Shown piece by piece: positions 1 to 64,000 of a stretch of 64,000 bases of DNA. This DNA comes from Pseudanabaena sp. PCC 6802 (GTDB lineage: Bacteria > Cyanobacteriota > Cyanobacteriia > Pseudanabaenales > Pseudanabaenaceae). The position numbers and the translations under genes were made by a program. Under the pieces are notes generated by a model. That model saw nothing but the letters and a program-made list of their open reading frames with translations. It ran no database searches and had not been told where the DNA came from. The first letter of the stretch is position 1. Each line of letters begins with the position of its first letter. The stretch is from positions 674,278 to 738,277 of the forward strand of contig NZ_KB235910.1 in the NCBI RefSeq assembly GCF_000332175.1, read 5' to 3'.

Positions 1-2
1 AG

Positions 3-149
3 GCTGTCTTCCCCGATGAGGAATCTGTCTTCAAGCTCATGTTCTTGGCCATGCATAACATTGCCAAGCGTTGGACTCGCCCCCTTAAGGATTGGAAGGC
101 AGCGTTGTCATATTTTGCTATCCTATTCCCAGGACGTTTAAATTACTGA
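3..149 (+). pseudogene. C-terminal tail of an IS256/mutator-type transposase (runs in from the left edge)
   Basis: The open frame enters from the left edge and stops at 147-149, giving 48 residues. The tail reads like the C-terminus of mutator-type (IS256) transposases: the stretch LMFLAMHNIAKRWTRPLKDW followed by a small FAILFPGRLNY end. The bases after the stop (about 163-187, TTACACAAAAATCTGAGC then ACTCTC) resemble the right terminal repeat of IS256-family elements. The adjacent minus-strand IS701-type transposase gene is cut at this point, so the element seems to have inserted into it. Only the tail is in the window, so I cannot say whether the element is complete. Confidence 0.75.
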
Positions 150-1133
150 CCTTATTTCTCGCTTACACAAAAATCTGAGCACTCTCAAACGCTTGCGTCC
201 ATAGCGTTTCAGCCGTATCACTTTCGTAAATGCCCACATGGTCTTACTTTGACCATTACGACAGGCGATCGTCACAGCCCGAAAGCTCTGAGGATGCTGA
301 GACCGTAACAGGGTGGCGACAGCATCAACTCGTTGCCACTGGTTATCCCAAAGGATATGTCGCGATGATTCAATTTCGCTGACCCAGTGCTTGCCCTTAC
401 TTTCAATCAAACGCGTCAACTCCAGGGTCAATACGCCGTTGTCAAAAGCATAGTGGGCGTTGGGGAACTGTCCCTCTGTTTCCAGTTGTTCCACGAGGTC
501 TCGCACGATTTCCGTGCGTTTACGATACTCCAGCCGATTGCTCTGGTAGCTGATTAACTCGCTCAGACGCGCCATTACCTGCGCCATCTCCGTGTAACTC
601 TGTTGTGCGCTCATCTGCAAATATGCTTTCTCTGCCTCCTGCCAATTCGGTGGTTGCACTACCACGTCTAACCCATCGATATACTCCCGATTTGAGATTA
701 CTGCAGTCACCACTGTTTGGTAGTTGCTCATGCGATGCTCTACATAATCGTAACTGCGTTTGACTCCAAAGATTTCTTTGCCCCGTTCGTGATGTGCCAA
801 CGTCCAATCCAGGCTGATTACCTCTTTCCCCTTGCCTTGATGCTCCGATGATAATGTCTCCCGATGCTTTTGCATTAACTCTTCGCTATCCCACCCTGCC
901 TCAAACACTGCCTCGTGCATTGCCCGTCGGCTCACGGCTTCTCCCTCTGGCCACACTATTTGGCTGTGGATCCCTTGTAATGTCTTGTTGGGACTTAGAA
1001 TCAAACCATTGACATATCGACTGACGTGGTTAAATCCCTCTTCGCGACAAAACACGCTGCGATATGCCTGCATCCCTTTAGCTATGGTTGGTGCTACTCC
1101 TACCAGCCTGAAAAAAGGTAATAACATTGGCAA
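138..1133 (-). pseudogene. IS701-type DDE transposase, C-terminus cut off by the neighbouring IS256-type element
   Basis: This gene encodes 331 residues starting MPMLLPFFRLVG, typical of cyanobacterial IS701-like transposases. ISLDWTLAHHERG probably carries one catalytic Asp and AFDNGVLT another. The family normally runs to over 400 residues and should include a conserved C-terminal half with the catalytic Glu. Here the familiar sequence ends around KRYGRKRL (near 187). The last dozen or so codons are read from the IS256-type end, so the gene is broken. It probably has no transposition activity of its own. Confidence 0.7.
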
Positions 1134-1215
1134 AACAAGGCTTTTTCGTCGTTTATTCCTTCATCTTAGCCTTTTGTTGCCCTTTTTAGACCTTACCTGC
1201 TTAACCTTCCAAGTC

Positions 1216-1524
1216 GTGAACTACAAGATCGCGATCGCTAAGCGCGGCAATAGCTATGTTGCTGATGTCGATCGCGATGGTTTTCAAACCCTGGAGCGCC
1301 TATCAGCAGAAGTACGCTCCACAGGGAGCGATCGCATAGGGCTTTATTTCACCAACTATCGACCGGATAACGTACGGGAAATTTACAAGCCTGGCGAGCT
1401 GTTGCTACAACTAGAAAAGTTACCGAATAGTCCTACTAAGGTAATTTGGGCTGGTATGCTCGGTCTATTACAGCAACAGGAATTGGTTCCGACGGATTTG
1501 GTCTTTGTGGCGCAGAAACCCTGA
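1216..1524 (+). CDS. Hypothetical protein, about 102 residues, possibly the surviving 3' end of a longer gene
   Basis: From a GTG at 1216 the frame encodes about 102 residues beginning with NYKIAIAKRGNSYVADVDRD and ending VPTDLVFVAQKP. The codon use and the HIP1 octamer near the start are like those of the surrounding chromosome, unlike the IS DNA upstream. The frame stays open upstream into the IS701-type gene, which suggests that an older, longer gene may have lost its 5' part to the insertion. No ribosome binding site stands out before 1216. I do not recognise the family, and no membrane segment is visible. Confidence 0.45.
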   Translation: MNYKIAIAKRGNSYVADVDRDGFQTLERLSAEVRSTGSDRIGLYFTNYRPDNVREIYKPGELLLQLEKLPNSPTKVIWAGMLGLLQQQELVPTDLVFVAQKP

Positions 1525-1679
1525 AACTAAGTTGGGGCTAAAACCAATCCAAATTGTTTGCTGAACCGTAGGAATAATAGAATGCAATTTAAATAAACTT
1601 AGCAGGCTGACGTTTTTTCATACTGCGATCGCTCTATCTCAAGCATTTCAGAAACTAATCGCCTAGAGTGAATGTAGTA

Positions 1680-1796
1680 ATACCAAATCCGCGTTAATTA
1701 TCCCTAATATTGACTGGCGACTAAAGTCGCGGCTGCACGAGCAAAGTTTGCCTGTGCGGACTTCCAGTAAAAGGGGGCTAAACAAGATTTGGTATA
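1680..1796. repeat. Dispersed inverted-repeat element, family D, copy 1
   Basis: The ends are ATACCAAATC on the left and GATTTGGTAT on the right, an inverted repeat. The inside holds the imperfect stems ACTGGCGACTAAAGTCGC and TGCGGACTTCCAGT. A second copy in opposite orientation lies at 49,001-49,107. No reading frame is apparent. This copy fills most of the gap (1,525-1,825) before the first kinase gene, and nothing else is visible in that gap. Confidence 0.6.
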
Positions 1797-1825
1797 AACC
1801 CAAATTAACCTGGCACTGACTATTT

Positions 1826-3430
1826 ATGATTGGCACCATACTACGAGGACGCTACGCAATACTGCAACAACTAGGAACTGGTGGGTTTGGCGAAACCTAT
1901 GTAGCTGAAGATCGCGACTTACCCGGATCGCCTAAATGCGTAGTTAAGCGGTTAAAACCACAGTCTAAAGATCCCTTTGTCTGGCAGACGGCAAAACGCC
2001 TGTTCGATACCGAAGCGGCAGTACTATATCAATTAGGCAGCCACGCTCAGATTCCCAGACTAATGGCACACTTTGAGGAAGATCGGCAGTTTTATCTGGT
2101 GCAAGAGTTTATCGAGGGGCGGGATTTAAGCCAGGAGTTGTTGCTCGGCGTGCAGTGGAGCGAGGGGCAGGTGCTGACATTTCTGCGAGATACCTTGGGA
2201 ATTTTGGAATTTGTCCATCAGCAAAATGTGATTCACCGCGATATCAAGCCCGCTAATATTATTCGACGCTTTAGCGATGGCAAATTAGCGTTAATTGATT
2301 TTGGTGCGGTCAAGGAAATCCGATCGCTAATGACAACAGTGCAGGTACAGTCTGGCAGCTCGGTTGCAGTCGGCACGCCCGGATATATGCCTGGCGAGCA
2401 GGCTATAGGCAAGCCCCGCTTTAGTAGCGACATTTACGCTTTGGGCATGACGGCAGTGCAAGCTTTAACGGGTATGCCCCCAGAGCGTCTCAAGGAAGAC
2501 ATTACCACGGGCGAACTGGCATGGCGACAGCACGCCCAGGTAAGCGAGGCTACAGCAAAGGTAATTGACAAGATGGTGCGATCGCATTTTCGCGATCGCT
2601 ATCAGTCCGCCAGCGAAGTTCTCAGCGACCTGGGACAAAAGGTATCTGAAACGGCGGTAGATAAGCCTCAGCCGTTTAGACTAGTGCCTATCCTGGCAGG
2701 TTTGGGCATCATCGGTACGGTAATTGGTATAAGTTTCGCTGCGCCTAGATTTGTGGCGCACAACATCCAGCCCACTCCTCCGGTTACCACAACCACCTCA
2801 GCCGCTCCTAACCCTACTCCCACAGTAACTGCACCTACTACTTCGCCCAAGGCCGATCCTGCGACCGATGCCATCATCGATCGCGGAGCAGATTTATGGA
2901 ACAACCGCAAATATGCCGAAGCCCTGGTTGAGTTCGATCGAGCGATCGCGCTGAACGATAACTACGATCGCGCCTGGAGTTGGAGAGCTTCTGCTCTAAA
3001 TTCCCTCAAACGCTATGAAGAGGCAATTAACGCCGCCGATCGCGCGACTGCTTTGAATGCCAGCAATGCCTATGCCTTATCCAATCGCGGCTTTGCCCTT
3101 GAAAAACTCAAGCGTTACGACGAAGCATTGGCAGCCTACGATCGAGCGGTAGAAATTAATCCTAATCTAGATTTTGCGTGGAAAGGGCGTAGTACCCAGC
3201 TTATTTCTCTAGAGCGTTATAACGAAGCGCTGGAGTCTGCCGATAAAGCGATTAGACTGAATGCCAAGGATGCCTATGCTCTTGTCAATCGCGGTTTTGC
3301 CCTCGAAAAACTGCAACGCCATGACGAGGCGCTGAAAACCTATGAGCTTGCTGTGGGGATCGCACCAAACGATGCTGTTGTAGTCGGCTACCGCGATCGC
3401 CTGGAGCAAAGGTTAAAAACTAAAGGCTAA
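1826..3430 (+). CDS. Ser/Thr protein kinase with membrane anchor and C-terminal TPR repeats (first of a tandem pair)
   Basis: This is a 534-residue Hanks-type kinase. The N-terminal kinase domain (about residues 9-270) has the glycine loop GTGGFGETY, the Lys in CVVKRLK, the catalytic HRDIKPAN and DFG in LIDFGAVKE. A hydrophobic segment at about 288-305 (LAGLGIIGTVIG) anchors it, so the kinase faces the cytoplasm. A Pro/Thr linker follows. Four TPR-like units (about 350-530, repeating W-Y-A-x-A patterns such as ALSNRGFALEKLKRYDEAL) would lie outside or in the periplasm. The next gene, 50 bases on, is a close paralogue. The substrate is unknown. Confidence 0.9.
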   Translation: MIGTILRGRYAILQQLGTGGFGETYVAEDRDLPGSPKCVVKRLKPQSKDPFVWQTAKRLFDTEAAVLYQLGSHAQIPRLMAHFEEDRQFYLVQEFIEGRDLSQELLLGVQWSEGQVLTFLRDTLGILEFVHQQNVIHRDIKPANIIRRFSDGKLALIDFGAVKEIRSLMTTVQVQSGSSVAVGTPGYMPGEQAIGKPRFSSDIYALGMTAVQALTGMPPERLKEDITTGELAWRQHAQVSEATAKVIDKMVRSHFRDRYQSASEVLSDLGQKVSETAVDKPQPFRLVPILAGLGIIGTVIGISFAAPRFVAHNIQPTPPVTTTTSAAPNPTPTVTAPTTSPKADPATDAIIDRGADLWNNRKYAEALVEFDRAIALNDNYDRAWSWRASALNSLKRYEEAINAADRATALNASNAYALSNRGFALEKLKRYDEALAAYDRAVEINPNLDFAWKGRSTQLISLERYNEALESADKAIRLNAKDAYALVNRGFALEKLQRHDEALKTYELAVGIAPNDAVVVGYRDRLEQRLKTKG

Positions 3431-3480
3431 AAACTAAAGGTTTTAAATGTTGTAAATTGAAATAAACGTCACTGACTATT

Positions 3481-5127
3481 ATGATTGGCACTATACTTCG
3501 AGGACGCTACGCCATACTTCAACAACTAGGCACTGGCGGGTTTGGCGAAACCTATATTGCTGAAGATCGCGACTTACCTGGTTCGCCTAAGTGCGTAGTT
3601 AAGCGTTTAAAACCGCAGTCTGCAGATCCATTTGTCTTGCAGACGGCAAAACGCCTGTTCGATACCGAGGCAGCGGTGCTGTATCAACTGGGCAGCCACG
3701 ACCAGATCCCCAGGCTGATGGCGCACTTTGAGGAAGATCGACAGTTTTATTTGGTACAAGAGTTTGTGGAGGGGCGAGACTTAAGCCAGGAGCTTTTACC
3801 AGGTGTCCGTTGGAGCGAGGGACAGGTGCTGGCATTTCTGCGAGATATCTTGGGGATTTTGGAATTCGTCCATCAGCAAAATGTGATTCACCGCGATATC
3901 AAACCCGCTAATATCATTCGCCGCTATAGAGACAGCAAATTAGCCCTAATTGATTTTGGCGCGGTGAAGGAAATCCGATCGCTGGTGACAACAATTCAGG
4001 CGCAGTCTGGCAACTCAGTTGCGGTCGGCACGCCCGGATATATGCCTGGCGAGCAAGCGGTGGGCAAGCCTCGCTTTAGTAGCGATATTTACGCTTTGGG
4101 CATGACAGCAGTACAAGCTTTAACAGGTATGCCCCCAGAGCATCTCAAGGAAGACATTACCACTGGTGAAGTGGCATGGCGACAGTACGCCCAGGTAAGC
4201 GAAGCAACTGCCAGGGTTATCGATAAGATGGTGCGATCGCATTTTCGAGATCGCTATCAGTCAGCGCGTGAGGTACTCAGCGACCTGGGACAGACGGTGG
4301 GAACAACGACAGTAGAGAGAACCCAACAACCCTTTAAGCTCGTACCTGTACTGGCAGGCTTGGGCATTATCGGCACTGTCATAGGTGCTGGTTTAGCCGC
4401 CCCTAGATTTTGGACGCAGGCCAACATCCAACCCCCCATTACGCCAGTTACAGCATCCCCTTCCCCTTCTCCTAACACTCCAGTTACTCCCGTTGCCGTC
4501 ACCCCAACACCTACTCCCATATCTTCGCCGACTGCTCCACCAGTCAAGGCTGATGCTGCTACCGATGCCATCATCGATCGAGGTGCAGATCTGTGGGATA
4601 ACCGGAAATACGCCGAAGCATTGGTTGAGTTTGATAAAGCGATCGCGATAAATGGTAATTACGATCGCGCCTGGAGTTGGAGAGCTTCGGCATTAAATTC
4701 CCTCAAACGCTATAACGAAGCATTGGAGGCGGCAGACAAGGCGATAAGCTTGAACCACAACAATGCCTACGCTTTATCCAATCGCGGCTTTGCGCTCGAA
4801 AAACTCATGCGTTATGACGAAGCGTTGGCAGCTTACGATCGAGCCGTAGAAATTAACCCCAATCTCGATTTTGCTTGGAAAGGACGTAGCGCTCAGCTTA
4901 ATTTTCTAGAGCGCTATAACGAAGCGTTGGAAGCAGCGGATAAAGCGATTAGCCTGAATGCCAAGGATGCCTATACTTTTGCCAATCGCGGTTTCGCGCT
5001 CGAAAAACTGATGCGAGAAGATGAGGCGCTGGAGGCATACAAGCAAGCCGTGCGAATCGCTCCAAACGATGCTTTCCTAGCTGGTTACCGAGATCGCTTG
5101 GAACAAAGGTTAAAATCTAAGGGCTAA
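3481..5127 (+). CDS. Ser/Thr protein kinase with membrane anchor and TPR repeats (second of a tandem pair)
   Basis: This 548-residue protein is nearly identical in plan and sequence to the kinase just upstream: the same start MIGTILRGRYAILQQLGTGG, the HRDIKPAN catalytic loop, DFGAVKE and activation-loop GTPGYMPGEQ. A transmembrane segment lies at about 290-308, followed by a longer Pro/Thr/Ser-rich linker and four TPR-like units. Kinase domains and TPR arrays are conserved between the pair, while the linker differs most. This is a clear tandem duplication. The gap of 50 bases and the shared strand suggest cotranscription. A GC-rich hairpin (5,170-5,197, arms GGCGACG/CGTCGCC) follows the stop. 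Confidence 0.9.
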   Translation: MIGTILRGRYAILQQLGTGGFGETYIAEDRDLPGSPKCVVKRLKPQSADPFVLQTAKRLFDTEAAVLYQLGSHDQIPRLMAHFEEDRQFYLVQEFVEGRDLSQELLPGVRWSEGQVLAFLRDILGILEFVHQQNVIHRDIKPANIIRRYRDSKLALIDFGAVKEIRSLVTTIQAQSGNSVAVGTPGYMPGEQAVGKPRFSSDIYALGMTAVQALTGMPPEHLKEDITTGEVAWRQYAQVSEATARVIDKMVRSHFRDRYQSAREVLSDLGQTVGTTTVERTQQPFKLVPVLAGLGIIGTVIGAGLAAPRFWTQANIQPPITPVTASPSPSPNTPVTPVAVTPTPTPISSPTAPPVKADAATDAIIDRGADLWDNRKYAEALVEFDKAIAINGNYDRAWSWRASALNSLKRYNEALEAADKAISLNHNNAYALSNRGFALEKLMRYDEALAAYDRAVEINPNLDFAWKGRSAQLNFLERYNEALEAADKAISLNAKDAYTFANRGFALEKLMREDEALEAYKQAVRIAPNDAFLAGYRDRLEQRLKSKG

Positions 5128-5290
5128 AATCTAGAACTCTTAAGGTGGTGCAGTGCCCACCTGCGTATGGGCGACGCTCGACTTAGCGATCGTCGCCATC
5201 AGCCTTTAAAAAAGCTGAAAGCTGACCGCTGAAAGTGATTTGCTGGTAAGCTATTGCTAAACATGAGCTAGTTGTTGGGAAACAAAAGAC

Positions 5291-6616
5291 ATGAAGCGAC
5301 CGATCGCCATAGATTTGTTTGCTGGAGCAGGAGGGCTAAGCCTCGGATTTGAGCAAGCGGGATTTGATGTCGTCGCTGCGGTTGAAATCGATCCTATCCA
5401 TGCCGCCATTCATCAGTTTAACTTCCCTGAATGCGTGGTAATTCCTCGTTCAGTTATTGGTTTGACTGGCAATGAGATTCGCAAAGCGGCCAGGATTGGT
5501 AATCGCAGAGTTGATGTCGTATTTGGTGGTGCACCGTGTCAAGGGTTTTCGCTCATGGGACAAAGAGCGCTTGACGATCCTCGCAATGCATTAGTCAGAG
5601 AGTTTGTGCGCATTGTCTCCGAACTCCAAGCTAGTTACTTTGTGTTTGAGAATGTCAAAGGGTTAACTATAGGAAAGCACCGTCAGTTTCTTGAAGAAAT
5701 TATTACAGCTTTTGAGGAGATTGGATATAATATTCTCCTCCCTTGGCAAGTCCTTAATGCTTCTGGTTATGGAGTTCCACAAGATCGTCAACGTCTCATT
5801 TTGATGGGGGCACAAAAAGGGAAACAGCTTCCATCCTATCCAATTCCTACTACACGCGCAGCGGGTAGCACTAAAGGTGATCTACCTATGGGGCCATCCT
5901 GTTACGATGCATTATCTGACTTACCAGAAGCCGAAGAGTTTATTGCGTTGATTAACAGTGATGAAGTAAAGACTAATGCTTGGGGCAAGGCAAGCAAATA
6001 TGCCCGCATAATGCGCTGTAATGATGAAGATGCCTGGAGTTATGGATACAAACGCAAATGGGACTCTAAACTTCTAACTTGTAGTATGAGGACTGAGCAT
6101 ACTCAAATTTCACGTTTGAGGTTTGCTAAAACTGAGCCAGGGAAAGTCGAACCTATATCAAGATTTTTCCGACTACCTAGCAACGGGGTATCAAATACAC
6201 TACGGGCAGGTACAGATTCAGCGCGCGGGGCGTTTACGAGTCCAAGACCAATTCACTACGATCGTGCCCGTTGTATCACCGTGCGAGAGATGGCGCGCTT
6301 GCATAGCTTTCCTGACTGGTTTAGATTTCATGAGACTAAGTGGCATGGAGCTCGTCAAATTGGGAATGCTGTCCCCCCAGCTCTAGCTCGCGCTGTTGCA
6401 ACTCAAATTATACAAGCAATGAATGTCAAGCCAGAACGTCCAGAACTCATATTAAAGCTAGGCGATCTGCCACTGTTGCGACTAGATATGTCCCAGGCAT
6501 CGAGTTATTGGGATATTGTTGTACCAATTGCTAAGCGAGATCGTAAAAGCGGAGTAACGAAAAGGACACAGGAAGAAATAGAAATGAGCAGTATTAACGA
6601 GGCTGCATATGGCTAA
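5291..6616 (+). CDS. DNA (cytosine-5-)-methyltransferase of a type II restriction-modification pair
   Basis: The 441-residue protein carries the C5-methyltransferase motifs in order. Motif I is DLFAGAGGLSLGFEQAGF near residue 9 (SAM binding), motif IV is GGAPCQGFS with the catalytic Cys, motif VI is FENVKG, motif VIII is QDRQRLILMG, and motif X is GARQIGNAVPPALA near 355. The target-recognition region lies between motifs VIII and IX. An approximately 70-residue tail beyond motif X is an addition. The stop overlaps the start of the endonuclease gene by 8 bases, so the two are translationally coupled. The DNA here lacks GCGATCGC octamers, suggesting acquisition. Target sequence cannot be read. 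Confidence 0.93.
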   Translation: MKRPIAIDLFAGAGGLSLGFEQAGFDVVAAVEIDPIHAAIHQFNFPECVVIPRSVIGLTGNEIRKAARIGNRRVDVVFGGAPCQGFSLMGQRALDDPRNALVREFVRIVSELQASYFVFENVKGLTIGKHRQFLEEIITAFEEIGYNILLPWQVLNASGYGVPQDRQRLILMGAQKGKQLPSYPIPTTRAAGSTKGDLPMGPSCYDALSDLPEAEEFIALINSDEVKTNAWGKASKYARIMRCNDEDAWSYGYKRKWDSKLLTCSMRTEHTQISRLRFAKTEPGKVEPISRFFRLPSNGVSNTLRAGTDSARGAFTSPRPIHYDRARCITVREMARLHSFPDWFRFHETKWHGARQIGNAVPPALARAVATQIIQAMNVKPERPELILKLGDLPLLRLDMSQASSYWDIVVPIAKRDRKSGVTKRTQEEIEMSSINEAAYG

Positions 6617-7424
6617 ACGCCTAGGGGAAAAGCAGTCAAGATATAAATCTCTAGTAAGCAAAGTTTTTCTAGATCGCTACAGAGAAGGTCTAACAGAGGT
6701 TCCTTTCATGCGTAGTGACTTGGAATCAGCGGCGCAGGATTTAGGGATTGAACTGCCTAAGAATATTGGAGATGCGTTGTACTCTATTCGTTATCGAACG
6801 CAGATGCCAGACGAAGTGTTAGCAACCCAGCCCGAGGGTAGGGAGTGGATTATAGAGGGCAAAGGAAAGGCAAGTTATGCGTTTAGTCTAGTTAGCATTA
6901 ATCGTATCGTACCAAATGAGGCACTAGTAAAAATAAAGATTCCTGACGCAACTCCAGAGATAATTGGCGCTTATGCGCTTTCAGATGAACAAGCTTTGCT
7001 TGCTAAGGTTCGCTACAATCGATTAATCGATATCTTTCTCGGAATTACAGGTTACTCACTCCAAAACCATCTACGCACAACAGTTAAAAAAATAGGCCAG
7101 ATTGAGATCGATGAAATCTATGTAGGAATTGATCGGCAGGGACGACAGTATATTTTACCAGTGCAGGCGAAGGGAGGGAACGATCAGCTATCAGCGGTGC
7201 AAACCAAGCAAGACATACATTGCTGTCAGCAAAAATTCTCAAATCTTATATGTCGTCCTATCTCTACACAATTTATGGCAGATGATGTAATTGCGATGTT
7301 TGAACTTACATTAGATGACGACCAAGTGAGGATTATTGATGAAAGACACTACAAATTGGTTCCAGCTAATCAAATTTCAACTGACGATCTAAAGTCCTAC
7401 TGGCACAGAAATAATCCTCTTTAG
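6609..7424 (+). CDS. Putative type II restriction endonuclease (PD-(D/E)XK-like)
   Basis: The 271-residue protein overlaps the 3' end of the methyltransferase gene, the usual position for the partner nuclease. Residues about 158-192 contain IEIDEIYVGIDRQGRQYILP followed by VQAKGG. An acidic residue, a hydrophobic strand and Q-x-K fit a PD-(D/E)XK core (metal-binding acidic residues plus catalytic Lys), with the second acidic position replaced by Gln. No other domain is recognisable. The methyltransferase would protect host DNA from it. Assignment rests on position plus this motif, and enzymatic activity is inference. Confidence 0.7.
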   Translation: MAKRLGEKQSRYKSLVSKVFLDRYREGLTEVPFMRSDLESAAQDLGIELPKNIGDALYSIRYRTQMPDEVLATQPEGREWIIEGKGKASYAFSLVSINRIVPNEALVKIKIPDATPEIIGAYALSDEQALLAKVRYNRLIDIFLGITGYSLQNHLRTTVKKIGQIEIDEIYVGIDRQGRQYILPVQAKGGNDQLSAVQTKQDIHCCQQKFSNLICRPISTQFMADDVIAMFELTLDDDQVRIIDERHYKLVPANQISTDDLKSYWHRNNPL

Positions 7425-7494
7425 ACTAAATTTTGAGATCGTATTGGGTTATCCAAAAAGATTATAGAATCATTCTATCCAGCGTTATTACAGC

Positions 7495-7634
7495 TAGCTA
7501 TAGTTGTCGCCACTAGGTTCGGGACGGAGTGCATGGATGGAACACCCCAGTGGCTCTAGGAGGAAACCCCAAGATCGCCCTGCCTCACCTGTGTGGCACA
7601 GCCCTTGTCTTAACAGATTTGTCTACAGCTATAT
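7495..7634. repeat. Degenerate copy of dispersed repeat family A
   Basis: The ends (TATAGTTGTCGCCACTAGG and TTAACAGATTTGTCTACAGC followed by TATA) match family A consensus ends imperfectly, with a divergent interior. It lies just upstream of the glycosyltransferase. The long reading frame that runs through it into the gene is probably not translated. The rest of the gap 7,425-7,677 holds nothing else I can name. Confidence 0.45.
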
Positions 7635-7677
7635 AACTGCGGTCAAGGTGAATTGCTTTACAATAGTTAATAAAAAC

Positions 7678-8886
7678 ATGTACTTAGCCTTGCTCCTGCT
7701 TATTTGCTTATCTCTGTTTGCCTCACTGGTCGCGATCGCCATATTCAGCAAACGCTTGCAAGCCTCTATGGCTCAAGCCCCTAATCTAGCGCCCGTGGCG
7801 AGCGACGTACGCGATACCTCATCGATCGGCGTAGTCATCCCTGCCTATAACGAAGAAATTAATATTCGAGACTGCGTGCAGTCAGTTTTGCAGAGCGATC
7901 TAGCCGATCCTACCAAATTAGAGGTTTGGATTGCCGATGACGAGTCTCAAGATGCCACTGGCACGATCGCTCGGGAATTAGCGGCGATGGATGCAAGGGT
8001 CAAAGCGATCGCCGTACCCCCGCGTCCAAAGGATCGAGTATGGCGCGGCAAGAATTGGGCCTGCGCTAATGCAGCTCCCCATGTGACGAGCGAATATTTA
8101 TTATTCATCGATGCGGATGTACGGCTAGAGCCAGGTGCGATCGCGGCGGCGATCGCTGAATCAAAAGCACATCAGAGCGATCTATTTAGCTGCGCGCCGG
8201 AAATGATTTGTGGTTGTTTTTCGGAGTGGCTGGTGCAACCAATTATGATGAGCATCCTGGCGGTTGGATTTAACTTTGAAGCGGTTAATGATGCCAGAGA
8301 TCTAGAATCTGCCTTTGCGGCTGGCCCATTTATGCTATTTAAGCGGAATGCCTACGAAAAAATTGGCGGACACCGCGCGATTGCTGGCGAGCTAGTTGAG
8401 GATTTAGAACTCGCACGGTTAATCAAAAAGAGCGGTTTAAGATTGCGCTATATTCTGGGGTTGGGATTAATTAAAGTGCGGATGTATCAGTCATTTGCGG
8501 CGCTATGGGAAGGGTGGACCAAGAATTTCTATATGGGGTCGCAACGCAATCTGGGAGCAACGCTGTACTTCGCCTTAGCCATGACTTTGATATTTGTCAT
8601 GCCCTGGTTAGGGTTAATCTCATCAACTATCGGTTATCTATTATCGGTTGATGACGCGAAGGGATTCTCACTCCTGGCGATCGCGATGTCATTAGTTGCG
8701 ATCGGGTTGCAATATTATTTGCGTTCCAGTGCCGCTAGAAGCTTCAAACAACCTTTGCGTTACTGGTGGTTGGGGTGGCTGAGCGGTGCCCTCGTGGTGG
8801 CGATCGCGATCGCATCGGTTATTAAAACTGAAACGGGTTGGGGTTGGACGTGGCGGGGACGCTCTCTGGCAGTGCCGACCAAATAG
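7678..8886 (+). CDS. Family 2 glycosyltransferase, membrane-bound (HpnB/CruC-like type)
   Basis: From ATG 7678 the protein has about 402 residues. An N-terminal membrane segment (YLALLLLICLSLFASLVAIA) is followed by a GT-A domain with VVIPAYNEE, the Asp pair in WIADDESQD and the metal-binding FIDADVR. A later AGELVEDLELARLIKKSG resembles the acceptor-side ED motif. At least three C-terminal membrane helices follow. It resembles hopene-associated or carotenoid glycosyltransferases of cyanobacteria, which move a sugar from a nucleotide donor to a membrane lipid. The acceptor is unknown. The frame extends upstream to 7504 through a degenerate repeat, so I choose the ATG directly before the membrane segment. 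Confidence 0.8.
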   Translation: MYLALLLLICLSLFASLVAIAIFSKRLQASMAQAPNLAPVASDVRDTSSIGVVIPAYNEEINIRDCVQSVLQSDLADPTKLEVWIADDESQDATGTIARELAAMDARVKAIAVPPRPKDRVWRGKNWACANAAPHVTSEYLLFIDADVRLEPGAIAAAIAESKAHQSDLFSCAPEMICGCFSEWLVQPIMMSILAVGFNFEAVNDARDLESAFAAGPFMLFKRNAYEKIGGHRAIAGELVEDLELARLIKKSGLRLRYILGLGLIKVRMYQSFAALWEGWTKNFYMGSQRNLGATLYFALAMTLIFVMPWLGLISSTIGYLLSVDDAKGFSLLAIAMSLVAIGLQYYLRSSAARSFKQPLRYWWLGWLSGALVVAIAIASVIKTETGWGWTWRGRSLAVPTK

Positions 8887-8959
8887 AGCAAGCGATGCCA
8901 TTCTTTCTTACAGGATTTCAGGCCGATGGTTCACAGCAAATTCTGTTACCCATCTGTTC

Positions 8960-9700
8960 TCATTGTACCTGCCTAAGTCCTGATTCTGGTGTAGAGAGTT
9001 GTGCAACCATTTCTGTACGCGACGAAACTCTAAGTTTACGAAACATTCGCTTCAAAGCCTGCTTGACAGAATTCTCGGTAATCCAAAGTTCATTCCCGAT
9101 CTCTGCGTTGGTTCGCCCTGAAGCAACCAAGTTGGCAATCTGTAACTCACGCGGCGTTAATCGATGGGTACTAAACGGTTGGTGCGGAGGTTTTGAAGTT
9201 ACGCTTTGTGCGAATCGCACGGTTGCAGTCCACGCGGATAGATGCAAACAAATAGCACTCAGATCGGCTAAATCTTGGGCATCAAAGGCAGGCATCGATC
9301 TTTCGCGGGTACATCCCACTGAACCAACGACTTGACCGCGCTCGACGATCGGTCCTGCCATCACATGCCAGTGATCCGGACGCGGACAGATTAATTTCCA
9401 AGTCTTGGGCGTGGTCACCAATCCTTCATGGACGGGAGTATGACGTTCTGCGATATAACGCGCCACAGGATTATGTTCCAAAGATAGGGCAAGGTTGAGA
9501 ATGGGTTGAAACTTTCGATCGGCTTTTAGCCGATCGAAGAAAAAGATGCCCGAGCGCTTGGCAGCAAAGTACTCCCCAAGTTTTGGTGCAAGGTGCGATC
9601 GCAAATCATCCTCATCCTTTGCTTGATAAATTTCTTCAAATAACAGCTTCAAGGAAACGATCATAGTGGTGAAAAGAGTACTCGATCGAGTACTAGGCAT
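8960..9700 (-). CDS. GAF-LuxR-type transcriptional regulator
   Basis: The 246-residue protein has an N-terminal GAF-like region (about 20-160) and a C-terminal LuxR helix-turn-helix (about 182-237). The HTH contains LTPRELQIANLVASGRTNAE then IGNELWITENSVKQALKRMF. There is no receiver domain, so the GAF part probably senses a ligand or redox state directly. It is divergent from the PfpI-like gene, and the gap holds two inverted repeats. ATG at 9700 or an internal ATG at 9664 (MIVSLKLLFEEIY) could be the start. The second would place the perfect palindrome at 9,677-9,694 outside the gene. Neither has a clear ribosome site. Confidence 0.82.
   Translation of the reverse strand: MPSTRSSTLFTTMIVSLKLLFEEIYQAKDEDDLRSHLAPKLGEYFAAKRSGIFFFDRLKADRKFQPILNLALSLEHNPVARYIAERHTPVHEGLVTTPKTWKLICPRPDHWHVMAGPIVERGQVVGSVGCTRERSMPAFDAQDLADLSAICLHLSAWTATVRFAQSVTSKPPHQPFSTHRLTPRELQIANLVASGRTNAEIGNELWITENSVKQALKRMFRKLRVSSRTEMVAQLSTPESGLRQVQ
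9677..9694. promoter_or_regulatory. Perfect 18-bp palindrome near the start of the GAF-LuxR gene
   Basis: AGTACTCGATCGAGTACT is an exact palindrome. It lies either in the first codons of the regulator (start 9700) or directly upstream of it (start 9664). Symmetric sites of this size beside a LuxR-type regulator often serve as operators. That role is inference here. Confidence 0.4.
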
Positions 9701-9708
9701 GCTGGGTT

Positions 9709-9731
9709 GCTATCCCTAGTATAAGGATAGC
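9709..9731. promoter_or_regulatory. Inverted repeat in the divergent intergenic region
   Basis: GCTATCC and GGATAGC are separated by nine bases (CTAGTATAA) between the regulator gene and the PfpI-like gene. The spacing suits a dimer binding site for control of one or both genes. No direct proof is available from sequence. Confidence 0.4.
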
Positions 9732-9763
9732 TTCAGTTCCAATTGCTACAAGGAGATTAATTT

Positions 9764-10441
9764 ATGACTGACTCACAAAAACACATCATTGGTTTGGTCT
9801 TTTATCCTGGCATGACATCACTGGACATTGTAGGTCCCCATCAAGTTTTTAGTGCGCTTCCCGGTGTCGAACTGCATCGGATCTGGAAAACGCTAGACCC
9901 GATTACATGCGATGACGGATTGGTAATTTTGCCGGATACCACCTTTGCAAATTGCCCGCCCCTGGACGTGATTTGTGTCGGTGGCGGTTTAGAGCAACGT
10001 TCAGTCGTAGACGATCCAGAGGTGCTGGAGTTTTTCCGCAAACAAGGCAGCACTGCCAAGTTTATTACTTCTGTGTGTGGCGGGTCGGAGTTTCTGGCGA
10101 AGGCAGGGCTGCTACAGGGTTATCGAGCAGCCACGCACTGGGGAATGCGCGAACAACTGATGGCAAATCTGGGTGTTGAGGTTGGTACCGAGCGCGTCGT
10201 TGTCGATCGCAATCGCATCACGGGTGGAGGCGTAACAGCCGGGATCGATTTTGGTTTAACGATCGCGAGTATCCTTTACGATGAGGAAACCGCCAAGATT
10301 GTGCAATTATTACTGGAGTACGATCCCGCTCCTCCGTTTGATGTCGGTTCGCCCGAAAAAGCGGGACCTGAGTTGGTCAAGAAAGCAGTGTTATTTATGC
10401 AGGGGTTGTCAAGTTTAGAACTTGCAAAATCAGCAAGCTGA
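9764..10441 (+). CDS. DJ-1/PfpI family protein (isonitrile hydratase InhA-like)
   Basis: The 225-residue protein of the class-I glutamine amidotransferase-like fold starts after a strong AAGGAG site. FYPGMTSLDIVGPHQVFS near residue 13 holds the conserved Asp. FITSVCGGSEFLAKAG carries the nucleophile-elbow Cys. InhA has VCTG at the elbow, while this one has VCGG, so the Thr thought to assist catalysis is missing. THWGMREQL and RVVVDRNRITGGGVTAGIDF are typical of the group. It may be a hydratase, a glyoxalase-like enzyme or a ligand-binding protein. The divergent GAF-LuxR gene and the membrane protein downstream suggest one regulated stress or detoxification unit. Confidence 0.85.
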   Translation: MTDSQKHIIGLVFYPGMTSLDIVGPHQVFSALPGVELHRIWKTLDPITCDDGLVILPDTTFANCPPLDVICVGGGLEQRSVVDDPEVLEFFRKQGSTAKFITSVCGGSEFLAKAGLLQGYRAATHWGMREQLMANLGVEVGTERVVVDRNRITGGGVTAGIDFGLTIASILYDEETAKIVQLLLEYDPAPPFDVGSPEKAGPELVKKAVLFMQGLSSLELAKSAS

Positions 10442-10442
10442 C

Positions 10443-10844
10443 ATGACTATAACTTCGGAAACAGAAGGGGATGTTGCTGCTGCAAGCTGGGTAAAACTTG
10501 GGTTTTACGCGACTTCCATCCTCTTTAACGTTTGTCTAATTGCTCAGGTATTAACGGTTGGTGTTGCCTACTTCAGCGATCCGGCTTGGTGGACTGTTCA
10601 CGTGTGGCTCGTGCGAGGGTATGGTGGCCTGTCGTTAATATTGCTGGCAGGGTCATTAATTGCTCCATTCTCAGACAGAGTTCGCTCGCTCGCCGCAAGT
10701 CTACCTGTGCTGCTTGGACTTCAGTTTTGCAGCATTCATCTCAAAACTTCGCTTCACTTAGAGGTACTTCATCCTCTGATTGGCTTCATATTATTCTATG
10801 TTTCCTCAAGCCTCGTACACCGTGTATCGCGTGAGTATATATAG
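10443..10844 (+). CDS. Small four-helix membrane protein (DUF6220-like)
   Basis: From ATG 10443 this encodes about 133 residues with four hydrophobic segments (about 15-38, 50-68, 80-95 and 103-122) and a His-containing helix (LKTSLHLEVLHPLIGFI). It resembles the DUF6220 family of small integral membrane proteins. It starts one base after the PfpI-like stop, which strongly suggests an operon with that gene. An in-frame ATG at 10422 overlaps the upstream gene. His residues in or near the helices could bind haem, but that is speculation. Confidence 0.7.
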   Translation: MTITSETEGDVAAASWVKLGFYATSILFNVCLIAQVLTVGVAYFSDPAWWTVHVWLVRGYGGLSLILLAGSLIAPFSDRVRSLAASLPVLLGLQFCSIHLKTSLHLEVLHPLIGFILFYVSSSLVHRVSREYI

Positions 10845-10879
10845 CTATAGCCAATAGGCTTAGGACAGGGGGTGTGGGG
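10841..10879. repeat. Left part of dispersed repeat family A copy split by the IS4 element
   Basis: ATAGCTATAGCCAATAGGCT then TAGGAC is the standard left end of family A. It ends in the 10-bp duplication GGGTGTGGGG (10,870-10,879), after which the IS4 element begins. The other half resumes at 12,292. Confidence 0.8.
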
Positions 10880-12291
10880 CAGTGGTGTCAAGTTAAGGCA
10901 TCCGCCCAGATGTCAAGGGAGTGCGCCTGAATCTGTCGCTGTCGTTTCCGCTTTGATTTAACCAGGCCAAAGGATTTGGCATAAGTGACCAGGAATGTTA
11001 CAAGGTCGGTTGCACGACCTTGTTGACGAGCACGGGAAAAGTGATAGAAACTGCGGAACACCATTTCCACTGAAATGCATTCAAGGGGTTGGCGCAAGGC
11101 AACTGCGACTTGAGCGCAGAGATCCATCAGTAGCACGTAGAAGATCCAAGTACTATAAAGCTGAATTTTGACGCCATTGCTACCGCAGACCCACAAGTAT
11201 GATAAACCTAACAATCGCTTCGTGAGCAAGAAGGCATCTTCAATCTGCCAACGCCGTCGATAGAGGTCGCAGACTTGTTGAGGGGAGAGGCGAGTCGGTT
11301 CCAGGACATTGGTAAGATAGGTGTACCAGGTTTTGCCCCACAAGACGGAGACCAAGCGCAGTGGATGGGTACAGGGATTAGAGCGATACTGTCCTAATTC
11401 GATCAGTTCATCGCGATAGAAATTGCCCTGACTCAGAACGCGAGTGACTTTGTAGGCGCTCTTTTGCCGCAAGCGGGTGACAAACCATTTCTGGGTTTCG
11501 GTGAATGTATCAAACCAGACGAAACTAAAAAACCCTAAGTCAAACACCAACAGCCCATCCACGGGCAATCGCTCCAACAGTTGCTGACTCCAGGTTTTAT
11601 CATTGGCGTGTTCATCTGGGGTGTACCAAATCCCTAAAGGACGCAAACTCCAGGCATCCACCAACGCCATCATCTTACCCCCTAAGGGGAATTTCTGGTT
11701 GCGCAGGCGCTCCAGCTTCTTTGCTAACGCTTCGAGAACCGACCCATCTGCCATGGCCACGGTTGTAAAGCTTGCCTGTACCTGTCCCCATGCCTGCGGC
11801 ACCAGCGCTGAATTTGCGGACACGGGCAACCGCATCAGTACTTGTTCCCACATCTGCACAAACAAAGCCGCAGGCAGCGTACGCAAGCGCTCTGACAGGG
11901 CTTGCTTCGTCACTCGCTTTGCCTCCACCCATAACAAGCCATCCTGTTCCAGCAAGCGCAGCACTTCACTTAGTCCGCCGATCTGTCGATACACTAGGCT
12001 CAACACGATCGCACACATCACGGGCAACGTTAACACTCGCTCGCGCAACTGTCGAGTTTTGTCTCGCACCGTTTTGAGATTAGCAAATGTCCCTGGACTC
12101 AACCAATCCCGCAGTCGCGCTTCTAACTCTTCATTGCTCGGCGCGGGCACGCTCACTCGTCGCCGCAAATCTGGATTCCCATATCGATGTTTTGCCTTCA
12201 TAGGGGTAACCACAAATAGGTCTGATTTCAGCCTAAATCCGTTTGAGCTACCCCTTGACAATGACTATCTTTTCTTAACTTGACACCACTG
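10880..12291 (-). mobile_element. Intact IS4-family insertion sequence, 1,412 bp
   Basis: The terminal inverted repeats are CAGTGGTGTCAAGTTAAG at the left end and CTTAACTTGACACCACTG at the right (perfect over 18 bp). The 10-bp direct duplication GGGTGTGGGG flanks both sides (10,870-10,879 and 12,292-12,301), as expected for the IS4 family. It carries one minus-strand transposase gene with no visible break. The insertion target is a GC-rich palindromic repeat of family A. Identical duplications suggest a recent insertion. Confidence 0.9.
10888..12201 (-). CDS. IS4-family transposase
   Basis: The protein has about 437 residues from the ATG at 12,201 (MKAKHRYGNPDLRRR), although a TTG at 12,261 would add 20. 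It is a DDE enzyme: VAMADGS supplies the first Asp, LLVFDLGFFSF the second, and YRRRWQIEDAFLLTK fits exactly the IS4 signature Y-2-R-3-E-6-K with the catalytic Glu. It cuts and joins the ends of its own element. The gene ends 8 bases inside the left terminal repeat. No frameshift is seen, so it may be active. Confidence 0.9.
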   Translation of the reverse strand: MKAKHRYGNPDLRRRVSVPAPSNEELEARLRDWLSPGTFANLKTVRDKTRQLRERVLTLPVMCAIVLSLVYRQIGGLSEVLRLLEQDGLLWVEAKRVTKQALSERLRTLPAALFVQMWEQVLMRLPVSANSALVPQAWGQVQASFTTVAMADGSVLEALAKKLERLRNQKFPLGGKMMALVDAWSLRPLGIWYTPDEHANDKTWSQQLLERLPVDGLLVFDLGFFSFVWFDTFTETQKWFVTRLRQKSAYKVTRVLSQGNFYRDELIELGQYRSNPCTHPLRLVSVLWGKTWYTYLTNVLEPTRLSPQQVCDLYRRRWQIEDAFLLTKRLLGLSYLWVCGSNGVKIQLYSTWIFYVLLMDLCAQVAVALRQPLECISVEMVFRSFYHFSRARQQGRATDLVTFLVTYAKSFGLVKSKRKRQRQIQAHSLDIWADALT

Positions 12292-12348
12292 GGGTGTGGG
12301 GGCGCAGCCCCCACACCCCCTGTCCTAACAGATCTGTCTACGGCTATA
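12292..12348. repeat. Right part of dispersed repeat family A copy split by the IS4 element
   Basis: It begins with the 10-bp duplication and continues GGCGCAGCCCCCACACCCCC then TGTCCTAACAGATCTGTC and the GGCTATA end. Joined to the left part (with one duplication removed), it regenerates a family A element with its inner stem. Confidence 0.8.
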
Positions 12349-12371
12349 AAACATTGAGGTGAATGGCGAGC

Positions 12372-12483
12372 TATAGCGTTTTTCAATTGAGAACAGGTTT
12401 TATTGACGGGGTAAAAGGGGGCCACCCCTTCTTGGGGGCATTGCCCCCAAACCCCCTTCTCGTTTTCATCTGAAAACCGCTAT
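12372..12483. repeat. Dispersed repeat family B, copy 1 (reverse)
   Basis: The element starts TATAGCGTTTTTCAATTGAG and ends TGAAAACCGCTATA, the same ends as copies at 30,656 and 36,857. The inside holds GGGGGCATTGCCCCC, a short hairpin. Together with the family A half it fills the gap upstream of dnaX. Confidence 0.75.
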
Positions 12484-12566
12484 ATGCATGATGGCAATGG
12501 AATTGCGATCGTAAACTAGAAGAAGCATAGATACTGTATAAGGCAGTCTTTGAGCGAATTCGCCAT

Positions 12567-14561
12567 ATGGGTTATGAGCCTTTACACCATAAATACCGCC
12601 CGCAAACCTTTGCCGATCTGGTTGGGCAAGAAGCGATCGCCACGATCCTAACCAATGCGATCGAAACACAGCGCATTGCGCCTGCCTATTTGTTAACTGG
12701 GGCTAGAGGCACGGGCAAAACCTCCACCGCTCGGATTATGGCAAAATCGTTGAATTGTCTCAGTTATGATGCGCCCACCCCCACACCTTGCGGTCAATGC
12801 GAACTATGCCGCAGCGTAACCATCGGTAATGCCCTCGATATTACCGAAATTGATGCCGCCAGCAATACAGGCGTTGATAATATTCGCGAGTTGATCGAAC
12901 GCGCCCAATTTGCCCCAGTTCAGGCTAGGTATAAAGTTTATGCAATTGACGAGTGTCATATGCTTAGCACGGCAGCATTTAATGCTTTACTCAAAACTTT
13001 AGAAGAACCACCCGATCGCGTTGTTTTTATCCTCGCCACCACCGATCCGCAAAGAGTATTACCTACGATTATTTCGCGTTGCCAAAGATTTGACTTCCGG
13101 CGCATACCACTTGGGGCAATGGTGGGACATCTGCAAAAGATTGCCGATCTCGAACGCATTGCCATTAATCCCGAAGCGATTACTCTGGTAGCACAGATCG
13201 CTCAGGGAGGTTTGAGAGATGCGGAAAGCCTCCTCGATCAGCTCAGTCTCACTGAAGGTGAAATTACAACCGAGGCGGTATGGGATTTAGTCGGCACCGT
13301 TCCAGAACGAGATCTGTTAACGCTGCTAGAAGCAATCGCTCAGGATAACTCTATCCAGGTGCTGGAACAATCCAGGCAAGTAATGGATCGAGGTCGCGAG
13401 CCATTAATCGTATTGCAGAGTTTGGCAGGAATGTATCGCGATTTATTGATTGCCAAAACTGCCAGCGATCGCCGCGATCTGGTCGCTCTCACCGCCGCCA
13501 GTTGGGATAGATTGCAACAACTCGCAGCGATATTTCCCATTTCTAATATTTTGGCTGGACAACAGCATTTACGCAGCGCCGAAGTACAGGTTAAAAATAC
13601 CACTCAGCCGAGATTATGGTTGGAAGTAACTTTATTAGGTCTTTTACCATCAGCACGTGCGGTCGCAAGCGATTCTAGTAACTCTAAAGCGATCGCGCTA
13701 CCATCCCCCCCATCAGGGCAGGCACAGAAAGGGCAGACACAAGACTCTGCCCCTGCAGCAAACCATCCCCCCGAAAACCAATCCCCGATCCCCAACTCCC
13801 AACCCCCAGTACTCCAACCTCCAACCCCCGCTCCCACATCAAAAGTCGATGCGGTCAATTCCGAGCGTGCCAGCAGTGCAGAGATTCCCCAAACGGATTC
13901 CGAGCCACCAGTATCCATATCGCCAGATTCCACGGCTGCCATCCCCGCTAGCCAGACCGAGACTGAAGAACCTCTACCTCTCGCTCCCGATCTAGAAGCC
14001 CTATGGCAGGAACTGATGCTCGCCTTACCCCCTGCGCCCAGGGGGTTGCTGGCCGAACATGGCAAATTTATCGAAGTAACCGAAACCAAAGTCAGAATCG
14101 GATTAAAAAACATCACATTTAAGAATATCGCAGAGACCAAACGCGATGACGTTACCAAATCCTGCGAAAAAGTGTTTAACCGCCCCATACAGGTAGTATT
14201 TGAAGCGATTGGAGCCAAAGCGATCGCCAGGAAAACCATGCCCGCCTCCCCCTCTGCAACGCCCGCTAACCCACCACCCCCATCGTCCCCATCAGGGCAG
14301 GTACAGAGAGAACGGGCACAGGGAGGGCAGGCACAAGGCACTGCCCCTACGCCCTTACGTCCACCAACCCCCAATAATCCTCCCAATAATCTAAATCCCA
14401 ACCAAACCCCAGCCCCCAGCCCCCAGCCCCCAGCCAATCCTCAACCAACCTCCTTCACGCTAAAATCCCCCGAGGAACGAGCCATTCAAAATATTGCCGA
14501 ATTTTTTGGCGGACAGATTATCGACCTTGACAGCGAGCCGGATGCAGGGAGTAAAGCATAA
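12567..14561 (+). CDS. dnaX: DNA polymerase III subunits gamma and tau
   Basis: The 664-residue clamp-loader ATPase opens the sliding clamp and holds polymerase III at the fork. Walker A is GARGTGKTSTARIMAK (about residue 48), the zinc site is CGQCELCRSV, Walker B is VYAIDECHML and the sensor is ILATTDPQ. Domain III follows to about 370. The C-terminal part is a Pro/Ser/Gln linker with a conserved block around residues 470-555. Unlike several cyanobacterial dnaX genes there is no intein. Two GC-rich dispersed-repeat fragments lie in frame in the linker. Both gamma and tau may be made. Confidence 0.95.
   Translation: MGYEPLHHKYRPQTFADLVGQEAIATILTNAIETQRIAPAYLLTGARGTGKTSTARIMAKSLNCLSYDAPTPTPCGQCELCRSVTIGNALDITEIDAASNTGVDNIRELIERAQFAPVQARYKVYAIDECHMLSTAAFNALLKTLEEPPDRVVFILATTDPQRVLPTIISRCQRFDFRRIPLGAMVGHLQKIADLERIAINPEAITLVAQIAQGGLRDAESLLDQLSLTEGEITTEAVWDLVGTVPERDLLTLLEAIAQDNSIQVLEQSRQVMDRGREPLIVLQSLAGMYRDLLIAKTASDRRDLVALTAASWDRLQQLAAIFPISNILAGQQHLRSAEVQVKNTTQPRLWLEVTLLGLLPSARAVASDSSNSKAIALPSPPSGQAQKGQTQDSAPAANHPPENQSPIPNSQPPVLQPPTPAPTSKVDAVNSERASSAEIPQTDSEPPVSISPDSTAAIPASQTETEEPLPLAPDLEALWQELMLALPPAPRGLLAEHGKFIEVTETKVRIGLKNITFKNIAETKRDDVTKSCEKVFNRPIQVVFEAIGAKAIARKTMPASPSATPANPPPPSSPSGQVQRERAQGGQAQGTAPTPLRPPTPNNPPNNLNPNQTPAPSPQPPANPQPTSFTLKSPEERAIQNIAEFFGGQIIDLDSEPDAGSKA
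13711..13756. repeat. GC-rich dispersed-repeat fragment inside dnaX linker (unit 1)
   Basis: CATCAGGGCAGGCACAGAAA through CTCTGCCCCTGC is closely similar to 14,290-14,350. Both are read in frame, giving SGQAQKGQTQDSAP here. The outer parts (CAGGGCAGG and CTGCCCCTG) are inverted relative to each other. Confidence 0.6.
14290..14350. repeat. GC-rich dispersed-repeat fragment inside dnaX linker (unit 2)
   Basis: CATCAGGGCAGGTACAGAGA through GCACTGCCCCTAC gives SGQVQRERAQGGQAQGTAP in frame, a longer version of unit 1. Similar GGGGCAG-type sequence occurs between genes at 46.74 kb. Confidence 0.6.
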
Positions 14562-14617
14562 TGCCGAAGTTACTGGCAGGTATGAGCTAAGATACTTAGC
14601 AGTCAACCTTTGTTGTT

Positions 14618-16414
14618 ATGATTTCTACACTCTTAGATAACCGCTACCAAATTATTCGAGTATTGGGTACGGGTGGCTTTGGTGAGACTTTTTTAGCTGA
14701 GGACACCAAAATGCCCTCCAGTCGCTATTGCGCGATCAAGCAACTGAGAGCGATCGCCGATAATCCCCAGGTATATCAACTACTTCAGCAGAGATTTTTA
14801 CGCGAAGCAGCCGTGCTGGAAGAGTTAGGTGAAGGTTGCAGCCAAATTCCCTGCTTATATGCCTACTTTACTGAGAACGAACAGTTCTACCTGGTGCAGG
14901 AATGGATTGAGGGGCAAACTTTGTTGGAAAAAGTAAAGTCTGAGGGCAGACAGAGTGAAGATTTCACGCGACAAATCCTGATTGACATTCTGCATATTTT
15001 GAACTACATCCACAGTCGTGGGATCATCCACCGCGATATCAAACCAGATAACATTATTCTACGCAACTGCGATCGCCAGCCAGTTTTGATCGACTTTGGA
15101 GCCGTGAAAGAAACTGTGGGTGGGGGAGCAATACCTCACGCGACAAAATCAATTATTATTGGTACGCCTGGATTTATGTCTTCAGAACAGTCGATGGGCA
15201 GACCGACCTTCGCCAGCGATCTCTACGGTCTGGGCATGACTGGCATTTACCTGCTTACAGGTAAAATGCCGAGGGATTTAACTACCGACCCTGAAACTGC
15301 CGAAATTGTCTGGCGGGGGCAAGCACCTGGCATCAGCGAGTCACTAGCGCGAATATTGGAGAAAGCCGTGCAGTTTTATCCTCGCGATCGCTATGGGAAT
15401 GCCAAAACCATGCTGAGCGATTTGGAAAATGCTAGCGAGCCTGGCTTTGTGCCCTTACCTTCACAGGTGCCAACTATGGCAATACCGATTTCAAGGAAGA
15501 GCCAGAGTACTGGTGTGGCATCGCGTCAATTTACGCCAAAGCTATTAGTGGCTCAATCCGCATCCAGTCCCGTACCGAGTAGAGCTAGAAGATCTAAGCA
15601 GAAAATCGCGATCGCCACTTTTCTCAGTTTAGGCATCCTGTTTGGTATTGGTGCGGCGATCGTCCTGCCGTTTCTGAGAACGCTCCAAACATCAAATCCT
15701 ATCGCTCAGCAAAATCCTACAATAAAACCAGTCAAGCCCATTGCGATCGCGCCTACTTCTTTCTATTTCCTCGCTGATTCTGCCTATGCGGACGAGAGCA
15801 GTGCCAAGCGCCATGTCGAAGCTCTGAAAGCGGACGGATTCGATCGAGCTGGAATATTTAAGTTATCCGATTATCCCAATTTAAAACGGGGAAAAGCAAA
15901 TACTCAGGTATACGTGGCGAAATTCCAAGATCGAGATAGCTGTATCGCGCAATTGGAACTTTACGTCACTCGTCATCCTAACGCTTACTGTGCCCTGGCC
16001 AGTACCGATCCTACCAGACCGATTGAGAAAGTAGCAGGTAGTTCGGTGCTGCCCCCCAAACCAGAGCCAGTTATAGCTCAAGCAAGTACATCTCCCGAGC
16101 AGGCAGTGCGAGAATACTACGATCTGATTAACCGACAAAACTACGCGATCGCGTGGGAGAGGTTGTCACCTGGCTTTCAACAAGCGAGGGCAAAACATGG
16201 ATTTAAAGGTTCTTATCTATCCTGGTGGGGTGAAATAGAAAGAGTGGAAGTCAGTGATGCCAGCCTGGTGTCTCGCGGCGCGGATCTGGCAAAAGTGAAT
16301 GCCGAACTGACTTATTACAAGAAAAACGGCGATATCATCCCCGAATCTCTGCAAATCTTTTTACGATGGGATACATCTCATGGTTGGCTATTTGATGATA
16401 CAAGAGTAAGATAA
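14618..16414 (+). CDS. Ser/Thr protein kinase with membrane anchor and SPOR-like plus NTF2-like C-terminal regions
   Basis: The 598-residue Hanks-type kinase has a domain at about 10-270 with GTGGFGETF, the Lys in CAIKQL, HRDIKPDN, DFGAVKE and GTPGFMSSEQ. A hydrophobic segment (about 332-350, IATFLSLGILFGIGAAIVLP) anchors it. Beyond it are a region at about 380-465 that looks like a SPOR or sporulation-related fold (YVAKFQDRDSCIAQLEL) and a terminal region (about 488-598) resembling small NTF2/ARC6-IMS-like domains (AVREYYDLINRQNYAIAWER). It is a separate lineage from the TPR kinases upstream. It sits 56 bases after dnaX on the same strand, although that may be chance. Confidence 0.88.
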   Translation: MISTLLDNRYQIIRVLGTGGFGETFLAEDTKMPSSRYCAIKQLRAIADNPQVYQLLQQRFLREAAVLEELGEGCSQIPCLYAYFTENEQFYLVQEWIEGQTLLEKVKSEGRQSEDFTRQILIDILHILNYIHSRGIIHRDIKPDNIILRNCDRQPVLIDFGAVKETVGGGAIPHATKSIIIGTPGFMSSEQSMGRPTFASDLYGLGMTGIYLLTGKMPRDLTTDPETAEIVWRGQAPGISESLARILEKAVQFYPRDRYGNAKTMLSDLENASEPGFVPLPSQVPTMAIPISRKSQSTGVASRQFTPKLLVAQSASSPVPSRARRSKQKIAIATFLSLGILFGIGAAIVLPFLRTLQTSNPIAQQNPTIKPVKPIAIAPTSFYFLADSAYADESSAKRHVEALKADGFDRAGIFKLSDYPNLKRGKANTQVYVAKFQDRDSCIAQLELYVTRHPNAYCALASTDPTRPIEKVAGSSVLPPKPEPVIAQASTSPEQAVREYYDLINRQNYAIAWERLSPGFQQARAKHGFKGSYLSWWGEIERVEVSDASLVSRGADLAKVNAELTYYKKNGDIIPESLQIFLRWDTSHGWLFDDTRVR

Positions 16415-16458
16415 TCTAGCGCTCGGCAACTGACTATTAGCAGTCTGTTTCCCCAAAA

Positions 16459-16827
16459 TTGCATCAACCGGAGAAAACTAATGGAATCACAGATAAAACT
16501 ATTGCTTTGGCAATAATAGGAATCGAAATTCGCATTGCCCACTACCCTCCCTATACCTCCAAGTACAATCCCATTGAGTACCGCTTATTTCCCCATCTCT
16601 CTCGTGTGTGTCAAGGTGCGATCTTTGAGAGTGTCCAGACTGTTCAAGACTTAATGGCAAAAGCAACTACTCGCACAGGACTGAATGTATTTACGACCAT
16701 ACTCGACAAGAGCTATCAAACGGGGCGAAAAGTGGCTGAAGACTTCAAATCCAACATGAAGATTGTCTTTGATGAATTCTTGCCGCAATGGAATTATACG
16801 GCAAAGCCAGAATTACAAGTTATTTAA
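16459..16827 (+). pseudogene. C-terminal fragment of an ISAzo13-type transposase
   Basis: IAHYPPYTSKYNPIEYRLFP and the following CQGAIFESVQTVQDL match the C-terminal third of ISAzo13-like transposases, including the catalytic Glu in YNPIEYRLF. The first two-thirds are absent, and the first residues look like random extension. No terminal repeats are clear. It is a relic beside the tRNA-Ala region. Confidence 0.7.
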
Positions 16828-16842
16828 TCCACGTTCCTAAGC

Positions 16843-16956
16843 AACCGCCCTGCCAGTAGCGTTATCGTCAACACCCACCGCTAGGGTGTAGCGCTTGCCC
16901 TGCCAGTGCCATCGCAGTCGTAACCTGCCTTCGTGGTTTTCTATAGTTACCTTCAT
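16843..16956 (-). pseudogene. Relic of a phage-type integrase N-terminus
   Basis: From ATG at 16,956 the minus strand reads MKVTIENHEGRLRLRWHWQG then KRYTLAVGVDDNATGRAVA and stops. It looks like the arm-binding start of tyrosine integrases (a pattern E-G-R-L-R-L-R-W, Q-G-K-R-Y-x-L). Only 37 codons remain. It lies 142 bases downstream of the 3' end of tRNA-Ala on the same strand, the usual place for an integrase of an element that inserted at a tRNA. Confidence 0.5.
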
Positions 16957-17098
16957 TTCGGGGTAATTTTCGGGGTAATTTTACTAACCCAAACAACCCT
17001 TAAAAGCCTATTTTCGTTAGCTTATTGACAGCAAAAACGACCTTCAAGAGTTCTTTGCAACTCCCAAAAGTCTTATCTGTAAACGGTTCCCCAACCGA

Positions 17099-17171
17099 TG
17101 GAGCTAAGCGGATTCGAACCGCTGACCCTCTCAATGCCATTGAGATGCGCTACCAACTGCGCTATAGCCCC
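17099..17171 (-). tRNA. tRNA-Ala (anticodon GGC)
   Basis: On the minus strand the sequence folds as a complete cloverleaf. The acceptor arm GGGGCTA pairs with TAGCTCC, and the D arm is GCGCAGTTGGTAGCGC. The anticodon stem TCTCA/TGAGA has loop ATGGCAT with anticodon GGC, and the T arm is GCGGTTCGAATCCGC. The CCA end is not encoded. It decodes GCC/GCU alanine codons. Confidence 0.95.
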
Positions 17172-17315
17172 AATTAAACCAGCTTATGTACGATCTCATA
17201 AATCTGGTATTTGTGTCAAACTTTTATTTATATTTGACGTACTGTAGTATTTTTTCCTATATCTGTGGTTAGAATGGTAATATAAAGTCAGCACTAACCT
17301 AGGAGTTAAGGTCGC

Positions 17316-17759
17316 GTGATCGTCACACCTCTCCGCCCAGTAGGGCAAACATGGAGTACTCTCAGTTTTGCTTCCACTCTATACCTAAAACCAGTTCTCG
17401 ATCTCTTACTTGCTGAAGTCCCCCAAATTTGGCAAGCGGAGCTCCGCCTAGGGCTACAAGAAGCCCTTGTTAATGCAGCTAAGCACGGAAATCACCTCGA
17501 TCCTGCTAAGCAGGTAATCGTGAAGTTTTCAATTGTAGCTCAGCAGTATTGGTGGGTTATTACCGATCAAGGATCTGAATGCGGCTGTTATGAAGTTGTT
17601 AACACTGAGTATTCCGAGGTTCCCTGTTTTGAATCTGAGTGCGGTCGAGGCTTTTATATCTTGCGGCAGATATTCGATCGCGTGCAATGGGACAATTCCA
17701 TGCACGAACTACAATTGTGCAAGCAAATACCCCGCTATAGCGCTCCGACTATTTGTTAA
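17316..17759 (+). CDS. RsbW-like anti-sigma factor / ATPase
   Basis: The 147-residue protein starts at GTG 17316 with an AGGAG site 10 bases before. LQEALVNAAKHGNHLDP is the N-box of the GHKL ATPase fold. ITDQGSE and CGRGFYILRQIFDRVQW are the G1/G2-like motifs. Proteins of this type phosphorylate an anti-anti-sigma factor or bind a sigma factor in partner switching. No sigma or STAS gene is adjacent. An RsbU-type phosphatase lies at 52.4 kb, possibly in the same network. Confidence 0.82.
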   Translation: MIVTPLRPVGQTWSTLSFASTLYLKPVLDLLLAEVPQIWQAELRLGLQEALVNAAKHGNHLDPAKQVIVKFSIVAQQYWWVITDQGSECGCYEVVNTEYSEVPCFESECGRGFYILRQIFDRVQWDNSMHELQLCKQIPRYSAPTIC

Positions 17760-18154
17760 TAGTTTGCGCCCATGAATTTCGTTAGTGGGCGCTAGCGAGT
17801 AAATTCGCGTCGGCAAAAGCAAAGCCTGCCTCCGCAGGCTATATATACCAAGGATTCTGGCCATCCGCACAGGCGATTTTCTTTCTTGTAGCTGCGATTG
17901 CTCTTCGAGAAGCCGCTTTGCATGCCTCTAAAATAATAGCAATTGGAACGGTAACCACGACAGATCGAACGGGCTGAAGGGGTAGAGCCTCTTCGCGGGG
18001 GCGCTGCCTCCACCCCCCATCCATAACCACAACAATTTAAATTGGCATAAGCTAGGTTGTCGCGATCGCTTTGTAGGGGATTATTCCAACCTTGAATTAA
18101 ATTGGTAGAGATCGTCTTTAGTAATTTTTGCTAAGTTTAAGATAGGATTATGAA
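17760..18154. other. Gap of about 450 bases upstream of rel with palindromic repeat debris
   Basis: No convincing gene. A short hairpin AGCCTGCCTCCGCAGGCT lies at 17,823-17,840. A GC-rich block at 17,970-18,020 (GGGTAGAGCCTCTTCGCGGG and CCTCCACCCCCCATCC) looks like a decayed copy of one of the dispersed repeats. The rest is AT-rich leader sequence. Confidence 0.4.
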
Positions 18155-18186
18155 AATACTTAAAGCAACTTTAAGTATTCTATAAT
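18155..18186 (+). promoter_or_regulatory. Palindrome followed by a -10 box upstream of rel
   Basis: AATACTTAAAG and CTTTAAGTATT form a perfect 11-bp inverted repeat around CAA (18,155-18,179). TATAAT follows at 18,181-18,186, 28 bases before the rel start. A -35 box of the normal type is not visible. The palindrome occupies its place, so it may be an operator or an activator site. Confidence 0.45.
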
Positions 18187-18213
18187 AATTTATTTTTCAC
18201 TAGAAGCTAATAC

Positions 18214-20421
18214 ATGAGCCCTGTTGCCTGTCTGACTGATGTAAGTGCTTGGATGCCAGCTTGGCTAAGGGAATGTTGGGAAAAAGTAGAAGCTAGCGAC
18301 CCAGAGGCTTTGGAGAATAGTGGGTTGGTCTGTCGGGCTTTCCATTTTGCCCACCAACTGCATGAAGGACAGTGTCGCGCTTCCGGCGAACCGTATATCA
18401 TGCACCCCATTGAGGTCGCTACCATATTACGCAATCTGGGGGGGAGCGAGGCCACGATCGCTGCTGGGTTTCTGCACGATGTAGTTGAAGACACAATTGT
18501 TACTGCTGACGAAATAGAGGCAAAATTTGGCTCAGAAGTACGTCAATTGGTCGAAGGGGTGACCAAGCTCTCTAAATTTAACTTTGAAAGCAAAACTGAG
18601 CGTCAAGCCGAAAATTTTCGCCGCATGTTCCTCGCCATGGCGCAGGATATTCGCGTCATTGTGGTGAAACTGGCAGATCGCCTGCATAATATGCGAACGC
18701 TAGAATACCTCAAGCCCGAAAAACAGATAACGATTGCCCGTGAGACCAGAGATATATTTACGCCTTTAGCAAACCGCTTGGGGATTTGGCAGATTAAGTG
18801 GGAAATGGAGGACTTGGCATTTAAATACCTCGAACCCGAGCAATATCGGCAAATGCAGAGCTTAGTATCGCAAACGCGTAGCAGTCGCGAAGATCAAATT
18901 GAGCGGGTAATTGAGGCTCTGCGATCGCGGCTCAACCAGGCTGGTTTCTGTGATTTTGAAATTAGCGGCAGACCAAAGCATTTGTATAGCATCTATAAGA
19001 AGATGCAGCACCAGCAAAAGGGATACGACGAGATCTACGATGTATCGGCAGTCAGGATTATTGTCAATACCAATGAGGAATGCTACAGGGTATTAGCGAT
19101 CGCCCATGATTGCTTCCGCCCAATTCCAGGGCGCTTTAAGGATTATATTGGCTTGCCAAAGCCCAATCGCTATCAATCTTTACACACCACGGTGATTGAA
19201 AGCAACGGTCAGCCTCTAGAAGTACAGATTCGCACTTGGGAAATGCACCACATTGCGGAGTACGGCATTGCGGCACACTGGAAATATAAAGAAACCAATT
19301 CCAGCCAACCGGGAATCAAGAGCGAGGATGAAAAGTTTGGCTGGCTGCGGCAGCTAGTGGACTGGCAACGAGAGCTTAAAGACGACCAGGAATACATTGA
19401 CTCCCTCAAAGAAAACCTATTTGATAGTGAGGTTTATGTATTTAGTCCTAAAGGCGATGTTTATTGTTTGCCACGAGGTGCTACGCCCGTAGACTTTGCT
19501 TATCGCGTCCATACGGAAGTAGGCAATCATTGTGCGGGTGCGTTGGTAAACAACCGCATGGTACCCCTGGATCGTCAGCTACACAATGGCGATATTGTCA
19601 CGATCCTGCGTCAAAATAACGCTCATCCCAGCCTGGACTGGATTAATTTTGTCGCGACCAGTAGCGCCAGAAATCGCATCCGGCAGTGGTTTAAGCGATC
19701 GCACCGCGATGAAAATATCGCACGGGCGCGAATGATGCTGGAAAAGGCGCTGGGCAAGAACAGTCTAGAGGCTTTGATTAAGTCCGAGCAAATGCTGAAA
19801 GTGGCGGAGCGCTGTAACTATCACAGCGTCGATGATATGCTCGCAGCGCTGGGGTATGGCGAAATTTCGCTCAACATGGTCGTCAATAAACTGCGTGAAA
19901 ATCAAGTTGCCAGCAATCTTACCGTTAAGCTCCCAAATCAACCATTAGCAGTTAGTTCTAAGGCTCCCATTCTGGGCATTGATGGTATGTTGCATCACAT
20001 CGCGGGCTGTTGCAAGCCTCTGCCCGGCGAGCCAATTATTGGTGTGGTCACCCTGGGTGGTAGTAGGGGAATTTCCGTGCATCGTCAGGACTGTAGCAAT
20101 CTCGATACTATCCCCGGCGATCGCCTCATTCCCGTGAATTGGAATAACGAGGAAAATGACAACCGACCGCTCACCTATCCAGTCGATATCCAGGTGGAAA
20201 CTATAGATCGAGTGGGAGTACTCAAGGATATTCTGACTCGTTTGTCTGACAACAAAGTGAACGTGCGTCAGGCTCAGGTAGAAACTCAACCTGGTAAAGC
20301 CGCTTTAATCAATCTCAGCGTTGATGTTAGGGATCGCCAACAGTTTGAGAAAATTTGCAGTCAAATTACTAAAATGGGCGATATTCTCTCCGTGCGTCGC
20401 TTGATTCAATCAGACAATTGA
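18214..20421 (+). CDS. rel: Bifunctional (p)ppGpp synthetase/hydrolase (Rel/SpoT)
   Basis: The 735-residue RSH protein makes and breaks the stringent alarmone. The hydrolase HD domain is at about 45-200 (FLHDVVEDT and VKLADRLHNMRTL). The synthetase domain is at about 245-360 (YDVSAVRIIV and GRFKDYIGLPKPNRYQSLHT). A TGS domain lies near 400-460 (VYVFSPKGDVYCLPRGATP), with a zinc-finger-like ISH motif (HHIAGCCKPLPGEPI), then a C-terminal ACT domain (VEVETIDRVGVLKDI-like, about 660-735). Hydrolase and synthetase residues are present, so both activities are likely. It appears monocistronic. Confidence 0.96.
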   Translation: MSPVACLTDVSAWMPAWLRECWEKVEASDPEALENSGLVCRAFHFAHQLHEGQCRASGEPYIMHPIEVATILRNLGGSEATIAAGFLHDVVEDTIVTADEIEAKFGSEVRQLVEGVTKLSKFNFESKTERQAENFRRMFLAMAQDIRVIVVKLADRLHNMRTLEYLKPEKQITIARETRDIFTPLANRLGIWQIKWEMEDLAFKYLEPEQYRQMQSLVSQTRSSREDQIERVIEALRSRLNQAGFCDFEISGRPKHLYSIYKKMQHQQKGYDEIYDVSAVRIIVNTNEECYRVLAIAHDCFRPIPGRFKDYIGLPKPNRYQSLHTTVIESNGQPLEVQIRTWEMHHIAEYGIAAHWKYKETNSSQPGIKSEDEKFGWLRQLVDWQRELKDDQEYIDSLKENLFDSEVYVFSPKGDVYCLPRGATPVDFAYRVHTEVGNHCAGALVNNRMVPLDRQLHNGDIVTILRQNNAHPSLDWINFVATSSARNRIRQWFKRSHRDENIARARMMLEKALGKNSLEALIKSEQMLKVAERCNYHSVDDMLAALGYGEISLNMVVNKLRENQVASNLTVKLPNQPLAVSSKAPILGIDGMLHHIAGCCKPLPGEPIIGVVTLGGSRGISVHRQDCSNLDTIPGDRLIPVNWNNEENDNRPLTYPVDIQVETIDRVGVLKDILTRLSDNKVNVRQAQVETQPGKAALINLSVDVRDRQQFEKICSQITKMGDILSVRRLIQSDN

Positions 20422-20860
20422 TGATGAATGCAAGGACATACACTAAGCTAGCAAGACGGTACGACCTGATTTATCTAGGTATCTTCACATTTGGTTCGGT
20501 TGACTATGCGATCTGCGATCTTGATTTTATAGCTATAGCCAATAGGCTTAGGACGGGGTGCAGCCCCCCACACCCCCTGTCCTAACAGATCTGTCTACAG
20601 CTATATTAGGTTCGTATGGGGATTCTAGTATTACAGAGATCTCCGGGACGGGTTTACAGTCGTCCGTGTTGGCAGGAGTCAGTAAATTTATTAGCAGACC
20701 TGAACACGGCGAAAATGTCTTTATATTTATTTAAGGCGATCGCAGCTTGCACTCAGTGCTTCCAGAATCGTTGGCTGGTAAGATCCAATGCAGTTTAGGC
20801 GATCGCTAAAACATCCAGGGGCATGGAGAAATAACGTAAATTTGTAGGTAAGACAGGATC
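20422..20860. other. Intergenic region between rel and gltD
   Basis: It contains a family A repeat copy (20,528-20,606). A 60-codon open frame at 20,616-20,798 has no homology signature or ribosome site, so I do not count it as a gene. No tRNA or terminator is evident. Confidence 0.5.
20528..20606. repeat. Dispersed repeat family A, short copy
   Basis: It runs from TATAGCTATAGCCAATAGGC through GGGGTGCAGCCCCCCACACC to TAACAGATCTGTCTACAGCT plus ATA. This version lacks the first internal hairpin of the longer copies. Confidence 0.8.
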
Positions 20861-22348
20861 ATGGGCAAACCAACAGGCTTTATTGAATATCTACGGGAAG
20901 TAGCAGCAGAACTTTCACCACGCGATCGCATCCGTAACTGGGATGAATTTCACCTGCCGATGCCAGAAGAAAACCTGCGCAATCAGGGCGCTCGTTGCAT
21001 GGACTGCGGTACGCCATTTTGTCATACGGGTACGCTCATCAGCGGTATGGCCAGCGGTTGCCCGATCAATAACCTCATCCCCGAATGGAACGACCTTGTC
21101 TATCGCGGACTGTGGCGCGAAGCGCTGGAGCGGCTGCACAAAACCAACAACTTCCCCGAGTTCACCGGACGAGTCTGTCCTGCTCCTTGTGAAGGCTCCT
21201 GCGTTCTGGGTATCCATAACCCACCCGTGACGATTAAGAACATCGAACATTCAATTATTGACAAAGGTTGGGAAGAAGGCTGGGTAGTTGCCGAACCACC
21301 CGCCAAACGAACTGGCAAAAAAGTCGCGATCGTAGGTTCTGGCCCTGCGGGATTGTGTGCCGCCGCTCAACTTAACAAAGCCGGACATTGGGTTACAGTC
21401 ATTGAACGTGAAGATCGCCCTGGCGGTCTTCTGATGTACGGCATTCCCAACATGAAGTTAGATAAAAAAAAGGTTGTCATGCGTCGCCTTGAAATCCTGG
21501 AGAAAGAAGGCGTAAAGTTTGAATGCGGCATCGAAGTTGGGAAGGATTTGCCCGTTGCCAAATTAATGAAAGAATTTGATGCGATCGTGTTATGTACTGG
21601 CGCTACCAAACCGCGTGACTTGCCGATTGAAGGGAGGCAACTGCACGGTATTCACTTCGCGATGGATTTTCTCACGGCAAATACAAAATCACTATTGGAT
21701 TCCAAACCCAGGCAGGATTTCATTTCCGCTCAAGATAAGGATGTGGTAATTATTGGCGGTGGCGATACTGGCACGGATTGCGTGGGAACTTCAATTCGTC
21801 ATGGTTGTCGCAGTCTCGCGCAACTGGAGATCATGCCACGACCGCCGATGGAACGGGCAGCAGATAACCCCTGGCCGGAGTGGCCGAAGGTCTATAAGCT
21901 CGATTACGGTCAGGAGGAAGCTGCTGCTCAGTTTGGCGCTGACCCGCGCTCCTACGTTACCACAGCAACTAAGTTTGAAGGTGATGCCGATGGTAACGTT
22001 GCCGCAGTCCATACTATTCAGGTCAAATGGGAAAAAAATGAGAACGGTCAGTTTGTCCCGCAACACGTACCAGGCACCGAGAAAGTTCTACCAGCGCAAC
22101 TCGTCCTTCTAGCAATGGGATTTCTCGGCCCCGAACAACCGCTACTTGATGCGCTCAATATCGAACGCGATCGGCGCACTAATGTCAAAGCTGAATATGG
22201 TAAATATGCTACCAATATTCCTGGTGTTTTTGCTGCGGGCGATTGTCGTCGAGGTCAGAGTTTAGTAGTTTGGGCTTTTAATGAAGGACGCGGTGCGGCA
22301 CGCGAATGCGATTTATACCTGATGGGCAGTACCGATCTACCTTATTGA
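20861..22348 (+). CDS. gltD: Glutamate synthase small subunit / NADPH oxidoreductase
   Basis: This 495-residue protein is the beta chain of glutamate synthase and feeds electrons from NAD(P)H to the large GltB subunit. The N-terminal iron-sulfur region holds [23 protein letters not shown] and [13 protein letters not shown] binding is [13 protein letters not shown] (about residue 153), and the NADPH site is [15 protein letters not shown]-terminal [20 protein letters not shown] is standard. gltB is not in the window, so the subunits are encoded apart, and a free-standing GltD can also serve other acceptors. Confidence 0.92.
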
Positions 22349-22459
22349 GAAAGCTCGCTTAATAGAATTTAATGCCTAGACGCAAAAAACCTCTGTAAAA
22401 ACTGTCAGAATGGCTACACTAGATATAGATTCCTGAAATTTAGACATAAGGAAACTTCC

Positions 22460-22669
22460 ATGCAGATTTCACCTCAAACTGCCTACGATAATCTCTCGTT
22501 GTTAGACAGCGTAGACGTATCCCAAAGTGCCTTTTATCGTCAATTAGCCCAGGAAGTGCTGGCCGATCCCGATATTAGTCTTTCCTGGCGGCAGGCGATC
22601 GCAGATCGCCTGAATCGGGCAAATCATCAGCTAGCTCACCGGCCAGCAACTGACGAAGACAGTTATTGA
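22460..22669 (+). CDS. Small conserved-looking cyanobacterial protein, 69 residues
   Basis: The protein starts with AAGGAAACTTCC before the ATG. The sequence MQISPQTAYDNLSLLDSVDV and FYRQLAQEVLADPDISLSWR looks helical and soluble, with no membrane segment or Cys. I do not know its function. Its independent position between gltD and clpS suggests its own promoter. Confidence 0.6.
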   Translation: MQISPQTAYDNLSLLDSVDVSQSAFYRQLAQEVLADPDISLSWRQAIADRLNRANHQLAHRPATDEDSY

Positions 22670-22931
22670 CTCATCTGGCAAATGAGTAAAAAAACTTAGA
22701 CAATCTCAACTAAAGTTTATATAATGGGAGGAAGAAAGTACTATTTCAAGTCCATGTTCGTGGCTGAAATGAGTCAAGATTGTCAGCCTAGTTAAATTGC
22801 GATCTAAACTTTACCCCTTAACAATTCCGTCAAGGGATGTATTGTTGCGACCATTGAAGCAAATCTAGGATGGAAATCGCCATTAACTTTCATAAAACCC
22901 TTAAATTTGCCAGATTCGGGAGTTTGCAACT

Positions 22932-23213
22932 ATGTCTACAGAAACTATAGAACGTACTTCAACCACCCGTAAAATTGCACCGCGCTATCGAGTACTGCTG
23001 CATAATGACGACTTTAACTCGATGGAGTATGTGGTGCAAACGCTCATGCAAGTGGTAAACGGCATGACGCAGCCACAAGCAGTGGACATTATGATGGAGG
23101 CACATACCAACAATTGCGCCCTGGTGATTACCTGCGTGATGGAACACGCCGAGTTTTATTGTGAAGGGCTGCAAAGCAAAGGGCTGATCAGTACGATCGA
23201 ACCAGAATCGTGA
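22932..23213 (+). CDS. clpS: ATP-dependent Clp protease adaptor ClpS
   Basis: The 93-residue adaptor delivers N-end-rule substrates to ClpA/ClpC. RYRVLLHNDDFNSMEYVVQT holds the typical L-H-N-D-D-x-x-(S/T)-x-E-Y-V recognition loop, and MEAHTNNCALVITCVMEHAE follows. It is of normal length for cyanobacterial ClpS. The stop overlaps the next gene by 4 bases, so it is translationally coupled to a CPBP membrane protease, an unexpected partner. Confidence 0.95.
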   Translation: MSTETIERTSTTRKIAPRYRVLLHNDDFNSMEYVVQTLMQVVNGMTQPQAVDIMMEAHTNNCALVITCVMEHAEFYCEGLQSKGLISTIEPES

Positions 23214-24022
23214 ACGTTACTAAAATAGCCAGCTATGCAGCCCCAGCCCGACTGGGGCTATTTTTGGGCACTTTATTAACGATCTGGTTGCCGATCGCTG
23301 CCCCCCTTTATCTAATCTGGGGCGAACCCACTGGCACGGGTTTGGCCATCCTGTTGTATATCGAATTCATTGCCCTGATCTGGTGGTGGGGCAGAAATGT
23401 CGAGCAAAAGGCGCGCCCCTATGCCTATTACGGACTGGTATTTAGCTGGCAAAACTGGCAGGAATGCGCGATCGGTATTGGCTTGGGCGGAGCGAGTTTG
23501 AGCTTGCTGATGTTGCTAGAGTTAGGTTTGGGATGGTTCAGTTGGCGAACTGGAGCAGACTGGCAGCACGCGATCTTACCTGGGCTACTCACGAGCATGG
23601 GCGTGGGCTTTGCCGAAGAGCTACTGTTTCGGGGTTGGTTGCTAACGGAATTAGAGAAGGACTATGGCAACGGGCGATCGCTTGTCCTTAACAGCAGTAT
23701 CTTTGCCCTACTGCATCTAAATTTTGCCAAGTTGGTAGAAAGCTTCGCAGTCATGGGCACACAGCTCCCAGGATTACTTCTACTAGGCATGGATCTAGTC
23801 TGGGCAAGGCGATCGCGATTCGGCAGGCTGGGGCTGGCGATCGGTCTGCACGGCGGACTCGTGTGGGTATACTACGTTATCAACACTACAAAACTATTGG
23901 TACCGACTAAAGCGGTTCCAGAATGGGTGACTGGTATTGGCGGCAACCCGATTGCTGGCATGATGGGAATATTGTTTTTAGGGGCGATCGCATTTATCCT
24001 AAACATTCTAAAGAGAGCATAG
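23210..24022 (+). CDS. CPBP-family intramembrane glutamic endopeptidase (Abi/Rce1-like)
   Basis: The 270-residue membrane protein begins at GTG 23210 and overlaps clpS by four bases. About seven hydrophobic segments are visible. The CPBP signature is EELLFRGWLLTELE (residue about 142) followed by FALLHLNFAK and HGGLVWVYY, matching the E-E-x-x-x-R, F-x-x-x-H and His motifs of the active site. Such proteases process prenylated or bacteriocin-type substrates. The ClpS pairing suggests a proteolysis link, but the substrate is unknown. Confidence 0.85.
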   Translation: MNVTKIASYAAPARLGLFLGTLLTIWLPIAAPLYLIWGEPTGTGLAILLYIEFIALIWWWGRNVEQKARPYAYYGLVFSWQNWQECAIGIGLGGASLSLLMLLELGLGWFSWRTGADWQHAILPGLLTSMGVGFAEELLFRGWLLTELEKDYGNGRSLVLNSSIFALLHLNFAKLVESFAVMGTQLPGLLLLGMDLVWARRSRFGRLGLAIGLHGGLVWVYYVINTTKLLVPTKAVPEWVTGIGGNPIAGMMGILFLGAIAFILNILKRA

Positions 24023-24070
24023 GACTTTTAGCGTAAGATATTTAAGTTGGGCTCTAGTTGCTTCGTCTCC

Positions 24071-24916
24071 ATGACTGTTACTAAACTGACGATCGCCGAC
24101 AAACAGGAAATAGTGCGCTTGTATTGCGAAACCGAGACAACTACAACTCAGTTGTCGGAGCAGTATGGTATAAGTGCAAGTACAGTATTGAGGCTATTGC
24201 AGGAGTTTTTAGCCCCAGAGGAATACAAACAGTTGGTTAAGCAAAAACAGTCAAGATCGAAGCGAGTTATGAAAGGGCACAATTCTATAGAAGAAACCAG
24301 TCAACTGAACTTGATCGACTCAGATCTGGAGCTTATGCCCATCTATGAAGATTTACCAACCCGAGCAGCCGATTTAGATTCCGAGCGTGCCAGTACAGTA
24401 GCGAGTAGCTTAATACCAAGCGATATAGCAGATATAGAAAATATTGCGCCAGATGAATTAGCAGCAGAACTAGTTGGCGATGAGTTTGATGATGAGTCAG
24501 AGCTGCTTGATGAAGATGATGAAGACGAAGAGGAAGATGAAGATAGTGCTGAGCTAGGTGATATCACTGCTGTTCTAGACAGCGCTCATGTCAAAATCGA
24601 TCCTAATCTCACTATTGCAATTCTGCCACTGGTAGAGGCAGATTTGCCCGATACCTGCTATATCGTGATTGATAAAGCCTCAGAAATTGTTGCCAGACCG
24701 TTACAAGATTTTCGGGATCTGGGCAAAATACCGCCCCACGAGCAACAGGCACTGACAGTTCCAGTATTTGATAACCATCGTATTGCCCGCAGGTTTTCCA
24801 GCCATAACCAGCGTGTAGTTAAGTTCCCTAGCGATTTAATTTACAGTACCCATAACAGATTAGCCCAGAAGGGGATTACACGAATGTTGTTTGACGGTCA
24901 AGTGTTTGCTTTGTAA
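24071..24916 (+). CDS. Helix-turn-helix protein with acidic low-complexity middle (cyanobacterial)
   Basis: From ATG 24071 (MTVTKLTIADKQEIVRLYCE) the protein has about 281 residues. The N-terminal helix-turn-helix TTTQLSEQYGISASTVLRLL resembles the HTH of transposase-derived and sigma-like regulators. A run of Asp/Glu lies at about residues 145-165. The C-terminal region (about 180-281) contains ILPLVEADLPDTCYIVIDKA and a basic KFPSDLIYSTHNR tail. The fold of the C-terminal region is not recognisable to me. It could bind DNA. Confidence 0.65.
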   Translation: MTVTKLTIADKQEIVRLYCETETTTTQLSEQYGISASTVLRLLQEFLAPEEYKQLVKQKQSRSKRVMKGHNSIEETSQLNLIDSDLELMPIYEDLPTRAADLDSERASTVASSLIPSDIADIENIAPDELAAELVGDEFDDESELLDEDDEDEEEDEDSAELGDITAVLDSAHVKIDPNLTIAILPLVEADLPDTCYIVIDKASEIVARPLQDFRDLGKIPPHEQQALTVPVFDNHRIARRFSSHNQRVVKFPSDLIYSTHNRLAQKGITRMLFDGQVFAL

Positions 24917-25039
24917 AAGCTTGAGTAAAAGTTCCGGTAACAATTTTGCGAGAAATGTAAAAACCTCTCAAATTGCCAGACAACCGGCTGTTTGCGATCG
25001 CTAGATTCTTTGAACCACATAATACTGGCCCCCGACAAT

Positions 25040-25888
25040 ATGACTACCATGTCTACCTTGAGTCTATCCCCTGCCCAGCAAAAATTTTGGTATGTTTCTC
25101 GAATCCCTGACTCGGAATTAACGATCGCTCATTTAGTGGAGGCAGGTTTGGCAATATCTTGGGAAGAGTACCCAAACATCGATCTGTCTAGCTATCGTGA
25201 AGTGCTCGATCGCATGGCAGCAGATCTACAGCTAAGGATAAAAAGCATAAACTATCCTTTAAAAGCGATCGGTGAAATTAATCGCTATTTATTTGAAGAA
25301 CAAAATTTCAGGGGCAATGAAAATAACTACTACGATCCGCGCAATAGCTTTTTGACAGATGTGATCTCTCGTCGCCTGGGCATTCCAATTACGCTGTCGA
25401 TCGTGTACATGGCAATCGGCGATCGCATTGGTTTTCCCTTCGAAGGCGTGAGTCTACCAGGACATTTTATTATTCGACCGCAGCGTTCTGATATTGAAGT
25501 ATTCATAGACCCCTTTAACAAAGGTGAGATTCTCTTTAAAGAGGACTGTGCCGCCAAGATAGCTCAAATTTACGGACAGCAGGCGGAACTGAGGCCGGAG
25601 TATCTCGAGACGGTGGGCGTGCGCCACATTTTAGAAAGGATGCTGATGAATCTCAAGCTGATCTATCTCAATCAGCAAAAGTTCCATAAAGCGTTAGCTG
25701 TGGTGGAAAAAATCCTCATGTTATGGCCGAACGAATCAAGTCAGGTACGGGATCACGGTCTATTGTGCTATCAGTTAGAGCGCTATGTCGAAGCCCGTAG
25801 CGATCTGGAGACCTATATAGCTCTCAGCCCCCACGCCCAAGACTCTCAACTGATTCAAGCCCTAATTGATGAGATGAAGCAACTGTAA
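25040..25888 (+). CDS. SirB1-like transglutaminase/TPR protein
   Basis: From ATG 25040 the protein has about 282 residues. NNYYDPRNSFLTDVISRRLG begins the conserved SirB1 block, then IPITLSIVYMAIGDRIGFPF and VSLPGHFIIR. These match a transglutaminase-like fold in which the usual Cys is replaced (this one has ITLSIVY), so catalysis is doubtful. Tetratricopeptide-like helices follow (NLKLIYLNQQKFHKALAVVE). The protein is common in cyanobacteria and its role is unproven. The frame opens at TTG 24992. Confidence 0.8.
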   Translation: MTTMSTLSLSPAQQKFWYVSRIPDSELTIAHLVEAGLAISWEEYPNIDLSSYREVLDRMAADLQLRIKSINYPLKAIGEINRYLFEEQNFRGNENNYYDPRNSFLTDVISRRLGIPITLSIVYMAIGDRIGFPFEGVSLPGHFIIRPQRSDIEVFIDPFNKGEILFKEDCAAKIAQIYGQQAELRPEYLETVGVRHILERMLMNLKLIYLNQQKFHKALAVVEKILMLWPNESSQVRDHGLLCYQLERYVEARSDLETYIALSPHAQDSQLIQALIDEMKQL

Positions 25889-25898
25889 AACTAAGAAC

Positions 25899-27545
25899 TC
25901 ATCTTTTAAATTTGTCGGCATCAGCCTGAAAAGCAGGACAATAACCGTCGGCATTCACCCGCAACCAGCGCAAAGGCGATTCTCGATTTTGGCAATGTTG
26001 GTCTCTGTAGAAGCGACAGTTAACGCACGATCGTACGCTAGAAGTTGCGGATAAAGTTTCCGCATTTAGTAACTCGCGTTGACTAATACCTCGAATCACC
26101 AGGTTATCTCCCTGCCACTTTGCTTCCACCAGACCTGTATCTGCGAAATTGAGCCAACGTCGATCTTCCGTAATTTCAATAGGTAAAGTCAGCATCACAG
26201 TAGAATCTAATTCCGCCAGCTCGCCTTCATAGGGAGAGAGAACTTCAGCATCTTTGCGATCGCTCCCCGCGACCGCAGCATTTAGACTGCTACCAACAGG
26301 AAGTTCTATTTTTTTGCCCGCAGAGGCGCAATGCACGTGGTAGCGGTTACTTAATTCTTCTAGATTCGCTAAATCTGAAAGGCGACTGGGGCTGCCGTGT
26401 ACGAATACTACATGCTGCGGTTTGAGATTATGGATTAGTTGAGCCGTACCAGCAACATCACTATGTTCCGCTAGTAGATATGTTTGATAGATAATGCGAT
26501 CTGTTTCCAAATCTACCCGTAGTGGCATCATATACTCCTCATCCGCGCAGTCAAGGACTAGCCATTGGTGTGGGGTAGATTGCAGCCAGCTATACCAATC
26601 CGTATCGCGATCGGCAAGAACAACGCTTGGCTTACCAAGATCTGTAAGATTGGTGCTGGCCAGGTGCCCGATGCGAGGGCGCACTTTGTAATCCCAAAAT
26701 AGCGACTGATGCTGGGCAAAATTCTGCACGGAATTGGGCAAATAGTCCAGAATTTCTAAATATCGATCGCACCCTAGCCCCACCTGGTTGTCAACCCAAA
26801 TATCGATATCTTTACCCGTGAATTGATGGTGACTGCGCAACAGCATTAGTATTTCCTGCCCCAACCCTAGTTTTGGCACGGGTAACAGGACAGAGCGCTC
26901 CGCCGCGAGCGCCTGCAAAATTGTGGCAACTAACAGATTTTCCTGTTTGCGTCGATGTGGATGCCGATCTACTCCGAAACTCCCCTCAACGATTAAGACA
27001 TCCGGCATTAGACCGCGAAAATGCTCTATCGACAGTCCCTCCGTTAAGCGCGAATTAGACAGGAAAAAGTCGCCCGTGTACAGGATCGTGTATTTGCGAT
27101 CGGAGGCTTCATAACTCAGCAAAAAACTAGCCGCACCGGGCAAATGACCGGAAGGCAAAATTTGCACGAACAGGTCGGGTTGAATTTGATAGGGTATGCC
27201 CCAAGCTAGAGGAACGAGAAATTCATCTGTGGGTAAATACGGTGCCGACCAGATTAAAGGTAGTAATTTGGCAGTAACCTCACTGGTGTAGATGGGCATT
27301 TCAGGCGCGATCGCATGCAAGCTTGGGATGCTGCGCCCGTGATCGTTATGGGCATGACTGCACATCAGTCCAGCCCAGCGGACGCTTTTATTCACTGCAA
27401 TTAGATCGCGAAGATCCTTTAGCCCGCAATCCAGCAGCAGCCAGTATGGCCCTAACCGCACTTGCAAGCATATACCTTCACTATGCTGCCCCACCCCAAA
27501 GGGTAGACATTCTAACTCAGCCACGCATTTTGGGTATTGACGCAA
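25899..27545 (-). CDS. MBL-fold beta-CASP-type hydrolase with a C-terminal Cys cluster
   Basis: The 548-residue protein has metallo-beta-lactamase metal motifs: SHAHNDHGRSIP (residue about 83), GHLPGAASFLL and ILYTGDFFLSNSR. LIVEGSFGVDRHPHRRKQEN and the late VFVHGSPSRLSDL fit the beta-CASP nuclease group (CPSF73/RNase J-like). The last 60 residues hold CVNCRFYRDQHCQNRESPLR and DGYCPAFQ, a Cys cluster that may bind Zn or Fe-S. RNA cleavage is the expected role, as a second RNase of this group in cyanobacteria. The gene converges on the SirB1 gene with a 10-base gap. Confidence 0.8.
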   Translation of the reverse strand: MRQYPKCVAELECLPFGVGQHSEGICLQVRLGPYWLLLDCGLKDLRDLIAVNKSVRWAGLMCSHAHNDHGRSIPSLHAIAPEMPIYTSEVTAKLLPLIWSAPYLPTDEFLVPLAWGIPYQIQPDLFVQILPSGHLPGAASFLLSYEASDRKYTILYTGDFFLSNSRLTEGLSIEHFRGLMPDVLIVEGSFGVDRHPHRRKQENLLVATILQALAAERSVLLPVPKLGLGQEILMLLRSHHQFTGKDIDIWVDNQVGLGCDRYLEILDYLPNSVQNFAQHQSLFWDYKVRPRIGHLASTNLTDLGKPSVVLADRDTDWYSWLQSTPHQWLVLDCADEEYMMPLRVDLETDRIIYQTYLLAEHSDVAGTAQLIHNLKPQHVVFVHGSPSRLSDLANLEELSNRYHVHCASAGKKIELPVGSSLNAAVAGSDRKDAEVLSPYEGELAELDSTVMLTLPIEITEDRRWLNFADTGLVEAKWQGDNLVIRGISQRELLNAETLSATSSVRSCVNCRFYRDQHCQNRESPLRWLRVNADGYCPAFQADADKFKR

Positions 27546-27755
27546 TACCTTAGAGCTTCATCTTAAATAATTTAATAATTAAGACCAAAACATTATACAC
27601 GGGGGATTGCAGCATGTTTGCAAACCATTTATCGATCCCCAATCGATCCCCGATTTTACTTAACTATACCTCAGGGGTGATTTTTCACCCCTTTCGATCG
27701 CCTACCCTTTTAGAGAACCAAAGTAACTTTTACCTAGCAATAACTGAAGCATTTC

Positions 27756-28589
27756 ATGGGTACTATAGCAATGATATGGGTGGCCTCAATTGGCTCTCTT
27801 TTGCCCATAAACCTTAATACGATTACATCTATTTCTTCGATCTCCTCACTAAAGTCCGCACCTGTAATCGCTAACAATATCAGCAAAATCGCGCTTGCAA
27901 TTAATGAGGTTAACCCTCAAAAAATCTTTAACAAACATGCAGTTAGGGTAACTCCAACCACATTTAATGATTGGAATATTTGGGTAAATAACAAACTGAT
28001 AATCAAGCTCAAAAATCCCGTAGAAGCAGGCATAATTGCTGCTCAGATCGATAAATTATTAAAGCTCCCGAACTTCGATCCCGATCGGATTCAACCCTTG
28101 CAAGAGGATGGAAAAGATGTGGTTCAGATAGCTAAGATCGGCAAGAAAGGTTTACTCAAATTTCCAAGTAAATTAGATATTTCAGGTGCGCAGCTAATTA
28201 AATTTGTAAATAACCTGCGTGTTGCTACTGGTGCAGAACCATTGCAGCTATTTGAAGTCCATGGTAGGGTCTACGAGCTTGCTTATACCAGTCAGAGAAT
28301 AAAGGGTTTAGCTTCCTGGTACGGCCCATATTTTCACGGACGCATGACAGCAAATGGCGAAATATTCGATCAGCACGAGCTGACTGCAGCGCACAAAAGC
28401 TTACCGTTTAATACCCGTTTAAAGGTAACCAATCTGGATAATGGCAGATCTGTAATTGTTCGCATTAACGATCGCGGGCCATATTATGGCGATCGCATGT
28501 TAGATCTTTCAATGGCAGCCGCCGAAGAGATCGGCTCCCATAGCAGCGGAGTTGTACGGATCGAAGCTGTTGTATTGGCACAAAACTAA
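27756..28589 (+). CDS. rlpA: RlpA-like lytic transglycosylase
   Basis: The 277-residue protein has an N-terminal hydrophobic export segment ([17 protein letters not shown]). The double-psi beta-barrel of RlpA lies at about 185-275: [40 protein letters not shown] and [18 protein letters not shown], including the catalytic Asp in NDRGP and the conserved His/Glu area. It cleaves naked glycan strands at the septum. The region at residues 40-160 has no recognisable SPOR domain. A good ribosome site is not visible before ATG 27756. Confidence 0.85.
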
Positions 28590-28633
28590 TCGGTGTTAAA
28601 ATTGTCCCTAGTAAATTAAGTACTTATACTTTT

Positions 28634-29071
28634 ATGGCTCTATCGGTTGGCGACACAGCCCCTGCTTTCACCGCCAAAGACACGAATGGCAAAGTGACTT
28701 CCCTATCTGACTTTGCTGGTAAAACAGTGGTTCTGTACTTTTATCCGAAGGACGATACACCTGGTTGTACGAAGGAAGCTTGCAGTTTCCGCGACTCCTA
28801 CGCTGAGTACAAGGGTAAAGACATTGTGGTGCTGGGGGTAAGTGCGGATGACGAATCCTCGCACCAGCAGTTCGCGGAAAAGTTTAATTTGCCGTTTCCT
28901 TTATTGGCTGATGTCGATCGCTCGATTATCAAAGCCTATGATGTCGATGGAGGCGGCTATGCCAAGCGCGTTACCTACACGATCGATCCCACAGGTACGA
29001 TCTCCCATGTTTATACTTCGGTAAAAACCGAAACCCATGCCAGCGATATCCTCGCCGATTTGGGTCTGTAA
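28634..29071 (+). CDS. PrxQ/BCP-type peroxiredoxin
   Basis: The 145-residue thiol peroxidase has the peroxidatic Cys in PKDDTPGCTKEACSFRD and the resolving Cys five residues later (C-x4-C), typical of PrxQ. It reduces hydroperoxides using thioredoxin. Cyanobacteria commonly carry several PrxQ copies. It is single and not obviously in an operon, 45 bases after rlpA. A sulfiredoxin gene for 2-Cys peroxiredoxins lies at 49.2 kb, but PrxQ is not its usual substrate. Confidence 0.93.
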   Translation: MALSVGDTAPAFTAKDTNGKVTSLSDFAGKTVVLYFYPKDDTPGCTKEACSFRDSYAEYKGKDIVVLGVSADDESSHQQFAEKFNLPFPLLADVDRSIIKAYDVDGGGYAKRVTYTIDPTGTISHVYTSVKTETHASDILADLGL

Positions 29072-29192
29072 TAATTCTGGCGGTCATAACTCGATCGCTT
29101 GCATGACGGATAGGGGGCAGACACATAGGTCTGTCCCTGCATCATGTATGGGGTATGGTGGTTTAATGTCATGCATGAATGAACCAAATTGA

Positions 29193-29645
29193 ATGCCATT
29201 TACTTTTTTGCGGATCGTCTGTTTTAGGGATACCGATGCGGCAGGGGTTGTGTATTTTGCCAATGTACTATCTATGTGTCATGAAGCATACGAAGCTTCT
29301 CTAGCGGCAGCAGGTATAGATCTCAAAACCTTTTTCAGCCCGACACTCCAACCAAATCCGATCGCTATTCCCATCGTCCATGCCAGCGTAGATTTTCGGC
29401 GACCCATGCATTGTGGCGATCGCCTGTCGATCGAATTATCTCCGCAACAACTAAGCGAGCATTCGTTTGCCATAGACTACGAGATTTGTGCTCAGAGCGA
29501 TCGAGCAACTGATGAAATACCGAACGCACAGCGACAAGTTTTAAGTAAAGCTACAACTCGCCACACTTGCATCGATCCTGTGGCAAGATCGAAACAAGAT
29601 CTACCGCCAGAAATTAAACAATGGCTGCAACGTTGGTCTGAGTAA
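29193..29645 (+). CDS. Hot-dog thioesterase, probably 1,4-dihydroxy-2-naphthoyl-CoA thioesterase
   Basis: The 150-residue 4-hydroxybenzoyl-CoA thioesterase-type protein has [20 protein letters not shown] with the catalytic Asp, and [20 protein letters not shown] in the second half. Cyanobacterial members make the naphthoquinone ring of phylloquinone by hydrolysing DHNA-CoA. No other phylloquinone gene is next to it, so the assignment comes from the family only. A broader acyl-CoA thioesterase is the alternative. Confidence 0.78.
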
Positions 29646-29718
29646 TAATGATGCCAGACTGCAAGCCTTCTATTTGTCTCATCTTAAGCGGGTTTAGATT
29701 GTCATTATTTGAAAAGAA

Positions 29719-29747
29719 TTGACATGATTGTAACTGCGATCTATTAT
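29719..29747 (+). promoter_or_regulatory. Sigma70-type promoter of the candidate small RNA
   Basis: TTGACA at 29,719-29,724 is followed by a 17-base spacer and TATTAT at 29,742-29,747. This is nearly ideal for a housekeeping promoter. It lies in a gap with no plus-strand gene downstream. Confidence 0.6.
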
Positions 29748-29754
29748 ATTGATG

Positions 29755-29878
29755 GATGCAGCAGACATGTCAAGTACATGACATCCCGTTACCTTTTAAG
29801 GTCGAGGCAAGCCCGGTAAAGACGTTCTGAATACCAAAAATAAAATTTTGGCGAAGGCTCCTTAAGGAGCCTTTGTTA
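29755..29878 (+). ncRNA. Candidate stand-alone small RNA, about 124 nt
   Basis: It is preceded by a strong promoter and closed by a perfect terminator (29,851-29,873). Inside are hairpin ATGTCA-AGTACA-TGACAT and a stem TTACC/GGTAA around ACCTTTTAAGGT. No open frame with a ribosome site is visible. The next gene downstream is convergent, so this is not a leader. I see no match to Yfr1, Yfr2, 6S, tmRNA or a known riboswitch, though I could not search. Confidence 0.5.
29851..29873 (+). terminator. Rho-independent terminator
   Basis: AAGGCTCCTTAAGGAGCCTT is perfectly self-complementary, a stem of up to ten base pairs with almost no loop (about eight pairs if a TTAA loop is left open), followed by TGTT. 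It ends the candidate small RNA and may also stop the convergent minus-strand gene from the other side. Confidence 0.8.
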
Positions 29879-29879
29879 T

Positions 29880-30437
29880 TCACAGCTTTGGCAATTTCTT
29901 ATTTTTCAATAAATTATTAGCGATGACGAAAAAGCTGACTTTCTTTATTCTGCCTATACCTTCATATCTAGGATAAGCACTTTGTACATGTAATCTCAGC
30001 TTTTTACTTTCCTTGAATACACTGAAAACAACGAAATAATCAACCTCAATACCCTTCGAGTCTACAACTTTTGTAGTTGCAAATTTGCCATAACCTGCAT
30101 GACATACTAAAGTTGTGCTCTCCCCTAGCGCTTTGATAATGTTAGGTAACTGTTTCGAGAGGTGATATCTCTCAAAATTAAAAGGTCTAGTCTCTCTTGG
30201 TGAACTATACGTCAATAGCTGTAGCTCTTCTTCAGTAAGCTCACTCGATTCTTTGGTGAAGCAGTGCAAGCTGTAGGTCACTATAAATTTGTAGGTAATT
30301 GGGTTTTTCTCATCTCTATCATCAAGATATTCAGCCCAGTGGGCATTTAGATGCGATAAATCGTAAATTACTTCCCTTAATGTAAAATTTCTCCAACATT
30401 TAATTTCTGTTACGACAGTATTAAATCTTTCACCCAT
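29880..30437 (-). CDS. Hypothetical protein, 185 residues
   Basis: A soluble protein with no transmembrane segment, AT-rich compared with neighbours. Features include FTLREVIYDLSHLNAHWAEY, ETRPFNFERYHLSKQLPNII and a basic tail KNKKLPKL. I do not recognise a named family, but the E-T-R-x-F-x-F-x-R-Y pattern looks conserved rather than random. It lies 15 bases after a smaller, disrupted gene on the same strand, so it could be the second gene of a two-gene unit. Confidence 0.6.
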   Translation of the reverse strand: MGERFNTVVTEIKCWRNFTLREVIYDLSHLNAHWAEYLDDRDEKNPITYKFIVTYSLHCFTKESSELTEEELQLLTYSSPRETRPFNFERYHLSKQLPNIIKALGESTTLVCHAGYGKFATTKVVDSKGIEVDYFVVFSVFKESKKLRLHVQSAYPRYEGIGRIKKVSFFVIANNLLKNKKLPKL

Positions 30438-30452
30438 GCGCGCATAATATAA

Positions 30453-30806
30453 CTAAAATAATTGTAGTGGCGATGTATTGCCAATTCTCATTAAAAATGC
30501 TGCATAGGTTCGGTAAATTTTTTGTAGCAGACTATCGATATCTACTGTGGGGTAGCAAAAGCTAATTGCATCTAACACGCAGTTTAGCAATCTAAATGAA
30601 TGCTTTGGGATTTCATGGCAGTTCAATTTAGAATGGTTACTTGCCCTATTGTTGATATAGCGGTTTTCAGATAAAAACGAGAAGGGGGTTTGGGGGTTCC
30701 CCGCTAGATCCACTGCCGTGTTCCACCCCTTCACCCCATAAACTAAACCCTTTCTCAATTGAAAAGCGCTATAAGTCTTAGTTCTTCTTTCTTTGAGTGA
30801 AAGCAA
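30453..30806 (-). pseudogene. Small gene interrupted or extended by a family B repeat
   Basis: The 117-residue frame contains the complete family B repeat (30,656-30,773), which encodes the stretch from about residue 12 to 50. Outside it the C-terminal residues (KLNCHEIPKHSFRLLNCVLD and PTVDIDSLLQKIYRTYAAFL) look like a helical protein of unknown function. The native N-terminus is lost or altered. It is in front of the 185-residue gene with 15 bases between, as in many toxin-antitoxin or immunity pairs, but no family supports that. Confidence 0.4.
30656..30773. repeat. Dispersed repeat family B, copy 2 (forward)
   Basis: It runs from TATAGCGGTTTTCAGATAAA to CTCAATTGAAAAGCGCTATA with a middle of GAGAAGGGGGTTTGGGGGTT and CCACCCCTTCACCCC. 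The same ends are seen at 12,372 and 36,857. It lies inside the minus-strand frame at 30,453-30,806. Confidence 0.8.
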
Positions 30807-30840
30807 ATAACCAATAATTATTATTGATGAGGCACAAGAG

Positions 30841-31515
30841 ATGAACGCATCGAAGCAAAATAATATGGAATCGCAAGTTTATCAGGGGCAGTTTGGCGAG
30901 TTCACAATTACCGGTAGCGATCGCCGCGATGTTGTCATCTATCGAGCGGCATTGGCAGTAGCTGCACTCTGTTTTAGCAGTGGTGGCCTGCTCTTTCTGT
31001 GGCAAGCTGATGGGGTAGATGTAAATGTATTGCATTTACTGACCTGGTTGTATGGTCTATTTTGCATTGCTTTAGGGGTAGCGCTGGCAAAAATTCATAT
31101 CTACTTAGCGGCTCTGCATAAAGCACTCCAGGCATTTTGGCTAATTGGGTGTATATCGTCGATCGCTCTCGTTTTTACTAATCGCGAACCTTTGGCGATC
31201 GCTGTCTACCAAAATCCCACGATGCTTTTGGGCATAGGGTTCACGTTTGCAGCGCTCACGGGAATTTATTTTAAGGAAGCATTTTGCTTCAATCGCTCTG
31301 AAACCAAGATTCTCACCGTCCTCGTACCATTCTTGCTGCTAGGACATATGAGCGGGATGCTTTCAGTAACTTGGGAACGCATACTCTTAGCCACCTGGAT
31401 CGCTCTATTTTTGGTCTTTGCTTTCCGTAAAGTAATTCAGGCAATTCCACCAGATATTGGCGATAAATCGGTTTTCGCCTACTTGAAGGAACAAAAAAAC
31501 TCGGTTGCGACCTAA
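30841..31515 (+). CDS. Integral membrane protein, DUF2301 family
   Basis: The 224-residue protein has about six hydrophobic segments from residue 42 onward. GIYFKEAFCFNRSETKILTV is the conserved DUF2301 stretch. The short N-terminal cytoplasmic part is YQGQFGEFTITGSDRRDVVI. The function is unknown, though it is common in cyanobacteria. The start is ATG 30841, and an internal ATG (MESQVYQGQ) 24 bases on is also plausible. A family A repeat follows the gene. Confidence 0.8.
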   Translation: MNASKQNNMESQVYQGQFGEFTITGSDRRDVVIYRAALAVAALCFSSGGLLFLWQADGVDVNVLHLLTWLYGLFCIALGVALAKIHIYLAALHKALQAFWLIGCISSIALVFTNREPLAIAVYQNPTMLLGIGFTFAALTGIYFKEAFCFNRSETKILTVLVPFLLLGHMSGMLSVTWERILLATWIALFLVFAFRKVIQAIPPDIGDKSVFAYLKEQKNSVAT

Positions 31516-31553
31516 TCCAAAGGAAACCTCAGCAGATCTGGAACGATCAATAA

Positions 31554-31656
31554 TATAGCCATGGACAGATCTGTTAGGACAGGGGGTGTGGGGGCTGTGC
31601 CCCCACGCAGGGGTTTCACCCCTGCACCCCGTCCTAAGCCTGTTGGCTATACTATA
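31554..31656. repeat. Dispersed repeat family A (reverse)
   Basis: It runs TATAGCCATGGACAGATCTG through TTAGGACAGGGGGTGTGGGG to CCTAAGCCTGTTGGCTATAC plus TATA. It has both inner hairpins (CCCCCACGCAGGGG type). It lies between the DUF2301 gene and the hybrid kinase. Confidence 0.85.
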
Positions 31657-31741
31657 TATGCTAATTGTCGCTTCAATCTCCAGATCGTCTTGGAGATGTC
31701 GTTTGGGAGTTTTGCCATAAATACAGTTTGTGGAAATCGCC

Positions 31742-34700
31742 TTATGGGATCTGGGCAAAGTTACAACCTTCTCCTACAAAGGCTTGCACGTAGTTGAGGG
31801 ATTCTTCTAGCTTTGTCAATAAAGCATCAGGGTTGTCTAGTGCCTGCTGACGAGCTTGTTGTTCTAAGGACTCCGCAGGGATTTTCATGCTTGCAATCCC
31901 CAGGCTAGCACTAGAACCTTTAATCAAATGAGCCTCCTGTTCGATCTTGGTGTAGTCATTAGCAGCGATCGCAGCTTTTAGCGCCTCAAAATGGAGTGGA
32001 ATCGTCTCAACAAACGCCTGAAGCAATTCTTTTTGAAATTCCTCATTACTGCCAGAGACTAGATCGAGATAATTCCTATCGATCGTTATCTGCGCCCTAT
32101 CGACAGGAACTCCTTCTTGTGCTAAGGCAACAAGCACAGGTTCTTCGATATGCTCCTCTATCTCTATGCCATTTGCCCCGTCAGAAATATTGCCTGACAA
32201 GATTGTCGTTTCCCATTCTGCCAGCTTAGCCGCTAACTCCTCTTTGCGGATAGGCTTGCTGAGGTAGTCATTCATGCCAGCTTCAAGGCATCTGACCCTA
32301 TCCTCTTTCATCGCATTAGCCGTCATTGCCACAATTACAATATTTGACTGCGGACGATCTAGTTGACGGATTTGACGTGTAGTTTCGTACCCATCTAACT
32401 CTGGCATTTGGCAGTCCATCAAAATCAAGTCATAATTAATGCGATCGAGTGCTGCTAATACCTCTTGCCCATTGGCCGCGATATCAGCTTTGTAGCCTAG
32501 ATTTCTCAACTGATTGATGGCAACTTTTTGATTAGTTAAGCTGTCTTCAGCCAGCAAAATTTTAAGGTTGGATATGTTTCTAGTCGTTTGGGGCGATCGC
32601 GCCACAGGCTTTACCCGATCTTCCGTGACAAGTGCTGCGGAGTCTGAAAGTAAGTGCTTCAGGCAATCTTGCAGGCGCGATCGTTTGACAGGTTTCAGGA
32701 GATAGGCGGAGAAACCAAGCTTCCGCCAATGTTCGATCGCTCCTCTCTGTTGTAGCGAAGCCATCATTACGAGTTCGATCGACTGTAACTGTGGGTCAGA
32801 TTTAATTTGAGCGCTTAGCGTTTCGCCATCCATATCGGGCATATGCATGTCGAGGATAGCAAGATCGTAGGGATGACCTGAATCCGCTGCTTCGCGCAGG
32901 CGAGCAAAAGCTTCAGAGACATTATTGGCGATATCCACTTGCATTTGCCAATTTGATAGCTGATAGTGCAAAATCTGACAGTTGGTGTGACTGTCATCCA
33001 CCACCAGAACTCTCTTATCTTTGAGTTCTACTTCACTAAGTTTGGGATCGCCTAAATCTTGCTGAACTGGTTGCTTGCCCAATGGAACAGCAAACCAGAA
33101 CCTTGAACCTTGACCTAAAGCGCTCTCAATTCCGATCTGTCCGCCCATCAGTTCGACTATCTGCTTGCAGATGGCTAACCCCAGGCCAGTGCCGCCATAC
33201 TTGCGGGTCGTAGAAGCATCCACCTGGATAAATGGCTGAAACAACTTTTGTTGGGCAACGGGCGAAATCCCAATGCCAGTATCCTGCACAGAGAACTCAA
33301 CTATGGCAACATCCGCCGCCTCTGTCTGTAATTTGGCGCTAATTACCACCTCACCCGCAGCAGTAAATTTGATAGCATTGCTAACCAGATTAACAATCAC
33401 CTGACGCAGTCTGCCAATATCCCCCCTAACTCCCAATGGCACCTCGTGATAAATTATCGTATGTAATTCTAAGCCCTTAGCTTGAGCCGTATTAGCCAGC
33501 ATATCCGCGACTTCGTCAATGCAGGCGTTCAAGTCAAAATCAAGTACGTCCAATTCCATCTCGCCTGCTTCGAGCTTGGAGAAGTCAAGAATCTCATTGA
33601 TTAGAGTTAAGAGATTCTCTCCGCTACCTCTAATCGTTTCTGCAAAGTCACGTTGTTCTGAGTTAAGAGCTGTATCCAGGAGTAACCCAGTCATCCCCAG
33701 GACTGCATTCATAGGAGTGCGGATTTCATGGCTCATGGTAGCAAGGAAAGCGCTTTTCATCTTTGTTGCCGCTTCGGCCTCACGGCGTGCCTGTTCTAAC
33801 TCCATGTTTTGCCGCGCTAGTTGCTGGCGACGTTGGATTTCCTGCTCCAGCAGGCTAGCTTGATCGAGTGCAATGCTAACCTGGGTAGCCAGTTGACTGA
33901 GAATATCGATCTCAAAGCTACGCCAGTGACGCGGGTTAGAACATTGATGCACGATCAGTAACCCCCACAAAACATCACCTTCTAAAATTGGCACGACCAA
34001 ATAAGCCTTTACCTGAAAGCGATCGAGCAGGTCTCGATAGCAGGGAGAAAGGTTAGTTTGCGCAACATCATCGATCGCTACTTTTTTCCCCCGTTGATAT
34101 TTTTGCCAGGCTCCCTCATGAAAGCAAGTATCTTTAACATTTGCTTCTAACGCAGATGTCAGGCCACTGCCAACAGATTCCACGACCGCTCGACCATTCC
34201 ATTCGGAATCGAATTGATAGACAAGTACGCGATCTGCTTGCAGGAATCGGCGTACCTCTGTCACCGTAGTGTTCAGGATCTCTGGAATGTCAAGGGATTG
34301 ACGAATGCGCAGCGTAATCGCGGACAATAATACAGATCTCCAGTTTTGCATCCGCATTTCGTTCTCAGCTTGCTTGCGTTCTCTGATATCGCGTACGACC
34401 GTGGCCATACAGATTGGTTCTTTAGTTTTCGGATCTTCTACCAGAAAAGCAGTTTGCTGCACGTCGATCGATTCACCAGTTTTAAAGTGCTGGATCTGCA
34501 TTTCACCTTCCCAAAATCCTTTTCGCCTGATTGCAGGTAAAACCTGTTCGACAAACTTTTCTTGCATATTTCTAGGCAGGTAGGCTGCAATTTCTGTGGG
34601 AATCTCAGTTGTATTATCCAATCCTACTAAATTACATCCTGCCGTATTCAGGAAAGTCACTTCCCCATCCAGAGATGCCATGGAAATAAAGTCTTTGCTA

Positions 34701-36679
34701 TTTTGAATGAGAGAGACAAATTTCTGCCGCTCTGATTCAGCTAATACGCGTTGAGTGATGTCATAGAGCGTACCAGATACGCCAGTGACAGTCTCATTTT
34801 CATCCCAGGTTAGGCGCACTTGAACTTCAAACCAGCGAATTTCCCCAGTTTGAGCTAGGAAGCGAATTTGATGGCGGAATTCGTATCCTTCTTGTTCGAC
34901 AAAGGATTTAAAGCAAGCGAAAACAATAGGACGATCTTCAGGATGGATGTAGTTAAAGAGTTTATTGCCAAGAGTCTCAATCAAAGAAAAGCCCAGAATC
35001 TCTGTCCAAGCAGGATTGAGAAATGTCCAGTTGCCTTCTAGATCGGTTTGAAAGATGACCTCTTTTACACTATCGACAACCGAGCGATACTTCCGCTCGC
35101 TCAGTTTGAGCGCTTTTTCCGAGTGCCTGCGCTCGGTGATATCCTGCCCAGTACCGATAATATACTCGATCGCCCCATCTCGATCGAGCAGTACTGCATT
35201 TGACCAGGCGATCAAGCGGCGATCGCCCTTGTTAGTTACCCAATAGGTTTCATAGGAATTGGGAAAATCACCTGGCTTGAGATTAGAAAATACAACCTTG
35301 ACTGAATCGGCTTCTTCAGGCAGTAAAAGCACATCCCAGAAGTATTTATGCCGCACCTGGGCAAACGTATAACCTGTAGTGAGCTCGCAGTTACGATTGA
35401 AGCGGACAATTCTGCCTTTCAGGTCGAGTACGACTACCAAAGAAGCTGCTGCATCCAGGACAGTAGCAGTAAAATCGCGCTCCTGCTCTAGATGGTTCTC
35501 AGTTGCCTGTCTCTTGATAACTTCTTTATATGTGAGATAGAAAACTCCTACTAATATGCCAAACTCTAAGATCAAGCCAGCTAACGATTTAATAACTGCC
35601 TCATTATTCTCTTTAACAATACTACTTTCCCAGGCAATCAGCTCGCGTTCCTCTGCTGCGTATGTTTGAGCTATTTGTTGGCGCATAAAAACGGCTGAAG
35701 ATCTCAGGTCGTAAATTGCCAACTTTTGCCTCGCTGCTTCCAAACCGCGCGTTTGTTTAAGTACGACCAGGTTTTGGATCTCAGCGTCCAGTTCCGAAAT
35801 TAACCGTGTGAGATTGCCGATCGCGCCCTTTTGTTGTGCAATGGCTGCTGTGTTTTGTTCTAGCGCCTGAGTAGTTTGTCGGATTTTAGCAACAAGCTGT
35901 TTGTAATCGTGTAGCAGATCTTCTCGTCCGTCCAAAACATAGCGATGTCTGAGCAAGTCGGCCTCCCTCAAATTTTGGAGAACGCTATCGATCTGCTCCA
36001 AAGTTTTATGCTTGTTTTGAAATTTGAGGGATGTGTCTGCCAAATCAACAAGGTTGCGATAAGCAAAAAAACTGACGGCAGCAAAGACTGACGTAGCAAG
36101 CCCAATCCCCACGGCAATTTTAGCTAGGAAACGGGAATTTTTTTGGGGAGAATACTCCCGTTTGAGCGCCGTGCGATCCAGTTCCGAAAGATCCCGACGC
36201 TGTGCCAACCGATATGCGATCTGGTGTGCTAGTAGCTTCAGCGAGTTAATTTGTTCCGGAGTTAGTTCCCTTGGAACGCGATCGATTACACAAAGCGTTC
36301 CTAAGGCATGACTGTCACTCGTGACTAGCGGTACGCCAGCATAAAAACGAATATGTGGGTTGCCAGTAACGAGGGGATTATTGGCAAAGCGCCGATCTTG
36401 CCATGTATCAGGAATGATAAAAACATCGGACTCCAGAATGGCATGAGCGCAGAAAGCAATATCTCTTGGCATTTCCGTTGCTTCTAAACCGACTCTGGAC
36501 TTAAACCATTGTCGATCGCGATCGATCAAACTCACCAAAGCGATCGGGGTTTGGCAAATGGAGGCAGCAAGTTTGGTAATATCATCAAAACCATCCTCGG
36601 GAGCGGTATCCAGAATCCTGCACCGTAACAGGGACGCTAGTCGCTCGGATTCATTGTTAGGTTTAGGTGCAGAAGTCAT
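31742..36679 (-). CDS. Large multidomain hybrid sensor histidine kinase
   Basis: The 1,645-residue protein has its domains in order. First is a GAF (about 20-165), then a transmembrane segment (186-208), an extracytoplasmic CHASE3-like region (210-365) and a second membrane segment (366-386). Three PAS/PAC units follow (400-515, 525-650, 655-770) and a phytochrome-type GAF (785-945). HisKA has [18 protein letters not shown] with its His near 985, and HATPase has DTGIGIS and GGTGLGLAI. Two receivers carry [13 protein letters not shown] (Asp near 1276) and [14 protein letters not shown] terminal Hpt has [14 protein letters not shown] (His near 1583). It forms a complete intramolecular phosphorelay. 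Signals and outputs are unknown, and no response-regulator gene is adjacent. Confidence 0.93.
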
Positions 36680-36747
36680 AGCCAGTCTTAGTTTCTTAGC
36701 TATTTATACGCATGGCCTTAGAATTCCCCAAGGCTATTAGCTATAAC

Positions 36748-36852
36748 TATAGCTACAGCCAGCCAGATCTAACACAGAGTGCAGAGGTAGCCCCCTGCGC
36801 GAGCGCACAGCCCCGCCCCCCTGAACTAGCACATATCTGTCTGTGGCTATAG
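36748..36852. repeat. Degenerate dispersed repeat family A
   Basis: It runs TATAGCTACAGCCAGCCAGA ... CCCCCTGAACTAGC ... TCTGTCTGTGGCTATAG. The ends match family A, but the interior has diverged (GCGCGAGCGCACAGCCCC). Confidence 0.6.
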
Positions 36853-36856
36853 ATCT

Positions 36857-36968
36857 TATAGCGGTTTTCAGATCGGAAAGAGTAGGGGGGTTGGGGGCGT
36901 TGCCCCCAAGAAGGGGTTCACCCCTTCACCCCGTCCCCAAAAACTGTTCTCAATTGAAAAACGCTATA
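36857..36968. repeat. Dispersed repeat family B, copy 3 (forward)
   Basis: It runs TATAGCGGTTTTCAGATCGG to CTCAATTGAAAAACGCTATA, with GGGGGCGTTGCCCCC and AAGGGGTTCACCCCTT hairpins. It directly abuts the family A copy before it. Confidence 0.8.
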
Positions 36969-37149
36969 ACTATTAGCAAAATTAACATTTACAAACCTGA
37001 TTATGGCAGATCTAACAATGCGATCGCTACTACTGCGATCGAGATCGCTTGCCTACGGAGAATTCGCAATTAATATGAACCTTTGAAAGTTTACTAGTGT
37101 CTAAATCTAACGTAAGCATTCACGCATACTCCAGATAGGAACTTAAACT

Positions 37150-37587
37150 ATGTTTCGTAATTTCAACCGTGGTTTGGCAATCGCAATTTTATCGGTAGCG
37201 GCGGCGGGGGTTGCTATCCCCACTATCGTTGCGGCTCAATCTTCGCCTTCACCTACGTCTCCATCGCTAACCAAGCCGCAGCGACGCGGTGGCATGTGGG
37301 AGCAACTCAATCTCTCCGAGGCCCAAAAGCAACAACTTAAGACAGTGCACGATAACGCCAAAAAGGAGATTGAAAGCGTACTGACAGAAGAGCAACGTGC
37401 TAAACTCGCTGAGACCAGACAATCGGGCAATCGTAAGGGGGCATGGCGATCGCTCAATCTCACAACCGATCAAAAGCAGAAAATTAGCGACATTCGCAAG
37501 CGTTCTAAGGAACAAAGCCTGGCGATCTTGACTTCAGAACAACGCACTCAACTAGAACAGATGAGAGCGAACCGCCAACCCAAATAA
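37150..37587 (+). CDS. Spy/CpxP-like periplasmic protein
   Basis: The 145-residue protein has a signal peptide (GLAIAILSVAAAGVAIPTIV then AAQ, cleavage near residue 30). A Pro/Ser stretch follows, then two repeats of the LTxxQ type: LNLSEAQKQQLKTVHDNAKK and LNLTTDQKQKISDIRKRSKE. The family includes Spy and CpxP, which act as periplasmic chaperones or sensors under envelope stress. Two duplicated halves of about 45 residues are evident. No Cpx-type system is adjacent, though a hybrid kinase is upstream on the opposite strand. Confidence 0.72.
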   Translation: MFRNFNRGLAIAILSVAAAGVAIPTIVAAQSSPSPTSPSLTKPQRRGGMWEQLNLSEAQKQQLKTVHDNAKKEIESVLTEEQRAKLAETRQSGNRKGAWRSLNLTTDQKQKISDIRKRSKEQSLAILTSEQRTQLEQMRANRQPK

Positions 37588-37611
37588 TCTCAGCGTCAAC
37601 GAACTCCATTC

Positions 37612-37645
37612 AGAGTTCGTATTCCTTCAGAAGGATACGAACTCT
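37612..37645. terminator. Strong hairpin after the Spy-like gene
   Basis: AGAGTTCGTATTCCTTC pairs with GAAGGATACGAACTCT, with one bulge and a tight loop. There is no clear U-tract, so it is terminator-like but not certain. A GC-rich palindromic block follows (GGGGGTGAAACCCCC and GGGGGCAAAGCCCCC, 37,675-37,725). Confidence 0.5.
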
Positions 37646-37765
37646 ATCCAGTACACCAACACAAAAGTTTTGGAGGGGGGTAGAGGGGGTGAAACCCCCT
37701 TCTGGGGGCAAAGCCCCCATTCCCCCATGTTGCAAAATTTATGATTTGCAACGCTAGATTATCGC

Positions 37766-39061
37766 CTACACTCTACCTCGCAGCATTTGCGCCATTTCAT
37801 TCGGTCTGGGTGAGTTTTCCACCGCCGTTTCCTCCGTAATGCGACCGTCCTCGTACAGCTTGTAGAGCGATTGATTCATCGAGCACATACCATCAAAGGT
37901 GCTCTTGGGAATAATCGCTTCAATTTCATCTACTTCAGCCCGCTTGATGTAGTCTCTAATCGCGTCGGTGTTAATCATGATTTCATGCACCGCCGCTCGC
38001 TTTCCATCGGTCGTACGTACGAGGGTTTGAGCAATAACCGCTACCAATGTTTCAGCTAATTGATCGCGCATCGGACCCTGTTGATCTGGCTCGTAGAGAT
38101 TGAGAATACGCTCGATAGTCTTGATCGCGCTGTTGGTGTGCAAAGTGCCAAATACTAAGTGTCCGGTTTGCCCCGCTTTGAGTGCCGTGTTCACCGTTTC
38201 CTTGTCCCGCATTTCCCCAATCAGAATGATATCGGGGTCTTCCCGCAAAGAAGCCTTGAGCGCATTGTCAAACTTGTGGGTGTGAATGCCAACTTCGCGT
38301 TGCTTGATGAGGGCTTTCTTACTTTGATGTACGAATTCAATTGGATCTTCAATCGAGATGAGATGCTTTGGCATTTCCGTATTAATAAAGTCAACCATCG
38401 CAGCTAGAGTAGTTGACTTACCGGAGCCAGTCGGCCCAGTTACTAAAATTAAACCCTTGTGCGTGTAGCACAACTCCCGAAATACTTCTGGCAAACCCAA
38501 TTGCTCGATCGTCAACATTTTCAGCGGAATAATCCGCATTACCATGGCTGGACCTCTCAGGGTTTGGAAAACGTTAATCCGACAGCGGGCAAATTCATAT
38601 TGGGTCGCGCCGTCAAACTCAAGCGTGTCCTTAAAGTGTTGAATTTGCTTGTCATCCATCACTTCAGCCAGCCACGAGAAAAATGTGGCTTCATCGGGAA
38701 CTGGATAATTGTCTTGAATTACCATCAACCCCCGCAAGCGGAATCGTACCTGCTCGTTGGCACCAAGGTGAAGGTCAGAGCATCCTTGCTCAAAGGCATC
38801 CTTGACTAACTGCGCTAGCGAGGGTTGCCCAGCATGTCGTGGGTTGACATGGGGCACCTGTAAAGATGGCGGTGGCCCCGGACGCACAGCAGCACGAGGT
38901 AGTGGCGTTGCTGGTGACATGGCATTCTGCGGACTCTGCTGCCTGGTGTTAGCATTTTGGGTACTTTGCTGCCTAGTAGGATTTTGCGTACTTGGTTGTC
39001 TACTAGTGCTGGCATCCAATTTAGTAGACTGGGGCTGCGCGGGTGGTGGAATGGGTGTCAT
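37766..39061 (-). CDS. pilT: Type IV pilus retraction ATPase PilT
   Basis: From ATG at 39,061 (MTPIPPPAQPQ) the protein has about 431 residues. A Pro/Gln/Thr-rich N-terminal extension of about 90 residues is followed by the PilT core: LHLGANEQVRFRLRG, Walker A VTGPTGSGKSTTLAAM, the Asp box ISIEDPIEF, Walker B DIILIGEMRD and the His box HLVFGTLHTN. Its hexamer depolymerises the pilus for twitching motility and DNA uptake. Standard PilT is about 350 residues, so the extension is an addition. The frame reaches further upstream to a TTG at 39,106. Confidence 0.93.
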   Translation of the reverse strand: MTPIPPPAQPQSTKLDASTSRQPSTQNPTRQQSTQNANTRQQSPQNAMSPATPLPRAAVRPGPPPSLQVPHVNPRHAGQPSLAQLVKDAFEQGCSDLHLGANEQVRFRLRGLMVIQDNYPVPDEATFFSWLAEVMDDKQIQHFKDTLEFDGATQYEFARCRINVFQTLRGPAMVMRIIPLKMLTIEQLGLPEVFRELCYTHKGLILVTGPTGSGKSTTLAAMVDFINTEMPKHLISIEDPIEFVHQSKKALIKQREVGIHTHKFDNALKASLREDPDIILIGEMRDKETVNTALKAGQTGHLVFGTLHTNSAIKTIERILNLYEPDQQGPMRDQLAETLVAVIAQTLVRTTDGKRAAVHEIMINTDAIRDYIKRAEVDEIEAIIPKSTFDGMCSMNQSLYKLYEDGRITEETAVENSPRPNEMAQMLRGRV

Positions 39062-39159
39062 AGTAAAGATTCTCTGTACGTACGGTTGGGATCCTACCTG
39101 GTGCAACTTGTGGTTGGAGAGGCAGGCTAGATTGAGTTATAGGATAACCTTCAGTATTT

Positions 39160-39264
39160 TATAGCCGTAGACAGATCGGTTATTACAGGGGGGTGGGGGC
39201 TACGCCCCCACGCAGGGGTGTGGAACCCCTGCACCCCATCCTAAGCCTATTGGCTATAGCTATA
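39160..39264. repeat. Dispersed repeat family A (reverse)
   Basis: It runs TATAGCCGTAGACAGATCGG ... GGGGTGGGGGCTACGCCCCC ... CTAAGCCTATTGGCTATAGC plus TATA. It fills most of the divergent gap between pilT and map. Confidence 0.85.
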
Positions 39265-39404
39265 AGTTCGCTTTAATATTGGCTAACCTTAACTGGTTAG
39301 TGCGAGCAACTAAATCTGAGGTTACCCAAAAAATAACCATTTCTGTTACTTGATAGGTTAGAAATATATTAGCCGTAGTAGAATCTATAACCAAAACCGA
39401 ATTC

Positions 39405-40259
39405 ATGAACATTCTTTCCGCTCTGCGATCGCAGTCCAGCCAGTCTAAGCAGGACAAGTCCGCAACTGCTACCCAGTCGGGTCCCAGACCATCTAAAGGT
39501 ATTGAGCTTAAATCTAAACGCGAAGTGGATCTGATGCGGGAGTCCTCGGCGATCGTCGCCACTGTCCTGAAAGAGATCTCTGAAATCATTGAGCCTGGCA
39601 TGACTACCCTCGATCTAGATGCTTATGCTGAGAAGCGCATTCGCGAGATGGGAGCGGTTCCGAGTTTTAAGGGCTACCACGGTTTTCCAGCCAGTATTTG
39701 TGCCAGTGTCAATCAGGAGGTGGTTCACGGTATCCCCAGTGCTAAGCGCGTCATTAAGGCTGGCGATATCGTCAAAATCGATACGGGTGCGTATAAAAAT
39801 GGCTTTCACGGCGATTCTTGCATCACCATTGCCGTGCCGCCCGTGAGCGATCGCGCTGCCAAGCTAGTGCAAGTAGCGGAAGAAGCACTATTTAAAGGGA
39901 TTGCTCAGGTCAAAGCGGGTAAATATTTATTAGATATAGCTGGCGCGATTCAAGATCACGTCGTAGCGCATGGCTTTACTGTCGTGGAAGATTTTACCGG
40001 GCATGGGGTCGGGCGCAATCTGCATGAAGAACCTTCCGTGTTTAACTTCCGCACCCACCAGCTACCAAATGTAAGATTGCGAGCGGGGATGACCCTAGCG
40101 ATCGAGCCAATTATAAATATGGGTTCTAAGAACGTGCGGATTCTGCGCGATAAGTGGACGGCAGTAACCGTTGATAACCAGCTATCCGCCCAGTTCGAGC
40201 ATACGGTACTGGTCACAGAAGATGGCTACGAGATCCTCACCGATCGCAGTAAAGTCTAG
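39405..40259 (+). CDS. map: Methionine aminopeptidase, type I
   Basis: The 284-residue enzyme removes the N-terminal Met of new proteins. Metal-binding residues sit in [20 protein letters not shown] (Asp pair), [14 protein letters not shown] (His) and IEP with the terminal [11 protein letters not shown] (Glu residues). [16 protein letters not shown] holds the catalytic His. An extra Ser/Gln-rich segment of about 30 residues precedes the catalytic part. Cyanobacteria carry several Map forms. A terminator follows. Confidence 0.95.
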
Positions 40260-40300
40260 AAACTAAATTGCCTCAGGCTTTACCTGAGGCGATCTAGTTT
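40258..40300. terminator. Bidirectional rho-independent terminator
   Basis: GAAACTAAATTGCCTCAGGC then TTTACCTGAGGC and GATCTAGTTTC form a long hairpin (TTGCCTCAG/CTGAGGCGA core). It lies between convergent genes, so it can stop transcripts from both sides. Confidence 0.8.
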
Positions 40301-40301
40301 C

Positions 40302-40733
40302 TTAATTATTGCGTTGCGCGGCTTCCTCTAGTCTCGTGATGATGCTACTCAAATATTTATTAGTGACGACAGGTGCTCGGGCGGGAATTGAGTCCAGGTT
40401 GGGGAAACAGCCAAGGTCGTGACAGGGGCAAACTGGTATGTCTCGCGGCCCCGCACTTAAACAGGGAACCAGCATATCGCAACGGGCGCAGACAATCGTT
40501 TCCCACTCTGGGCGCAGCAAATCTTGCACGTTTTCATTAGTACCTTCTAGGTAAACATCCCCCGAACCAGGATCGGACATTTCAGCCCAGAGGCGCTCGA
40601 ATTCGTCAGAGTAACCTTCCCCCTTAATAACGCGATCGATCGCCACCAATCTATTTTGGTTGCTGATGAAAACACGCTTGCCCATTTGCAACCACTGGGC
40701 AAAGTATTTTTTTACCACGTCATAATTAGACAT
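40302..40733 (-). CDS. Hypothetical cyanobacterial protein with Cys cluster
   Basis: The 143-residue soluble protein has IVCARCDMLVPCLSAGP, then IPVCPCHDLGCFPNL near residues 80-112. Several closely spaced Cys residues in C-x-x-C, C-x-C and C-x-x-x-C patterns suggest a zinc or iron-sulfur site. No family name comes to mind. It is convergent with map across a shared terminator. Monocistronic, with no partner in sight. Confidence 0.65.
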   Translation of the reverse strand: MSNYDVVKKYFAQWLQMGKRVFISNQNRLVAIDRVIKGEGYSDEFERLWAEMSDPGSGDVYLEGTNENVQDLLRPEWETIVCARCDMLVPCLSAGPRDIPVCPCHDLGCFPNLDSIPARAPVVTNKYLSSIITRLEEAAQRNN

Positions 40734-40984
40734 ATAGAGTGCTTAGATCGATTAGATCGATTGATAATTAAGTCACTTGAAATAAGTGCTACTCACTTAC
40801 TAATATAGGGCAGGAATTATCCGGCAAACCTTGATTAATTCTGTTGATTTCGGCGCGATCGCATTAAGTCATGCACCAACTGCAGGATGTGCTGGACAGC
40901 AGACATATTGCATCATTAACTTCAAGATTGGTACGTTCAGTAGCTAAATCCCTCATGTACTGCATTCAGCCTAGAGGATAAACT

Positions 40985-41773
40985 ATGGAAGTTATGTCAG
41001 AAGCACAGCTTAGCGATCGCTTAGCTCCCACGACCGAGCCGTCGGTACAGGTTCGCAATCTAAACTTTTTCTTCGGTACTGGCGAGTTACGCAAGCAGGC
41101 TTTATTTGACATTAATTTGGAGCTTTATCCCGGACAAATTGCGATCCTGACTGGGCCATCTGGTTCGGGTAAAACAACCTTGCTAACCTTAATTGGGGCA
41201 TTGCGCAGCGCCAGAGAAGGTAGCCTTAATGTCCTCGGACAGGAAATTACTGGTCTCGGTAAAAGTAAATTGATCGAGGTGCGTAAGAACATCGGGTTTA
41301 TTTTCCAAGCCCATAACCTGTTTGGTTCTCTCAGCGCCAGACAGAACGTCCAGATGTCAGTCGATCTGTTGCGTTATTCCAGCCAAAGCTCTAGGGAGTT
41401 AGCAGCCGATATTTTAGGTAAGGTGGGTTTGGCGGAACGGGTGGACTACAAGCCCAAAGCGCTTTCAGGCGGACAGAAACAAAGGGTAGCGATCGCTCGC
41501 GCTCTTGTGAATAAGCCAAGACTAATCCTTGCAGACGAACCAACAGCCGCGCTGGATAAAAAATCAGGCCGAGATGTGGTCAACCTCATGCAAACGCTTG
41601 CTAAAGAGGAAAACATCACGGTTTTGATGGTGACGCACGATAATCGCATCCTTGATGTTGCCGATCGCGTCATCAACATGGTAGACGGTCGCCTGGAATC
41701 CGATACCAATCTGCAAGATTTTGTCTCATCCCGCAGCGGCATTACCCCGGATGGGCGCATGTTCATGCTGTAA
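40985..41773 (+). CDS. DevA-type ABC transporter ATP-binding protein
   Basis: The 262-residue ATPase has Walker A GPSGSGKTTLL, the signature LSGGQKQRVAIARAL, Walker B LILADEPTAALD and the H-loop VMVTHDNR. The sequence around FFFGTGELRKQALFDINLEL is typical of the DevA/MacB-like group that works with DevB (membrane fusion) and DevC (permease) in cyanobacterial glycolipid or efflux export. Neither partner is near, so this is an orphan ATPase. GAGG precedes ATG 40985. The substrate is unknown. Confidence 0.85.
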   Translation: MEVMSEAQLSDRLAPTTEPSVQVRNLNFFFGTGELRKQALFDINLELYPGQIAILTGPSGSGKTTLLTLIGALRSAREGSLNVLGQEITGLGKSKLIEVRKNIGFIFQAHNLFGSLSARQNVQMSVDLLRYSSQSSRELAADILGKVGLAERVDYKPKALSGGQKQRVAIARALVNKPRLILADEPTAALDKKSGRDVVNLMQTLAKEENITVLMVTHDNRILDVADRVINMVDGRLESDTNLQDFVSSRSGITPDGRMFML

Positions 41774-41850
41774 ATCCTGTGAGGGAAGGCACAGAGGCGC
41801 TGCCCTCAGGTATTTTGTTTGCGAGAAATCTCCTTGAGAATGCTCAATAT

Positions 41851-41920
41851 TAAACCGGATCGGACAAGCCTAGCTTTTTGCAGAAATCCTTGCTGTATGC
41901 GGCAAATTCCCAACTCCGTG
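41851..41920 (-). pseudogene. Orphan 3' end of a pentapeptide-repeat gene
   Basis: Its minus strand encodes WEFAAYSKDFCKKLGLSDPV and a stop, almost the same as the end of the pentapeptide protein at 42,663-43,265 (WEFAAYSKDFRKKLGLPDPV). The DNA match is about 70 bases with roughly ten differences. The rest of the gene is missing. Confidence 0.7.
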
Positions 41921-41991
41921 TAAAGTTTGCAGCACAAGCGATCGCTCTCCCTTCATACCGCTTGCTAATTGGATTGCGTGCAATTGGGCGC

Positions 41992-42045
41992 TCGCAAGCC
42001 TTGAAAGAATCGCAAGCCTTGAAAGAATCGCAAGCCTTGAAAGAA
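41992..42045. repeat. Three perfect 18-bp tandem repeats
   Basis: TCGCAAGCCTTGAAAGAA occurs three times without a mismatch. The length is a multiple of three. It lies between the pentapeptide debris and the possible Nif11 promoter. Confidence 0.9.
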
Positions 42046-42122
42046 TAGTATAATTTGATTGAAACATACAATGTTTTTCCTGTTCAATATACGAGCAGCT
42101 AGCGAGAATAGGAATTTCAAAT

Positions 42123-42338
42123 ATGGCTTTAGATCAACTAGAGGGTTTTTTAAAGAAAATGCAGTCTGAGCCTGCACTTAAAAATGAGGTACTCGCAGCA
42201 TCAACTGCAGATGATGTTGCGCGAATAGCACTAAAGCTTGGCTTTGAATTTTCAGGTGATGAATTATTGAGAATGTCAGGTAAAAAATTTGGCAGTGTTA
42301 CTGTTATAAAAACAGAAACTCCTGGAGAGTACAATTAA
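42123..42338 (+). CDS. Nif11-type leader peptide protein
   Basis: The 71-residue protein matches the Nif11-like leader family, used as N-terminal leaders of ribosomal peptide natural products in cyanobacteria. LEGFLKKMQSEPALKNEVLA and ADDVARIALKLGFEFSGDEL correspond to the conserved helices. The usual Gly-Gly cleavage site is absent. The tail (GKKFGSVTVIKTETPGEYN) has no Cys, though Ser and Thr are present. No modification enzyme lies near, while a DevA-type ABC ATPase is about 350 bases upstream. It may be a precursor handled in trans or a leader-only relic. Confidence 0.75.
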   Translation: MALDQLEGFLKKMQSEPALKNEVLAASTADDVARIALKLGFEFSGDELLRMSGKKFGSVTVIKTETPGEYN

Positions 42339-42447
42339 ATGCTTTGTAAACGTTTGATTGTACAAGTATAGGAAGAATAAACGCCATATTTGCCTCAAAT
42401 CAAGATTATCTTGACCCGAGTTGTACGCCCTCTTTAGGACTTACAAA

Positions 42448-42552
42448 TATAGCTATAGCCAACAGGCTTAGGATGGGGTGCAGGGGTAGAACCCCTGCGT
42501 GGGGGCGCAGCCCCCACATCCCCCTGTCCTAACAGATCTGTCTATGGCTATA
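42448..42552. repeat. Dispersed repeat family A (forward)
   Basis: TATAGCTATAGCCAACAGGC through GGTGCAGGGGTAGAACCCCT and GGGGGCGCAGCCCCCACATC to CCTAACAGATCTGTCTATGG plus CTATA. It has both inner hairpins and is a near-consensus copy. Confidence 0.9.
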
Positions 42553-42563
42553 TATGAGGCAAA

Positions 42564-42654
42564 TATAGCAATCCTAAGTCAAACGTGAGATCGAATTCAG
42601 GCAGCAAAAGGCTTATACCTTCATAGTTCTCACGAATCATTTCGGATTGCTATA
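42564..42654. repeat. Imperfect inverted-repeat element (type E)
   Basis: TATAGCAATCC ... CGTGAGA on the left mirrors TCTCACG ... GGATTGCTATA on the right, 91 bases apart in total. The size and ends suggest a miniature transposable element. It abuts the pentapeptide gene and the family A copy. Confidence 0.6.
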
Positions 42655-42662
42655 TATGAGGA

Positions 42663-43265
42663 CTAAACCGGATCGGGTAAGCCTAGCTTTTTACGGAAAT
42701 CCTTGCTGTATGCGGCAAACTCCCAGTTTCGCGCTGCCTTTACTTGCTCGGGCGTGAGGTTTAGGGCGTCGCTCAGATTGGCATCCATAAGGTCGGCATT
42801 GGTGAAGATGGCATTCTTCACATTGGCTTTATTAAAACTGGCATCCGTCAGGACAGTATTACTAAAATTGGCATTGGTAAAGTCAGCCATGCCTAAATTA
42901 GCCCGAAATAGGTTAGAACCACTTAAATTCGCCCCAGCTAAGTCCGCTTCCCACATATCGGCGTTGCTCAAATTAGCATCTGTAATCGATATGCCTCTGA
43001 GATCGGCATTGCTCATATTGGCATCGATCAAGTAGGAGCCATTCATATTGGCTTTGGTCATATTCGCGACTCTAAAATTGCAGCCCCGCAGGTTAGCAAA
43101 ACTGAGGTTAACGGAACTGAGGTTAGTACCTCTGAGATCGGCGCTTCTGAGCCTGACCCCTTGGAAATTTTCCTCTGAGAAATTTCTTTCCCCCGATGCA
43201 TAACGGGCGAGTAGTTTCTTGGCTGCATTTGCTAATTCGTCTGTTTTGATCGAAGTACTAAACAT
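42663..43265 (-). CDS. Pentapeptide-repeat protein
   Basis: In this 200-residue protein most of the sequence (about 30-175) is tandem A-(D/N)-L-x-x units such as ANLSNADMWEADLAGANLSG and ANFSNTVLTDASFNKANVKN, which form a right-handed quadrilateral beta-helix. The C-terminal WEFAAYSKDFRKKLGLPDPV tail is the standard end. Some members mimic DNA and protect gyrase, but most cyanobacterial ones have no known role. A partial duplicate of the tail lies upstream at 41,851. Confidence 0.85.
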   Translation of the reverse strand: MFSTSIKTDELANAAKKLLARYASGERNFSEENFQGVRLRSADLRGTNLSSVNLSFANLRGCNFRVANMTKANMNGSYLIDANMSNADLRGISITDANLSNADMWEADLAGANLSGSNLFRANLGMADFTNANFSNTVLTDASFNKANVKNAIFTNADLMDANLSDALNLTPEQVKAARNWEFAAYSKDFRKKLGLPDPV

Positions 43266-43419
43266 GAAATTTATCCTGAATATTTAATCAAGAACTGAGC
43301 TGTTAGCCGTCAGCTTTTTGACAGCGTACGATGGGAGATAAGGACTTCTTATTCCGCTAACAGCTAAATCCTGGCATCTCGCAGCCTCTATCATAATAAG
43401 CTGTTAAGCCGATTTTGCA

Positions 43420-46035
43420 CTACCGACTAGCAGGCGCGGGCATTCCCAAAATATCCTCAATGCGGGGCATTTGTTCTAAAGGAATGACGCGACCTTCATC
43501 GGCAAACCCCTCGATCTGGTCAAAATTGAGATACTTATACAGATCACTAGCCAAGGGATCGATTTTATTTGCCACGATCGCTTTGTATTCCTCCACAGTG
43601 GGAATGCGACCGAGAAGGGCACAAACAGCCGACAACTCCGCCGAGCCTAGATAAACGCGGGCATCCTTGCCCATGCGGTTATTAAAGTTGCGCGTAGAGG
43701 TGGAGAATACGGTCGTGCCGTCGCCAACGCGAGCCTGGTTGCCCATGCACAGGCTACAACCGGGTACCTCAGTTCTGGCTCCGGCCAAGCCGAAAGTACT
43801 GTATATACCTTCTTCCTTAAGTTGATGCTCGTCCATGCGCGTGGGCGGGCAGATCCAGAGCCGCACTTTAACGGGCGGTTCTTTTTCTAATACCCTGGCC
43901 GCAGCGCGGTAATGACCGATATTGGTCATGCAGGAACCAATAAATACCTCGTCAATGCGATCGCCTGCCACTTCAGAAAGCAACTTGACGTTATCGGGAT
44001 CGTTAGGCGCGGCAACAATCGGCTCCTTAATTTCATTCAGGTCGATCTCGATAATTTCCGCATATTCGGCATCATCATCGGCGGACATGAGCACGGGATC
44101 GGCCAACCATGCTTCCATTTTGGCAACGCGACGCATAATCGTTTGGGCATCTTTATAGCCGCGTGCCACCATATTTTTGAGCAAGGCTACATTGGAGCGC
44201 AAATATTCGGACACAGTTTCAACGCTGAGTTTAATCGTGCAGCCAGCGCAGGAACGCTCGGCTGAGGCATCAGTTAGCTCAAATGCCTGCTCTACCTTCA
44301 AGTCGGGCAGACCCTCAATTTCTATGATGCGACCCGAAAAAATATTCTTCTTATTTTGCTTTGCCACCGTCAGCAATCCCTTTTGGATGGCGATGTAGGG
44401 AATGGCATTAACGACATCGCGCAGAGTAACTCCAGGCTGCAACTCGCCCTTAAAACGTACCAAAACTGATTCGGGCATGTTCAATGGCATCACGCCCAGG
44501 GCAGCAGCAAAAGCTACCAAACCAGAGCCAGCGGGGAAGGAAATCCCCAAGGGGAAGCGGGTATGCGAGTCGCCACCCGTACCCACAGTATCGGGCAGTA
44601 GCATCCGGTTGAGCCAGGAGTGAATGATGCCATCGCCGACATGTAGCGCTACACCACCCCGCGTCGAGAAAAAGTCAGGTAACTCGTGGTGCGTTTTAAT
44701 ATCAGTGGGTTTGGGATAGGCAGCCGTATGGCAAAAGCTCTGCATCACTAGATCCGCACTAAAGCCCAAGCAGGCAAGTTCCTGCAACTCATCGCGAGTC
44801 ATGGGGCCTGTCGTATCCTGCGAGCCTACTGTAGTCATCATCGGTTCGCAGGCTGTACCCGGTCGCACGCCTGGCAGCCCACAGGCTTTGCCTACCATTT
44901 TCTGCGCCAGAGTAAAGCCTTTACCCGTGTCAGCCGGATCTTGGGGACGGGTAAATAGTTCGCTCACTGGCAGTTCCAGAGCATGGCGCACTTTATCCGT
45001 AAGGCCGCGCCCAATAATTAGGGGGATGCGACCGCCAGCGCGGACTTCATCGGCGATCGTGCTGGGTGCGAGTTCAAATGTGGCGAGAGTTTCACCTGTG
45101 TCACGATCGGTAATTTTACCCGCACGGGTATGAATGGTAATTACCATACCTGTTTCCAGTTTGGTGACATCGCATTGAATAGGTAATGCACCAGCATCTT
45201 CAGCCGTATTAAAGAAGATAGGCGCGATCGCTCCACCGAGAATCACTCCACCGGAGCGCTTATTCGGAATGTAGGGAATATCTTGACCGATGTGCCAGAG
45301 GACGGAGTTGATAGCCGACTTGCGCGACGAGCCCGTGCCGACTACATCACCGACATAGGCGACGGGGTAGCCATTTTGCTTGAGTCGAGCGATCGTCGCA
45401 AGGGAGTCGGGTAGTCTGGACTCCAACATGCTGAGCGCGTGGAGTGGAATATCAGGGCGAGAGAATGCCTGCGATGCTGGAGATAGATCGTCTGTATTGG
45501 TTTCCCCTGGCACTTTAAACACGTTAACGGTAATGGTTTCAGCTAGGGGTGGACGACTCGTAAACCAGGTTGCCGCTGCCCAGTCGTCAATTACCTGCTT
45601 GGCATGGGGATTCGTATCCGCTAATTCCAGAACCTGATGCCAGGTATCGAACACCAGGAGGGTTTTGCTCAGAGCTTTGGCCGCCTCGCCACCTAGAGCC
45701 GCATGGGACAGCAGATCCACCAGGGCTTGCACGTTGTAGCCGCCAACCATCGTGCCTAGTAATTCCACTGCTAAAGCTGGGGAAACTAGAGGGGATTGAA
45801 TTTTGTTGTGGGCGATCGCGCTTAAGAAGCCAGCTTTGACATAGGCAGCGCTATCCACCCCAGGCGGAATGCGATCGCGCAGTAATTCCAGCAAGAATTC
45901 CGCTTCTCCATCGGCTGGCTGCTGCAGTAGCTCGCACAGGTCAGCAGTTTGCCGAGCGTTAAGGGGTAACGGCGGGATACCAAGTTGCGCGCGTTCGGCA
46001 ACGCGATCGCGATAGGCTGACAGCATATTTGACAT
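43420..46035 (-). CDS. acnB: Aconitate hydratase B
   Basis: The 871-residue enzyme interconverts citrate and isocitrate using a [4Fe-4S] cluster. Cluster Cys residues are in [20 protein letters not shown] and near [19 protein letters not shown]. The N-terminal HEAT-like region (about 20-155) is the hallmark of the B form, and [19 protein letters not shown] is the core. It is the usual cyanobacterial aconitase and feeds 2-oxoglutarate synthesis for nitrogen assimilation. It is divergent from glnB. Confidence 0.96.
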
Positions 46036-46719
<684 letters not shown>

Positions 46720-46736
46720 GAGATTTCTGGCAAAGA

Positions 46737-46856
46737 AAATACCCGTAGGGGCAGCGCCCCCGTGCCTGCCCTCAATCAATCGGGGCGATCCCCTTTGGGA
46801 TGCGTGCCGCCGCAGGGGGGGTGCCCCTGCAATTATCGGTATATTTTTGCATGGTA
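46737..46856. repeat. GC-rich palindromic repeat after glnB
   Basis: AAAATACCCGTAGGGGCAGC at the left and TGCAATTATCGGTATATTTT at the right are partly inverted. Inside lie GGGGCAGCGCCCC and GGGCGATCCCC. It shares its GGGGCAG core with the fragments in dnaX. The rest of the gap to 47,045 has the terminator only. Confidence 0.55.
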
Positions 46857-46906
46857 ATCTTCTAGTAGTCTGAGCCGAACATTAAAATCGATCTAAATAT
46901 AAGAGG

Positions 46907-46937
46907 CTCTTCTTGCTGCTATGCAGAAGAGTTTTTT
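46907..46937 (+). terminator. Rho-independent terminator downstream of glnB
   Basis: CTCTTCT and AGAAGAG form a 7-bp stem around TGCTGCTATGC, then TTTTTTA. It probably ends the glnB transcript after the repeat. Confidence 0.75.
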
Positions 46938-47045
46938 ATTTTATACTTTTTATGCTTAACGTTTAGGGCATTGTTGTTAGTATCAACACTCAAAACTGAT
47001 GGACTGACGCTTCGATCTGGGTAATGGGTAAATGCTGTAAAACAC

Positions 47046-48428
47046 ATGACTAATGGTCGCTCGCCTCAAGGCTTTCTTATTCGTATTTCCTCTACAACTG
47101 ATAGCGATCGCGAGGTAATCTCTCTGTTCGACGATATCGCGATCGTAATTGGGCGCGATCCCAGGTGCGATGTCGCGATCGATCCAGAACTTTATGGTTC
47201 GGTATCTAGACGGCATGCTGAGATCAGGGCCAACTTCAATTTTGGGGTACGCCGTTGGGAAATCTGCGACCTTGATAGTGCCAATGGTACGTTTATCAAC
47301 GGTCAGCGCCTGTCCGGGTGTCAGGTTTTGCAAATTGGCGATCGCATCACGCTCAGTCAAAAAGGCCCGATCTTTGAATTTCAAACAGACGATCGCAGTT
47401 ATGCAACTCGACTCGAAGCTAATTCCGGTAGTCATCAGCCCACGTCTTTAACTCTGACGCAACTGGTGCCGATCATCTCAACTGGTGGCGATCTGTTCCA
47501 CAAAGCCTACCTCGTTCCAGCGATCTTCACCGTCTTGTCTGTCGTCCTGCTGTTTGCCTCCTTAGGCAATACATGGCAGTTTAACCTGGTGCTGTCTGTT
47601 TATATTAGTGCGGCGGCCTACTACTTTGTCTACCAACTTTGCCAGAAACCAAAACCCTGGTGGGTATTGCTAGGCGTTACGCTCACAACAATCCTGATTA
47701 TACGCAGCCCCATCCTCAGATTGTTTATCTGGTTCTTTCGAGAAATCCTGCCTGGCAGTCCACCTACAGGGGATACAAACTTCCTGATCGTACTGGTCAA
47801 CATGTTCTTCGGTACCGGCTTGATGGAAGAACTGTTGAAGGCTCTGCCAGTACTGGCGGTATGGGGCATTGGCGATCGACTGAAACAGCCCTGGCGCGAT
47901 CGCATCGGTGTATTTGAGCCTCTAGATGGCATTCTGCTGGGCACTGCTTCCGCCGTAGGGTTTACCCTGCTAGAAACCTTGGGGCAATACGTACCATTGG
48001 TGACGCAAGCAGCCGGAAACGAGGCTGGCTTGCAAATTTTGATCCCGCGAGTATTGGGTTCTGTGTCTGGGCATATGGCCTATAGCGGCTATCTGGGTTA
48101 CTTCATTGGGTTGAGCGTTCTCAAGCCTACGAAGCGGTGGCAAATTCTCGGAGTCGGTTATATAAGTGCTTCTTTGCTCCATGCCCTTTGGAACGCCTTT
48201 AGCACTTTAGGGGGAGTCAACCAGCAAAACTTCTGGCTGTTATCGTTTGTCGGTATCTTGTCCTATGCTTTTCTGGCCGCCGCGATTCTTAAAGCGCGCA
48301 CGTTCTCGCCCAAGCGCAAAACTTCAAGCGGCGGCGGTACGAATCCCGCAGGGAATCGCCGCCGCCGTCCAGCCAGAAACCTGAACCAAACTATCGCTAG
48401 TCCAGATCTGGATTCCGACAAGGAATAG
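47046..48428 (+). CDS. FHA domain fused to a PrsW-type membrane protease
   Basis: In this 460-residue protein an N-terminal FHA domain (about 10-110) has IGRDPRCDVAI, the Ser-Arg-Arg-His of SVSRRHAEI and DLDSANGTFINGQRL, which bind phospho-Thr. The rest has about eight hydrophobic segments. EELLKALPVLAVWG, GFTLLETLGQYV and LLHALWNAFS match the E-E-x-x-K, F-x-x-x-E and H-x-x-x-N motifs of PrsW, a glutamic-type intramembrane protease. A basic tail (RRRRPARNLNQ) ends it. An FHA front end would let Ser/Thr kinases steer proteolysis. Substrates are unknown. Confidence 0.85.
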   Translation: MTNGRSPQGFLIRISSTTDSDREVISLFDDIAIVIGRDPRCDVAIDPELYGSVSRRHAEIRANFNFGVRRWEICDLDSANGTFINGQRLSGCQVLQIGDRITLSQKGPIFEFQTDDRSYATRLEANSGSHQPTSLTLTQLVPIISTGGDLFHKAYLVPAIFTVLSVVLLFASLGNTWQFNLVLSVYISAAAYYFVYQLCQKPKPWWVLLGVTLTTILIIRSPILRLFIWFFREILPGSPPTGDTNFLIVLVNMFFGTGLMEELLKALPVLAVWGIGDRLKQPWRDRIGVFEPLDGILLGTASAVGFTLLETLGQYVPLVTQAAGNEAGLQILIPRVLGSVSGHMAYSGYLGYFIGLSVLKPTKRWQILGVGYISASLLHALWNAFSTLGGVNQQNFWLLSFVGILSYAFLAAAILKARTFSPKRKTSSGGGTNPAGNRRRRPARNLNQTIASPDLDSDKE

Positions 48429-48473
48429 CGATCGCTTAGGAGCGATCGGAACGTCCCTACATCCTAATCTCCA

Positions 48474-48968
48474 CTATTCCAGCAGGCTGCGCAGCATCCA
48501 GGCCGTTTTTTCATGCACCTGCATCCGCTGAGTCAGCAGATCTGCCGTAGGTTCGTCGTTTGCCTTGTCTACTACAGGGAAAATGGAGCGGGCTGTCCGC
48601 ACCACCGCTTCCTGCCCTTCCACCAGTAAAGCGATCATCTCTTCCGCTTTAGGTACGCCCTCCGTTTCTTTAATGGAGGTGAGCTTGGCATAGTCCGAGT
48701 ATGTACCTGGCGCTGGGAATCCCAAAGAGCGAATCCGCTCGGCAATTAAGTCAACTGCAAGTGCTAGTTCCGTATATTGCCCCTCAAACATGAGGTGTAG
48801 TGTATTGAACATCGGCCCAGTGACGTTCCAGTGGAAGTTGTGGGTCTTGAGGTATAGGGTATAGGTGTCAGCTAAGAGCCGAGACAACCCATCGGCAATT
48901 TCCTTTCTATCTTTTGCATCAATCCCCAAGTCAATTACCATGCTTCCCTTCACATTATCTTTACCCAT
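48474..48968 (-). CDS. dps: Dps/ferritin-like DNA-protecting protein
   Basis: The 164-residue protein follows [25 protein letters not shown] and [15 protein letters not shown] carry the intersubunit ferroxidase residues of Dps. It forms a dodecamer that stores iron and binds DNA under peroxide stress. The C-terminal ends [11 protein letters not shown]. Cyanobacteria have several Dps types. Family D repeat remains lie just upstream. Confidence 0.93.
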
Positions 48969-49000
48969 ATGGTTTTCTCCTAACTCAAATAATTTTGATT

Positions 49001-49107
49001 TATACCAAATCCTGTTTAGTTACCCCTCTTTACTTGAAGTCCGCCTTTGCGGACTTTGCTTGCCTAGCTGCGACTTCAGTCGCCAGGCAATATGTAGGAA
49101 TAATTAA
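49001..49107. repeat. Dispersed repeat family D, copy 2 (reverse, truncated)
   Basis: TATACCAAATCCTGTTTAGT through GAAGTCCGCCTTTGCGGACT and CTGCGACTTCAGTCGCCAGG to GGAATAATTAAC is the reverse of the element at 1,680-1,796. The far terminal GATTTGGTAT end is missing. It lies in front of dps. Confidence 0.7.
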
Positions 49108-49208
49108 CATCGACAAGAGCCTGTAGCCCCACGCAGCACCAGTAAACCTAGCGACCGATCGAGCCTTTCCAGTCTATGCACAAATGACTGTTTTGGTAGC
49201 ATCGACCG

Positions 49209-49472
49209 CTACGCCAGATGCATTCTCAACACCGATCGCGGTGCTCGGCGTACATTACACAGAATCGTTTCGTGGCCTAACCGCGTACAGGCTTCATAGC
49301 GATGGCATCCCGAAAATCCATAATATTCACCGTCTACTTCCAGTACGTCTATAGGCTCTTGCAAGCCAATTTCCGCGATCGACCGCATCAGTTTTTCCAC
49401 TTTAGAGGTATCGTTCTGTCGATATAAAGGTCGGCGAATTTGCTGTATCGGAATTGCTTGAACTCTGATCAT
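49209..49472 (-). CDS. srxA: Sulfiredoxin
   Basis: From ATG at 49,472 (MIRVQAIPIQQIRRP) the protein has about 87 residues. YYGFSGCHRYEACTRLGHET contains F-S-G-C-H-R, where the Cys attacks the overoxidised sulfinic Cys of 2-Cys peroxiredoxins and ATP drives the repair. It is a small ParB-like fold, and length and motif fit the cyanobacterial form. A GTG at 49,481 is an alternative start. It is isolated from peroxiredoxin genes, the nearest being PrxQ. Confidence 0.93.
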   Translation of the reverse strand: MIRVQAIPIQQIRRPLYRQNDTSKVEKLMRSIAEIGLQEPIDVLEVDGEYYGFSGCHRYEACTRLGHETILCNVRRAPRSVLRMHLA

Positions 49473-49537
49473 CACTTTCACATTTATTTACTGCATAAAT
49501 CATACTCATAACGAGTACGAGTTGTCAACTATGCAGA

Positions 49538-49642
49538 TATAGCTATGGCCAATAGGCTTAGGACGGGGTACAGGGGTAGAACCCCCTGCGTGGGGGCTGC
49601 GCCCCCACACCCCCTGTCCTCACAGATCTGTCTACGGCTATA
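49538..49642. repeat. Dispersed repeat family A (forward)
   Basis: TATAGCTATGGCCAATAGGC through GGTACAGGGGTAGAACCCCC and TGGGGGCTGCGCCCCCACAC to CCTCACAGATCTGTCTACGG plus CTATA. It is near the consensus. Confidence 0.88.
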
Positions 49643-49669
49643 TTTTGCATAAACGCACTGCCTTGAATA

Positions 49670-50452
49670 TCAAGTGAGGTTCAGCCCCCCATCTACAATC
49701 AAAATCTCGCCCGTAAGATAGTGACTGGCAATAAGCATAGAAGCTACTTGCGCGATCTCCTCCGGTTGCGCTCCCCGTCCCATCGGCGATCGCTCCTCCC
49801 AAAGCTTTCGTGCTGCTGTCCAGTTCTCGCTCATCGGAGTCTCGACTAAACCCGGTGCGATCGCATTTACGCGAATCATTGGTGCAAGGCTCAAAGCAAG
49901 CAGACTTGTCATATGGTTAAGAGCAGCTTTGCTAGCGGCATATGGGATTGAGGCCCCCTTAGGGCGAATACCTGCATGGGAACTGATATTAAGAATGCAA
50001 CTGGGGTATTCGCGACTTGATGCCTGGCGTAAAGCCGTTTCAGCCTCTGCAATGAGCGTCCAGGGCGCGATAACGTTGACCTCGTAGAGATCTCGCCAGA
50101 TCTCTGCTGAAGCTTCCTTAAGAGAAGCATGTGGAATCGTGGCGCTAATGCCCGCATTATTTACCAATACATCCAGCCGATCGTGCTGCGACAACACCTT
50201 GGCAATCAAACCGCGAGCTTGACTTTGGTCTGCCAGATCTGCTTGTGAATAAGACGAACCAGGGTAAGCTTTTGCTAATGCTTGCCCAGTTATTACTGAA
50301 GACTTGGAATGAAAAGCAATGACAAATCCGTCCTCAGCAAGTCGGTTGGCAATTGCCAACCCTATGCCAGATGTTGAACCAGTGACGAGGGCAACCCTCT
50401 TGTTGCTTTTAAATTCGGTCATTACGTTTGCTCGTAGCTTTTGCTGACCCAT
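49670..50452 (-). CDS. Short-chain dehydrogenase/reductase
   Basis: In this 260-residue SDR the NAD(P)-binding motif TGSTSGIGLAIANRL is near residue 20. NNAGISA, the Ser of ILNISSHAGIR and Y-x-x-x-K in IPYAASKAALNHM form the active site. The C-terminal GEILIVDGGLNLT is the family end. Substrate cannot be read. FabG-like ketoacyl reductase or a glucose-dehydrogenase-like enzyme are both possible. It is isolated from pathway genes, with family A repeats on either side. Confidence 0.88.
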   Translation of the reverse strand: MGQQKLRANVMTEFKSNKRVALVTGSTSGIGLAIANRLAEDGFVIAFHSKSSVITGQALAKAYPGSSYSQADLADQSQARGLIAKVLSQHDRLDVLVNNAGISATIPHASLKEASAEIWRDLYEVNVIAPWTLIAEAETALRQASSREYPSCILNISSHAGIRPKGASIPYAASKAALNHMTSLLALSLAPMIRVNAIAPGLVETPMSENWTAARKLWEERSPMGRGAQPEEIAQVASMLIASHYLTGEILIVDGGLNLT

Positions 50453-50486
50453 AATTATGTGGTTTTATGCCTGAAATAATTCGTGG

Positions 50487-50590
50487 TATAGCTATAGTCA
50501 ACAGGCTTAGGACGGGGTGCAGGGGTGAAACCCCTGCGTGGGGGCGCAGCCCCCACACCCCCTGTCCTAACAGATCTGTCTATGGCTATA
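50487..50590. repeat. Dispersed repeat family A (forward)
   Basis: TATAGCTATAGTCAACAGGC through GTGCAGGGGTGAAACCCCTG and GGGGGCGCAGCCCCCACACC to CCTAACAGATCTGTCTATGG plus CTATA. It is close to the consensus and lies between the SDR gene and ftsY. Confidence 0.9.
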
Positions 50591-50706
50591 GGTCTTAAAG
50601 ATAAAGAGTCGAAGAGATTAAACTATCTATTATTTAGTCCGGGTTTGGCATAAACTGGATTGATTATGCTTTAGATACGGCAGTAGGTAAGGTAAGCAAT
50701 ATAAGC

Positions 50707-52356
50707 ATGACATTTAACTGGTTTAGACGGGAATATGACGAAGAAGAGGGGAACGCGAAAGAAACTACCCCTCAAGGCTCTGCTGAGAAAGTAGCAGATG
50801 ATAATCCTACGCCCGTTGCATCGACTGCTGCTTCTACCCAATCCCAAGAACTGCTTAACTGGGCAAAGGCTGCCTATAGCAATATTCAAAAGCAACAGGT
50901 TCACCAAGCTCCTCTTCCTACTGCCGCCCAGGCGGAGTCAACACCTTTAGCTGCACCAGATACATCAACCGTAGAAATACCTGGTTCGGATGCTGTAGGT
51001 GCCGAATCTGAGCCGACAGTTGCAGCAATTCCCGAGCCAGTTTCCCAGATCGCCGCAACCACAACAGAACCTCAGGCTGTCGATACAGATCGAACTACCC
51101 CACCAGAATCATCTACACCAGAAGAAATTCCAGCCGTAGAACCTCCACCAGAACCCACAGAGGCATTGCCGTTTTGGGCGCAGTCAGAAGCCGATCGCCA
51201 GGCCCGCATCGCAGCACTGGCAGCTAACGCGATCGCCGAACCGACACCTGCCACACCATCTAAACCCGTAGAGTCGATCGCCCCACCGACACCTTCACCC
51301 ATAAAAACCTTACCAACAGAAGTAGAGCCAGCGATCGCTTTTGATGAAGGATTCCTCTGGTCGGCAGAAATTCTCGCCGCCCAAGGGCGCAAACCTGAAG
51401 ATATTTCCATCGAAGAAATTACCTGGCTCAAGCAACTCCGACAGGGGCTGAATAAAACCAGATTAAATCTGGTGAACCAACTCAAGTCTCTAGTCGGTCA
51501 AGGCCCTCTAAATGCAGAGGCTGTAGATGAAATCGAAGCTTTACTCTTGCAAGCGGATGTGGGAGTCGCAGCAACGGATCGCATAGTCGAGGCTTTGCAA
51601 ACCAAACTGAAAGCGGAAGTTTTGCCACCCGAGGCCGGAATTGCATTTCTCAAACAAATCCTGTGTCAAATCCTGGATGCTCCTCTTGCTAGTCGAGGCA
51701 AGCAGAAATTTAGTCCTGTATTTGCACCTAAGAAAAATCAGCTCAATATCTGGTTAATGACAGGAGTAAATGGGGCGGGGAAAACCACCACAATCGGTAA
51801 AATTGCCCATATTGCCCGAAAATCTGGCTATAGTACCCTGATCGCCGCCGCAGATACATTTAGGGCAGCAGCAGTACAACAGGTTCAGGTTTGGGGCGAT
51901 CGCGCTCAAGTAGAAGTAATTGCCAATGTCGGCCAAAACACAGATCCCGCAGCAGTAGTTTTTGATGCTATTATGGCTGCGCAAGCACGAGGTACGGAAC
52001 TGCTTTTAGTCGATACTGCTGGAAGGCTCCAAAATAAAAAGAACCTCATGGAAGAACTCAGCAAAATTCGGCGTATTGTTGACAAAAAAGCATCAGATGC
52101 TAATGTAGAATCCCTACTAGTTTTAGATGCCACGCTAGGACAAAATGGATTGCGCCAAGCAGAGGTTTTTGCTGGCTCCGCCGGGATCAGTGGTGTGGTT
52201 CTCACTAAACTAGACGGTACTGCCAAGGGAGGTGTGGCGCTGGCAGTTGTCCAACAGCTTAATTTACCCATTCGATTTATTGGTGCTGGCGAAGGCATTG
52301 AGGATCTCAGACCATTTTCTAGTTACGAATTTGTCGAAGCGTTATTAAGTAGTTGA
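50707..52356 (+). CDS. ftsY: Signal recognition particle receptor FtsY
   Basis: The 549-residue protein starts with a long acidic Pro/Glu/Ala region (about 1-225) typical of cyanobacterial FtsY. The NG GTPase follows: G1 TGVNGAGKTTTIGKIA (about 353), DTFRAAA, DTAGRLQNKKNLMEEL (G3), TKLDGTAKGG (G4) and a closing GAGEGIEDLRPFSSYEFVEA. It docks ribosome-SRP complexes at the membrane. It is followed closely by the PP2C gene. Confidence 0.96.
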   Translation: MTFNWFRREYDEEEGNAKETTPQGSAEKVADDNPTPVASTAASTQSQELLNWAKAAYSNIQKQQVHQAPLPTAAQAESTPLAAPDTSTVEIPGSDAVGAESEPTVAAIPEPVSQIAATTTEPQAVDTDRTTPPESSTPEEIPAVEPPPEPTEALPFWAQSEADRQARIAALAANAIAEPTPATPSKPVESIAPPTPSPIKTLPTEVEPAIAFDEGFLWSAEILAAQGRKPEDISIEEITWLKQLRQGLNKTRLNLVNQLKSLVGQGPLNAEAVDEIEALLLQADVGVAATDRIVEALQTKLKAEVLPPEAGIAFLKQILCQILDAPLASRGKQKFSPVFAPKKNQLNIWLMTGVNGAGKTTTIGKIAHIARKSGYSTLIAAADTFRAAAVQQVQVWGDRAQVEVIANVGQNTDPAAVVFDAIMAAQARGTELLLVDTAGRLQNKKNLMEELSKIRRIVDKKASDANVESLLVLDATLGQNGLRQAEVFAGSAGISGVVLTKLDGTAKGGVALAVVQQLNLPIRFIGAGEGIEDLRPFSSYEFVEALLSS

Positions 52357-52388
52357 AGTTAACCCAACCTAACTATTTGGTTTCTTCT

Positions 52389-53759
52389 ATGTCCGTATCA
52401 CCTATCCGTCGACAACCGCCACAAGTTAAAGGGTCAGTTCCTGGCTCTACAATTTTGGTGGTTGACGATCTCAAGGAACTCGTGACGCGGCTTAATCAGG
52501 AACAAGCCAAAATTCAAGAGTTACTCAGTTTCTTGGGCTTTGCTTTAAGAAGCTTTACAAATCTCAATCAATTTTTAGAACTAATTCCCTTGATTGCCAG
52601 CCGCGTTACGGATGCTGATGGTGGAGCGTTAATTCGGTTTAAGTCCAGCGGGCAGATGCTCTTAGAGTCCTTACATTGCCCCGACAGTGGCTTTAATGGC
52701 ATGAAGTGCCGCCAACTGCGATCGGTAATTGAGCGGGCAATTCAAGAGGTGATTTCTGGTTCCAATGCCGCACTGGACGATATGGTACGCAGCTACCTCG
52801 GGCCAGGTGTGAAACTGTTTGGTACATCAGTTTTAGTCAAAAATGTCGTACAGGGTCGGCTGTATGTATTTAGTCGCAACCCAGAATATGCCTGGAGCGA
52901 GCAGCGCCAAAAATTAATGCGCCTGGTAGCAGACCAAACTGCTGTTGGCATTGAGAATAATAACTTGACGGCAGAACTCCTTAAAAAGGAAAGGCAAGAC
53001 AGAGAACTGGAGATTGGGGCTGAAATTCAGCATCAGTTACTACCGCGCAGTTGCCCTGTAATTGAGGGAGTAGAATTAGCTGCCAAGTGCCTCACGGCTA
53101 ATCGGGTGGGGGGAGATTACTACGACTTTATTCCCATTAATAAGGGAGAAAAATGGGGAGTGGTAATTGGTGATGTGATGGGTAAGGGAGTACCAGCGGG
53201 GCTAATCATGACTATGACCCGTGGTATGCTGCGAGCGGAAGTACTGAACGGGCATACCCCAGGTAAAATCCTGGAGCATCTCAACCAGGTGATGTATGAG
53301 GATCTGGAGAGATCGCATCGCTTTGTCACCATGTTTTATTCCGAATTTAACCCCAGGACAAAGATCTTGTCGTTTAGCAATGCGGCACACACTCCTGCCT
53401 TGTGGTGGCGATCGCAAACGAATACGATCCATGCCCTCGATACTATGGGGGCAATTATCGGTCTGGAAGTGGGTGCCAAATATGAAGAATCGGAAGTAAA
53501 GCTACAGGCTGGGGACGTAGTTCTTTACTATACGGATGGTTTTACCGAAGCTGCCAATCCTAATGGCGATCGCTTTGATGAGGAAAACTTGTACCAGGTA
53601 CTAAAATGGGCCTGTAAACATTGCGTGCCAAAATCGCCCGACATTAGTCGTCCTCAAGCTATACTCAATTATATTTTTGAGCAAGTACAAGACTTCGTTG
53701 GTAAGGATAATCATCATAGCGATGACATCACCTTAATTGTTTTAGAAGTGAAACCATAG
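52389..53759 (+). CDS. RsbU-type PP2C phosphatase with GAF domain
   Basis: From ATG 52389 (MSVSPIRRQPPQVKG) the protein has about 456 residues. A coiled or helical lead is followed by a GAF region (about 55-205), then a short coiled coil and the SpoIIE/PP2C domain. The domain has GGDYYDFIPINKGEKWGVVI, GDVMGKGVPAGLIMTMTRG, YYTDGFTEAANPNGDRF and HHSDDITLIVLEVKP. Metal Asp residues are in place. Such phosphatases dephosphorylate an anti-anti-sigma factor. An open TTG start at 52,353 overlaps ftsY by four bases. It may work with the RsbW-like protein at 17.3 kb. Confidence 0.85.
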   Translation: MSVSPIRRQPPQVKGSVPGSTILVVDDLKELVTRLNQEQAKIQELLSFLGFALRSFTNLNQFLELIPLIASRVTDADGGALIRFKSSGQMLLESLHCPDSGFNGMKCRQLRSVIERAIQEVISGSNAALDDMVRSYLGPGVKLFGTSVLVKNVVQGRLYVFSRNPEYAWSEQRQKLMRLVADQTAVGIENNNLTAELLKKERQDRELEIGAEIQHQLLPRSCPVIEGVELAAKCLTANRVGGDYYDFIPINKGEKWGVVIGDVMGKGVPAGLIMTMTRGMLRAEVLNGHTPGKILEHLNQVMYEDLERSHRFVTMFYSEFNPRTKILSFSNAAHTPALWWRSQTNTIHALDTMGAIIGLEVGAKYEESEVKLQAGDVVLYYTDGFTEAANPNGDRFDEENLYQVLKWACKHCVPKSPDISRPQAILNYIFEQVQDFVGKDNHHSDDITLIVLEVKP

Positions 53760-53806
53760 GGTATCCTCAAGCTAACTTAGAAATATAACCAAGCCAAATT
53801 TAAGCC

Positions 53807-54061
53807 ATGATCGACGTAGCTCACAACCTGATTGCCAACCTTGATATCACCAGTCTCCATCTAGGACATATGCATGTTGGGTATCTCGATTTGGATTGGG
53901 ATTTTTTACTGGCTCAGGCAAAACAAAACACCCAATTCAATCAAGATGTACTTGCTGACATGACTAAGGGATGGAATAATTTTGTTAAGTCAGGACAAGT
54001 ATGGGCGCTAATTATTGGGCTAGTACTGGGATATCTATTTAGAAGTGTAACTGCTGCTTGA
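53807..54061 (+). CDS. Small membrane-anchored protein, 84 residues
   Basis: It has a soluble N-terminal half with LDLDWDFLLAQAKQNTQFNQ and one C-terminal membrane helix (WALIIGLVLGYLFRSVTAA), so it is tail-anchored in outline. Function unknown. It lies 47 bases after the PP2C gene and 10 bases before bolA on the same strand, so an operon is likely. Confidence 0.65.
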   Translation: MIDVAHNLIANLDITSLHLGHMHVGYLDLDWDFLLAQAKQNTQFNQDVLADMTKGWNNFVKSGQVWALIIGLVLGYLFRSVTAA

Positions 54062-54071
54062 GAGTTGTCGT

Positions 54072-54359
54072 ATGGATACACAGGCTAAGATCGTAAAAAT
54101 TTTGCAAGATCGGCTTGATGCCGAGCATGTCGAGCTTGAAGATGAAAGCCACGCGCACAGACACCATCGAGGTAGAATGCACGCCCCTGCAGGTAGCGGT
54201 CATTTTAATCTGATTGTAGTCTCGCCGCAGTTTGCGGGTAAAACCCTTATGCAGCAGCATCGTCTGGTATATGACGCGCTCGCAGCAGAAATGCAAACCA
54301 CGATTCATGCCCTCTCAATTAGAGCCTATACACCTTCGCAGTGGGCAGAGATAAATTAG
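54072..54359 (+). CDS. bolA: BolA-family protein
   Basis: The 95-residue protein begins MDTQAKIVKILQDRLDAEHV, then a His-rich loop (HAHRHHRGRMH), then SGHFNLIVVSPQFAGKTLMQ and QHRLVYDALAAEMQTTIHAL. These are the BolA class II helices and the helix-turn-helix-like core. BolA partners with monothiol glutaredoxin in iron-sulfur handling, but no glutaredoxin gene is adjacent. The His stretch may aid cluster binding. Confidence 0.9.
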   Translation: MDTQAKIVKILQDRLDAEHVELEDESHAHRHHRGRMHAPAGSGHFNLIVVSPQFAGKTLMQQHRLVYDALAAEMQTTIHALSIRAYTPSQWAEIN

Positions 54360-54805
54360 AGTAGAGAGGTCAGCGGTCGCACTACTGAGGGAGAGTCTTT
54401 CTCAACTGTTAGTCCAATTTCCTGTCCGTAGGAAAGCTCAAGCGTATGACCGTCTGGATCTTGCAAGAAAGCCCAATAGCCAACGGGGTATCCAGCATCT
54501 TGAGGCTCTTCCAGCAGGATTCCTGCTTGCTTAGCGCGATCGCATAAAGCATCCATATACTCGCGGCTCTCGCAACCAACTCCAAGATGGGCGAGGGGTG
54601 ATAGGATGGGATGTACGGATTCTTTCTGGATCAGGACGATTGCGAAAGGGCGGGTGCGATCGCAAAGCCAAACCACCTTAACCCCCGTGTTGGCATCAAC
54701 GCGGCGGTGAATGACATGCATACTGGCGTAAGTGGCATAAAAGTCGATACTGCGTTCTATATCTGACACGGGGAGTGCGATATGAGTGAGTCCAATATCA
54801 ATCAC
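54356..54805 (-). CDS. VOC/glyoxalase-fold protein
   Basis: From GTG at 54,805 the protein has about 149 residues. IDIGLTHIALPVSDIERSID starts the vicinal oxygen chelate fold, with His in the first module and GHTLELSYG holding the Glu in the second. PVGYWAFLQDPDGHTLELSY is standard. Metal-binding His/Glu positions are present, so it may be a lyase, dioxygenase or resistance protein. The frame continues upstream to 54,871, overlapping the Uma2 gene, but the fold begins at this GTG after a GAGG site. Confidence 0.78.
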   Translation of the reverse strand: MIDIGLTHIALPVSDIERSIDFYATYASMHVIHRRVDANTGVKVVWLCDRTRPFAIVLIQKESVHPILSPLAHLGVGCESREYMDALCDRAKQAGILLEEPQDAGYPVGYWAFLQDPDGHTLELSYGQEIGLTVEKDSPSVVRPLTSLL

Positions 54806-54846
54806 AGCTTTATCCTCAAAAATAGAATGCTTAGAGGTTCGCCAGG

Positions 54847-55485
54847 TTATTGCAACTGCGACAATAGCCAAGCACTTACCTGTCCGTGATTGGTTTGGCG
54901 CGTACGTCGCAAAGCCTCATTCAAAAAAGTTATACTTAATCCTGGTAAGACAACAGACTCAGTGATGCGGCGGCTGCCACCATTGGCGATCGCAAAGGCA
55001 ATTACTTGAGCATTTTGGACATCGACAATCCAATACTCATCTACACCTAGATCCTCGTATAGTAAACGTTTTTCACCTTTATCATCAGCCAAAGAAGTAT
55101 TGGCGATTTCAATTACCAAATTGGGAGCAGGATGCAAGTCTAAATCGATAACGCCAGTCCCCCAAGGGATAGCATCAGCATTGGAGCCAATATAGTAGGA
55201 CACATCCGGTTGACATTCCTTGCTACCCGTTTTGCGGTAAGAACAATTGTCCTTGCCATTGAGATCGATGCCTTTAATGCCAGCAAAGAGGTGAATGGCA
55301 TAAATAATAATCGTATGGTCGCTGGCGTGCTCGTTTCCTATTGGTACCATTTCAATTCTTAACTTTCCTTGGTAATAGTAACCTTTAGCTTTTTCGCGAT
55401 CGGGATCCGAAATAACTTGCATGTATTCATCCCAGGTGGCTGGCACCCATGCATCCGTTGGTAATTGTATCTGTAATTTACCCAT
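54847..55485 (-). CDS. Uma2-family endonuclease-like protein
   Basis: The 212-residue protein has GYYYQGKLRIEMVPIGNEHA near residue 36, the conserved Uma2 beginning. CQPDVSYYIG and PNLVIEIANTSLADDKGEKR form the E-I-A/S nuclease-like core with L-x-x-D-x-x-x-K spacing, then VDEYWIVDVQNAQVIAF. The Uma2 group is a PD-(D/E)XK-like fold that is greatly expanded in cyanobacteria with no established role. Only one copy is seen in this window. Confidence 0.88.
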   Translation of the reverse strand: MGKLQIQLPTDAWVPATWDEYMQVISDPDREKAKGYYYQGKLRIEMVPIGNEHASDHTIIIYAIHLFAGIKGIDLNGKDNCSYRKTGSKECQPDVSYYIGSNADAIPWGTGVIDLDLHPAPNLVIEIANTSLADDKGEKRLLYEDLGVDEYWIVDVQNAQVIAFAIANGGSRRITESVVLPGLSITFLNEALRRTRQTNHGQVSAWLLSQLQ

Positions 55486-55577
55486 AGCTGGCTGCGTAGT
55501 TAAGACGTTTGAGGATGTCTTGTCCCGAACTATAATATCTACCTTAGCGTAAGTAGCGATTATCGGGACAGAGCAAA

Positions 55578-58388
55578 ATGACCAAACCTACATTCTTACT
55601 TGTTGATGGCCATTCATTGGCATTTCGTTCCTACTACGCTTTTGCCTACCGTGCTGAGGGCGGCTTGCGCACGTCAACAGGCATACCAACCAGTATCTGC
55701 TTTGGTTTCCTCAAGTCATTACTCGAAATTTTAGATCGAGAACAGCCCGCTGCCGTGGCGATCGCATTCGATCTCGCCACGCCCACATTTCGCCACGAAG
55801 CCGACAGTACTTACAAAGCCGGACGACCCGAGACCCCAGAAGATTTCATTCCCGATCTAGAGAATTTGCAAAAAATTCTGGCGGCGATGAACTTACCAGC
55901 CTTTACACTACCTGGCTTTGAGGCCGATGACATCATTGGTACGCTATCTCAACGCGCTAGTCAAGAAGAATACGCAGTGAAGATTTTGAGCGGCGATCGC
56001 GATATGTTCCAGCTAGTCGATACCGACAAACAAATTTCCGTACTTTATCTAAACCGCGCCGATAAAATCAATGAATTTCATGCCGCTGAAGTACAGGAAA
56101 AAATGGGGATTCGGCCATCCCAAGTGATTGACTTTAAAGCACTATGTGGGGATAGTTCTGATAATATTCCAGGTGTGAGGGGTATTGGCGAAAAGACGGC
56201 GATCAAGCTACTAAATGAATACGACAATTTAGAGAATATCCTGGCAGCTATCCCAAGCATGAAGGGAGCGATTAAGAAAAAACTAGAAGAAGGGATAGAT
56301 GCTGCCAGACATTCGCAATTCATGGCGAGCATAAATCTAGAAACTCCTATAGATGCTAGTTTGGAAGAATGCAAACTCACGGGATTCGATCGCGATCGCT
56401 TAATGCCATTATTACAGGATTTAGAATTCAAAGCCTTCATGAATCGGATTGATGATATTCAGGCAAAATTGGGCGGTGTAGTTATACCTAAGCCCGTGCC
56501 GGAATCAGAGAATGCTTCCGAAGAAGAAGGTGACTTATGGTTTGATTTTGCTGCGGCAGAAACACAAGCTGAATCGGCAATTTCCCTCAAAACTCTACAA
56601 CTTGATGTCACAATTATAGATTCATCAGAGAAGTTAGCCTGGCTGCAACAGAAACTCCAATCTCTCGATCGTCCCACCACATGGGATACAGAAACTACGT
56701 CGCTCAGCCCTCACGATGCGGAATTAGTGGGAATTGGTTGTTGTTGGGGAGAAAAGATCGATAACGTTGCCTATATCCCGATCGCTCATGCTGCTGGCCA
56801 ATGTCTCGAATTGCAGGAAGCGATCGCTACCCTGAAGCCCATCTTAGAAGACGCTCGGTATCAGAAGGTTTTACAAAATGCCAAGTTCGATCGCCTCATC
56901 TTTAGATCTGTCGGGATAGAGTTAAAAGGGGTCATCTTCGATACCATGATTGCCAGTTATGTCATCGACCCCGAAGCCAGTCATGGTCTGAGCGAGATGT
57001 CCCGCAAGCTGCTCGGACTTGAAACCACCAGCTATAAGGACTTAGTCGGCAAGCGCAAGTCAATTGCCGAAGTCTCAATTCCTGATGTTGCCAACTATTG
57101 CGGTGCCGATGTTTATACCACCTATTGCCTTTATCCTATTCTCAAGGCTCAATTAGAAGAAAATCCAGAACTGTTGAATCTATTTCAACAAATCGAATTA
57201 CCTCTAGAACCTGTATTAGCTGCGATGGAGTGGTACGGCATTCGCATTGACAAAGAGTATCTGGCTAAATTTTCAGAGGAGCTAGAAACGGACTTAGAAG
57301 CGATCGCGACCAGTGCCTATACTAGCGCTGGCAAGGAATTTAATCTTAACTCCCCCAAACAGCTGAGTGAGATTTTGCTGGAACTTCTAGGCGATCGCTT
57401 TACCAAGAAATCCCGTAAAAGCAAGACGGGCTACTCCACCGATGTGGTGGTGTTAAATAAGCTGCAAGGCGAACATCCGCTGATCGATGCGATTCTGGAG
57501 CATCGCACGCTGGCAAAGCTCAAGTCCACCTACGTCGATGCTTTGCCAGCGCTGATTAATCCCAAAACTCAAAGAATACATACCGACTACAATCAGACTG
57601 TTGCGGCCACTGGCAGGCTTAGCAGTTCCAATCCCAATTTACAGAACATTCCGATTAGAACCTCATTCAGCCGTCGCATTCGAGCTGGATTCTTGCCCGA
57701 GGCAGGCTGGACGCTTGTCTCAGCGGACTACTCGCAAATTGAACTACGCATTCTCGCCCATCTCAGTCAGGAACCGGAACTAGTCAAGGCTTACAACCAG
57801 GGGGATGACGTGCATACGCGCACAGCCCAGATTTTGCTAGAGAAGACAGAGATTTCCAGCGAAGAACGCCGCCTTGCTAAAATTATCAACTATGGTGTGA
57901 TTTATGGCATGGGAGCGCAAAAGTTCAGTCGCGAAACGGGTGTATCCGTCAGCGAAGCGAAGAAATTCATCGATGCTTTTAACAACCGCTATGCACGCAT
58001 TTTTAGCTACATGCAAAGCGTAGAAGCGGAAGTTGAGGAAAAGGGATTTGTGACTACGCTAACGGGAAGGCGGCGCTATTTTCGCGAAATTAAACATTTA
58101 AGCGGTCAGCATCGGGCGGCAGCATTGCGATCGGCTGTTAATGCCCCCATTCAGGGCACTAGCGCTGACATTATCAAAGTTGCGATGATTAAGCTCCATG
58201 AATTGCTCCAAAACTATCAAACCAGATTGCTATTGCAGGTACACGACGAATTAGTATTTGAAGTGCCGCCTCACGAACTCGCAGCACTCCAACCTTTAAT
58301 CAAATCAGTTATGGAATTAGCAATGCCTCTATCAGTTCCTTTAGTGGTTGACGTTCATAAAGGCCAAAACTGGATGGAAGCCAAGTAA
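55578..58388 (+). CDS. polA: DNA polymerase I
   Basis: The 936-residue protein has three functional regions. The 5'-3' nuclease (about 1-290) shows LLVDGHSLAFRSYYAF and KILSGDRDMFQLVD. The 3'-5' exonuclease (about 340-530) shows WDTETTSLSPHDAELVGIG with its D-x-E and NAKFDRL. The polymerase (540-936) shows LVSADYSQIELRILAHLS, RLAKIINYGVIYGMGAQKF and LLLQVHDELVFEVP. Proofreading residues D-T-E and N-x-x-x-D are kept, so this form is probably fully active. It repairs DNA and finishes Okazaki fragments. Confidence 0.96.
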   Translation: MTKPTFLLVDGHSLAFRSYYAFAYRAEGGLRTSTGIPTSICFGFLKSLLEILDREQPAAVAIAFDLATPTFRHEADSTYKAGRPETPEDFIPDLENLQKILAAMNLPAFTLPGFEADDIIGTLSQRASQEEYAVKILSGDRDMFQLVDTDKQISVLYLNRADKINEFHAAEVQEKMGIRPSQVIDFKALCGDSSDNIPGVRGIGEKTAIKLLNEYDNLENILAAIPSMKGAIKKKLEEGIDAARHSQFMASINLETPIDASLEECKLTGFDRDRLMPLLQDLEFKAFMNRIDDIQAKLGGVVIPKPVPESENASEEEGDLWFDFAAAETQAESAISLKTLQLDVTIIDSSEKLAWLQQKLQSLDRPTTWDTETTSLSPHDAELVGIGCCWGEKIDNVAYIPIAHAAGQCLELQEAIATLKPILEDARYQKVLQNAKFDRLIFRSVGIELKGVIFDTMIASYVIDPEASHGLSEMSRKLLGLETTSYKDLVGKRKSIAEVSIPDVANYCGADVYTTYCLYPILKAQLEENPELLNLFQQIELPLEPVLAAMEWYGIRIDKEYLAKFSEELETDLEAIATSAYTSAGKEFNLNSPKQLSEILLELLGDRFTKKSRKSKTGYSTDVVVLNKLQGEHPLIDAILEHRTLAKLKSTYVDALPALINPKTQRIHTDYNQTVAATGRLSSSNPNLQNIPIRTSFSRRIRAGFLPEAGWTLVSADYSQIELRILAHLSQEPELVKAYNQGDDVHTRTAQILLEKTEISSEERRLAKIINYGVIYGMGAQKFSRETGVSVSEAKKFIDAFNNRYARIFSYMQSVEAEVEEKGFVTTLTGRRRYFREIKHLSGQHRAAALRSAVNAPIQGTSADIIKVAMIKLHELLQNYQTRLLLQVHDELVFEVPPHELAALQPLIKSVMELAMPLSVPLVVDVHKGQNWMEAK

Positions 58389-58488
58389 TCCGCGTAAGGT
58401 CAGTAAATAATCGAGCTTTCAAAGTGGTAGGTTATTTATAGTGGCAAATTTGTTTTGCTAGTCGTTAGTAGTTACTGTGAGCTAGATC

Positions 58489-59343
58489 GTGTTACCTCCT
58501 GCTATTGCAATCGATCCTATTTTAGAAAGTTGGCTGCGCGAAGATATTGGGCGCGGCGATCGCACCACAAATGCTATTTTCCCGGAACAGTCACCTCTAG
58601 GTACAGCCGTATGGATTGCTAAAGTTCCTGGTGTAGTAGCGGGTTTACCGATCGCGGCCAGGGTATTTCAGCTTTTAGATCCTGCCACCACATTCCAATG
58701 TTTGCTACCTGAGGGTACTTTTTGCGAGGCGAACTCTCAGATCGCGATCGCGCATGGCAGCATGTCTACTTTATTAATGGCAGAGCGAGTAGCGCTGAAT
58801 TTGGTGATGCGGTTGTCTGGAATTAGTACGCTGACAAGGGAGTACGTTAAAGCTCTCAGCGATTCCTCCACCAAGCTAGTGGATACGCGCAAAACTACAC
58901 CAGGACTGAGAATATTTGAGAAGTATGCAACTCTAATGGGTGGAGCGATTAATCATCGTTATGGCTTAGATGATGCAGTGATGGTGAAAGATAATCACAT
59001 TGCAGCGGCTGGCAGCATCACTGCCGCCGTAGAGAGCATCCGATCGCGCGTTCCATTTACAACTCAAATTGAAGTAGAAACTGAAACTCTACTTCAAGTT
59101 AAAGAAGCAGCGGCATTGCATGTAGATGTCATCATGCTCGATAACATGTCTGTAGAAAACATGCGAGAAGCGATCGCCTTTATCCGCAGTCATTCTCCCC
59201 ATACCAAAATCGAAGCTTCTGGTAATGTCACGCTCGACACGATTAAGGACATTGCCTTTCTAGGAGTAGACTATATTTCTACCAGTGCAATGGTGACGCG
59301 ATCGTCCTGGTTAGATATCAGTATGAATATTTTGAGTAATTAA
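58489..59343 (+). CDS. nadC: Nicotinate-nucleotide pyrophosphorylase (quinolinate phosphoribosyltransferase)
   Basis: The 284-residue enzyme starts at GTG 58489. EDIGRGDRTTNAIF begins the family, then AERVALNLVMRLSGISTLTR, VDTRKTTPGLRIFEKYATLM and GLDDAVMVKDNHI. It converts quinolinate and PRPP to nicotinate mononucleotide. Arg and Lys residues for substrate binding (DTRKTTPG, MVKDNH) are in place. The other NAD genes are elsewhere. Confidence 0.94.
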   Translation: MLPPAIAIDPILESWLREDIGRGDRTTNAIFPEQSPLGTAVWIAKVPGVVAGLPIAARVFQLLDPATTFQCLLPEGTFCEANSQIAIAHGSMSTLLMAERVALNLVMRLSGISTLTREYVKALSDSSTKLVDTRKTTPGLRIFEKYATLMGGAINHRYGLDDAVMVKDNHIAAAGSITAAVESIRSRVPFTTQIEVETETLLQVKEAAALHVDVIMLDNMSVENMREAIAFIRSHSPHTKIEASGNVTLDTIKDIAFLGVDYISTSAMVTRSSWLDISMNILSN

Positions 59344-59345
59344 CC

Positions 59346-59380
59346 AAAGACCTTACTTTTTCTTACTTTTTCTTACTTTC
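59346..59380. repeat. Short direct repeats upstream of the STAND gene
   Basis: TTACTTTTTC occurs twice in tandem and a third, shortened unit TTACTTTC follows. The remaining gap to 59,718 has no clear second gene, only an open lead frame that I do not accept as coding. Confidence 0.55.
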
Positions 59381-59718
59381 AAGCCTGAAGAGTTTCTATA
59401 AACTTCGTACATCGACTAAGTCCACTGATGCTACGCGGAGAAACCAGTTTGCAAGAAGTAATTAAGAGCATCTCAACTGTGCAATTACCACTTTGCTTAC
59501 CCTCTATCAGGATGTTTTGCGTTAGCTTGCACGACGAGGCCAGCCGAAACCTGCCTTTGCGGCGAAGACGATGGGCGAGGAGGTCTTCAGCCCGCAACTC
59601 GAAGCGGAACCAAACACTACAGTCTTGTAAAGACAAATTGATCGTTAAAATAGTGAGGTACTCTTTAGGTATGAAGTTTAATTTATTATTAAACACCTAC
59701 CTATACCCTAAAAATAGG

Positions 59719-62700
59719 ATGACAAATGACGAAGCTACTGCGTTTCTAGATTTAGTGGTCAGTGTAAATAAGCTTAATAACCTTCAAGAACTGGTATTTC
59801 GAAAATCTTGGGAGGGGCTGAGCTATGTTGAAATTGCCGACCAACATGGCTACGATCCTGAATATATTAAGCAAGTTGGTTCAAATGTTTGGAAACTGCT
59901 CACGCAAGAGCTAGGGTTTAAGATTAGTAAAAGCAACTTTCGTGCCGTTATACGAAGATATATTTCTAAAGAATCGGGTGGACGATACGAGCAAAAAGAA
60001 GCGTGGAAAGTTTTTATTGGAGAGGATGTAAGCGAAGAGAGCTTGTCTGAAAAATCTGCTAAGGATCCACCACTTCAGCAGGATTGGGGGGCAGCAATTG
60101 ACTTGCATACTTTCTACGGCAGAGAACGAGAACTCAATCTTTTATCGCAATGGATTTTGGGGGATACATCTAATCCCATTCAGAATGGCTGTCGCCTTGT
60201 TATGCTGCTGGGAATGGGTGGCATAGGCAAAACATCTCTATCTATTAAACTGGCTAAACAAATTTGCGAGCAATTTGACTTTGTAATTTGGCGCAGTCTT
60301 CAAAACGCTCCACCTTTTTTAGAACTTTTAACGGATTCGATCCAGTTTCTATTTCCTAGAAAAGGGATGCCAGTACCTGAAGCAACTGCTATTAAAGGAT
60401 CGCTACTGGTTGATTTTTTCCAAAGCTCGCGATGTCTGATGATACTAGATAACATGGAGTCGATTTTGCGATCGGGGGATAATTCGGGTGAATTTCGAGT
60501 GGGATATGAAGATTACGCACTTTTTTTCAAGCAAGTAGGTGAGGAAAATCACCAAAGCTGCATTTTATTAACAAGTCGCGAGCGACCAAGATTACTCGAA
60601 CCCCTAGCAGGAGATCTTTTGCCCGTGAGGTTTATGCCTTTACAAGGTCTGGTAAGACCGGAAGTAATCCAGATTTTTAAACTGCGGGGAGATTTTTCTG
60701 CTACTACCGAAGAATGGGATAAACTGACCGCTCACTACGCGGGTAATCCTCTAGCTTTGCAAATGGTAGCCCCGGTAATTCAAGATCTGTTCGATGGCAA
60801 TATTGCTCAATTCCTAGAACTGCTGTACCAGGGAACGCTAATTTTCAACGATATTCGCAATTTGATCGATCGCCAGTGGCAGCGTTTATCTGTCAAGGAA
60901 CAGGAGATTATGCATTGGTTAGCGATAGAACGAGAACCTATCTCTCTTCACGATCTTGCCGAGAGAATCCTGCCTTCATCAACCAATATAGATCTGCTAG
61001 AAGCATTGATGTCGCTCAGCCGTCGTTCTTTAATCGAAAAAATAACACTTCACGAACCAAATAAAAAAATTACGCGCTTTACGCTTCAGCCTGTCATTAT
61101 GGAGTATGTCATCCAAAAATTTGTCGATGCGATCCACAAGGAGATCGTACAGTGTGAAATATCTCTTTTCAACAATTTTGCTTTAATTGAAGCACAAGCT
61201 AAGGATTACGTGAGGGATGTTCAAACTCGCCTTATTCTTAAGCCCATTGCCGAGCAATTTCTGGCAAGCTTTAACAGTAGCGTGACAAGAGTTCAGGAGC
61301 AACTACAGCAAATTTTATCTTTTTTGCGCGATCGCTACCAACTTCAACAGGGATATGGGGGAGGAAACTTATTAAATTTAATTAGTTACCTAAGAGTTAA
61401 CCTGACTGACCTTAACTTTTCCGGTCTCGCAATCCGAGAGGCATACCTGCAAGGAGTCCCTTTACATAACGTTAACTTCTCTCAGTGTACCTTTCAAAAC
61501 TCGGTTTTCTCTCAACCTTTTGCTGCCGTTTTATCTGTTGTGTTTCAACCTGATGGAGAAGTTCTCGCAACTAGCAATGCCAACGGGGAGGTGCATTTAT
61601 GGCGAGTTAGCGACGGACAAATACTTTTGACCTGTCGAGGACATACAAATTGGGTGCGACGAGTTGCTTTTAGCCCTGATGGGAAAAAGCTGGCTAGTGG
61701 GAGCGAAGATCGAACGATTAGGATTTGGGATTTGAGTAGTGGTGAGTGCTTGAATACCATTAAAGGGGAAGGATTTAGCCTGCGCGCCATTGCTTTTAGC
61801 CCTGACGGTCAAAGTCTTGTTAGTGGCAGCGATGATGCAATTATTCGAGTTTGGGATCCATTGAGCGGCAGTTGCTTGAGACAAATACACGGTCACACAG
61901 GCTGGGTCATAGCATTAGCATTTAGTGCAGATGGTAGCCTGCTGGTTAGCAGTAGCGCCGATGAGACATTGAGAATTTGGCAATTTGCCACAGGAACTTG
62001 CTTAAAAGAAATTAGAGGGCATAAGGGGTGGGTCGTGCCAGTTAACTTTAGTAGTGACGGCAAGAGATTAGTCAGTGGGGGATTTGATTGTACGGTCAGA
62101 ATTTGGGATATTGAAGACGGTAGCTGTTTGCGCGTTCTTCAGGGACATACGGCATGGGTATGGGCAGCATCCTTTAGTCCTGATGACCGACTTGTTGCCA
62201 GTGCCGGTGTAGATGGAACGATAAGGATGTGGGACAGCGAGACTGGAGAGTGTCTGCATACCCTGAAAGCACATACTAATCAGGTTTGGTCGCTAGCCTT
62301 TCACCCTGATGGCAAACTATTGGCTAGTGGCAGTGACGATCAGACCATCCGCTTTTGGGACGTACAAAATGGAAGGTGTCTTAGAATCATTCGAGGCTAC
62401 ACCAATTGGATTAAATCAGTAGCATTTAGTCTGGATGGTAAATTTTTAGTCAGCGGTAGCAAGGATGGTTTGGCCAGAGTTTGGGATATCCAAAACAGAC
62501 AATGTTCGCACATTTTAAAAGAGCATAAGGAAGGCGCAACTACAGTTGCTATTCATCCAGGCAGTCAACTAATTGCCAGTGGGAACGAAGATTGTAAGAT
62601 AAAAATCTGGAATCTTTTAAATCGATCTTGTGACTTTACGTTACAGGGACATACGCAGCCTGTCTGGTCAGTAGCCTTTAGTCCTGATGGGCAATGGCTG

Positions 62701-63363
62701 GCAAGCAGCAGTTTCGATCGCACTGTCCGAATTTGGAATGTTAGCGATTGGTCGTGCTTGCACGTTCTTGAAGGGCATACAGATCGAGTCGGGACGATCG
62801 CTTTTAATGCCGAAAGTTCCATCGTTGCTAGCGCCAGCGAAGACATGACCGTGAAACTCTGGGATGTGGCCAGCGGTAAATGCACTCATACTCTAAGGGG
62901 GCATACTAATCGAGTGCTTGCTGTCGCGATCGCCCCAAATGGAATCCTGGCTAGCGGTGGGATGGATAACACGATTCGACTATGGGATGTTCGGACTGGC
63001 GAATATTTACAAACGCTAGAAGGGCATAGTGGCTGGATTCTTTCTCTAGCATGGAACCCAAGTGGCTCTAATCTAGCGAGCTGCGGCTGCGATCGCACCG
63101 TAAAAGTTTGGAATATCGCCAATATGGAATGCAGTCATACGTATGAAGGACATACGAACTGGGTATGGTCGGTGGCATTTAGTCCTGATGGTTGCACGCT
63201 GGCGAGTAGTGGTGAAGATGAAACCATTAAGCTGTGGGATCCCTCGCAGGAACGTTCGAGTACTTTGCACATGCAAAGGCTCTACGAGGGTATGAATATT
63301 ACAAATACAAAAGGTCTCACTGAGGCGCAAAAGGTCTCGCTGAGAGAATTGGGAGCGAAGTAG
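59719..63363 (+). CDS. STAND NTPase: vMAP-type HTH, NB-ARC, pentapeptide-like linker, 14 WD40 repeats
   Basis: From ATG 59719 (MTNDEATAFLDLVVSVNKLN) the protein has about 1,214 residues. The N-terminal helix-turn-helix (about 1-85, WEGLSYVEIADQHGYDPEYI) matches the vWA-MoxR-associated HTH seen at the front of cyanobacterial STAND proteins. NB-ARC follows, with Walker A LGMGGIGKTSL (residue about 165), Walker B CLMILDNME (about 240) and the sensor ILLTSRERP. A winged-helix region precedes a pentapeptide-like linker (LTDLNFSGLAIREAYLQGVP). Fourteen WD40 units (about 600-1190) would form two seven-blade propellers, probably the sensor. No effector domain is present, so output must come from another protein. 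The frame extends upstream to 59,428. Confidence 0.9.
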   Translation: MTNDEATAFLDLVVSVNKLNNLQELVFRKSWEGLSYVEIADQHGYDPEYIKQVGSNVWKLLTQELGFKISKSNFRAVIRRYISKESGGRYEQKEAWKVFIGEDVSEESLSEKSAKDPPLQQDWGAAIDLHTFYGRERELNLLSQWILGDTSNPIQNGCRLVMLLGMGGIGKTSLSIKLAKQICEQFDFVIWRSLQNAPPFLELLTDSIQFLFPRKGMPVPEATAIKGSLLVDFFQSSRCLMILDNMESILRSGDNSGEFRVGYEDYALFFKQVGEENHQSCILLTSRERPRLLEPLAGDLLPVRFMPLQGLVRPEVIQIFKLRGDFSATTEEWDKLTAHYAGNPLALQMVAPVIQDLFDGNIAQFLELLYQGTLIFNDIRNLIDRQWQRLSVKEQEIMHWLAIEREPISLHDLAERILPSSTNIDLLEALMSLSRRSLIEKITLHEPNKKITRFTLQPVIMEYVIQKFVDAIHKEIVQCEISLFNNFALIEAQAKDYVRDVQTRLILKPIAEQFLASFNSSVTRVQEQLQQILSFLRDRYQLQQGYGGGNLLNLISYLRVNLTDLNFSGLAIREAYLQGVPLHNVNFSQCTFQNSVFSQPFAAVLSVVFQPDGEVLATSNANGEVHLWRVSDGQILLTCRGHTNWVRRVAFSPDGKKLASGSEDRTIRIWDLSSGECLNTIKGEGFSLRAIAFSPDGQSLVSGSDDAIIRVWDPLSGSCLRQIHGHTGWVIALAFSADGSLLVSSSADETLRIWQFATGTCLKEIRGHKGWVVPVNFSSDGKRLVSGGFDCTVRIWDIEDGSCLRVLQGHTAWVWAASFSPDDRLVASAGVDGTIRMWDSETGECLHTLKAHTNQVWSLAFHPDGKLLASGSDDQTIRFWDVQNGRCLRIIRGYTNWIKSVAFSLDGKFLVSGSKDGLARVWDIQNRQCSHILKEHKEGATTVAIHPGSQLIASGNEDCKIKIWNLLNRSCDFTLQGHTQPVWSVAFSPDGQWLASSSFDRTVRIWNVSDWSCLHVLEGHTDRVGTIAFNAESSIVASASEDMTVKLWDVASGKCTHTLRGHTNRVLAVAIAPNGILASGGMDNTIRLWDVRTGEYLQTLEGHSGWILSLAWNPSGSNLASCGCDRTVKVWNIANMECSHTYEGHTNWVWSVAFSPDGCTLASSGEDETIKLWDPSQERSSTLHMQRLYEGMNITNTKGLTEAQKVSLRELGAK

Positions 63364-63424
63364 ATAGTTATATTTTGTCTTAGTTTTCGATATACACCTA
63401 AGAGAATAAAGGAGCACCATCACC

Positions 63425-64000
63425 ATGACGGGTAGAGTTTTTTTGCCTAAATCGATTGTTGAAACTACTTCTGAAGCGATCGCGAGTCGCCGCCAAGAGA
63501 GAGATGTAAACGATCTGGACGTGCAAGTTTGCTTTTATTGCGATCGCGAAACTTATGCGAGCTTAAACTTGAGTGCTGGAGTTGTGACAGAAATCATAGA
63601 GTTGCCCAGTGGATATCTACTTTGTGTTGACTGTCACAAACAAGGGGAGGATATAGCGATATCACAAGAAGTGCTGGAATTAGCGCAAAAAATCCATCCA
63701 GATATAGATTTCCTGGAAAACCAATTACCTTTACCGAGGGGACTGCATGGATATGCTTTTCACGTTGCTCCTATCCCTCCCGTAATCCCTTATGGGAAGA
63801 GAAGCTCGCGCGGATTCCGTATGGCGCTCAACGGTGATGGGATGGTATTTCGGCTGGGTTTTGAGTCTGGTAAAGCCCATCTCAAATCGAGAATTCCTAA
63901 ACCTCCCGAGTACTATGCCGACCAAGCGACAAATGCATTCTATGCTGATGAAGCAACAAAAAACAACCATTATTGGATGGCTTTTCGCGATGGCGGCCTT
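63425..64000 (+). CDS. Unrecognised protein with C-x-x-C pairs, cut by the right edge
   Basis: It begins ATG 63425 with GGAG ten bases before, 61 bases after the STAND gene, and remains open to the last base, so only the first 192 residues are seen. VCFYCDRETYASL and LLCVDCHKQG form two C-x-x-C pairs, like a small zinc ribbon, followed by a region with HGYAFHVAPIPPVIPYGKRS and HYWMAFRDGGL. I know no family for it. The short gap makes it the natural partner candidate of the STAND protein. Confidence 0.65.
   Translation, partial: MTGRVFLPKSIVETTSEAIASRRQERDVNDLDVQVCFYCDRETYASLNLSAGVVTEIIELPSGYLLCVDCHKQGEDIAISQEVLELAQKIHPDIDFLENQLPLPRGLHGYAFHVAPIPPVIPYGKRSSRGFRMALNGDGMVFRLGFESGKAHLKSRIPKPPEYYADQATNAFYADEATKNNHYWMAFRDGGL

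Follow-up and report, generated by a model that had tools for sequence, protein, structure and literature searches.

An sroH-related RNA and its convergent yjaZ neighbour as a candidate RNA antitoxin and toxin in Cyanobacteria and Gammaproteobacteria

The window, a stretch of 64,000 nucleotides from contig NZ_KB235910.1 of Pseudanabaena sp. PCC 6802, contains a short segment that an earlier note, made from the sequence alone, described as a free-standing small RNA with its own promoter and terminator and took to be an unnamed regulatory RNA. The question that this locus raises is what the RNA is and what it acts on. The features of the locus are collected in Table 1.

The promoter proposed in the earlier note was confirmed. 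It matched the sigma-70-like pattern at 11 of 12 positions and was the top promoter-like match in the 6 kb scanned (27-33 kb of the window). Sites of such quality numbered 21 against 12.6 expected, so that one such site alone may well occur by chance. In relatives, the mean best match upstream of the RNA was 9.4 of 12, compared with 6.9 in shuffled sequences, and a match of at least 10 of 12 was present in 54% of relatives but in only 1.4% of shuffles. The terminator stem, with the perfect arms AAGGCTCC/GGAGCCTT, was also as described and covaries among relatives. The match of our covariance model R1, which was built from relatives with the window sequence included, ended at 29877. The RNA folded better than shuffled sequences (z = -2.5; 3 of 200 shuffles were as good and 197 were worse). 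Singly, neither the promoter match nor the fold score is decisive; both are conserved in relatives. As the earlier note had said, no + strand gene follows directly, the next one starting at 30841. Conservation in relatives, covariation and homology to the expressed SroH of E. coli give good support to a non-coding RNA gene that has a promoter and a terminator of its own. In this sense the RNA is free-standing, but it is also one half of an RNA-protein module: 3 nt past its end, on the opposite strand, lies the stop codon of a convergent 185-aa open reading frame that had been overlooked.

Table 1. Features of the RNA-yjaZ locus, in positions of the window
Feature	Position	Strand	Evidence
Sigma-70-like promoter of the RNA; TTGACA 29719-29724, 17-nt spacer, TATTAT 29742-29747	29719..29747	+	sequence match; kept in relatives
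SroH-like RNA gene (candidate RNA antitoxin)	29754..29877	+	Rfam sroH 78.9 bits; model R1 131 bits, match ending at 29877; single copy in the genome
Helix P1 (29754-29758 with 29782-29786) enclosing hairpin P2 (29766-29770 with 29776-29780)	29754..29786	+	covariation
Pseudoknot, CAGA 29762-29765 with TCTG 29826-29829, crossing P1 and P3	29762..29829	+	compensatory changes
Helix P3 (29787-29790 with 29820, 29821, 29823, 29824) enclosing P4 (ACC 29791-29793 with GGT 29800-29802)	29787..29824	+	covariation
Hairpin P6, CCAAAA/TTTTGG	29834..29851	+	covariation
Intrinsic terminator, stem 29854-29861/29866-29873	29854..29877	+	sequence; covariation
yjaZ/htrC homologue, 185 aa, convergent to the RNA (candidate RNase toxin)	29880..30437	-	PRK09717 E 2e-45; AlphaFold pLDDT 91; RelE/HigB-like neighbours; dN/dS

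The RNA is conserved in relatives, and the covariation check that the earlier note had proposed revealed an elaborate fold. Among 76 model hits, a set that includes 4 weak off-module matches, 31 of the 36 base pairs showed changes on both sides. Paired cells amounted to 96.3%, pseudoknot included, whereas control alignments with slid partners gave at most 47%. The pseudoknot joins the loop of P1 to a point 3′ of P3, and it was examined with an alignment model built without it. Its compensatory variants (CAGG/CCTG in the class B loci defined below, CGGA/TCCG in L095 and CCGA/TCGG in L087) indicate that the RNA is folded and pseudoknotted.

The earlier note had also reported no match to known cyanobacterial RNAs and suggested a search of Rfam. 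Rfam indeed gave no match to known cyanobacterial RNAs, but under permissive filters the RNA matched E. coli sroH (RF00372) over the full length of the model (1-161; 78.9 bits, E = 8e-19). This score is 1.1 bits below the gathering threshold of 80 bits, placing the RNA just outside formal membership, and at Rfam's own cut-offs the window yields only a tRNA. Enterobacterial plasmid copies pass the gathering score with 87-144 bits. Taken together, the sequence matches support homology between the window RNA and sroH. In E. coli, sroH lies behind yjaZ, convergent with it, between thiH and rpoC. Because this layout is the same as that of the window, the window RNA is half of a two-gene unit common to two phyla.

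We distinguished class A, the sroH-type loci, from class B, comprising loci of Pseudomonas, Pantoea and Klebsiella plasmids, whose RNA has no Rfam entry. Both follow a common plan, in which P1 encloses P2 and P3 encloses P4, followed by P6 and the terminator, with the pseudoknot. RNA models built from one class detect the other at low E-values, and the two classes constitute one family of cyanobacterial and gammaproteobacterial RNAs. The YjaZ protein tree splits into classes A and B as well, with full support. One copy (L063, 5538-5721) is longer by about 55 bases between its P6 region and terminator, where a small repeat may have been inserted. A weak second model match of 15-17 bits occurs upstream of E. 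coli yjaZ, at the end of rpoC (L031, 3838-3957; also L076, L077 and L084), and is probably due to chance.

The RNA was adjacent to YjaZ in 73 of the 73 intact yjaZ copies examined (66 distinct after duplicate fetches were dropped), and none of these 73 lacked it. In 70 of them the two genes were convergent; in the other 3, from a Vibrio plasmid (L047), Thiomargarita (L075) and Marinicella (L093), they were in tandem on one strand, in the order RNA, terminator, yjaZ. Constant adjacency across two gene orders points to a functional link between RNA and protein and rules out cis-antisense pairing as a general mechanism. A type I toxin-antitoxin system, in which the RNA would be antisense to the 3′ end of the convergent yjaZ transcript, is suggested by the short distance from the RNA end to the yjaZ stop codon, as read-through transcripts would overlap. 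Such pairing is impossible in the three tandem copies, and covariation of the pseudoknot implies a folded RNA; we therefore consider a type I system very improbable.

The constant pairing also bears on the reading of the RNA as an ordinary trans-acting regulator, which was that of the earlier note and is the usual description of SroH in E. coli; YjaZ would then be a mere neighbour or an RNA chaperone. SroH is expressed in EHEC with low ribosome coverage (PMC5331693), is raised in an rsd mutant (PMC5982834) and is the least conserved of the sRNAs common to E. coli and Klebsiella (PMC3415461). It binds kbl mRNA in vitro, its one EMSA-validated target (PMC6172242), a result that favours ordinary regulation and counts against an antitoxin. 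On the other hand, adjacency to YjaZ has been kept over two phyla and two gene orders, and it is the internal structure rather than an exposed seed region that is conserved. The first interpretation thus holds as far as a conserved non-coding RNA is concerned, but the RNA is a relative of sroH, and given its constant pairing with YjaZ we regard a trans-acting riboregulator as quite unlikely. Our literature search, which covered open-access journal papers, found nothing linking SroH to YjaZ or to toxin-antitoxin function.

Loss of the two partners was asymmetric. A complete RNA accompanied a broken YjaZ at L032, L042, L043, L044, L050, L097 and L116; L089 and L107 were also scored as broken by our script, but in them a stop occurs only where the match ends or close to it, and they were not relied on. 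In E. coli O157:H7 (L140, 3158-3601), yjaZ has a 71-bp deletion that takes out the segment with the conserved Arg and His, whereas identity in the RNA region is 99.6%. Of the 17 RNA-bearing cyanobacterial genomes, 7 had no recognisable YjaZ. At L124 and L125, the sequence following the RNA may, on our own reading, be left over from the 3′ end of yjaZ. That the protein is lost while the RNA survives, and never the other way round, is the pattern predicted for a toxin and its antitoxin. Decay of some solitary RNAs counts against this reading: L136 has no terminator and L132 a weakened P2. Separately, we observed that the solitary RNAs L124, L126 and L127, from different cyanobacterial genera, have XRE-ImmA/IrrE-like and PIN/VapBC-like genes nearby, in what looks like a toxin-antitoxin cluster, and that the solitary RNA of L132 (1501-1628) lies directly upstream of a C5-type DNA methyltransferase gene.

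The RNA was also present without its partner in viruses. YjaZ was found in 0 of 50,697 phage records. The cultured Vibrio phage 1.262.O carries the RNA alone (L342, 3870-3993), between a small gene and the terminase gene; its RNA is 80% identical to that of the window, and its P1 is CGATG/CATCG, as in the Vibrio plasmid copy L047. Four phage tRNA genes lie within the same 9 kb. Among viral contigs, L313, L321, L343 and L348 had the RNA without YjaZ in the stretch examined, and L345, L346, L347 and L349 had the full pair. One of the former (L321, class B RNA at 9082-9214) has genes for Zot-like and secretin-like proteins, as filamentous phages do. When viral contigs were scanned with a short RNA motif, most hits were due to chance and 0 passed the model; a stricter pattern was then used. 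The phage PhiTE carries and expands a pseudo-ToxI to defeat ToxIN (PMC3475682). In light of this precedent, a phage copy of the RNA alone naturally points to an RNA antitoxin, and we infer by analogy that the phage-borne RNAs may act as decoy antitoxins.

These solitary RNAs bear on two further explanations. In the first, YjaZ would be an effector active only when bound to the RNA, which would serve as cofactor or scaffold, for example in a defence or RNA-processing ribonucleoprotein. This would account for the elaborate conserved fold and for the absence of YjaZ without RNA. It would also lead one to expect decay of the RNA after YjaZ has gone, yet well-preserved RNAs persist beside broken or deleted yjaZ; moreover, the RNA stands alone on a lytic phage, and no variable guide-like segment is evident. 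We consider an RNA-dependent effector unlikely. In the second, the roles would be reversed, with a toxic RNA restrained by YjaZ. RNA toxins exist in principle, but an RNA that is frequent without YjaZ, both on phages and in genomes, makes this the most improbable of the explanations considered. The antisense, RNA-toxin and riboregulator readings are accordingly ranked below that of an RNA antitoxin.

YjaZ relatives were encoded on 560 plasmid records, from Klebsiella, Enterobacter, Serratia, Pseudomonas, Escherichia, Vibrio, Thiothrix and others. Across 84,980 species genomes, scanning gave 63 loci, confined to Cyanobacteria and Gammaproteobacteria. YjaZ relatives occurred in 11 of 386 sampled cyanobacterial genomes, the full-length ones being 59-78% identical to the window protein, and the RNA occurred in 17 of 373. 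YjaZ was not found in the 37 other genomes of the window's family, and a DNA search of 38 genomes of that family gave no homologous locus, the best matches being short and chance-like. Among 369 genomes of the class around the Aeromonas copy, the RNA was present in that Aeromonas genome alone, so that a broad sample shows it to be rare. The whole unit was present in 3,693 of 5,426 E. coli genomes and otherwise nearly always missing entire, with the empty site seen in strain HH45; a cassette that is mobile or easily lost behaves in this way. The RNA-YjaZ pair moves as a unit between phyla and on plasmids and prophages. The window copy itself lies outside any defence island, which counts against the antitoxin reading, and its thioesterase-DUF2301 neighbourhood was not kept in the fetched flanks of family relatives, so that this comparison showed no empty site for the window itself. 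Two kinds of plasmid copy deserve mention. L049 and related plasmids pair a class B RNA with a YjaZ that is divergent (about 30% identity); matches of this kind account for most of the 373 YjaZ-matching Klebsiella plasmid records. Tiny ColE1-type plasmids (L032, which is the 2,462-bp plasmid pB1022, L050 and L054) carry little beyond replication functions and the RNA-YjaZ module.

The window protein had a sole family match, to NCBIfam PRK09717 (YjaZ; 155 bits over residues 10-184). This score is below the equivalog cut-off of 324 bits and marks the protein as a homologue rather than a certified equivalog; it is 49% identical to E. coli YjaZ. Searches of Pfam, PHROGs and PDB sequences gave nothing specific and no RelE/BECR family match, and the PADLOC defence models did not match YjaZ. 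AlphaFold gave confident models both for the window YjaZ and for a class B YjaZ (pLDDT 91, pTM 0.88). For both, the best-aligned solved structures were the RNase toxins HigB2, RelE and MqsR, and for the window model also YoeB and BrnT. The RelE-type neighbours were weak for both models (Z 3.0-4.5, rmsd about 3-5 Å), and Foldseek gave no E-value below 0.1; BFVD hits were left out of the comparison. MazF was absent from the neighbour lists, in which all Z were below 5, and this still allows a MazF fold. Such low scores do not prove kinship with RelE; the appearance of one functional group at the top of two lists weakly suggests it.

Conserved His, Arg and Glu residues are typical of RNases of the RelE/HigB/YoeB/MqsR type, and the same holds for YjaZ. 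Residues L30, H58, F60, R90, R148 and H150 are invariant, with S153 conserved at 98% and E143 at 85%, and this set would be compatible with an acid-base RNase site. Judging from the models, YjaZ may be a RelE/BECR-superfamily-like ribonuclease. With dN/dS of 0.14-0.16 against Planktothrix-type relatives and 0.03-0.26 between close pairs where computable, the protein is under purifying selection. Against a toxin counts that E. coli htrC was first described as required for growth at high temperature, not as a toxin.

The explanation that we favour as probable is that the RNA is the antitoxin and the convergent yjaZ the toxin of a type-III-like module. It draws on the full-length sroH match beside a YjaZ homologue and the adjacency in all intact copies; on retention of the RNA where YjaZ is broken or deleted, and its presence alone on phage and viral contigs; on covariation, pseudoknot included, together with the all-or-none presence in E. 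coli; and on the top structural rank of RelE, HigB, YoeB and MqsR with the invariant residues and purifying selection. That YjaZ is toxic and bound by the RNA is what we infer from this body of evidence. The folded RNA would be made in excess from its own strong promoter and would bind YjaZ, masking the active site and so inhibiting the protein directly, as type III antitoxins do. Once transcription ceases, or the plasmid is lost, or a phage takes control of the cell, the RNA would run out, and the freed YjaZ would cut cellular RNA and stop growth; RNA-only phage copies would serve as decoy antitoxins. More tentatively, and with slightly more doubt than belief, we propose that SroH-YjaZ represents an undescribed class of RNA antitoxin and RNase toxin, which plasmids and prophages have carried between Cyanobacteria and Gammaproteobacteria and which E. 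coli K-12 also possesses. In this class, one pseudoknotted RNA would block a RelE-superfamily-like RNase directly, and several phages would escape the toxin by carrying the RNA alone as a decoy.

If true, this would assign a role to SroH, an unexplained sRNA of the best-studied bacterium, and to its neighbour YjaZ/HtrC, and would add a probable new toxin fold and gene layout to the RNA-neutralised toxins. The phage-borne RNA-only copies allow a direct test of RNA-based counter-defence, and since several hundred Klebsiella and related plasmids carry one divergent branch of the family, the module may also aid plasmid persistence.

Among known systems, E. coli sroH and yjaZ/htrC are the closest, being alike in the RNA core over its full length and in the convergent position of the RNA behind yjaZ. 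Rfam models sroH as almost structureless, with the terminator alone paired, whereas the family described here has P1-P4, P6 and a pseudoknot. Type III systems (ToxIN, CptIN, TenpIN/AbiQ) are similar in placing a pseudoknotted non-coding RNA beside a small protein, here, according to the models, a probable endoribonuclease. Their order of RNA, terminator and toxin recurs in 3 of our 73 intact copies, and the RNA-only phage copies resemble the pseudo-ToxI of PhiTE. By definition, a type III operon has a pseudoknot RNA of tandem repeats, followed downstream by the gene for a MazF-fold RNase (PMC5086642). In contrast, each locus here has a single RNA unit, about 125 nt long, where type III has short tandem repeats, and the genes are mostly convergent (70 of 73) with separate promoters instead of one operon and promoter. 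As these two defining features were tested and found absent, we call the module type-III-like and do not file it as type III. The toxins may also differ, type III toxins having the MazF/Kid fold (PMC5086642) and the YjaZ models weakly resembling RelE/HigB. The type II toxins RelE, HigB, YoeB and MqsR are top structural neighbours of both YjaZ models, but YjaZ has twice their length, shows no detectable similarity to them in sequence and lacks an attached protein antitoxin gene. In the type-III-like pair of AbiF and the RNA antitoxin RCd22, a single structured non-coding RNA neutralises the adjacent toxin by direct binding (PMC12373285). AbiF is an Abi_2 protein linked to Cas13 and unrelated to YjaZ, and we saw no sequence kinship between the two systems; it demonstrates that an adjacent structured RNA can directly neutralise a toxin other than MazF (PMC12373285).
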